Part shown: in pieces, positions 1-36,967 of the stretch
Position numbering within the stretch: the stretch's first letter is position 1
Layout: each line of letters starts with the position of its first letter
NCBI GenBank assembly: GCA_027460465.1
Contig: JAPZAV010000176.1
Coordinates: forward strand, 1 to 36,967
Length of the DNA stretch: 36,967 nucleotides
Origin: Candidatus Methanoperedens sp.
Lineage (GTDB): Archaea; Halobacteriota; Methanosarcinia; Methanosarcinales; Methanoperedenaceae
Reading direction: 5' to 3'
The notes under the pieces: generated by a model
The model's input: the letters and a program-made list of their open reading frames with translations, nothing else
What the model was told of the DNA's origin: nothing
Databases searched by the model: none
Program-made: the position numbers and the translations under genes

Positions 1-27
1 TGAAATCTGCGGCAGCATGTCTCTACC

Positions 28-807
28 TTACTTGCTTCTGAAAGTATCGAGCAGCATCCTCACGTCTCCCGGTGGATAACCCGAATAGCTCTTGCTGAAA
101 TAACCAAAAACCTCCACAGAATCCTCAAAAAAACTTTTGATCTTCATTCCCCATTCCTCTATATCCCTGCTCCTATCTTTTTCAACTTTTCCAAGGGTCC
201 CCTTTATTTTATTCCTATCCCCTTCCCATCTAATATAGGTAAAATCAGTGGTTATGGTGTTCATCTGAGGCATCCATGGATGATCTATCAACGCAAGGGC
301 GACCCCATTATCTCTCAGCAGATCATAAAATTTCTCATCCAGCCAATTTTTATTCCTGACTTCGACCGCAAATCGTCTTTCTGGCAGACCTGCCAAAAAA
401 TCCTTCAATATTTCGAACTTTTCAGATTTGAACGCGGAAGGGAACTGCATAAGCAGAGGCCCAAGTTTATCTCCCAGTATTGACATATGTTCAATAAAGA
501 TCTCAACTTCCTCTTTACAATCCTGCAGCATTTTCAGATGCGTTATTTTGCGCGGAAACTTGGCTGTAAAAATAAAATCATCTGGTACATCTTCTTTCCA
601 GTTCCTCACAGTATCTCTGGATGGTATTCGATAAAATGTGTTGTTGATCTCAACAGTATCAAAATTCTTCACGTATTCATACAGCAGATCCTTTGACCCT
701 GAGGGATAAAAATTCCCTATCCAGAAATCATAACTCCATCCCATAGTGCCTATATGCATTTCTTCCATCTCAATCACCCCCTTTGAATAATAACCAGTTG
801 TTCTCAC
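28..807 (-). CDS. DUF72 (YecE-like) family protein; likely start at internal MEEMHIGTMGWSY (ATG about 768)
   Basis: MHIGTMGWSYDFWIGNFYP...VEINNTFYRIPS...FAVEVRNKNWL motifs typical of DUF72; abuts the ligD stop. Confidence 0.88.
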   Translation of the reverse strand: MRTTGYYSKGVIEMEEMHIGTMGWSYDFWIGNFYPSGSKDLLYEYVKNFDTVEINNTFYRIPSRDTVRNWKEDVPDDFIFTAKFPRKITHLKMLQDCKEEVEIFIEHMSILGDKLGPLLMQFPSAFKSEKFEILKDFLAGLPERRFAVEVRNKNWLDEKFYDLLRDNGVALALIDHPWMPQMNTITTDFTYIRWEGDRNKIKGTLGKVEKDRSRDIEEWGMKIKSFFEDSVEVFGYFSKSYSGYPPGDVRMLLDTFRSK

Positions 808-2158
808 CTGCTTTCTTGAACTTTACGAGCACGTACCTTCCCTCCATCTTTTCCCCCTTGACTATGAACTCGATCTTATTCGCTTCCCAGATGATGGGCT
901 CGTATAAACCTTTATCCCATATCTTCACAGTCCCGGCCCCATACTGTCCTTCAGGGATTGTCCCTTCAAATTTACGATATTCCAGCGGATGGTCTTCTAC
1001 CTGCACAGCAAGCCTCCGGTCACCGCTTTTTTCTGGAACACCTTTAGGAACTGCCCAGCTCTTAAGCACCCCATCCCTTTCCAGTCTCAGATCGTAGTGG
1101 AGCCGGCGGGCATGGTGCTCCTGAACCACAAAGGATTTTCCCTTACCCTCTTCTTCCGACACAGGAGGCTCAGGTGTCCTGCTAAAATCCCGCCTGGCCG
1201 CATAGTCAGAAAGAGCCGGCCGTATCTGGTCGATCGTACATTCAAAAGGATTTTTGTCTTCCCTGAATCCTTTAAATACAGGAATACGAAGCTTTCCGTC
1301 ATCTGTTATGGACTGATAACCCACCTCGCACACAAGTTCGGGCCTTAACCAGGTTATTTCCCTGTCCGTATCCACTCCAGTAAGTGTTTTTTGCTCCACT
1401 TTATATTTATCCAGGGACAGTTTTAGATTTTCCCCGTCTTCCTGTGAAAAGCCTGTGCCGACTTTGCCGATAAAGACCGGTACTGCCGCATCATATAATC
1501 CAAGGATCAATGATCCAAAGGTCTTCTCCCTGTTACCTTCACCTTTAGTATAGCCGAAAATGACACAATCACATGTCTTTTCCTGCTTTATTTTCAGCCA
1601 GTAATTGCTCCTTTTTCCCGGTTCATATGAACTTTGCTTCTTCTTAGCCATTATACCTTCAAGACCTTTTCCCAGGGCGGCCTGATAATAGGCTTCCCCG
1701 GTCTTTTCAACAAATATAGAAAGGACAACGAATTTTCCTTCTTTCACACTATTCTTCAATATCCTCTTTCTCTCCATAAGAGGAATATCCAGAAGCTCCT
1801 CCCCATCCTTTTCCAGGATATCAAATATTATATAAGTAGCTGGAAATTTGCCAGACATATACGCGACCTCGTCCGGTTCGGTATTCTGTCTCCTCTGGTT
1901 GAGGATCTGGAAGTCAGCTTTTCCATCCTTCATAACAATTATTTCCCCGTCCAGTACCGTATCGCGGGTCAGATCATTCAGTTCTGAAAGTTCGGGAAAA
2001 CTTCCTGTCAATTCCTTATGGTTTCGGCTCCTGATACTGAGCTCTTCCTTAACATAACTGATAGCCCTTATGCCGTCCCATTTTACTTCAAAGATCCAGT
2101 CGTCAGAAGAAAATGGCGCATCTGCCGGATGGGCAAGCATCGGTTTATATTGTTTCAT
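770..2158 (-). CDS. ligD: ATP-dependent DNA ligase domain followed by C-terminal 3'-phosphoesterase domain (LigD-type Lig-PE)
   Basis: Ligase motif EVKWDGIR near the N-terminus; C-terminal QEHHARRLHYDLRLERDGVLKSWAVPKG...EDHPLEYRKFEGTIPEGQYGAG is the LigD PE signature. Confidence 0.93.
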   Translation of the reverse strand: MKQYKPMLAHPADAPFSSDDWIFEVKWDGIRAISYVKEELSIRSRNHKELTGSFPELSELNDLTRDTVLDGEIIVMKDGKADFQILNQRRQNTEPDEVAYMSGKFPATYIIFDILEKDGEELLDIPLMERKRILKNSVKEGKFVVLSIFVEKTGEAYYQAALGKGLEGIMAKKKQSSYEPGKRSNYWLKIKQEKTCDCVIFGYTKGEGNREKTFGSLILGLYDAAVPVFIGKVGTGFSQEDGENLKLSLDKYKVEQKTLTGVDTDREITWLRPELVCEVGYQSITDDGKLRIPVFKGFREDKNPFECTIDQIRPALSDYAARRDFSRTPEPPVSEEEGKGKSFVVQEHHARRLHYDLRLERDGVLKSWAVPKGVPEKSGDRRLAVQVEDHPLEYRKFEGTIPEGQYGAGTVKIWDKGLYEPIIWEANKIEFIVKGEKMEGRYVLVKFKKAGENNWLLFKGGD

Positions 2159-2952
2159 TTGGCAAGCTGTTTAATCGTCTCTTGAAGGGCAACCATCAAT
2201 TCCTTGACTTCCTCTTTCTTTGGTACCTGGGCAACGAAGATCTCCCCCTTCATCTTCATTTGTATGAGCTTTTCTATCCTCTCTCTGTAACCATCCCTGT
2301 ACTCAGTTATATCAAATTCTCCGGAAAGTTCCTTTATTATCTTCCCGGCCAGTTCCATCTCGTTTTTTGAAGGATTTTTGAGTTTTGTAAGCTCTTCCAA
2401 TTCAACGGGGTTAGTAACCTCATTAGCATAATGCAGGGTTGTCAGGATTAAAGCCCCCTTATAAGCATATACAATTGCAGGATATTCCTTGGTCCTCAAT
2501 GTGACCTTCCCCAGTCCTGCTTTTCCCTCTTGCCGGATCACGGTCATCAACAAACTGTAGGCTTCTTCGCTTCTATCAGGGACAAGGATATATGACTTTT
2601 CAAAATATACCGGGTCGATGGAAAGCAAACTGATAAATTTATCGAGTTTGATCCTCTCGTCCGATTCGGGTCTTATGGCGTCCAGTTCCTCTTTCTTGAA
2701 AACAATGAACTCATTCTTTCGAATTTCGTATCCCTTTACGGTATCTTTCCAATCGATTACTTTCTCGTCTCTAATGCAGACCCTTTCGTATTTTAAGGGC
2801 TGCCCATCAACATTGTGCAATAGCCTGAATGAAAATGACTGATCACGGATCATGGTATAGAGCTTGACAGGGACATTGACAAGCCCGATCGTGATACTGC
2901 CGCTCCAGATTGACCTGCTGGACGGTTTGGCTGTGCTTTTTTCCTTTGCCAT
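2155..2952 (-). CDS. ku: Prokaryotic Ku protein
   Basis: SIWSGSITIGLVNVPVKLYTMIRDQSFSFRLLHNVDGQPLKYERVC typical of bacterial/archaeal Ku; overlaps ligD start by 4 nt. Confidence 0.95.
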   Translation of the reverse strand: MAKEKSTAKPSSRSIWSGSITIGLVNVPVKLYTMIRDQSFSFRLLHNVDGQPLKYERVCIRDEKVIDWKDTVKGYEIRKNEFIVFKKEELDAIRPESDERIKLDKFISLLSIDPVYFEKSYILVPDRSEEAYSLLMTVIRQEGKAGLGKVTLRTKEYPAIVYAYKGALILTTLHYANEVTNPVELEELTKLKNPSKNEMELAGKIIKELSGEFDITEYRDGYRERIEKLIQMKMKGEIFVAQVPKKEEVKELMVALQETIKQLAK

Positions 2953-3888
2953 TTAATTCACTTCCAGTGACTGTTTATTTTCCATTAACCCCTCCCATGG
3001 ATCGCTCTTCCTTTTCAGGATAGTAAATATGTTGAACTCCTCAGGTCTTAATCCTTTCTTGAGTTCATTCCATTCAAGAGGTGTAGATACTGTTGCTTTC
3101 GGGGCAGCTCTCAGGCTGTAGGGAGCTATCATTGTCTTCCCCCTGGTATTCTGCAGGTAATCTATAAAGATCGTTCCAGGGTCTCTGGAGTTCCTGAATT
3201 CCGATACAACAAGCTCAGATTCTCTTGCCAGGAACTTCCCGAACTGATGAACGAATTCTCTTGTCTGCCTGAAATTATAACTTTGAATAATGGGCAGGAC
3301 AATATGCAGTCCTTTTTTCCCCGAGGTTTTGACAAATGATTTGAAGTTGAGTTCATCCAGTTTTTCTTTCAATGAAAGGGCGATTTCTATGACATCATCA
3401 AAGGAACAGGGAGGTTCGGGATCTATATCAAATAACAAAAGATCAGGTGTCTCATAATTATCGATCGTTGAAAGGGTGATGTTTATCTCAAGGGCTGCCA
3501 GATTCGCAAGCCATATCAGTGTATCCAGATCATTGCATACGATAAAGTTAATCTCGCGCTGTGCTGTCTCCGAGTATTTGTTGAAAGTTTCAACCCATGG
3601 TGGTATGCCAGGCGGCGCATCCTTTTCATAAAATCCTTCTTTGTCAATTCCATCTGGATATCTGTTCATGACTATTGCCCTGTTCTTCAGGAACTTAAGC
3701 ATCCGGGGAGCGATACTGATGTAATATTTGATGATGTCGGATTTTTCCAACCCCAACTCAGGATACAGTACCTTCTCCAGATTTGTGAATGATACTCTGG
3801 TGAGTTCGTCTATCATGATCACCTTTTCAATATGCGGGAATATTAAAGAATTATTTGCAGCAACCTTAATATTTATCCTGGCTCTCAT
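2953..3888 (-). CDS. LigD-type primase-polymerase domain protein (NHEJ polymerase); start possibly internal at MIDELTRV
   Basis: LEKVLYPELGLEKSDIIKYY, DLLLFDIDPE (catalytic DxD), KTSGKKGLHIVLPI. Confidence 0.93.
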   Translation of the reverse strand: MRARINIKVAANNSLIFPHIEKVIMIDELTRVSFTNLEKVLYPELGLEKSDIIKYYISIAPRMLKFLKNRAIVMNRYPDGIDKEGFYEKDAPPGIPPWVETFNKYSETAQREINFIVCNDLDTLIWLANLAALEINITLSTIDNYETPDLLLFDIDPEPPCSFDDVIEIALSLKEKLDELNFKSFVKTSGKKGLHIVLPIIQSYNFRQTREFVHQFGKFLARESELVVSEFRNSRDPGTIFIDYLQNTRGKTMIAPYSLRAAPKATVSTPLEWNELKKGLRPEEFNIFTILKRKSDPWEGLMENKQSLEVN

Positions 3889-4557
3889 TCCTGTACCTTT
3901 TCTTGTTCAAGTATTGAAAGTGTCTCTGAGAATTTCTATCAACTTCTGCCTGAAACTTGCACATCCATCTCTTTCGGCTTCATAGCATCGCGCCTCAGTT
4001 GCTTTCTGATCCTATCCAGTGCGGCTCGGTACCGGCAGGTTCATCAGGCATTTTGTGCACAGAAGCTTTTTTAGATCTTAACACCGTCAAAGGTAGCGAA
4101 TTTGCACTCACCACCCCTCCACAAAAGCAGGATGAAACCTCCTGCAGCTCTCATGCTCCTCTCCCACCTTCTCGTAATACCGTTCCTTGACCGCCATAGT
4201 ATACCCTGCTGCAACAGCAGACAGCTTCCTGCTCCCTCCTGCATTGTCATTATGTTTCTTACCTGCTTCATTCAGAGCCATGCAGGTAACAAGATGCCCG
4301 GGATGCTCCTCTCCTGACCTGGTTGTTTATGTAACAATATCAGGACGTGAAAGTAAGCATCTGGCAATTAAAGCTGTGATATTATGCGGGAAACATGAAC
4401 CATGCGCCCTAATATAGTTACTAAAGATGAGGCAATCAGCTCTACAACAGGCATGCATTGAATGGATTCATTCGAGTATTAAGATTCAACGTCGAAATCG
4501 TCGATTCATAATATTTAAAAATGGTGATGACATAGTAGGACCAGTAAAGAAAGTAAT

Positions 4558-4746
4558 ATGGAGCACAAATCAAATAAAGAACAGCAATCCGAACGCGATA
4601 GACATAATTATATGGGTGTTGGTATTGCAATCGGCGTAGGACTCGGCGCAGCCATCGGAGTGGCATTGGGCAACGTACCTGTATGGACGGCAGTGGGAGC
4701 AGCTATTGGTGTGGCGATTGGAGCCGTATTCGCACATTTCATGTAA
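4558..4746 (+). CDS. Small glycine-zipper-like membrane protein
   Basis: 62 aa; GVGIAIGVGLGAAIGVALG...VGAAIGVAIGAVFAHF Gly/Ala helix pair. Confidence 0.6.
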   Translation: MEHKSNKEQQSERDRHNYMGVGIAIGVGLGAAIGVALGNVPVWTAVGAAIGVAIGAVFAHFM

Positions 4747-5187
4747 TTCCTCCCTTTTTCTTTTCTATTTCTTTCCTGAGGTATAGAAAAATAGCATTAT
4801 GATACTTCAACAGCATAGGGGAAACTCTCTGTTATAAGCTGCCCATTAGCGTATCGTATACCCACTACTACAGAGCATGGGGCCACTCCGGAAGGCCAGT
4901 CTTCGTCTGCAGGCCAATCATTTTATCAGGATCCGGGCAAACAAGAAGAATTCTTTTCCCGTTTGTGCAATCGCAATGGAATAAGCTCTTTTATCAGCTT
5001 CCCGGGCATTCGATCTCTCAGGCCTGCAGGAGATCTCCATCTGGATCCTGTCAGGTACTGGCTGAAATCATAACCCGGATGTGAAAGAATGCAACTCACG
5101 GATTACACAATGTATGAATTAGCTGGCTGCCTGCAATCTCCACTCTACCCACCTCAAAATAACCCCTGATGAAACAGATAAACTTAT

Positions 5188-6102
5188 ATGGTGAACCTAT
5201 CAATTGGTAACCACAAGCGGAAGACTATAAATGGTAAAAGCTTAAAGATGGGAGGAGAAGATATAATCATCACTGAACCTGAAATAAAACGGGAAGACAT
5301 ACTTATCCTGGATGATGAACATTTCAATACGAATAACGTATGCATAGTTACTGGCTCAGGAAGCGGGATTGGGAGGGCTTTGGCCATTGCTACAGCAGCG
5401 AATGATCTGCTGATCGTTGGTCTGGATATCAACGAAGAGGAATCGAGAAAAACCCAAAAAATAGTTCAAGAGATGGATGGCCAGATGATTTTCATCAAAA
5501 CCGACCTCACTCAGGACGAGGATATAGAGAATGCCATAAAGGAAGCATCCCGGCTTGGTACAATTAAATATCTGGCCAATATAGCGGGGATTCAACATAT
5601 AGATTCGCTGGAAAATTTTCCAATGGAAAAATATGATCTTATGCAGAGGATAATGCTCAGAGCCCCGTTTTATCTTTCTAAATTGACCATCCCGCACATG
5701 AAGAAAAGCAGTGACGGGACTGGAGTAATTGGTAACATGGCCTCGATACATGCACATATCTGTACGTTAAACAAGCCTGCTTATAATATCACCAAGTTCG
5801 GGATGAGGGCTCTAACCCAATCTATAGCCGCTGAAGGTGAAGGCAAGATTCGCTCCTTTTCAGTGAGTACTGGTTTTGTTAAAACTCCTCTTACCCTCAG
5901 GCAGATTCCTGCTCAGGCAAAACAGAGAGGCATTACTCAGGAGGACGTGGTGAGGGATGTTATGATGGGCGCTTCACGAATCAAGGAGATGATGTCTCCC
6001 ATTGAGGTGGCCAACATGTTCATTTTTGGTTTCTCCCGATTTGCCAGATATCTTGTAGGGGGAGATCTTCTTTTTGATGGGGGAGTGGTACTTACATATT
6101 AA
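5188..6102 (+). CDS. SDR family NAD(P)-dependent oxidoreductase with N-terminal extension
   Basis: TGSGSGIG cofactor motif, NMASIHA and YNITK active site. Confidence 0.88.
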   Translation: MVNLSIGNHKRKTINGKSLKMGGEDIIITEPEIKREDILILDDEHFNTNNVCIVTGSGSGIGRALAIATAANDLLIVGLDINEEESRKTQKIVQEMDGQMIFIKTDLTQDEDIENAIKEASRLGTIKYLANIAGIQHIDSLENFPMEKYDLMQRIMLRAPFYLSKLTIPHMKKSSDGTGVIGNMASIHAHICTLNKPAYNITKFGMRALTQSIAAEGEGKIRSFSVSTGFVKTPLTLRQIPAQAKQRGITQEDVVRDVMMGASRIKEMMSPIEVANMFIFGFSRFARYLVGGDLLFDGGVVLTY

Positions 6103-6107
6103 AGGAA

Positions 6108-6932
6108 GTGCCTGTGCCCTATCTTAAAACAAGAATGTTAGAGATTTATTACGAAATATCAGGTCAAGGAGAACCGATTGTTTTTATTGGAGGATTAACC
6201 AGTACCGTTCTCAGCTGGAAATATCAACAAAAAGAATTGCAAAAATACCATCAGGTAGTTCTTTTTGATAATAGAGGTAGTGGTCGTACCAGGATCCTCA
6301 GGCCAGAGAAGCTCAGTATGGAATTGTTTGCCAATGATGTTCATCATCTTTTGAAAGGGTTAGGAATAAAGAAGGCTCACATACTCGGAGCTTCTATGGG
6401 GGGAATGATTGCCCAGGTCTTTGCCCATTCCTACCCCGAGTGCTGCATATCGTTGATTCTTTGCTGTACAACTTGTGGTTTGGAAACTGGCGTAAAGGCA
6501 CAGCCAGAAATAGTTCAGATAATGCTCGATCGTGATGGAATCACTGAAGAAGAGGCTGAAAGGCGAGCGCTGCAGGCAGTTGCACACCCATCTTCTTTCC
6601 AAAAACGAAAAGAACTCCTGGAATTCTATCTGCAGACAAAACTATCTTTTCCGCATCCTGCTGAAGAAATCGCCAGAAGAAATGAAGCTATACGTACCTT
6701 CGATTTCTGCAATAAATTACAGGAAATAAAAGTCCCCACACTCATTATGCATGGAGCAGAGGACCGATTGGTGCCAGCAGGCAACGCTGAAATCCTGGCC
6801 CAGCGCATTCCCAACGCCGAGCTAATCCTTATACAGAATAGCGCTCATATTTTTTTCATTGAAAAGTTTGAAGAATTTAATATGTGCCTTTTGGATTTTA
6901 TGTGCAGGCATACCGCTGTTGAAAAAGGGTAA
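6108..6932 (+). CDS. Alpha/beta hydrolase (GTG start)
   Basis: LFDNRGSGRT, nucleophile elbow GASMGG, catalytic D/H region HGAEDRLVP...NSAHIFFIE. Confidence 0.9.
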   Translation: MPVPYLKTRMLEIYYEISGQGEPIVFIGGLTSTVLSWKYQQKELQKYHQVVLFDNRGSGRTRILRPEKLSMELFANDVHHLLKGLGIKKAHILGASMGGMIAQVFAHSYPECCISLILCCTTCGLETGVKAQPEIVQIMLDRDGITEEEAERRALQAVAHPSSFQKRKELLEFYLQTKLSFPHPAEEIARRNEAIRTFDFCNKLQEIKVPTLIMHGAEDRLVPAGNAEILAQRIPNAELILIQNSAHIFFIEKFEEFNMCLLDFMCRHTAVEKG

Positions 6933-7052
6933 TGAAACAATTGTGCAAATCTTGAATCAATAAACATATTGTAAACTATTGCAATAGTATGAGTTCAAGC
7001 AAATGACACCCACTTCTTCACTGCAGAGCTTTCTGAATATTGATAATTCTTC

Positions 7053-7487
7053 TTAAGAGTCTTCAGACTGCCTCTTGAAGACCAGGCTTGCGATAACTCC
7101 CGGGTCTATCGTAATTGCTTGGATTTCACTCCCCTCGTTAAGTATCACGAAAGAGATAGTAGAAGAGGCCAGCGGCGGTCTAAACGTAGCCGTTGAAGTA
7201 CCCGTTCCATCCGGGTTCACTTTATAGGTGCATGCTACAGAGGTGAGGGTCTCTAAACCTGAAGGGCTGTTAAAGTCCTCCTTCAGGGAACAACCACCAT
7301 TTCCATCAAAGGTGCTGAGACCGACTGCGACGGCCGGCCCAACCCCAATTATAGTTCCTGACCCGGAAAAGCCCCATGTGCCTTCAATACTTTTATTTGT
7401 AAATTGTTTATGAGCATATGCGCCGGATAAGATGCTTGCCAGGACCAAAAGGATAGCAGTTCTTCTTCCATTCAATTCTATGTTCAT
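7053..7487 (-). CDS. Predicted exported small protein of unknown function
   Basis: N-terminal hydrophobic signal (AILLVLASILSGAYA), GTWGFSGSGTI repeat-like beta-rich sequence. Confidence 0.6.
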   Translation of the reverse strand: MNIELNGRRTAILLVLASILSGAYAHKQFTNKSIEGTWGFSGSGTIIGVGPAVAVGLSTFDGNGGCSLKEDFNSPSGLETLTSVACTYKVNPDGTGTSTATFRPPLASSTISFVILNEGSEIQAITIDPGVIASLVFKRQSEDS

Positions 7488-7658
7488 ACTTTTTAACCTC
7501 CATTATTTCCTTAATAATTAGTGAGGTATCAGCTTATTTATAATTTACCCCAGAGCATTCACATGAGTATTATAACTATACTTATAATTATTTTTTAGAA
7601 GCGATAAATATATACGGTAAAAAGCTGTATCTTGATTAAACTCTCAAAATAAGGTGGA

Positions 7659-8216
7659 GTGGGTTTATTAATCGATATGAATACTATGAATGTAATACAA
7701 AGATCCAAAAATAGAGAAAGCTCTGAATTGTTCAATAAGGTTGAGCATTTAGATAATCTGTTTCTCTTCTCCACAGCTATCCTGTTCTCATTGACTGATA
7801 TCTTAAGTACGATTCTATGCATTGAAAAAAATGGTTATGGATACGAGGGAAATGTCTTTATCCGAGAAATCATACACAGTACAGGGGTATTGGGATTTGT
7901 GATCGTTAAATTTTGCCTGGCATTATTTGCTCTCCTCATCACATATTCAATAATAGAGCATAGAAATTTTTTTGGATGGAAATACGTCAAAATGTTCTAC
8001 GGGATTTATGTCGGTTCAATAATCAGCAGCATTTTCGTGACAGTATCGAATTTGTCTGTGATATACGCCGGAAGTTCTCTGTATTTCCTGAATTTAGATC
8101 CTTATCAAATAGCAGTTATCCTGCTGTTCACAGCTCCTCTGACGGGATTCTTTCTTGACACGATAAATAATCAAAAAAAAACTTTGCGACCACAGAATTA
8201 TGCTGACATACGATAA
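7659..8216 (+). CDS. Multi-TM membrane protein (DUF5658-like)
   Basis: Several hydrophobic segments; LTDILSTILC...VFIREII pattern. Confidence 0.55.
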   Translation: MGLLIDMNTMNVIQRSKNRESSELFNKVEHLDNLFLFSTAILFSLTDILSTILCIEKNGYGYEGNVFIREIIHSTGVLGFVIVKFCLALFALLITYSIIEHRNFFGWKYVKMFYGIYVGSIISSIFVTVSNLSVIYAGSSLYFLNLDPYQIAVILLFTAPLTGFFLDTINNQKKTLRPQNYADIR

Positions 8217-8406
8217 CCCTGGATTCTTGAAATTCTGTTTTGTGTTCTTTTTTATAGGCAGCATACTCAACCTGTACTTTGGTCTCTATACATCAGATAG
8301 GGAACATATCGTAAACGGGATACTTCTCGGGATAGTGTCGATCGGGCTATGGCAGTTAAAAAAACTCGTAGCATTGCGCCTGAAAATGAGCACATTGACC
8401 CGGTAA
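8200..8406 (+). CDS. Small membrane protein overlapping the previous ORF
   Basis: 68 aa, two hydrophobic segments, 17-nt overlap with the upstream ORF. Confidence 0.4.
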   Translation: MLTYDNPGFLKFCFVFFFIGSILNLYFGLYTSDREHIVNGILLGIVSIGLWQLKKLVALRLKMSTLTR

Positions 8407-8512
8407 AACATCACAAGCTATTTAATGTACATTCTCCATTAAGGTTTGCCTTTGCCATCAGAATATGAATAAAGATCAAATGATAGAGTAGTGATTATCG
8501 GAGGAAATTAAA

Positions 8513-8971
8513 TTGGCAAGAATGCATACACGGAGAAAGGGGCAGTCCGGATCAAAAAAGCCCCATAGAAAAGAACCACCTTCATGGTCTAACACCAATA
8601 AAGAAGAGATCGAGAAAGCACTCGTCCAGCTTGCGAACCAGGGAAAATCCTCAAGCGAAATCGGGATGATATTAAGAGATCGCTATGGAGTCCCTGACAC
8701 TTCCATGGTCACAGGTAAAAAGATACTTGCTATGATGAAAGAGAAAAATGTGTCTCCCTCGGTTCCTGAAGACCTTCGCAATATCATAGTAAAGGTACTT
8801 GAGCTCAAGAAACACCTTGACAGGAATCCCAAAGATGTTCATAACAAGCGTTCTCTGAACAATATGGTATCAAAAATCAGGCGGCTTGAAAAATACTATC
8901 GCAGAGAGGGAGTGCTTCCTGCAGACTGGAAGTATTCTATTGAGAGGGCAGAGATGCTGATCTCAAGATAG
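8513..8971 (+). CDS. rps15: 30S ribosomal protein S15 (TTG start)
   Basis: MARMHTRRKGQSGSKKP...LRNIIVKVLELKKHLDRNPKDVHNKRSLNNMVSKIRRL. Confidence 0.96.
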   Translation: MARMHTRRKGQSGSKKPHRKEPPSWSNTNKEEIEKALVQLANQGKSSSEIGMILRDRYGVPDTSMVTGKKILAMMKEKNVSPSVPEDLRNIIVKVLELKKHLDRNPKDVHNKRSLNNMVSKIRRLEKYYRREGVLPADWKYSIERAEMLISR

Positions 8972-8975
8972 GTCA

Positions 8976-10325
8976 ATGGTTGGATCAGAGCGCCTTACTG
9001 AACTTGAGGCATTGAGCAAAAAGGTGGCAGATGCCATTTCAGAGCATGGTTTCATCAGACTCATATCGCACAATGATGCTGATGGATTATCTGCAGCCGG
9101 GATCATGTGCAATGCACTCAACAGGCAGCAGATTCTTTTTCATGCAACCATCGTAAGTCAGTTTGACCTGTCCACAGTTGAGATGATTGAAAAGACCTCT
9201 CAGGAGGCTGTGATCCTGTGCGACATGGGCTCAGGACAGGCAGAACTGGCTTCAAAGATACGGAATGCAATAATAATCGACCACCATAAGCCCACAGGAA
9301 AACTGGAGCAGGTTCATTTCAATCCTCATCTTGTCGGGATCGACGGCTCGTCTGAAATGTGCGCTTCCTGTGGAGCGTATATGGTGGCAAGGCAGATGGG
9401 AGATAATACCGACCTTGCAGGTCTGGCGATCGCGGGAGCCATGGGCGATAAGCAGCCTATGGAAGGTGCGAACAGGTTCATTCTGGACGAGGCTGTTCAA
9501 AAAAAAGTCGTGACCGTCAGAAAAGGACTGAAGGCAGGGGACGGGACAATCGAAGAACTGCTGGAGTACGGCACAGATCCGTATCTGGATATAACTGGCG
9601 ATAGAGAGAAGATCAGATCATTCGTTGACGCATTAGACATAAAAGGGAGGATAAAAGACCTCACTGAAGAGCAGCTCATCAGATTAACTTCTGTGCTCGT
9701 CCTCAAGCTTGCAAAGCAGGGAAGTATTTCTGCGATCAATTCGTTGATAGGGGATATCTATACCCTGAACAGGGAAGTTGTATCCAATATCTTTGATCTA
9801 ATAAACATATTGAATGCCTGCGGAAAGGAGGATAAGCATGGCCTGGGGATCGCGGTCTGCATGCGAGATGCATCTGTTCTCGATGAGGCACAGGCAACTG
9901 CACGCGAGCATCAGCGTACATTGATCAATGTACTGAAGAAAGCAGAGAAAGAGGTTAAATCAAAGCCGAACATAAGATTTCTCATACTGGACGATGCAAG
10001 TGGCACAGGCATAGTCGCAGGGACGATGACACGTTATCTTTATCCTGATAAACCTTTTATTACGCTTAATGAAGTAGAGGATAAGATCAAGGTCTCTGCC
10101 AGAGGAACAAGAAAGCTTGTTACTGCAGGACTTGACCTTGCAGCAGCGATGCGGGAAGCATCGGCTCAGGTCGGCGGCAGCGGAGGAGGACATGATATCG
10201 CATCCGGTGCGACCATACCCAGAGGTACAGCAATGAAATTCATCGATTTAGTGGATTCAATAGTTGAAAAACAGCTCAGGGGAAAACATGATGAAGATAA
10301 AAGGGAAGCTGATCTTCAGAAGTGA
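8976..10325 (+). CDS. DHH-family phosphoesterase, archaeal RecJ-like exonuclease
   Basis: SHNDADGLSAAGI and DHH motif (IIIDHHKPTG), GGSGGGHDIASGA. Confidence 0.93.
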   Translation: MVGSERLTELEALSKKVADAISEHGFIRLISHNDADGLSAAGIMCNALNRQQILFHATIVSQFDLSTVEMIEKTSQEAVILCDMGSGQAELASKIRNAIIIDHHKPTGKLEQVHFNPHLVGIDGSSEMCASCGAYMVARQMGDNTDLAGLAIAGAMGDKQPMEGANRFILDEAVQKKVVTVRKGLKAGDGTIEELLEYGTDPYLDITGDREKIRSFVDALDIKGRIKDLTEEQLIRLTSVLVLKLAKQGSISAINSLIGDIYTLNREVVSNIFDLINILNACGKEDKHGLGIAVCMRDASVLDEAQATAREHQRTLINVLKKAEKEVKSKPNIRFLILDDASGTGIVAGTMTRYLYPDKPFITLNEVEDKIKVSARGTRKLVTAGLDLAAAMREASAQVGGSGGGHDIASGATIPRGTAMKFIDLVDSIVEKQLRGKHDEDKREADLQK

Positions 10326-10536
10326 TAGCGCTGTCGATATCATTGCTCGATCGCTGGCACCGGACAATGTGGCAGAGATAGAAACTTCTGTTGATGAGAA
10401 TTCTGCCACAGTCGTATTCAGGGCGGATAAGATCGGCACAATGCTTTCATCCATTGATGACTACCTGATGAATGCAAAGATCGCAGGCGATATACTAAAT
10501 TCAAAAAAAGTTCAGATAAATGAGGAGAATTCATGA
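10288..10536 (+). CDS. pcc1: KEOPS complex subunit Pcc1
   Basis: IARSLAPDN...FRADKIGTMLSSIDDYLMNAKIAGDIL; position after S15/DHH. Confidence 0.85.
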   Translation: MMKIKGKLIFRSDSAVDIIARSLAPDNVAEIETSVDENSATVVFRADKIGTMLSSIDDYLMNAKIAGDILNSKKVQINEENS

Positions 10537-11075
10537 TTCATACAACGCATATACTTTTCGGGGTATTTTTGATCTTTGCATCATTTGAAGGCTATCCTTC
10601 ATCGATAGCGTACATTCCTTTTATTTATGCAATCAGTTCATCAGCCCTCGGTGCGTTGTTTCCTGATATAGATCATCCGAATGGATATCTCAGCAGGGGA
10701 AACTGGAGATTGATCTCTCTGTCTGTAAGGAAAACAACCTCGCATAGAGGATGGACCCACAGTATTTCTGGTGCCGTGTTCTTTTCGGTCATCGCAGGCG
10801 CTGTGATCTGGTATTATAACGCAGATCTTTTATATGCAGTCCCTTTCTTCATAGGATATATCTCTCATTTAATGAGCGATAGCCTGAATCCAACAGGTGT
10901 GAACTGGTTATGGCCGATCACCAGGAAAAAGTTCAGGATCAACCTGATAAAGACCGGTTCAAAGCAAGAATCAATATTTCAATCGGGGATTTCTTTCGGG
11001 ATCTCTGGAATAATTGCATATGATGTGATGTTCAATGCCGGCATGTTATTGAATGCAATCAGGCAGATGATATGA
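10533..11075 (+). CDS. YdjM/DUF457-type membrane-bound metal-dependent hydrolase
   Basis: HILFGVFL...ALFPDIDHPNG...TSHRGWTHSI...GYISHLMSDSLNPTG. Confidence 0.88.
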   Translation: MIHTTHILFGVFLIFASFEGYPSSIAYIPFIYAISSSALGALFPDIDHPNGYLSRGNWRLISLSVRKTTSHRGWTHSISGAVFFSVIAGAVIWYYNADLLYAVPFFIGYISHLMSDSLNPTGVNWLWPITRKKFRINLIKTGSKQESIFQSGISFGISGIIAYDVMFNAGMLLNAIRQMI

Positions 11076-11097
11076 ACTCCTGTTTGAGCTCTGAGGA

Positions 11098-12078
11098 TCA
11101 TATCTCTATGCATGTACTTATTTCTTCAAGCGCCTTTGCGTACACTCCTGTTTTATTAAGATAAGCCGAAAGCTTGAGAGGGCGATTGCCTCCTGGATGA
11201 TATACGATGACAGCACTGGGCGAGCACTGGTGAACCATGTTCAAAAGCCCATCCACGTCCATGTGGTCGCTGATATTGATCGTGGGGAACTTATAGTCGC
11301 GTCTGCCTGTCAGGATGAATTTCTTTGCTGCTTTAAGTCCCTGTATTTCAGAAGGCGTGGCGACTCTGATCCCGCAATCATTATCCAGATCAACAAGAGT
11401 ACCTGCGTTTTCCATCAGTCCCCGTGTCAGGGCGAGCGAAACAGGGTCCATTCCGATCGCTCCATCATAACCTGATTCCCGCATTAACTTCACTGCGCGC
11501 TGGGCTTTCCCGAAGGCATAGGCGCCGAATGCAAGATCATCGTGCTCTTCCACTGCCTCCCTGAACGCTTCGATATCGTCCTTGAACCTGCAATTCGGAT
11601 CTCCGGGGTCGCCGTAGTTTGCTTCTGTGACAAGGCAATCGCATTCAGGCAGATCTTTTGCATTTTTCACATCGCCTGTGATCAGAATCTTTGTCCCTAC
11701 TTCATTTTCCCAGAAGAATGCTGTGGAGCCAATGGTGTGGTGGGTCGGAAACGTTTTCACATCAACTCCGCAGATATCGATCGTCTCCCCGATCTTGAAG
11801 GTCCTGCCAGCATAATCCCTGCAATAGAGTATCTCAAGAGCCCGTGCAGTTTCTTCAGAGCAGACTGCTTTTTCTGAAAGCATGGCTGATCTGCCATTAT
11901 GATCTGAATGGGCATGGGTTATCAGATAAGAATCAGGCTCAGCAGACCGTGAGTTCGTGGTGTCTATTGCAAACGCGAGCCTTTTTCCTGCATTAAAGGT
12001 AAGGGATACATGGGGCTTGAACCCCCTGCCTGTCCTGTGCCGCAGAGGCAGCACCCCGAGATCAAATAAGGGTTTCAA
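11098..12078 (-). CDS. MBL-fold exonuclease / mRNA 3'-end-processing-factor-like protein
   Basis: YLITHAHSDHNG, TGDVKNAKDLPECDCLVTEANYGDP, PSAVIVYHPGG. Confidence 0.85.
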   Translation of the reverse strand: MKPLFDLGVLPLRHRTGRGFKPHVSLTFNAGKRLAFAIDTTNSRSAEPDSYLITHAHSDHNGRSAMLSEKAVCSEETARALEILYCRDYAGRTFKIGETIDICGVDVKTFPTHHTIGSTAFFWENEVGTKILITGDVKNAKDLPECDCLVTEANYGDPGDPNCRFKDDIEAFREAVEEHDDLAFGAYAFGKAQRAVKLMRESGYDGAIGMDPVSLALTRGLMENAGTLVDLDNDCGIRVATPSEIQGLKAAKKFILTGRRDYKFPTINISDHMDVDGLLNMVHQCSPSAVIVYHPGGNRPLKLSAYLNKTGVYAKALEEISTCIEI

Positions 12079-12088
12079 ATACCCCTCA

Positions 12089-12361
12089 TTATTTCAGGGC
12101 TGCGTTCAGATCTGCCTCAAGGACATTTCCCCGTGTCACGCCTGTATAGCGCTTGAAGACCGAGCCATCCCTTTCGATGATCAGCGTGGGCACGGCATGT
12201 ATCGTGAATTTTGAGGCAAGTTCATAATTTGTATCCACGTCAACTTTCTTGAACTCCACTTTGTCCCCGAATTTTTTCTTCAGCTCATCGATGATCGGGT
12301 CCTGCATCTTGCATGGCCCGCACCATTCTGCAAAAAAATCCATCAAAACAACTTTACTCAT
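12089..12361 (-). CDS. Thioredoxin
   Basis: FFAEWCGPCKMQDPI...VDTNYELASKFTIHAVPTLIIERDG. Confidence 0.93.
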   Translation of the reverse strand: MSKVVLMDFFAEWCGPCKMQDPIIDELKKKFGDKVEFKKVDVDTNYELASKFTIHAVPTLIIERDGSVFKRYTGVTRGNVLEADLNAALK

Positions 12362-12449
12362 TTAACTTTTTCCTCCTTGGGTAACAGATTCCACACGATT
12401 TACATTTTTCTTTCATCTGGTTCTTTTTGTTTTGCTTTTCCCGAGACAT
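12354..12449 (-). CDS. Candidate 31-aa Cys-motif peptide MSREKQNKKNQMKEKCKSCGICYPRRKKLNE, overlapping the thioredoxin start
   Basis: Manual translation; CxxCxxC; AAGGAGG ribosome-binding sequence for thioredoxin lies inside its C-terminal codons; stop inside ATGAGTAA of thioredoxin. Confidence 0.5.
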   Translation of the reverse strand: MSREKQNKKNQMKEKCKSCGICYPRRKKLNE

Positions 12450-12521
12450 GTACTTACCTGCTACAAATCCTAAATATAGTGTCATAGCATAAAATAGTTG
12501 CCTTATATCGCCAGAACAGCA

Positions 12522-13139
12522 TTAATACCTCGTATTCCTGATGATCTGCTCTATGTCATGGTATGTATTGATGTTCATGAATGTCCTTAACCCGGGATCG
12601 ATTTTCCTGATCTCTTCCACAGGAACATAATTGACGTTCAATTTGAATATCGGAGCAAGGATAATGGTTTCACCTTTTTCAACCGCTTTTTTTGTTTCTC
12701 TCAGCATGGGTTTGCGTTTATAGACCGCATGCAGTGGCTCAAGAAAACCGTCGTCCCAGCGCGGAATTGCAGCATCGTGGTGTTCACTTTTTTCAAAAAG
12801 CATCGTCACAACATTTTCATTGATAAAAGGCATGTCGCATGCCGCGATGAAACAGAGATCATCTTCGCATGCTTCAAGCCCTGAAAGGATGCCTGCAAGA
12901 GGACCAACGTTCTTATAGGTGTCGTATGCGAATCTGCACCCGGGCAGAAAGGATTCCAGCATTTTGCCCTGTGCTTCGTCGCGCACTGATACAATGATGG
13001 TGTCCACGACGTTCTTCAGTTTCTCTATGACCAGAACGATCAAAGGTCTGCCTTTGATGTCTATCAGGGCTTTTTCCCTGTATCCCAGGCGGCTCCCCAT
13101 ACCGCCAGCGAGGATAAGAGCGCAATGTCCCATGATCAA
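12522..13139 (-). CDS. mobA: Molybdenum cofactor guanylyltransferase
   Basis: CALILAGGMGSRLGYREKALIDIKGRPLI...AACDMPFINENVV. Confidence 0.85.
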   Translation of the reverse strand: MIMGHCALILAGGMGSRLGYREKALIDIKGRPLIVLVIEKLKNVVDTIIVSVRDEAQGKMLESFLPGCRFAYDTYKNVGPLAGILSGLEACEDDLCFIAACDMPFINENVVTMLFEKSEHHDAAIPRWDDGFLEPLHAVYKRKPMLRETKKAVEKGETIILAPIFKLNVNYVPVEEIRKIDPGLRTFMNINTYHDIEQIIRNTRY

Positions 13140-13834
13140 ATATGTCCTGCCTCTTTCATGCTGAAGTGCCGCCCATCCCCGATTATGACATGGTCAAGTA
13201 CATTGATCCCTATGATCTTTCCGGTCTCGACAAGTTTCCTTGTTATCTCGATATCCTCTCTGCTCGGTGAGGGATCGCCTGAAGGATGATTATGCGTCAC
13301 TATAATATGGGCAGCTGATACTGCCAGAGCAGTCTTGAAAACCTCTCTTGGATGAACTATATTGGCGTTGAGAGAGCCTATGGAAATAGTCTCTTCCTTG
13401 ATAATCTGGTTCTTGGTATCAAGGCATAGCTCTATGAAATTCTCTTTTTTCTGCTCCCTCATTCTCGGGTAGATCCGTCTGTAGACATCTTCTGGAGAGT
13501 TGATTTTGGGTTTTTCCTCTTCAATGAAAGATTCAAGCCTTCGCGCAATCTCAAAACATGCTGCGATCTGCGCAGCCTTGCTTTCTTTGATCCCGTGTAT
13601 CCTGGTCAATTGATCGAGACTTGTTGTGGAAAGCTGTTTTAAGTTGTATTCTGATAATATCCTCTGGGAGAGGTTTATCACATTCTCCTGTTTTGTACCC
13701 GTCCTGAGGATGATCGCAAGGAGTTCAGAATCGCTCAATGCAGAAGGTCCGTTCTTCACGAGTCTCTCCCTCGGTCTCTCCTCTTTTTTCATGTCAAGTA
13801 TCCTGAGCTTATATTCCTCCATAGACCCAGACAT
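13136..13834 (-). CDS. radC: RadC-family JAB-domain protein
   Basis: HxHPSGD (VTHNHPSGDPSPSREDIEITRKL), LSDSELLAIILRTGT. Confidence 0.93.
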   Translation of the reverse strand: MSGSMEEYKLRILDMKKEERPRERLVKNGPSALSDSELLAIILRTGTKQENVINLSQRILSEYNLKQLSTTSLDQLTRIHGIKESKAAQIAACFEIARRLESFIEEEKPKINSPEDVYRRIYPRMREQKKENFIELCLDTKNQIIKEETISIGSLNANIVHPREVFKTALAVSAAHIIVTHNHPSGDPSPSREDIEITRKLVETGKIIGINVLDHVIIGDGRHFSMKEAGHI

Positions 13835-13910
13835 TATTTTTATAGATTAAAATCTTTCTGGACAGAGAGAACAGTAAAACTATTATTTGATATCAGCATA
13901 AACTGGGTGC

Positions 13911-14069
13911 ATGGAAAATGTAGAAATTGTTCTGGAAGCAGATGGGAAAGAAATTCCAATGAATGAATTTGTCAAGAAAATCATGTGCGGAATGATCACA
14001 GGGTCTATTCAGGCCCTTCATGGTGTGAAAAAAGAATGGAAAACTATCAATATCAATCTCAAGCGATAG
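13911..14069 (+). CDS. Small 52-aa protein of unknown function
   Basis: Manual translation MENVEIVLEADGKEIPMNEFVKKIMCGMITGSIQALHGVKKEWKTININLKR*; amphipathic, codon-like; below ORF-track cutoff. Confidence 0.6.
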   Translation: MENVEIVLEADGKEIPMNEFVKKIMCGMITGSIQALHGVKKEWKTININLKR

Positions 14070-14088
14070 AAAAATTAGAAAGGAAGAA

Positions 14089-14388
14089 TCAAAGCTTTTC
14101 CAGCTTCTCTATTCCAACCTTCTTTACAAACGGCTTATTGATCTTATCCGGCATCCATGCTGGTTTATTCTTGGGAGCACTGATGGTTTCTTTCCATGCT
14201 TTGAATATGTGAATCTTCTTTGTGCCTCGCTCTCTCAGTCTGATCTCTACAGGGCTACTTTTGGTTCCCCCTATCCTGTTTGCGGCTTTAAGGGCAGCCT
14301 GACGTGGCTGGCGTCCGGTAAATACACCATCCTCAGAGCCATTCTTATGCCGTAAGATAAAATTTTTTATTTCTGTCATATCTCTCAA
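14089..14388 (-). CDS. Non-histone chromosomal protein MC1
   Basis: NFILRHKNGSEDGVFTGRQPRQAALKAANR...IRLRERGTKKIHIFKAWKETISAPKNKPAWMPDKINKPFVKK. Confidence 0.96.
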   Translation of the reverse strand: MRDMTEIKNFILRHKNGSEDGVFTGRQPRQAALKAANRIGGTKSSPVEIRLRERGTKKIHIFKAWKETISAPKNKPAWMPDKINKPFVKKVGIEKLEKL

Positions 14389-14612
14389 CTTCTCCTCGTA
14401 GCATTTTATGCCACGGTCTCCTTATTGACATTATCCCATTATAAAGCTTATTTACATGATAAAACATGTTAGTTCTCTATTGCGATTTAATATGCATTGA
14501 TTATTAAAATGAATAATATATTTACATGAATTTTCTAAAGCAAAAACTACTTAAATCATAGATATTAATGTAATTAATGGAAGGGTTAAACATAACTCAA
14601 GGAGGTAACAAA

Positions 14613-14678
14613 ATGAAGATCGTAAAAGTAAAGAAAATCGTAAGAGGAAGCTGCAAGTGTCATTCATCCTGCGTGTGA
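14613..14678 (+). CDS. Candidate 21-aa Cys-rich peptide MKIVKVKKIVRGSCKCHSSCV
   Basis: Manual translation; strong SD AAGGAGGT just upstream of ATG; T-run downstream; not in ORF track because of length. Confidence 0.5.
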   Translation: MKIVKVKKIVRGSCKCHSSCV

Positions 14679-14706
14679 GAGATAACAATTAAGATATTCT
14701 TTTTTG

Positions 14707-15111
14707 CTATTTCACCACTTCAAACCCGGCATTAGTCCACTCCATAATTCCGCCTTTCATGTTGTAAACTTCCTTAAAATCATTACTTATCAGTATTTCA
14801 CTTGCCCTGGTGCTGCGAACTCCTGTTCTGCAGTACACCAGTATCTTTCTGTCCCTGGGTATCTCATCGAGCCTATTATTCAATTCCTGCACCGGGACAA
14901 GAACTGATCCGTTTATATGCCCTGTCTCGTATTCTTCCAGGGTGCGAACATCAAGGATAAATACTTCACCTCTATCTATCATTCCCTTTCCCTCCTGGAC
15001 TGTGATATCAATGAACTGTGCTTTATCCGAACGATCAGCGGGTCCGGTACATCCGGACACTGCAGTCAGCAGCAAGAGCGCAAGTACAGCAGAGAAGATG
15101 TGCATCCTCAT
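14707..15111 (-). CDS. Rhodanese-domain lipoprotein
   Basis: Lipobox [27 protein letters not shown]; active-site loop YCRTGVRS. Confidence 0.92.
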
Positions 15112-15178
15112 ATCATTATCACCTGTTAATCACTTAATCACAAGCAGTTATATAGACGCTCAAACTAAAATATGCGCC

Positions 15179-16285
15179 ATGTCAGGAAATACCTTTGGTA
15201 CCCTGTTTCGGATAATGACCTGGGGCGAGAGCCACGGCCCTGCTGTGGGTGTGGTCATAGATGGCTGTCCTGCAGGTCTCAGGCTCGGAGAAGAGGATAT
15301 CCAGAAGGAACTTGACAGGCGCCGTCCAGGTCAGAGCGAGATAACCACACCCAGGAAAGAAGAGGATAAAGTGGAGATCCTCTCAGGGATATTTCAGGGA
15401 AAGACCACAGGTACGCCGATATCCACAATGGTCAGAAACAGGGACGTTGATCCTGGAAAATACGAATCATTGCGCAGCATTCCCCGCCCGGGGCATGCTG
15501 ATATCACATATGAGATGAAATACGGGTTCAGAGACTGGCGCGGAGGCGGCAGGTCATCAGCGCGAGAGACCACAGGTCGGGTGGCGGCAGGTGCGATCGC
15601 AAAAAAGATCCTGGCTTTATACGGGATCGAGATACTTGGCCACGTGGTTGAGCTCGGAGGGATCAGGGCAGGATCTGTAAGTATAGAAGATATCCGCAAA
15701 AATACGGAAAAAAACCCTGTGAGATGCGCGGATCCTGATGCTGCTGTGGAAATGGCCGCGATGATCCATGCTGTGAGAAGCGAGGGCGACAGCACAGGCG
15801 GGATAGTCGAGATAATAAGCACTGGCATGCCTGCAGGTATTGGAGAGCCTGTGTTCGAAAAGCTCGGCGCAGAGCTTGCGCATGCACTGATGAGCATAGG
15901 AGCAGTAAAAGGAGTAGAGATAGGCGCTGGTTTTAAGTCTGCGCTCATGAAAGGAAGCGAGATGAACGACCCGATCGCGATCTGTGATGGGAAGCTCAGG
16001 ATGCTTTCCAACAAAGCGGGCGGGATCCTTGGAGGAATCAGCAGCGGTGAGCCTGTTATATGCAGGATCGCAGTGAAACCCACTCCTTCGATCTCAAAAG
16101 AGCAGCATTCTGTTGACCTGAGAATTATGAAAGATACTAAAATAAAAATACAGGGACGTCATGATCCCTCGATTCCTCCCAGGATAGTCCCGGTCGCTGA
16201 AGCCATGGTTGCGCTTGTACTTGTTGATCAGATGATGATGGGTGGATTCATAAATCGGAGTAGAATAAATGAAGTTCGATCCTGA
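15179..16285 (+). CDS. aroC: Chorismate synthase
   Basis: [44 protein letters not shown]; longer ORF 14810 is an antisense N-terminal extension. Confidence 0.97.
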
Positions 16286-17882
16286 AGAAATCAAGGAAGC
16301 AGCAAAGAGAGACTTTGATGCTGCATGGCAGGAAGGGAAAAAATATGTTTCAGGCAGAGGAATCAATGAACAGTACCCTCGCATCTCACTGAGATACGGC
16401 AAACCGCATCCTGTTTTTGAAACAGTCCAGCGCCTGCGCGAGGCATATATGAGGCTCGGTTTTGAAGAGTGCATGAACCCGATCATCGTGGAGGACAGGG
16501 ATATTCACAGGCAGTTCGGGTACGAGGCGCTCGCCGTTCTTGACAGGTGCTTCTATATAGGGGGTCTTCCAAGACCGAATGTCGGAATTTCGGACGAGAG
16601 AATAACTGAGATAAAAAGCATCCTTGGAAACCTGGATGATGAGAGTGTGGAAAAGATAAGGCAGATCCTTCATTCTTATAAAAAAGGCGAGATCGAAGGG
16701 GATGACCTGGTGCCTGAGATCTCATCTGAACTTGAGGTCTCAGATGCAAGGGTGGCTTTGATGATAGACCGCGTATTCCCTGAATTCAAGTCCCTTGTCC
16801 CGGTTTGCTCCCAGAACACGCTTCGAAGCCATATGACCTCAGGCTGGTTCATCAGCCTTGGTGAGATGTGCGATTATAGCACTGTTCCTCTGAAGCTTTT
16901 CTCTGTAGATAGATGCTTCAGGCGAGAGCAGGCAGAGGATGCCACCAGGCTCATGGCTTATTATTCAGCGTCCTGTGTGATAATGGACGAGAACGTGAGC
17001 ATCGAGGACGGGAAAGCAGTAGCAGCGGGCTTGCTTTCGCAGTTCGGTTTCTCGAATTTCATTTTCAGACCTGATGATAAGAGGAGCAAGTATTATGTGC
17101 CTGATACCCAGACCGAGGTATTTGCATATCATCCTGAACTTGTGGGCTCGAAGACAAAGTACAGGGACGGATGGGTCGAGGTTGCGACGTTCGGCATTTA
17201 CTCGCCTCTTGCGCTTGCGCAGTACAATATCCCTTATCCTGTGATGAACCTGGGCATGGGTGTGGAGCGGCTTGCGATGATACTGCATGATTCCACAGAT
17301 GTACGCGCTCTCACGTACCCTCAGTTCCAGTACAGGACAGACCGGGTGATGTCTGACAGCGAGATAGCTGGCATGATATATGCGGATGAGGTTCCGGCGA
17401 CAGAAACCGGGAATGAGATACAGAAGGCCATAGTTGTTGCCTGCGAAAAATATGGGAATACGCAGAGCCCGTGCGAGTTCGTTGCGTGGGATGGGCAGCT
17501 TTTTGACAGGAATATCAGGGTGAAAGTTGTCGAACCGGAGGAGAACACAAAGCTCTGCGGCCCTGCTGCGATGAACGAGATCGTCTGCTACAGGAACGAT
17601 ATCCTGGGACTTCCGCGAACATCGAGATGGGACGAGGTGTTCAAGAACGGTGTAAGTACAGGGATAAGATATATTGATGCGTTTGCAGCGCGATGCGCTA
17701 AGGAGATAGAGGAGGCAGTACGAAATGGCACAGGCTCTGAGACCAGGGTGAGGATCATCAAGGTGCCTTCTGAGATAAATATCAGGATAGATCCGATCGC
17801 GCAGAGGTATATCACGGGATTGAAGAAAAAGATCGATACACGAGGACCTGTTTTCACAACGGTCAGGATGGAAATAATATGA
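16269..17882 (+). CDS. sepS: O-phosphoserine--tRNA(Cys) ligase (SepRS)
   Basis: [27 protein letters not shown]...[26 protein letters not shown]...[13 protein letters not shown]. Confidence 0.96.
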
Positions 17883-18730
17883 AGCAGACAGGATACGCCT
17901 GTGCCTTTGGTGCAGGTACGATAATCAATGCGATAGCCACATGGAAAGGAGCGGCTTTTGGCATTGACCTGAAAACAGAGGCAGAGGTCATATTGACAGA
18001 TTCAAAAAAGATCCAGGGGTATATGGAAGAGGGAGGAGACACCACCCTGATCGAGAGGTGCGTTGAACTCACACTTGCGCGATTTGGCTCAAAATATGGT
18101 GCAAAGGTCTCCACAAAAAGTGAGATACCGATAGCAAGCGGTCTTAAAAGCTCAAGCGCAGCAGCGAATGCGACAGTGCTCGCAACGCTCGATGCGATCG
18201 GTGAGAAACTTGAGCCTTTAGAAGCCATAAAGATCGGGGTCCAGGCAGCACTCGATTCGAAAGTAACGATCACAGGCGCGTTCGATGATGCATGTGCCTC
18301 GATGCTTGGTGGTTTTGTGATAACGGATAACAGAAAAATGGAGCTTATCAAACGTGAAGAGAGAGACTCAGAGGTGCTCATTCTTGCGCCGGACAGAAAG
18401 GTGTTCACCTCTGCCGCGAATGTGACGCGCTCAAGGCTGATAGGGCGGTGGGTAGAGCTTGCCTATAAAGAAGCGCTGGAAGGCAATTATGAGAAGTCCA
18501 TGACCCTGAATGGCTTTTTATACTGTGCAGCACTGGGTTTCAGCACAGAGCCGATGATGGCAGCGCTTGAGGTGGGTATCAAAGGCACAAGCCTCTCCGG
18601 CACAGGACCTGCATACACAGCGCTCGGCAGTACCGAGCTTCTGGATAAACTTGAGCCAGTATGGCGAAATATGGGCGGAAAAGTGATAAGGACGAAGGTG
18701 AATAATACGGGTGGAAAAACATGCCGCTGA
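17879..18730 (+). CDS. Shikimate kinase, archaeal GHMP type
   Basis: IPIASGLKSSSAAANATVLA GHMP motif; placed in aromatic cluster. Confidence 0.92.
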   Translation: MKQTGYACAFGAGTIINAIATWKGAAFGIDLKTEAEVILTDSKKIQGYMEEGGDTTLIERCVELTLARFGSKYGAKVSTKSEIPIASGLKSSSAAANATVLATLDAIGEKLEPLEAIKIGVQAALDSKVTITGAFDDACASMLGGFVITDNRKMELIKREERDSEVLILAPDRKVFTSAANVTRSRLIGRWVELAYKEALEGNYEKSMTLNGFLYCAALGFSTEPMMAALEVGIKGTSLSGTGPAYTALGSTELLDKLEPVWRNMGGKVIRTKVNNTGGKTCR

Positions 18731-19005
18731 AAGAGGTCAGAGCAAAGATAGAGAAGCTTGACATTCAGATACTCAATCTTATCGAGCAGAGAACTGCTCT
18801 GGCAAAGGACGTGCTTGAGGCAAAGAAAGCAGAGGGCAAGCTGATCAATGATGAAGATCAGAACAGAGTGGTACTCGACCGGGTTTTGAACGCTGCCACA
18901 GAGAAAGGACTTGATGGTGAGTCTGTAAAGAGGGTTTTTGATATCCTTATCAAAATGAATATCGAGAGGCAGCATGAGCTGAGCGGGGAAGGAAACCTGC
19001 CCTGA
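18721..19005 (+). CDS. Chorismate mutase (AroQ type)
   Basis: EVRAKIEKLDIQILNLIEQRTALAKDVLEAKK...DEDQNRVVLDRV. Confidence 0.9.
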   Translation: MPLKEVRAKIEKLDIQILNLIEQRTALAKDVLEAKKAEGKLINDEDQNRVVLDRVLNAATEKGLDGESVKRVFDILIKMNIERQHELSGEGNLP

Positions 19006-19043
19006 TAAATAGACTTATCATTTCCTGGGCAAGAATAGAAATT

Positions 19044-20309
19044 ATGTTCACAGTAATAACGGGCGCACAGTTCGGAGATGAAGGAAAGGGTAAGATCGTG
19101 GATATGATGGCATCGCAGTATGACATCGTTGCCCGATTCCAGGGAGGGGACAATGCGGGACATACCGTCGTGGCTGAAGGAAAAACGTATAAACTGCATC
19201 TCATCCCTTCTGGCGTGCTCTTCGATGCCCGCCTGCTCATAGGTCCCGGTACTGTGATGAACCCTAAGATCCTGATGGAAGAGATCGCAATGCTTGCAGA
19301 GAACGGGGTGGAGGTGACGCCGCAAAAGCTTGGTATTGATGCCAAGACGAGCATCATTATGCCATATCACATAGCGCTTGACAGCCTGCGCGAGTCAAGG
19401 CGCACGGTCAAGATAGGTACCACGAACAGGGGGATAGGTTTTGCCTATGTGGACAAAGTGGGGCGGGATGAGATACAGATGTCTGACATTGCTGAAAAGA
19501 ACAGGTTGATCAAAAGGCTTGAAGAGATAGCACCCCAGAAAGAGGCAGCAATAAAAGAACTTGGAGGGGACCCAGGGGTTGCGAGAAGCGGAATTGAAGA
19601 ATATCTGGAAATAGGGAAGAAATTAAAGCCTTACATAACCGATGTTTCAAAGGAAATAAATCAGGCATTAAAAAGTGGAAAAAAGGTGCTCGCTGAAGGG
19701 GCGCAGGGAACGCATCTCGACATAATACACGGGACTCAGAAATTCGTCACATCCTCAAGCACGGTTGCAGGTTCTGCATGCTCGGGGCTCGGGGTGGGTC
19801 CGACGAAAGTGGATAGGGTCATCGGGGTCATCAAGGCATATATCACCCGCGTGGGCGAGGGACCTCTCCCTACAGAGCAGAAAAATGAGGTTGGAGAGCA
19901 CCTGCGCGATATGGGAGGGGAGTTCGGCACCACCACAGGAAGACCGAGAAGATGCGGCTGGTTTGATGTGCCTCTTGCCAGGAAATCCATCAACCTCAAT
20001 GGATATTCAAGCATGGCACTGACAAAGCTCGATGTTCTCACAGGTCTTGACCCTCTGAAGCTGTGCCTTGAGTACTCACTGAAAGGGAAGGTGATCGATT
20101 ATCCGCCTGAGCTTTCTGATGAGCTGGCAGGATGCGAGCCTGTTTATCTTGATCTTCCGGGATGGAATGAAGATATCTCTGATGCAAGAGATTTCTCTGA
20201 TCTTCCTGACAATGCCAGGCTTTATATCGAGCTTGTCGAAGAACTGATAGGAATGGAGATAGAATATGTTTCAGTCGGGCCGGGCAGAGTGCAGACTTTC
20301 GTGAAATGA
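19044..20309 (+). CDS. purA: Adenylosuccinate synthetase
   Basis: VITGAQFGDEGKGKIVDMMA...GGDNAGHTVV...TTTGRPRRCGWFDV. Confidence 0.97.
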   Translation: MFTVITGAQFGDEGKGKIVDMMASQYDIVARFQGGDNAGHTVVAEGKTYKLHLIPSGVLFDARLLIGPGTVMNPKILMEEIAMLAENGVEVTPQKLGIDAKTSIIMPYHIALDSLRESRRTVKIGTTNRGIGFAYVDKVGRDEIQMSDIAEKNRLIKRLEEIAPQKEAAIKELGGDPGVARSGIEEYLEIGKKLKPYITDVSKEINQALKSGKKVLAEGAQGTHLDIIHGTQKFVTSSSTVAGSACSGLGVGPTKVDRVIGVIKAYITRVGEGPLPTEQKNEVGEHLRDMGGEFGTTTGRPRRCGWFDVPLARKSINLNGYSSMALTKLDVLTGLDPLKLCLEYSLKGKVIDYPPELSDELAGCEPVYLDLPGWNEDISDARDFSDLPDNARLYIELVEELIGMEIEYVSVGPGRVQTFVK

Positions 20310-21124
20310 AGCCTGTACATTTATTGTTTCACCAAAATCAAGGACGACGAATTTCTCTGCATCAATTCCATGGTCTTTAAGAGCCTGCTCCAGCTGCAGA
20401 ATTGGAGTATCGATCCCTTCATCGCTCAAATGAAAAGTTCCTATATGGATTCCTATACTGAGATCCGGTTTCAGGATTTCATGGACTCTCACTGCATCTT
20501 CAGGGTTCAAATGCACAGGGCTCATGAACCACCGCGGCTCGTAGGCACCGATCGGAATCAAAGCTACCTCAATTTCCTGAAATCTCTCATGGATCTGTTC
20601 AAAGAATTTCCCAAAGCCGGTATCACCCGCAAAATAAATCTGACCCTGCGAACTTTCGATCACAAATCCTCCCCAGAGGCTCTTATCTATATCGGAGAAA
20701 ATTTTTTATCCAGTGCTTTGAGAGTCGGTATATCCATATGGTCGTAATGGTTATGGCTTATCAGCACGACATCCACGGGAGGAAGATCCTGGAATCTGAG
20801 CCCCGGAGCACGCACGCGTTTAGGTCCCACAAAACTGATCGGGCCTGCGCGGTCTGACCAGATCGGGTCTGTGAGAATATTCATCCCGTCCACCTGGATC
20901 AGGAGAGTAGAATGATTGATAAAAGTCACCCTTAATCCATTCCTGATCACATGATCCGGAGGTAAATAGCCGGGCTCTGAATCTATCCATCCAGGCCAGT
21001 CTGCTTTTTTCCTGTTGAAGATCCATTTCAGAAGATCTATGATTCCACCGTGCTGGCTCTCCATGTTTCTGAATCGAGTGCCATCGTGGATGGACGGGCT
21101 GTTTATTGATCTCGATACTGCCAT
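20271..21124 (-). pseudogene. NAPE-PLD/UlaG-like MBL-fold hydrolase, internally deleted/frameshifted
   Basis: Two ORFs (20687-21124 with SHNHYDHMD; 20271-20663 with IYFAGDTGFG) with DKSLWGGFVIES encoded immediately after the premature TAG; expected middle segment missing. Confidence 0.8.
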
Positions 21125-21307
21125 AAGTTATCAAACCTTCCAGTTGAAGTTCAACAATCTTTTTTTGCTGAATTTTTATCCATCGTGAAATAATGTTCAT
21201 CCAATCAATAGAAATCGATGAACAAAAATCTTTCCCTGTGAAAATACTTTGATTGATGGAATGAACCGCCAGAAGATGGAACTTCGACTTGGCAGGTTTT
21301 GCTGCTG

Positions 21308-21682
21308 ATGGATCACATGGTGTTCGCCCCAAAATACAGGGGAAAGATCCTGACCTGAGATGTCGCAATGATAACTGAGGGCATACTCTGCAAAACATGC
21401 AAAGAACTGAATATAAAGATAATAGAGATCGCAGTAAATTCTGACCATGTCCATATATTCTTCAAATATCGTCCAAAGTATCCGCTCAGTTTTATCGCTA
21501 AAAGACTGAAAGGCAGGACAAGCAGAATACTCAGGAAGGAATTTCCGCATCTCAAAGAATGGTGCGGCGAGCACATGTGGGCGCCAGGAAGCGCCGGGAA
21601 CGGATGGGATGTTGTGAGCAAATACATTGAAACACAGGATGTTCATCATGCTAAAAACGTTAGCTACAGGCCTCGTACTTAA
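21308..21682 (+). pseudogene. tnpA: IS200/IS605-family TnpA remnant with in-frame TGA
   Basis: HMVFAPKYRGKILT*DVAMITEGIL...NSDHVHIFFKYRPKYPLSFIAKRLKGRTSRILRKEFPHLKEW...YIETQ; TGA at 21356-21358. Confidence 0.88.
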
Positions 21683-21747
21683 GTCCGGCGTTTGTGACTG
21701 AATACAATAAGTGTTGTGTGCATCCATAAGAATAGCTAAAACCAATA

Positions 21748-22872
21748 TATAGTTAACCGCTAAACTTATAGTAAAAAGATATATACTATAAGTAATATAT
21801 ACATCTTCATGGGAAAAGACTGGAGAATAATACAAAGAAGGGGACAGCTTAGGATTTATCAGAAAGATGAAAGAGATTTTAAAATGAAATTCAAACTTTC
21901 ACTTTTGAATCTTATCCTTCAGCTTCAAGATGTAGGGAAAGCATGCAAAATCATGTCGATTCCAGTGACTACGGCTTATAGGTGGATAAATATCTGGAAT
22001 GAGGATGGGAAAGAAGGATTAAAAAAAGAACAAGGAAAAGGAGGCGGAAAACCATCAAAAATGAGTGAAGAACAATTTAAAAAACTTGAGAATATTTTAA
22101 GGGAAGAGAAGGAATGGTGGATAACCAAAGAAGTGAGAATACTCATAAAAGAAAGATTTGATATAGAGTATTCAGAGGATCAGGTCGTAAGAATACTCAA
22201 AAAATTCAAAATGAATCATTCTAAGCCGTTCCCTCATGATTATAGAAAACCTGACAATGCAAAAGAACTCTTGGATAATCAGCTAAAATTACTTTTTGAA
22301 TTGCTGGAAAAAGAAAAAATACCAAAGGATAAAGTAGCAATTGGATTTTTAGATGAAGCCAGTCCTCAAACCACTGCAAATACTGTGAGGGTTTGGAGTT
22401 TTGGCAAACCGAAAATTAAGAAAAATACGACTAAAATGAGGGCAAACACTATAGGCTATTATGCTATCCTGGGAAATAGTAAAGAAGGATTCTTACAAAA
22501 TTCTAAAAAAGAAAGCATAAGAGACTTTCTAATTGAGATCAAAAAAGCAAATGAAGAATATAAAGCTATAGTGGTAGTGATAGATAATTTTCCATCCCAT
22601 AAGAGTACGATCGTGAAAGATACTGCGAAAACGTTGGGCATTCACCTTGTTTTTCTACCTCCATATTCACCTGATATTAACCCTATAGAGTACATATGGA
22701 AAAGCGTAAAAAGAGTACTTTCTTTGTCTTTTGTTAAAACGGAAGATGAATTGAAAAACCTAATTCAATCTAATTTTAAAACTTTTTCGAAGAGTTTAAG
22801 TTTTGCACTTGGATGGATTGGATTGTTCCTGTTTGGTACAAATTATTATCATATGTTATGCGGGTAACTATA
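21748..22872 (+). mobile_element. IS630-family insertion sequence
   Basis: Inverted repeats TATAGTTAACCGC (21748-21760) and GCGGGTAACTATA (22860-22872), 12/13 match, TA at both ends; encloses transposase. Confidence 0.85.
21809..22867 (+). CDS. IS630-family transposase
   Basis: FLDEAS, VVVIDNFPSHKS, LPPYSPDINPIEYIWKSVKR (DDE residues present). Confidence 0.95.
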   Translation: MGKDWRIIQRRGQLRIYQKDERDFKMKFKLSLLNLILQLQDVGKACKIMSIPVTTAYRWINIWNEDGKEGLKKEQGKGGGKPSKMSEEQFKKLENILREEKEWWITKEVRILIKERFDIEYSEDQVVRILKKFKMNHSKPFPHDYRKPDNAKELLDNQLKLLFELLEKEKIPKDKVAIGFLDEASPQTTANTVRVWSFGKPKIKKNTTKMRANTIGYYAILGNSKEGFLQNSKKESIRDFLIEIKKANEEYKAIVVVIDNFPSHKSTIVKDTAKTLGIHLVFLPPYSPDINPIEYIWKSVKRVLSLSFVKTEDELKNLIQSNFKTFSKSLSFALGWIGLFLFGTNYYHMLCG

Positions 22873-23132
22873 ATAATTATAGAACTGAATACGGGCACGG
22901 TATGTAAAGATTAATATTCAACAAGATTCGTCATAGAACTTAATGAGTATTTGGGTATGCTATGAGACGAAAGAGGTTTTACGTGACACTATAACAAACC
23001 TTATGAACTTTTAAAGAATCGTTTAAAGAGAGGTAATTTATGAACCCGGTTCCGCTGTCTAAAAAACAAGAAGATAAAATCATATCAAATTTAGATTCAG
23101 CTATTCAAGAAAATTACGAAGTTTTTACTTAT

Positions 23133-23510
23133 TTAATTAACAGACGTAACTATTAAGTTACATTCATTATTTTTGATTTCAATCAAACCCACGCCAAACT
23201 GGGTAGCAATATCAATTTCATCTGAGGAAAAATTGTTATTATACCTTTTCTTATATGCAAGATAACATCTATGAGCATACAGTGAATAAGCAAAAGCCTG
23301 TCCAATCGCCTTTAAGAAAGGTGCTTTTTCTTCTTTAACTTCAATTGCAACCAATTCTCCTCCTGCTTCAAAGTCTCCGCTTGTTTCTCTTAGCCCCATA
23401 ACGTCCACTTTACCAAGTTTTGTTCCAACCTGTTGCTTTACAACATGGCAACCAAAACGCTGTTTGATAAAATCTTCGATTGAATTATATAATTTTGCTT
23501 CTAATCCCAT
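23133..23510 (-). CDS. Putative PD-(D/E)XK nuclease-like protein
   Basis: KVDVMG...GELVAIEVKEEK motif; IGQAFAYSLYAHRCYLA. Confidence 0.6.
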   Translation of the reverse strand: MGLEAKLYNSIEDFIKQRFGCHVVKQQVGTKLGKVDVMGLRETSGDFEAGGELVAIEVKEEKAPFLKAIGQAFAYSLYAHRCYLAYKKRYNNNFSSDEIDIATQFGVGLIEIKNNECNLIVTSVN

Positions 23511-23605
23511 TCTTAATCAATCCTCGCGATAATAGAAAAGAGCACAGAAGAAGATTAAAATAAATATGCCTCCAAAACAATGGATTTTCAATCATAAAAA
23601 TCATC

Positions 23606-23935
23606 TTATATTTCGAGTATCTTTTTTATCTTTTGATTTACTTCTTTCCTTAGTTCTTGATTCAGTTCTCCAATCTCGCCTACAATTAAATCTTCCAATA
23701 CAGTTGCGATTTTATCTAACTTTACGACCGAAGCCACTTTCAGTCCCGCATTTTTAAAAGCAGAATGCTTCTTTGTTATTAAAACATCTACCTCAGAAGG
23801 TTCAGATGGTATTTTTGAGGAAATAAATGCCATGATTACATCTTTATCGCCTTCGTATAGCACTAAAGCTGGTCTAAGCTTTGCAGCGGTTAAATCAGTA
23901 AATGGAAAGGGCACAAGCACTATTTTTCCTTTCAT
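23606..23935 (-). CDS. MazF/PemK-family toxin
   Basis: GKIVLVPFPFTDLTAAKLRPALVL...VASVVKLDKIATV. Confidence 0.87.
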   Translation of the reverse strand: MKGKIVLVPFPFTDLTAAKLRPALVLYEGDKDVIMAFISSKIPSEPSEVDVLITKKHSAFKNAGLKVASVVKLDKIATVLEDLIVGEIGELNQELRKEVNQKIKKILEI

Positions 23936-24123
23936 TTATATCTGACCTTTAAATCTGCTATTTTATAAATATCTGGCTCATTCTCAAGGAAACTTGATAA
24001 TGACTTTTCGGAAAGCTTCATCAACGAAACGATTTCTTTTTCGTATAAAAGCTCATCAACCTTTTTCGAAATCTCAATTACATACCGCTTTATATCCCTT
24101 AATTCTGTTTCTAAATTCATCAT
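23932..24123 (-). CDS. Cognate small antitoxin candidate
   Basis: 63 aa, 4-nt overlap upstream of MazF-like toxin. Confidence 0.65.
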   Translation of the reverse strand: MMNLETELRDIKRYVIEISKKVDELLYEKEIVSLMKLSEKSLSSFLENEPDIYKIADLKVRYK

Positions 24124-24538
24124 GTTTATAACATCTTTACGATACGCATATATAAAAACATGATTGAGAGGTCATTCAAGGATAATTCACGCCTGTGTTA
24201 TTTTCGTGCCACTTCTTGTCTATTATGCCTTCGCAACCAAATAAGCGATAGATGCCCTCATACATCCGTGCGTGGATGCCCCCGACCTCGGTCTGGGGTC
24301 GTGACTGGCGTGCACAGGAAAGAAAGAACAAAAAACATAACAACATAACATGTATGAAGCTATTGAAATGAAAATATATGGGTTAATGGAGGATAAGTTA
24401 CCCATTCCAGAATCAAAATCAAACCGCAAAACTGCTTACTGCAAAATCTGCGAAAGAAACGGGACCAGGTCAGAAAATCCTCTTTATGCTTTATGTTAAA
24501 CCCAAAGTATTTAAAATTCCATTCATATTCTAAATATC

Positions 24539-25867
24539 ATGGGAGTACTTTCCAGAGACGTCTACATGGTTGCGGGCGGTGTCACTAAGTTCGCAAAAGC
24601 GCACCCGGATAAGACATTCCAGGTGATGGTAAAGGAAGCGTTTGACAGCGCAATAAAAGATATGCCTGAGTTCGAAGCTCTAAAAGAGAAGCTCATGGAG
24701 ACGCATGAGCTTGGAGGTGTCGGCTCTTATTTTTCAGATCACTTCACACGGCAGCTCATGGCAGGTATAATGGCACATGAATACATTGGCTTATGTCCTG
24801 CCCCGGGTGTCAGGGTAGAAGGAGGAGGGGCGACTGGAGGTCTGTGCGTTCAGGAAGGGGTAAGGGCGGTTGCCTCGGGCGATCTTGAGCTCTGTGTCTG
24901 CTATGGTTTTGAAACCATGTCCAGGCTTCCGACCTGGATGGGCAATTATATCATCTCCAAAGCCTCTGACCAGAGGAGGAACTGCGACCTTGGAGGGTTT
25001 TACACCATGTTCTATGCGCTCATGGCTGACAGGTACATGAGCGAGTTCGGCACCACTCGAGAGCAGCTTGCCAGGATCTCGGTCAAGAACCACATGAATG
25101 CGCTCCACAATCCTTATTCTCAGTACCCCAAGAAATTAAGGGTCGAGGATGTTCTGAACTCAGAACCGATAGCCACTCCTTTTACTGCCCTGGATATCTG
25201 TACGATGAGCGATGGTGCTGCCGTGTTGATCCTTGCCTCGCATGATATTGCGCACAGGTTGACAGATAGACCTGTGAAAATAATAGGAATGGGTGCAGGG
25301 ACTGACAGTATGGCGATGGAAGATAGACCGAGACGAAAGGTACCTGTTTTTCCATGGGAGGATAAGGAACTTATCAGATATTATGATAGTTTATTATATC
25401 CTGATGTCCACTCATTCAATGCAGGAAGGGTAGCGGCGAAAAAAGCTTATAGCCAGGCAGGGATCACCGACCCTCTTGACCAGCTGGACTTCCTGGAAAT
25501 ACATGATGCATTCACCATGTCAGAAGCTCAGACCTACGAAGACCTGGGGCTGTGCCCATGCGGTGATTCAGGCAAATTCATTGATAAAGGTTATGCGTTC
25601 ATGGATAACATTGATTATGGATTTGAGCTTCCTGAAAAAGGAAAGCTTCCCGTGAACCCATCAGGCGGGCTTCTCGCATGCGGTCATCCAATAGGAGCCA
25701 CGGGCATAATGCAGGCAGTATTTTCCTTATGGCAGCTTCAGCACAGGATCGAGGAGAAATTCGGGGACGATGCTCTGCAGATAAAGGACGCAAAACGAGG
25801 CGGGTTCCACAGCCATGCAGGCACCGGTACTTATATAACATTAACACTGGCTGAGAGGGCGTGGTAG
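24539..25867 (+). CDS. Thiolase-family protein with Gly at the nucleophilic Cys position
   Basis: LEIHDAFTMSEAQTYEDLG, NPSGGLLACGHPIGATG; VEGGGATGG where VEAACASGG is expected. Confidence 0.9.
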   Translation: MGVLSRDVYMVAGGVTKFAKAHPDKTFQVMVKEAFDSAIKDMPEFEALKEKLMETHELGGVGSYFSDHFTRQLMAGIMAHEYIGLCPAPGVRVEGGGATGGLCVQEGVRAVASGDLELCVCYGFETMSRLPTWMGNYIISKASDQRRNCDLGGFYTMFYALMADRYMSEFGTTREQLARISVKNHMNALHNPYSQYPKKLRVEDVLNSEPIATPFTALDICTMSDGAAVLILASHDIAHRLTDRPVKIIGMGAGTDSMAMEDRPRRKVPVFPWEDKELIRYYDSLLYPDVHSFNAGRVAAKKAYSQAGITDPLDQLDFLEIHDAFTMSEAQTYEDLGLCPCGDSGKFIDKGYAFMDNIDYGFELPEKGKLPVNPSGGLLACGHPIGATGIMQAVFSLWQLQHRIEEKFGDDALQIKDAKRGGFHSHAGTGTYITLTLAERAW

Positions 25868-25868
25868 G

Positions 25869-26483
25869 ATGAAACGTCAAGTCAGAAGATTCGAGAAATA
25901 CAGGGATGTGATGAACGAAGTGCTGAAAGGAAGCGGAGTTGCAATTTACTCAGGCGGGAAAAAAGAAATCGTAATAAAAAAAATACACGAATCTTTTGAT
26001 TACATTGAAAGCCATGCACAGGATACTCCTTATTTCATGGCACTTGCAGATGGAAAGCTCATGGGTTCAAAGTGCTCACGGTGCGGCCGTGCATATGCGA
26101 CTCCGCATGCATACTGCTCTGAATGCGGCACCGGAACAGATTGGTTCGATCTGCCGGAGGGAGGAAAAATACACTGCCACAGCGTGAGCAAGTACGGAGG
26201 AGGAAGATTTTTGAAACAGGCGCCTTTCTCACTGATCCTGGTAAAATTCGAAAACGTGGACAGCTACCTGATGGCAGAGTACATTCCAGAAGAGATCCTT
26301 GAGCTCAAGAGGATGAAAAAGGAAAAAGAGAAAACAGGAGCAGATTCCGCAAGCGATGCTGAATATAATAAAAAGATATGGGAGGTTTATTATAAAATAA
26401 AAAACGGGACAAGAGTAAAGCCAAAGTTCAGGCGGGATCCGCATTTCGATGTAAGGGACGTCTACTTTGTTCCAGTGGAGTGA
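25869..26483 (+). CDS. DUF35-type Zn-ribbon/OB-fold protein (thiolase partner)
   Basis: GSKCSRCGRAYATPHAYCSECGTG; directly after thiolase. Confidence 0.88.
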   Translation: MKRQVRRFEKYRDVMNEVLKGSGVAIYSGGKKEIVIKKIHESFDYIESHAQDTPYFMALADGKLMGSKCSRCGRAYATPHAYCSECGTGTDWFDLPEGGKIHCHSVSKYGGGRFLKQAPFSLILVKFENVDSYLMAEYIPEEILELKRMKKEKEKTGADSASDAEYNKKIWEVYYKIKNGTRVKPKFRRDPHFDVRDVYFVPVE

Positions 26484-27373
26484 TCCATATGAAATTCGGG
26501 GATATGGAACTTTACATCCTGAGTGATGGTACACTTACAGAGGACGGCGGGGGTATTTTTGAATATTATCCAAAAAATATATGGGCAAGCTATGAAGTGG
26601 ACGGGATGACTCCTTATAGAACAGATGAACATAACAATATCCTGGCGGCTGCAAACTGTCTTCTGATCAGGCATCCTGAAGGAAATGTCCTGGTTGAGAC
26701 CGGGGTTCATGACAAGACCCTGAACTATGTAAAATACCATAATATCGTCAAGAACCCCTCATTGATGGAAAGCATGAAATCTGCTGGATTCAAACCATCT
26801 GACATTGATATCGTGATAAACAGCCATCTCAATCCTGACCATGTGGGCTGGAATACTGTGATCGAAGATGGAAGATTGAAACCCACTTTTGAGAACGCAA
26901 AATATGTAATACAGAAAAAAGAGTTCAGGAAAGCGATGGATCCTGGTTTTGAGCTGAAGAACGACTATTTCAGCGCAGAGGAAGATGTCTTACCTCTGGA
27001 AGGATCAGGCACTCTTGAACTTGTGGAAGGAGAAAAAGAGATATTTCCAGGGATTTCTGTCATACCAACGCCAGGGCATACCTCAGGTCATCAGTCAGTG
27101 ATGATACGGGCTGAAAGAACAATGCTCTATGCTGCAGACATGGCAGCCCTGGTGATGCATCAGGAAAAGCCCAGGTGCAAGATGGCATTTGATGCTCTGG
27201 GCAGAGAGGAATGCTGGCGTACCAAGAAGAAATTGCTCTACGACAGAGCTGCAGAGAACAGCTGGTATACGTATTTCTATCATGAAACATCTTTTTCAGT
27301 CGGAATAATTCATAAGATCACAAACACCAGGGGCGAGATGGAAGGCAGGGTGGAAAAGGTGGAGATTCTCTGA
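26480..27373 (+). CDS. MBL-fold hydrolase with variant motif HLNPDH
   Basis: NSHLNPDHVGWN, TPGHTSGHQS, YAADMA; 4-nt overlap with upstream gene. Confidence 0.88.
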   Translation: MIHMKFGDMELYILSDGTLTEDGGGIFEYYPKNIWASYEVDGMTPYRTDEHNNILAAANCLLIRHPEGNVLVETGVHDKTLNYVKYHNIVKNPSLMESMKSAGFKPSDIDIVINSHLNPDHVGWNTVIEDGRLKPTFENAKYVIQKKEFRKAMDPGFELKNDYFSAEEDVLPLEGSGTLELVEGEKEIFPGISVIPTPGHTSGHQSVMIRAERTMLYAADMAALVMHQEKPRCKMAFDALGREECWRTKKKLLYDRAAENSWYTYFYHETSFSVGIIHKITNTRGEMEGRVEKVEIL

Positions 27374-27377
27374 ATCC

Positions 27378-29570
27378 TCACCTCCAGCCGTACTCGTAGT
27401 ATCTGTTCTTGTCGAATGGGAGATCAATGCTTTTTATCTCAGAGAGGTTATCAAGTCCGTTCATCATGATCTTTCGCGCTGAGACCGTGTAGAGCACGTC
27501 ATCCATATACAATGACCTTCGCACCGCGCCTGGCGAGTTCCAGTAATATTGCATCTCCTCGTAGTCATCCAGATGCGATATCCTGCCCTTGAGCTCGAAT
27601 CCCTTCAGCGTGAGCCCGAACACATATGCACCCTGCCACACTCGCTGCATATAGTACCCGTACCTGCTGTTGTACTGTTCCTTCTCCAGCACTTCCCTGA
27701 TCGGGATCACAAGCAGATTCTTCTTTTTATCAAACAGGAATGCTTTGTGGTCTCTTAATGCCTCAGAATCCGTGCCAGCCTTACCTATCTCATATGTATC
27801 GAGCTGTTTTGGATTTTTTACATCGGAAACATCGAACAGCGAAAGCTTCACACCTTTGATTGATACGCCTCCCCATTCATTTTCTCCTGTTTCTTTGCCA
27901 ACGCCGATCACATGATTTTCATCGTATGGATGCAGGTAGTCAGAAAAGCCAGGTATCTTCAGTTCGCCCAGTATCTTCGGGTTCCTGGCATCCGAGAGGT
28001 CTATCACGAACAGAGGATCTATCCGCTTGAAAGTCACCATGTAAAGCCTGTTCCCGATGAACCGGGTGGAATATATCCTTTCATCAGGCGCTATTTCTTC
28101 CAGCTTTCCTGCGATGCCGAGGTCTTTATCCATCACATAAACATTGTTGTACTGCACAGATCCTTTATTACGTGTCCAGAACTGGGACGTTGTAGCGACC
28201 CTGAAAAAATCATTCGATTCGTCCATTGAGAACTGGTTCAGCAGACTGCCTGGTACCTCACCTCTTGTTCTGTACTGGATATCTCCATTATTGATCCCGA
28301 TCTTCTGTACTACCGTCTTTTCTCTTTCCTGTGCAAGTTTTATCTCATACTCCTCGATCGCCTTTTCCACATTTTTGTTGTACTCCAGTTTCTCATTTTC
28401 ACTCATGCGGTTATAGGTGTCTTCCAGGATAGAGGAGATCTTGTCCCATTTCTCATATGAATCAAGATTACTGTCCTTGATGGCTTTTATCTTATCCTGT
28501 GCATCTTTTGGTAAAAGCGGCACGACCACCTTGAAGAAACGCTCCTCTCGCTGTTCTTCATAGTATCTGAAAGGAAGGTTCTTTCGATATGTTATGTAGA
28601 TGTTGTTCTCAGAAACATACAGGTTATCAGAGTAGCCCATCATGAACACCTTTGCATCCATCTTCAGCGATTTCATGCTGATAGAAGCGATCGTGTGGAA
28701 CACATAATTCTGCTCCGGATTATCAAAATAATACACATCTGGCGCCAGGATCTTTGTCTGCCCCTGCCTGATCACCGGAACATCAACGACATCGCTGTAG
28801 TAATACACATTGTCCTTTACGATGAAATAAATGTAGTCGCCGATCATCCTTGACCTGAAATAATTACCATTGATGCTGAAATTCGCTATCTGCTCTGGTT
28901 TTTCCCTGTCCGTGATATCATACACCAGCGCCACTGTCTCCGGAGTGTATCTTGGCACCGGCCTGTATTCGTATTCAGGGTAGATATAGACCTGATTGTC
29001 ATCCTCAGTGAACACGATGAGCCTGTCACCGTTCACGAACATATCACTTGGTCTTCCTTTTATCGCTGATTCAGAAAGCGTCTTTGCACCTGATGCAGGG
29101 AATGCATCTATGATCACAAGTTTATTCTGCGCCAGTACATAGATATATTTGCCATCGTTCTTTACAAAATCAGCTTCATCAACACCTTCCACCTGTACAT
29201 TCGTTTTTGAATAATCCAGTGTCCCTGAACCGCCCATCCCTTCTTGCACTGCTTTTGGTGCAGGTGCGTTGGCTACGGCCGGCACAGCCATAGGCGAGCC
29301 GCCGACCATAGAATCTCTGAATGGATATAATGGATATATTACATCATATCTGCCGGCATTCGATTGAGCAGCTTTAAGGAATTCCAGGATCTCCCTGGTC
29401 GATGAGAATTTTTTCAAGCTCTGGGAAGCCTCCTGTTGAGAGTTTTTTGTGGCGTTACTGAAGATTTTATCTATGCCCGATGTATCATCTTCGGATCGAA
29501 CACAACCGCTCAATGCGGTTGCGCCTGCAATTAATAGGATAACAGCCAGAATAATCATTTTCTTGATCAT
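27378..29570 (-). CDS. Secreted beta-propeller domain lipoprotein
   Basis: Lipobox ATALSGC; VQVEGVDEADFVKNDGKYIYVLAQNKLVIIDAFPA typical of the archaeal beta-propeller family. Confidence 0.9.
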   Translation of the reverse strand: MIKKMIILAVILLIAGATALSGCVRSEDDTSGIDKIFSNATKNSQQEASQSLKKFSSTREILEFLKAAQSNAGRYDVIYPLYPFRDSMVGGSPMAVPAVANAPAPKAVQEGMGGSGTLDYSKTNVQVEGVDEADFVKNDGKYIYVLAQNKLVIIDAFPASGAKTLSESAIKGRPSDMFVNGDRLIVFTEDDNQVYIYPEYEYRPVPRYTPETVALVYDITDREKPEQIANFSINGNYFRSRMIGDYIYFIVKDNVYYYSDVVDVPVIRQGQTKILAPDVYYFDNPEQNYVFHTIASISMKSLKMDAKVFMMGYSDNLYVSENNIYITYRKNLPFRYYEEQREERFFKVVVPLLPKDAQDKIKAIKDSNLDSYEKWDKISSILEDTYNRMSENEKLEYNKNVEKAIEEYEIKLAQEREKTVVQKIGINNGDIQYRTRGEVPGSLLNQFSMDESNDFFRVATTSQFWTRNKGSVQYNNVYVMDKDLGIAGKLEEIAPDERIYSTRFIGNRLYMVTFKRIDPLFVIDLSDARNPKILGELKIPGFSDYLHPYDENHVIGVGKETGENEWGGVSIKGVKLSLFDVSDVKNPKQLDTYEIGKAGTDSEALRDHKAFLFDKKKNLLVIPIREVLEKEQYNSRYGYYMQRVWQGAYVFGLTLKGFELKGRISHLDDYEEMQYYWNSPGAVRRSLYMDDVLYTVSARKIMMNGLDNLSEIKSIDLPFDKNRYYEYGWR

Positions 29571-29684
29571 TTTACATCACCTTGTTTGATAGATGGGCAG
29601 TAATGCATATAAAATTATCTTTAACTTCGAATTAAATTGAAGTTATAATAGAGCAGTAATCTACATCTACTGCCTCTGCATTCC

Positions 29685-30311
29685 ATGAGTTTCATGCAGA
29701 TTGATGCTCTGATCGCGCGGCTGAAAGAACAATACCCGCCCGGCAAGTTCGGTTCCCGCGATCCCTTCCATGTGCTCATAGCCACCGTACTTTCTCAGCG
29801 CACCCGCGATGAGGTGACTGACAGGGCTGCTGATAAATTATTTTCAAAATACCGCACGCCAGAGGAGCTGGCATGTGCTGATGTCAGGGATATTGAAAAT
29901 CTGATACGCGAGGTTGGATTTTACCGCGTCAAAGCTCTGAGGGTAAAGGAGATCGCTCGAATAATAAACAATGATTACGGGGGCAAGGTACCTGCCGATA
30001 TTGAAGCCCTCCTGATGCTGCCTGGTGTGGGGAGAAAGACAGCGAACTGCGTATTGGTTTATGGATTTGGAAAAGATGAGATCGCAGTTGATACCCATGT
30101 TCACAGGATCTCGAACAGGCTTGGACTGGTGAGCACAAAGACCCCTGAAGAGACTGAAGAGGAACTTCGCAGGGTCATTCCGGAAAGACACTGGAAGTAT
30201 GTCAACGAACTCTTTGTGAGGTTCGGTCAGGACATATGCAGACCTGCAGGCAGGAAATGCGATCAATGTCCTGTATCAGAGCTCTGCCCGGATAAAAGGA
30301 AAAAGCAGTGA
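29685..30311 (+). CDS. nth: Endonuclease III
   Basis: ATVLSQRTRDE, LPGVGRKTANCVL, VDTHVHRISNRLG, Cx6CxxCx5C cluster. Confidence 0.96.
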   Translation: MSFMQIDALIARLKEQYPPGKFGSRDPFHVLIATVLSQRTRDEVTDRAADKLFSKYRTPEELACADVRDIENLIREVGFYRVKALRVKEIARIINNDYGGKVPADIEALLMLPGVGRKTANCVLVYGFGKDEIAVDTHVHRISNRLGLVSTKTPEETEEELRRVIPERHWKYVNELFVRFGQDICRPAGRKCDQCPVSELCPDKRKKQ

Positions 30312-30355
30312 TGAACGCATTAGTGGATTTCGAAAATCATCGGAATATCCATTAA

Positions 30356-30480
30356 TATTAAATCCCCGGCGACAGTACTTTCCCGGAGCAGCAATATTCC
30401 AGAGCCGTGCTGATGGGGGGATCTGAAGACGTGCGCTTATAGGCACGGAGGGGTAGCTAATCAGTTCGGTTGTTGTTCTG
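30356..30480. repeat. Repeat copy A: truncated left part of MITE-like element
   Basis: TATTAAATCCCCGGCG plus exact 23-nt TTCCCGGAGCAGCAATATTCCAG (30380-30402) and AGCCGTGCTGATGGGG shared with copy B. Confidence 0.75.
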
Positions 30481-30615
30481 GCGGCATAGGTGAGGTTATG
30501 CTAGAACTCTAATCCCTGAATATCATGTATTGATGTATAGATAATTTGATTAGATGTAGATTGTAGAGTCATTAAATATAAATCTTAAGCAAAAAATAAA
30601 GAATAGTGATTTAAA

Positions 30616-30966
30616 TTGAAAGCAAGAAATTTCAAAAAAAATTGGACTGAATCACCTATCAAAGATATCCTTCAAGAACTAAAGGAAGGGCTGCAGAAGA
30701 GGTACGGAAGCAAGCTCAAAAGGATAATGCTATTTGGATCGTATGCGAGGGGCGAGCAAAGAAGCGACTCCGATGTAGACGTAGCTATAATCCTTGAAGA
30801 TTTCTCCCATGCCTGTGCTGAGATCGAACGAACTGCTGACATTGTTTCCTCAATTTCTTTGAAATTCGATACGCTCATTTCTCTTGTCCCAATAAAGGAA
30901 GAGGACTGGTACAAAAGGAAGACTTCTCTGGTATCAAATATCAGGCGCGATGGGGTGGCGATATGA
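30616..30966 (+). CDS. MNT-type nucleotidyltransferase (antitoxin of HEPN/MNT pair 1; TTG start)
   Basis: LFGSYARGEQRSDSDVDVAII. Confidence 0.92.
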   Translation: MKARNFKKNWTESPIKDILQELKEGLQKRYGSKLKRIMLFGSYARGEQRSDSDVDVAIILEDFSHACAEIERTADIVSSISLKFDTLISLVPIKEEDWYKRKTSLVSNIRRDGVAI

Positions 30967-31346
30967 ACGAGGAAATTGATGCGCTTTTGAAGAAAGCTCT
31001 GGACAGCATCAAAGGTGCCAGGCTTTTGTTTGATGATGAACTATACGGATTTGCAGTTTCAAGAGCCTACTATGCCATATTCTATCTGGTAAGCGCGGTG
31101 CTCGTGACCAAGAGTCTTAGTTTTTCAAAGCATCAGGCTGTGGTTGCTGCATTTGGTCAGCATTTCGTCAAGACCGGAATCTTCGAGCAGAAATTCCATC
31201 GGTATTTCGTAGAAGCTTTTGAACAGAGGCAGATAGGGGATTATGAACCGATGGAAGAGATAACACAGGAAACGGCAAAGAAGAATATTGAGAGGGCCAT
31301 TGAATTTTTGAATGTTGTTAAAGAGTATCTTGAGAACAAGAAATGA
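30963..31346 (+). CDS. HEPN-domain protein (pair 1)
   Basis: SRAYYAIFYLVSAVLVTKSLSFSKHQAVVAAFGQHFVKTG; 4-nt overlap with MNT. Confidence 0.92.
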   Translation: MNEEIDALLKKALDSIKGARLLFDDELYGFAVSRAYYAIFYLVSAVLVTKSLSFSKHQAVVAAFGQHFVKTGIFEQKFHRYFVEAFEQRQIGDYEPMEEITQETAKKNIERAIEFLNVVKEYLENKK

Positions 31347-31404
31347 CCCGGTAAATACTCCAGGCAATAAATTGAAACTGCAGCATAATTATTACAGTCC
31401 AATT

Positions 31405-31650
31405 ATTAATATCCCGGCGCCGATACGTTCCCGGAGCAGCAATATTCCAGCAGAGCCGTGCTGATGGGGTGGGCTCGGATCTGAGGACGGGGCGCTCATG
31501 GGCGCGAGGTGTCCTGGCGCCTGCTGAGGGGCTGGTGGGGCATGCAAAAGATGTCTGATCCTGCGGAGGGCGCCCGCGGCCTGGAGATGCAATTTTATCA
31601 GGCGCGGTTTTTGATGTGGGGTAGGGCATATCGGCGCCGGGGGATTAATA
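31405..31650. mobile_element. Repeat copy B: MITE-like element with terminal inverted repeats
   Basis: Left TATTAATATCCCGGCGCCGATACG (31405-31428) vs reverse complement of 31627-31650 TATTAATCCCCCGGCGCCGATATG, 21/24 identical by eye; no transposase inside. Confidence 0.72.
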
Positions 31651-31886
31651 TTTAAGGAGTGATGAAACTCAATTATAACTAAAAGAGAAACTCTCAGCTT
31701 TTCCCACCCTTCATCACCCCACCCCCTGCTCCCACCCGCGCCGTTCATAACCGGTACGATCCTGTCCAGCAGAGGTTAGCTCTCAACCTCTTTCTTATGC
31801 CATACTTTTTCTGATCTCCAGGGTGAACGGAGAAAGGTCTTCGATCAAAGCATGGTCGGAAATGAGAGCGCGCACAGCGGGTGATA

Positions 31887-31949
31887 GTTTTATATACTGA
31901 ACTTGCGTTTAATATATTGAACGGTGGTTCATTTGATTGAACTGTTCAA
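31887..31949 (+). promoter_or_regulatory. Promoter/operator of wHTH-MNT gene: TATA-like box with three 20-bp-phased TGAAC half-sites
   Basis: TTTATATA then CTGAAC at 31897, TTGAAC at 31917, TTGAAC at 31937; inverted partners GTTCA 31927-31931 and GTTCAA 31944-31949. Confidence 0.6.
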
Positions 31950-32496
31950 AAAATATGTACATTGGAAGATCCTGGCCCATTTTATGGAAAACCCGAATAC
32001 CACTTTCCATATAAAACAGCTTGCGAGGATCATTGAGGTAAGTCCTGCCAGCGTGAGCAGTGCTGTTAAATCTTTCGAGAAAGAAGGACTGCTTCTAAAG
32101 GAAGAAAAGGGACTGGCTCACCTCTACAGGCTGAATGCAGATAATAGTGTGGTCGCACCACTTAAAAAAGCATATGGCATCGCTTTAGTGCTTTCATCAA
32201 GACCTGAAGAAAAATTCCTCGAGGTAGACCCGCATATCATTTCCCTTGCCCTTTTTGGAAGTTATGCAGAAGGAAGCTATGATGAAAAAAGCGATATAGA
32301 CTTTCTGGCAGTAACTCCCGCCAGAAAAGAAAACCTCATAAGCACTGCAAAAAGACTGGAAGAAGAACTGAAAAAAGAGGTAAGCATATCGGTATTCAAA
32401 TTATCTGAATGGAGAACCATGGCAAAAAAAGGTGATGCATTCTACAAAAGGATTGTGGAGAATCACATCCTGCTATACGGGAGCGGATTAAAATGA
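31924..32496 (+). CDS. wHTH domain fused to MNT nucleotidyltransferase (pair 2; GTG start, or TTG at 31933)
   Basis: N-terminal FHIKQLARIIEVSPASVSSAVKSFEKEGLL; LFGSYAEGSYDEKSDIDFLAV. Confidence 0.92.
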   Translation: MVHLIELFKKYVHWKILAHFMENPNTTFHIKQLARIIEVSPASVSSAVKSFEKEGLLLKEEKGLAHLYRLNADNSVVAPLKKAYGIALVLSSRPEEKFLEVDPHIISLALFGSYAEGSYDEKSDIDFLAVTPARKENLISTAKRLEEELKKEVSISVFKLSEWRTMAKKGDAFYKRIVENHILLYGSGLK

Positions 32497-32936
32497 AGCT
32501 TGATGAGTGTTTCCAGAAAGGTCTGCTGAAGAGAATATCGCCTGATATGGTGAATGCCGATCGTTCCATCAAGCTTTCCATTGAAAATATAGAAGACGCT
32601 GCTGAGAATTTCTCCATACATCGCTACAGGGTTGTGGTGATCTTGAGTTATACAGCCATGTTTCATGCAGCACGAGCGATCCTTTTCAGGGATGGTATAA
32701 AAGAGCGCAGCCATGAATGTATCCCTGTTTATATTGTAGAAAAGTATCCAGAACTGGAGACTTTAGCAAATATTCTTGATTCATACAGAAGATTCAGGCA
32801 CGATGCGATCTATGGACTTGATTTTGCCAAAGATGAGAAAGAGGCACGAGCTTCCCTGGAAACTTCAAAAGAATTTCTGGAAAAAATAAAGATTTTCATA
32901 GATAAGGAAAATGATATCAATGCGAAAACCGGGTAA
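32493..32936 (+). CDS. HEPN-domain protein (pair 2)
   Basis: AMFHAARAILFRDGIKERSHECIPVYIVEKYP...RRFRHDAIYG; 4-nt overlap with MNT. Confidence 0.9.
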   Translation: MKLDECFQKGLLKRISPDMVNADRSIKLSIENIEDAAENFSIHRYRVVVILSYTAMFHAARAILFRDGIKERSHECIPVYIVEKYPELETLANILDSYRRFRHDAIYGLDFAKDEKEARASLETSKEFLEKIKIFIDKENDINAKTG

Positions 32937-32954
32937 GAATCGTGAAAATCAATA

Positions 32955-33035
32955 TGTCTCCTATCCTTTCCCGCCCCTCACCACCGCCCCCATCGCCACA
33001 GCCTGCTCCACCCGCACCAGATCCTTCATATCAAG
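32955..33035. repeat. Partial repeat copy D (tail similarity to copy C)
   Basis: CCACAGCCTGCTCCACCC and CCAGATCCTTCAT shared with 33314-33350. Confidence 0.55.
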
Positions 33036-33119
33036 CAATCTCATCTCCTTGTTCCTCTCGCCAGCCGTCCTGAATCTATATCAGCGCGCCGCCTCCCGCA
33101 CACACAGGCCCCCTCTGGG

Positions 33120-33390
33120 CGGCGGGGCATACAAAGATGGCTGAGCTTGCGGAGGGGGACGGCGGCAAGGAGCTGCGAGTTCTATCTGGCGCGGTTTTTG
33201 ATGCAGGGGGGCTGCCCTGGGCATATCGGCGCCTGGGGATTAATATTTAAGGAGTGATGAAACTCAATTATAGCTAAAAAAGAAACTCTCAACATTTCCC
33301 ACCCTTCATCACCCCACAGCCTGCTCCACCCACGCCAGATCCTTCATGATCAGCACGATCTTATCCCGGCGTGGGTAGCTCTCAACCGAA
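33120..33390. repeat. Repeat copy C: right part of MITE-like element plus conserved right flank
   Basis: GGGCATATCGGCGCC(T)GGGGATTAATATTTAAGGAGTGATGAAACTCAATTATA..CTAAAA..AAACTCTCA..TTTCCCACCCTTCATCACCCCA nearly identical to 31624-31735. Confidence 0.8.
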
Positions 33391-33524
33391 TTCTTTAGCA
33401 GCATCGAAAAAATGCTTGAAGATGTTGATGCATTTCTTATATTTCTTTCCACTGCCGCAGGGTTAGTCTTTTGTCAGTCCTGTCGTTTATGAAGATGCGG
33501 CATTGTTCATCTGTGGCTCAGTTA

Positions 33525-33609
33525 TGCGAGGGGAGGGATTCGAACCCTCGAACCACTACTGGATTGGACCCTAAATCCAACGCCTTTGACCTGGCTGGGC
33601 TACCCTCGC
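33525..33609 (-). tRNA. tRNA-Leu (anticodon TAG), class II, including discriminator A, no encoded CCA
   Basis: Reverse complement GCGAGGGTAGCCCAGCCAGGTCAAAGGCGTTGGATTTAGGGTCCAA...GAGGGTTCGAATCCCTCCCCTCGC A; acceptor, anticodon and T stems pair. Confidence 0.95.
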
Positions 33610-33687
33610 AAAAGGCGTATTCGCTGGTGAGCGTTGAGATGAAACTTATCGCATAAAGCTTTGATGTTCCGGAATAATCAGTGTGCG

Positions 33688-34125
33688 ATGAAAGGAGTTT
33701 ATGTTCTGATCCTGAGGCTTGATGCAGAAACAGAAATCAGGATCGGAAAAATCGGGAATATTCCTTTTCTGAAAGGCTATTATGCCTATATCGGATCTGC
33801 ACAGGGTTCAGGAGGGTTCAGGCGTGTGACCAGGCATTTTGATGTGGCTTCAGGCAAAAACCGGACGAAGAGGTGGCATATAGATCATCTTCTGCCGCAT
33901 TCTGCTGTGGAATATGCTGTACTTCTCCCGGCATGCGAGGATATCGAATGCGCTGTTGCAAGAACAATCGGGCAATCCTTATGTGAGATCCCTGGTTTTG
34001 GGAGCACAGACTGCGGCTGCTCAACCCATCTTTTCTTTGCAGAAAAGGATCCCAGAGACATAATTATCAGGGCGGGCAGCAGGTTCATTGAAAACGAAAG
34101 TATCATAATAAACCCGCACATGTAA
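33688..34125 (+). CDS. DUF123 GIY-YIG-like protein
   Basis: KGVYVLILRL...KGYYAYIGSAQGSGGFRRVTRHF...KRWHIDHLL...GFGSTDCGCSTHLFF. Confidence 0.93.
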   Translation: MKGVYVLILRLDAETEIRIGKIGNIPFLKGYYAYIGSAQGSGGFRRVTRHFDVASGKNRTKRWHIDHLLPHSAVEYAVLLPACEDIECAVARTIGQSLCEIPGFGSTDCGCSTHLFFAEKDPRDIIIRAGSRFIENESIIINPHM

Positions 34126-34133
34126 GGAGGAAC

Positions 34134-35144
34134 ATGGACATCGGAATCATAGGCGCTTCTGGATACACTGGCGGAGAGCTTCTGCGTTTGCTCGCCGTGC
34201 ACCCTGATGCGGATGTTGTTGCAGCGACATCGCGCAGCAAAAAGGGAAAAAAGATAGGGGATGAACATGCTCATCTCAGGAAGATATATGATCTTGAGTT
34301 CGAAGATCTGAGCACAGAGGAAGTGGCGTCCCGCTCGGACATTGTTTTCACAGCCGTGCCTCACGGCACCGCGATGCAGGTCGTACCCGCGCTTCTTGAT
34401 GCAGGCGTGAAGGTGGTAGACCTGAGTGCTGATTACCGCCTTGACCATGAGGTTTTCGAGAAGGTTTACGGTATAAAGCATACAGACCCCAGAGAAGCGG
34501 TTTACGGTATACCTGAGCTTCATCCTGAGGTCTCAAAACAGGCGTTCATCGCAAATCCAGGCTGCTATCCAACAGGAGCATCGCTTGCAGCAGCCCCTCT
34601 GGCAGATGCCGGGCTTATCGAGCTTGCGGTCTTTGATTCAAAAAGCGGCATATCAGGAGCAGGGGCAGAGCCGTCCGAGGTATCGCATTATCCCAACATG
34701 GCAGAGAACATTCAGGCATACAAGCTCACTGCACACCGCCACCGCGCAGAGATAGTTCAGGAACTCAGGCGCCTGGATGGTGATCTGAAAAGTATCAGCT
34801 TTACTCCGCATGTCATTCCCAGCGTGCGCGGCATTCTCACCACAGCACACATCTTTGTCAAAAAGGAATTGAGCCAGGAAAAAGTCAGAGATCTGTTCCG
34901 TGACTTCTATCAGGATAAACCTTTTATCAGGTTGATCGAAGGCATCCCGATGCTTACCAGCGTTCGCGGCTCGAATTTCTGCGATATAGGTTTTGAGATA
35001 GAAAAGGATGGCAACAGGATAGTTATAATATCAGCGATAGACAATCTTGTTAAAGGAGCATCAGGTCAGGCAATCCAGAACATGAACCTTATGTTCGGTC
35101 TTGATGAGACCTCGGGTCTCTGGACTCCGGGTACTGCTCCATGA
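34134..35144 (+). CDS. argC: N-acetyl-gamma-glutamyl-phosphate reductase
   Basis: IGIIGASGYTGGELLRLL...IANPGCYPTGASLA. Confidence 0.97.
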   Translation: MDIGIIGASGYTGGELLRLLAVHPDADVVAATSRSKKGKKIGDEHAHLRKIYDLEFEDLSTEEVASRSDIVFTAVPHGTAMQVVPALLDAGVKVVDLSADYRLDHEVFEKVYGIKHTDPREAVYGIPELHPEVSKQAFIANPGCYPTGASLAAAPLADAGLIELAVFDSKSGISGAGAEPSEVSHYPNMAENIQAYKLTAHRHRAEIVQELRRLDGDLKSISFTPHVIPSVRGILTTAHIFVKKELSQEKVRDLFRDFYQDKPFIRLIEGIPMLTSVRGSNFCDIGFEIEKDGNRIVIISAIDNLVKGASGQAIQNMNLMFGLDETSGLWTPGTAP

Positions 35145-35152
35145 GGTAAAAT

Positions 35153-35626
35153 ATGAAAATCAGAGATGTAATGAATAGTGACGTGATCACCTGCACACCG
35201 GATGACCCTGTGAGTCATCTTGCAGATCTTTTCAAAGAACACCATATCAGCGGTGCGCCTGTTGTTGAGAAAGAGAAAGTGGTGGGAATTGTATCTGAAA
35301 CGGATCTGCTCAAATTGTTCAAGACCCCTGAATTCTCGGACGAGCTGTTGCTACCAAGCCCCCTTGAGGTCATCGAGATACCTCTTAGAAACCTTGTCAG
35401 GCTTGAGGAAATCAAGAAATCAATTGAAAATGTTAAATCGAAGCCTGTGCGGCATATCATGAAAAAGACCGTTTATTCGATATCCCCTGATGCAAGTTTA
35501 GAAGAAGGTTCTGACAGGATGGTGAGGCATAAGGTTAACAGACTGCCTGTCATCGAGAATGGAAAGCTGGTAGGGATCGTGGCAAGGAGCGATATAATCA
35601 GAGGTCTCTCTTCTTCACAGGAATAG
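35153..35626 (+). CDS. Tandem CBS-domain protein
   Basis: MKIRDVMNSDVITCTPDDPVSHLADLFKEHHISGAPVVEKEKVVGIVSETDLL; second CBS unit ends VNRLPVIENGKLVGIVARSDIIRGL. Confidence 0.95.
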   Translation: MKIRDVMNSDVITCTPDDPVSHLADLFKEHHISGAPVVEKEKVVGIVSETDLLKLFKTPEFSDELLLPSPLEVIEIPLRNLVRLEEIKKSIENVKSKPVRHIMKKTVYSISPDASLEEGSDRMVRHKVNRLPVIENGKLVGIVARSDIIRGLSSSQE

Positions 35627-35628
35627 AC

Positions 35629-36804
35629 ATGAGGTTTATTGAAGGGGGAATCTGTGCAGTAAAAGGGGTAAAAGCGAACGGGATCAAGCAGGGAAGGAAC
35701 GGTCTTGCGGTAATCGTTGTCGAGGCAGAAAGTCTTGCGACCGCAGGCGTATTTACAAGGAACAGGGTGATCGCTGCTCCTCTCATTATTACAAGGAAGG
35801 CTCTTGAAAAAGGGGATTTAAAGGCAGTTATAGCCAACAGCGGATGTGCAAACGCGTTCACAGGTGAAAAAGGACTGCTTGATGCACAGTGGATGGCAGG
35901 GATACTTGCGCAAAAGCTGAACTGCGGACCTGATGAGATCGGCATTGCATCCACAGGTGTCATCGGACGCTTCCTTGATAGGACGGTGGTGTCAGGCCAG
36001 CTTGAGCAGATCTTTGACGGATTATCAAGCAGCACAGAGGCGAGCATGAAATGCGCCGGGGCTATAATGACAACAGACACCTTCACAAAGGAAGTGGCTG
36101 TCGAGATGGATAATGGCGTGCGCATTGCCGGTATTGCAAAAGGCTCGGGTATGATAGAGCCAGACATGGGGACAATGCTTGCGTTCCTGTACACAGATGC
36201 AGCAATATCAAAGAAAGCTCTTGATATTTACCTGAAAAGGGCGGTTGATAAAAGCTTTAATATGGTCGTTGTTGACGGGGATACCAGTACAAATGACATG
36301 GCTCTGATCAGTGCCACTGGCTATCACGAGTGCGATGAGATGCAGTTCCAGGAAGGGCTTGAGCATGTATGCACAGGTCTTGCAAGGATGATAGCAAGAG
36401 ATGGCGAAGGCGCCACCAGATTGATCGAGGCAAAAGTAACAGGCGCAAGGAGTGAACACGATGCAGTAAAGGCTGCAAAAGCGATCGTACGATCGCCGCT
36501 TGTGAAGACAGCCATATTTGGAAAGGATCCGAACTGGGGCAGGGTGGTGGCTGCTGTCGGGTATTCGGGTGCAGAAATCGCCCAGGAAAAGATCTCTCTC
36601 AGGTTCTCTGATGATAAAAATGAGGTCACGCTTGTGGATTCTGGCAGGATAGTTGAAGGGAAACTGGACATACTGAAGAGCATCATGTCGGGTAAAGAGA
36701 TCATTATTGAAGTGGATATCGGTCTCGGGGAAAATGAGGCCACTGCATGGGGATGCGATCTGACGTACGATTATGTAAGGGTCAACGCTGAATATACCAC
36801 ATAG
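35629..36804 (+). CDS. argJ: Glutamate N-acetyltransferase (bifunctional ArgJ family)
   Basis: ANSGCANAFTGEKG, GIASTGVIGRFL, KGSGMIEPDMGTMLAFLYTDA. Confidence 0.96.
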   Translation: MRFIEGGICAVKGVKANGIKQGRNGLAVIVVEAESLATAGVFTRNRVIAAPLIITRKALEKGDLKAVIANSGCANAFTGEKGLLDAQWMAGILAQKLNCGPDEIGIASTGVIGRFLDRTVVSGQLEQIFDGLSSSTEASMKCAGAIMTTDTFTKEVAVEMDNGVRIAGIAKGSGMIEPDMGTMLAFLYTDAAISKKALDIYLKRAVDKSFNMVVVDGDTSTNDMALISATGYHECDEMQFQEGLEHVCTGLARMIARDGEGATRLIEAKVTGARSEHDAVKAAKAIVRSPLVKTAIFGKDPNWGRVVAAVGYSGAEIAQEKISLRFSDDKNEVTLVDSGRIVEGKLDILKSIMSGKEIIIEVDIGLGENEATAWGCDLTYDYVRVNAEYTT

Positions 36805-36935
36805 AAATATCGATATCACTGATGATTTGACGTGAATTAAGAGGTGCGGGCGAGGGGTCACCAGATAAATATTTATACCATCATTATTATCATATTATTG
36901 ATTTATAATAAGATCAGGTCGAAGAAAGAGGATAC

Positions 36936-36967
36936 ATGGTATACTTGAATGATGATACGCTCAATCT
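36936..36967 (+). CDS. Possible 5' end of a further gene, truncated by window end
   Basis: ATG with open frame MVYLNDDTLN.. preceded by TATA-like ATAAATATTTATACC about 60 nt upstream. Confidence 0.3.
   Translation, partial: MVYLNDDTLN

Follow-up and report, generated by a model that had tools for sequence, protein, structure and literature searches.

The window, by which we mean the whole stretch of 36,967 nucleotides from Candidatus Methanoperedens sp. analysed here, contains two overlapping genes for a predicted antitoxin and a predicted toxin, preceded by a TATA-like element and an array of short repeats (Table 1). The first gene encodes a protein with the Pfam domains MarR_2/HTH_24 and NTP_transf_2, that is, a winged helix of the MarR type joined to a minimal nucleotidyltransferase (wHTH-MNT). 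Its AlphaFold2 model has high confidence over the whole length (pLDDT 95.3) and shows a wHTH, with a recognition helix at residues 38-50 and a two-stranded wing, followed by an NTase fold similar to that of MntA (for example 7bxo and 8xeo). The N-terminal winged helix that an earlier note had read from the sequence is seen in both the domain match and the model. The MNT part carries the GSX10DXD motif (GSYAEGSYDEKSDID), with G109, S110, D121 and D123 invariant in 59 proteins, and the protein matches the PADLOC profile PDC-M05A (3.1e-26), with an additional weak AbiEi profile match on its wHTH part. Carriage on plasmids was considered and rejected, as a tblastn search of PLSDB gave no match; for viral contigs, the broad alignment offered no stretch with enough conservation to scan with.

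The downstream HEPN protein has the motif R102-H-D-A-I-Y107, in which a tyrosine stands where RX4H would have its catalytic histidine. Across 21 aligned HEPN partners Tyr107 is invariant, R102 is nearly so, and position 103 is His or Asn in most. The pair therefore lacks the RX4HXY of Class I HepT/MntA (type VII) modules and has the sequence features of Class II HEPN/MNT: a PF01909 MNT gene comes first, the adjacent PF05168 HEPN gene overlaps it, and the HEPN protein lacks RX4HXY while keeping the conserved tyrosine. In PADLOC terms the pair can be filed only as PDC-M05-like despite the PDC-M05A match, because the HEPN protein (32493-32936) has no PADLOC profile match at E 0.01 and so none to PDC-M05B. 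We infer that HEPN would act as the toxin and wHTH-MNT as its antitoxin, which in this class would neutralise the toxin by AMP transfer; Tyr107 may be the AMP acceptor. Repeated dyads lie over the operon promoter and are conserved with the gene, as in an autoregulated toxin-antitoxin system, and the best reading of the sequence is a Class II HEPN/MNT toxin-antitoxin pair (PADLOC candidate PDC-M05) with a cognate autorepressor array.

Table 1. Features of the wHTH-MNT/HEPN locus (positions in the window)
Feature	Position	Strand	Basis
TATA-box-like TTTATATA	31889-31896	+	sequence; orthologue alignment (relatives mostly TTTTTATA, same position)
Operator site 1 (putative), CTGAAC-TTGC-GTTTAA, adjoins TATA box	31897-31912	+	left arm conserved, right arm degenerate
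Operator site 2 (putative), conserved dyad TTGAAC-GGTG-GTTCA(T)	31917-31932	+	orthologue alignment
Operator site 3 (putative), half-site TTGAAC in codons 2-4 (I-E-L)	31937-31942	+	orthologue counts
wHTH-MNT protein, predicted antitoxin and autorepressor, 187 aa	31933-32496	+	Pfam, PADLOC, AlphaFold2, GSX10DXD
HEPN protein, predicted toxin, 147 aa	32493-32936	+	PF05168 1.1e-12; start overlaps wHTH-MNT stop
tRNA-Leu gene	33524-33610	minus	Rfam match

Directly upstream of this pair lies a second MNT/HEPN pair (30616-31346), made of a standalone MNT (PADLOC PDC-S09, 1e-34) and a PF05168 HEPN protein, with a 47-bp direct repeat, 85% identical, on either side (30356-30402 and 31404-31450); the copy at 31404-31450 overlaps an inverted repeat with 31629-31653. 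The wHTH-MNT/HEPN pair is itself flanked by direct repeats of about 250 bp (31547-31798 and 33133-33395, 80% identical). We considered these as the ends of a mobile cassette and rejected the idea, since pieces of the repeat turn up at seven further places in the genome, which marks it as a dispersed sequence that alone is no evidence for mobility of the pair. Further downstream, an ORF at 33471-33656 runs over the tRNA-Leu gene and is unlikely to be a real gene.

The array consists of three TGAAC copies at exact 20-bp steps (CTGAAC at 31897-31902, TTGAAC at 31917-31922 and 31937-31942), as the earlier note had observed. The triple is unique: within the 2.87 Mb genome it occurs just once without mismatch, and no other place has fewer than two mismatches. 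Across lags 10 to 40, none of 500 dinucleotide shuffles of the region from -65 to +27 repeated itself as strongly as the real sequence does. The TATA-like element that the note placed at the left end of the array is present, one base to the left of the 31890 it gave. The inverted partners it described for sites 2 and 3 exist in the window, where site 3 extends to 31949 as a 13-bp palindrome (TTGAAC-T-GTTCAA); the dyad of site 2 is also conserved and the palindrome is not, and the note overlooked that site 1 too has an inverted partner, a degenerate right arm (GTTTAA/GTATAT). Judging from its spacing to the TATA box, the transcription start is expected at about 31918-31921, which would put it under site 2.

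Where the array ends relative to the gene depends on the start codon, for which there are two in-frame candidates, GTG 31924 and TTG 31933. TTG 31933 is the most likely start, since relatives L013, L029 and L035 have ATG there, in L035 directly after an in-frame TAG; those classes of wHTH-MNT genes with a clear ATG align at this position as well. With this start, site 3 falls inside codons 2 to 4, so that the note's placing of the third site within the reading frame holds, and the GGTG at 31922-31925, in the centre of site 2, would lie at a plausible distance for a Shine-Dalgarno sequence and may have this second role.

The earlier note had set beforehand, as the finding that would speak against it, a loss of the spacing in orthologues. 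The comparison, run on named orthologues from Candidatus Methanoperedens, other Methanosarcinales and ANME-2, did not refute the model: in a first alignment of 12 sequences the block through site 3 was near-invariant, the flank before about 31883 was unrelated, and the array was present in 12/12. With 16 orthologues, mean pairwise identity was 28.5% in the flank (-110 to -52), 83% in the 49 bases before the start, 92% in bases 1-16 of the frame and 74% in the 104 bases that follow. The left arm CTGAAC of site 1 is kept in 14/16; at site 2 the left arm is TTGAAC in 11/16 and the right arm starts with GTTC in all 16; site 3 reads TTGAAC in 14/16 and TCGAAC in the remaining two. In these alignments the conserved unit is the dyad of about 16 bp at site 2 (TTGAAC-N4-GTTCA). 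Only 4 of 21 relatives have CTG as their fourth codon, and the palindrome at site 3 is therefore not conserved. The conservation of site 3 is partly explained by the coding sequence alone, and that of the GGTG in site 2 could reflect a ribosome-binding site. The glutamate codon of site 3 is nevertheless GAA in 21/21, which puts it first in codon identity among the 37 conserved columns (median 0.48), and by this measure it is under synonymous constraint. The array has been lost in one relative with 52% identity (L035).

The 20-bp step is specific to wHTH-MNT genes and extends well beyond the close orthologues, as is evident from a scan for the lag at which the sequence around the start best matches itself without gaps. 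In a first set of 87 nonredundant upstream regions, the majority of them from the same class of archaea, lag 20 was best in 15 of 19 clusters. A second set, 141 wHTH-MNT antitoxin genes sampled from the phylum and grouped into 40 clusters below 50% identity, gave lag 20 in 25 clusters and another lag in 15, among them 21 in five and 22 in two. Among controls, which are all at chance level, lag 20 was best in 8 of 235 unrelated genes (Fisher p 2e-18), and in 1 of 38 ordinary wHTH genes (5e-9) and 0 of 24 standalone MNT genes (1e-7) of the same genome, p-values that overstate independence because clusters share ancestry and some have GAAC-like words by descent. The MNT/HEPN pair directly upstream likewise has no 20-bp array in the lag scan. 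Autorepression of toxin-antitoxin operons is known already; of the phylum-wide 20-bp array at wHTH-MNT genes we found no description in the open-access papers searched.

The geometry is shared and the repeated words differ between clades. The word TTGAAC-N4-GTTCAA belongs to the class of the window and that of L140, and elsewhere we find, among others, TTGAATGATCATTCAA (L078), TGATACAATTGTATCA (L037), ATCATACG..CGTATGAT (L036/L040) and, in L002, a paralogue in the same genome, TGTTACAA..TTATAACA. Several classes have the dyad over the start codon, for example GAACATATGTTC with the ATG at its centre (L112, L116). One genome (G006) has eight wHTH-MNT genes with eight differing arrays, three others (G000, G023, G027) likewise hold differing arrays, and most arrays of such coexisting genes match those of their orthologues in other genomes. 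Since words vary by clade and a single genome can hold up to eight, the array tracks the gene and not the genome. A broken second wHTH-MNT copy (L041, G020:C19:14755-14991), with one in-frame TAA, is also present, and the region upstream of it has no array. Similarity of the operator correlates weakly with that of the recognition helix once the MNT domain is controlled for (partial r 0.24, p 0.001), but it correlates with the MNT domain too (partial r 0.37), so that shared descent explains much of the relation. We therefore rejected a strong coevolution of specificity between recognition helix and operator, the correlation being weak and confounded by descent.

Could these repeats be something other than a cognate operator? 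One might suppose that only ordinary gene signals are conserved here and that the 20-bp step is incidental, and indeed the TATA-like element, the GGTG and the start codon all lie inside the conserved block, with site 3 in N-terminal codons. However, the CTGAAC of site 1, between the TATA box and the expected transcription start, has no such role and is still kept in 14/16 orthologues, the GAA of site 3 is more constrained in its codon than every other conserved column, and unrelated genes with similar signals show lag 20 at chance only (8/235). With the 20-bp step recurring across the family, this explanation has a very slim chance of being right. That some other, genome-wide regulator binds the array instead of the encoded wHTH-MNT is improbable as well, if a shade less so. 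The triple site occurs once in the genome, ordinary wHTH genes lack the 20-bp step, and coexisting wHTH-MNT genes carry different words, most of them matching orthologues elsewhere, which fits each protein reading its own array and not a single regulator. The dyad as such (TTGAACNNNNGTTCA) has three exact matches in the genome, and we rejected a genome-wide regulon on this count; allowing one mismatch, which makes for a loose pattern, gives 107 matches against 60 for the reversed control.

It is also conceivable that the repeats act in RNA, as a leader structure or translational operator, given that sites 2 and 3 could sit in or beside a short leader. Yet site 1 is upstream of the expected transcript start, the only Rfam match here is the tRNA at 33525-33609, and strict 20-bp phasing is what one would expect of a DNA helix and not of RNA; of the three alternatives, we find this by far the hardest to credit.

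We thus consider it very probable that the TGAAC sites form the operator of the wHTH-MNT/HEPN toxin-antitoxin operon, filled by same-face, possibly cooperative wHTH-MNT dimers that would repress it. A dimer, alone or with HEPN, would recognise a dyad of about 16 bp of the TTGAAC-N4-GTTCAA type through its two recognition helices. Since the dyads recur every 20 bp, about two helical turns, successive dimers would come to lie on one face of the DNA, where they could bind cooperatively. Because the three sites lie at the TATA box, the expected transcription start and the start of the frame, a filled array would exclude TBP/TFB and RNA polymerase, and a drop in free antitoxin would then empty the array and allow the operon to be re-expressed. 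Binding, cooperativity and repression are proposed here from sequence. Autorepression through same-face sites, as the earlier note had suggested, is the best-supported model, a proposal that gains from the spacing being kept in orthologues and from a 20-bp step that recurs across the family with other words. It is tempting to generalise that self-recognition follows a single geometry in archaeal wHTH-MNT antitoxins, with an array phased by two turns that ends over or beside the start codon. Its words would have diversified, so that up to eight paralogous modules per genome could be independently regulated; on this broader idea we are evenly divided.

Archaea commonly carry Class II HEPN/MNT modules and PDC-M05, and a family-wide operator geometry offers a testable handle on them, as the operator of every module would be readable from sequence, cognate and non-cognate pairs could be predicted and true start codons fixed by means of the array. 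One footprint would inform on dozens of gene clusters. With eight arrays that differ in a single genome, one may also ask what prevents paralogous toxin-antitoxin modules from repressing each other.

Several known systems resemble this one in part. PDC-M05, reported as an archaeal-enriched nucleotidyltransferase and HEPN pair whose antiviral role is unconfirmed (PMC12988326), is related through the PDC-M05A match; here, however, the downstream HEPN has no PADLOC match at E 0.01, and that paper mentions neither promoter nor operator. The window shares with Class II HEPN/MNT modules (PF05168/PF01909) the PF05168 HEPN, the MNT with GSX10DXD, the conserved tyrosine and the absence of RX4H; the available part of PMC7641770, whose authors knew of no biochemical study of this class, describes no operator for it, in contrast to the operator proposed here. 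In the type IV system AbiE, the two-domain antitoxin AbiEi autorepresses through inverted repeats in its promoter, according to PMC7319586. A two-domain antitoxin with inverted-repeat autorepression is what we propose here too, and the wHTH gives a weak match to the AbiEi profile, but AbiE has its nucleotidyltransferase-like protein as the toxin, encoded by a separate gene, whereas here the NTase is fused to the wHTH and the partner is a HEPN protein. Finally, in the Class I, type VII module HepT/MntA of Shewanella oneidensis (SO_3166/SO_3165), the promoter contains two palindromes and is bound and repressed by the module's own antitoxin (PMC4621449, PMC7641770); SO_3165 has no predicted DNA-binding domain, and the two palindromes are dissimilar (PMC4621449). 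Both modules have the MNT gene upstream of the HEPN gene and the GSX10DXD motif, and the MNT half of our protein has MntA among its nearest structural matches, but the module described here has a wHTH fused to the MNT, dyads phased at 20 bp and a HEPN protein that does without RX4HXY.
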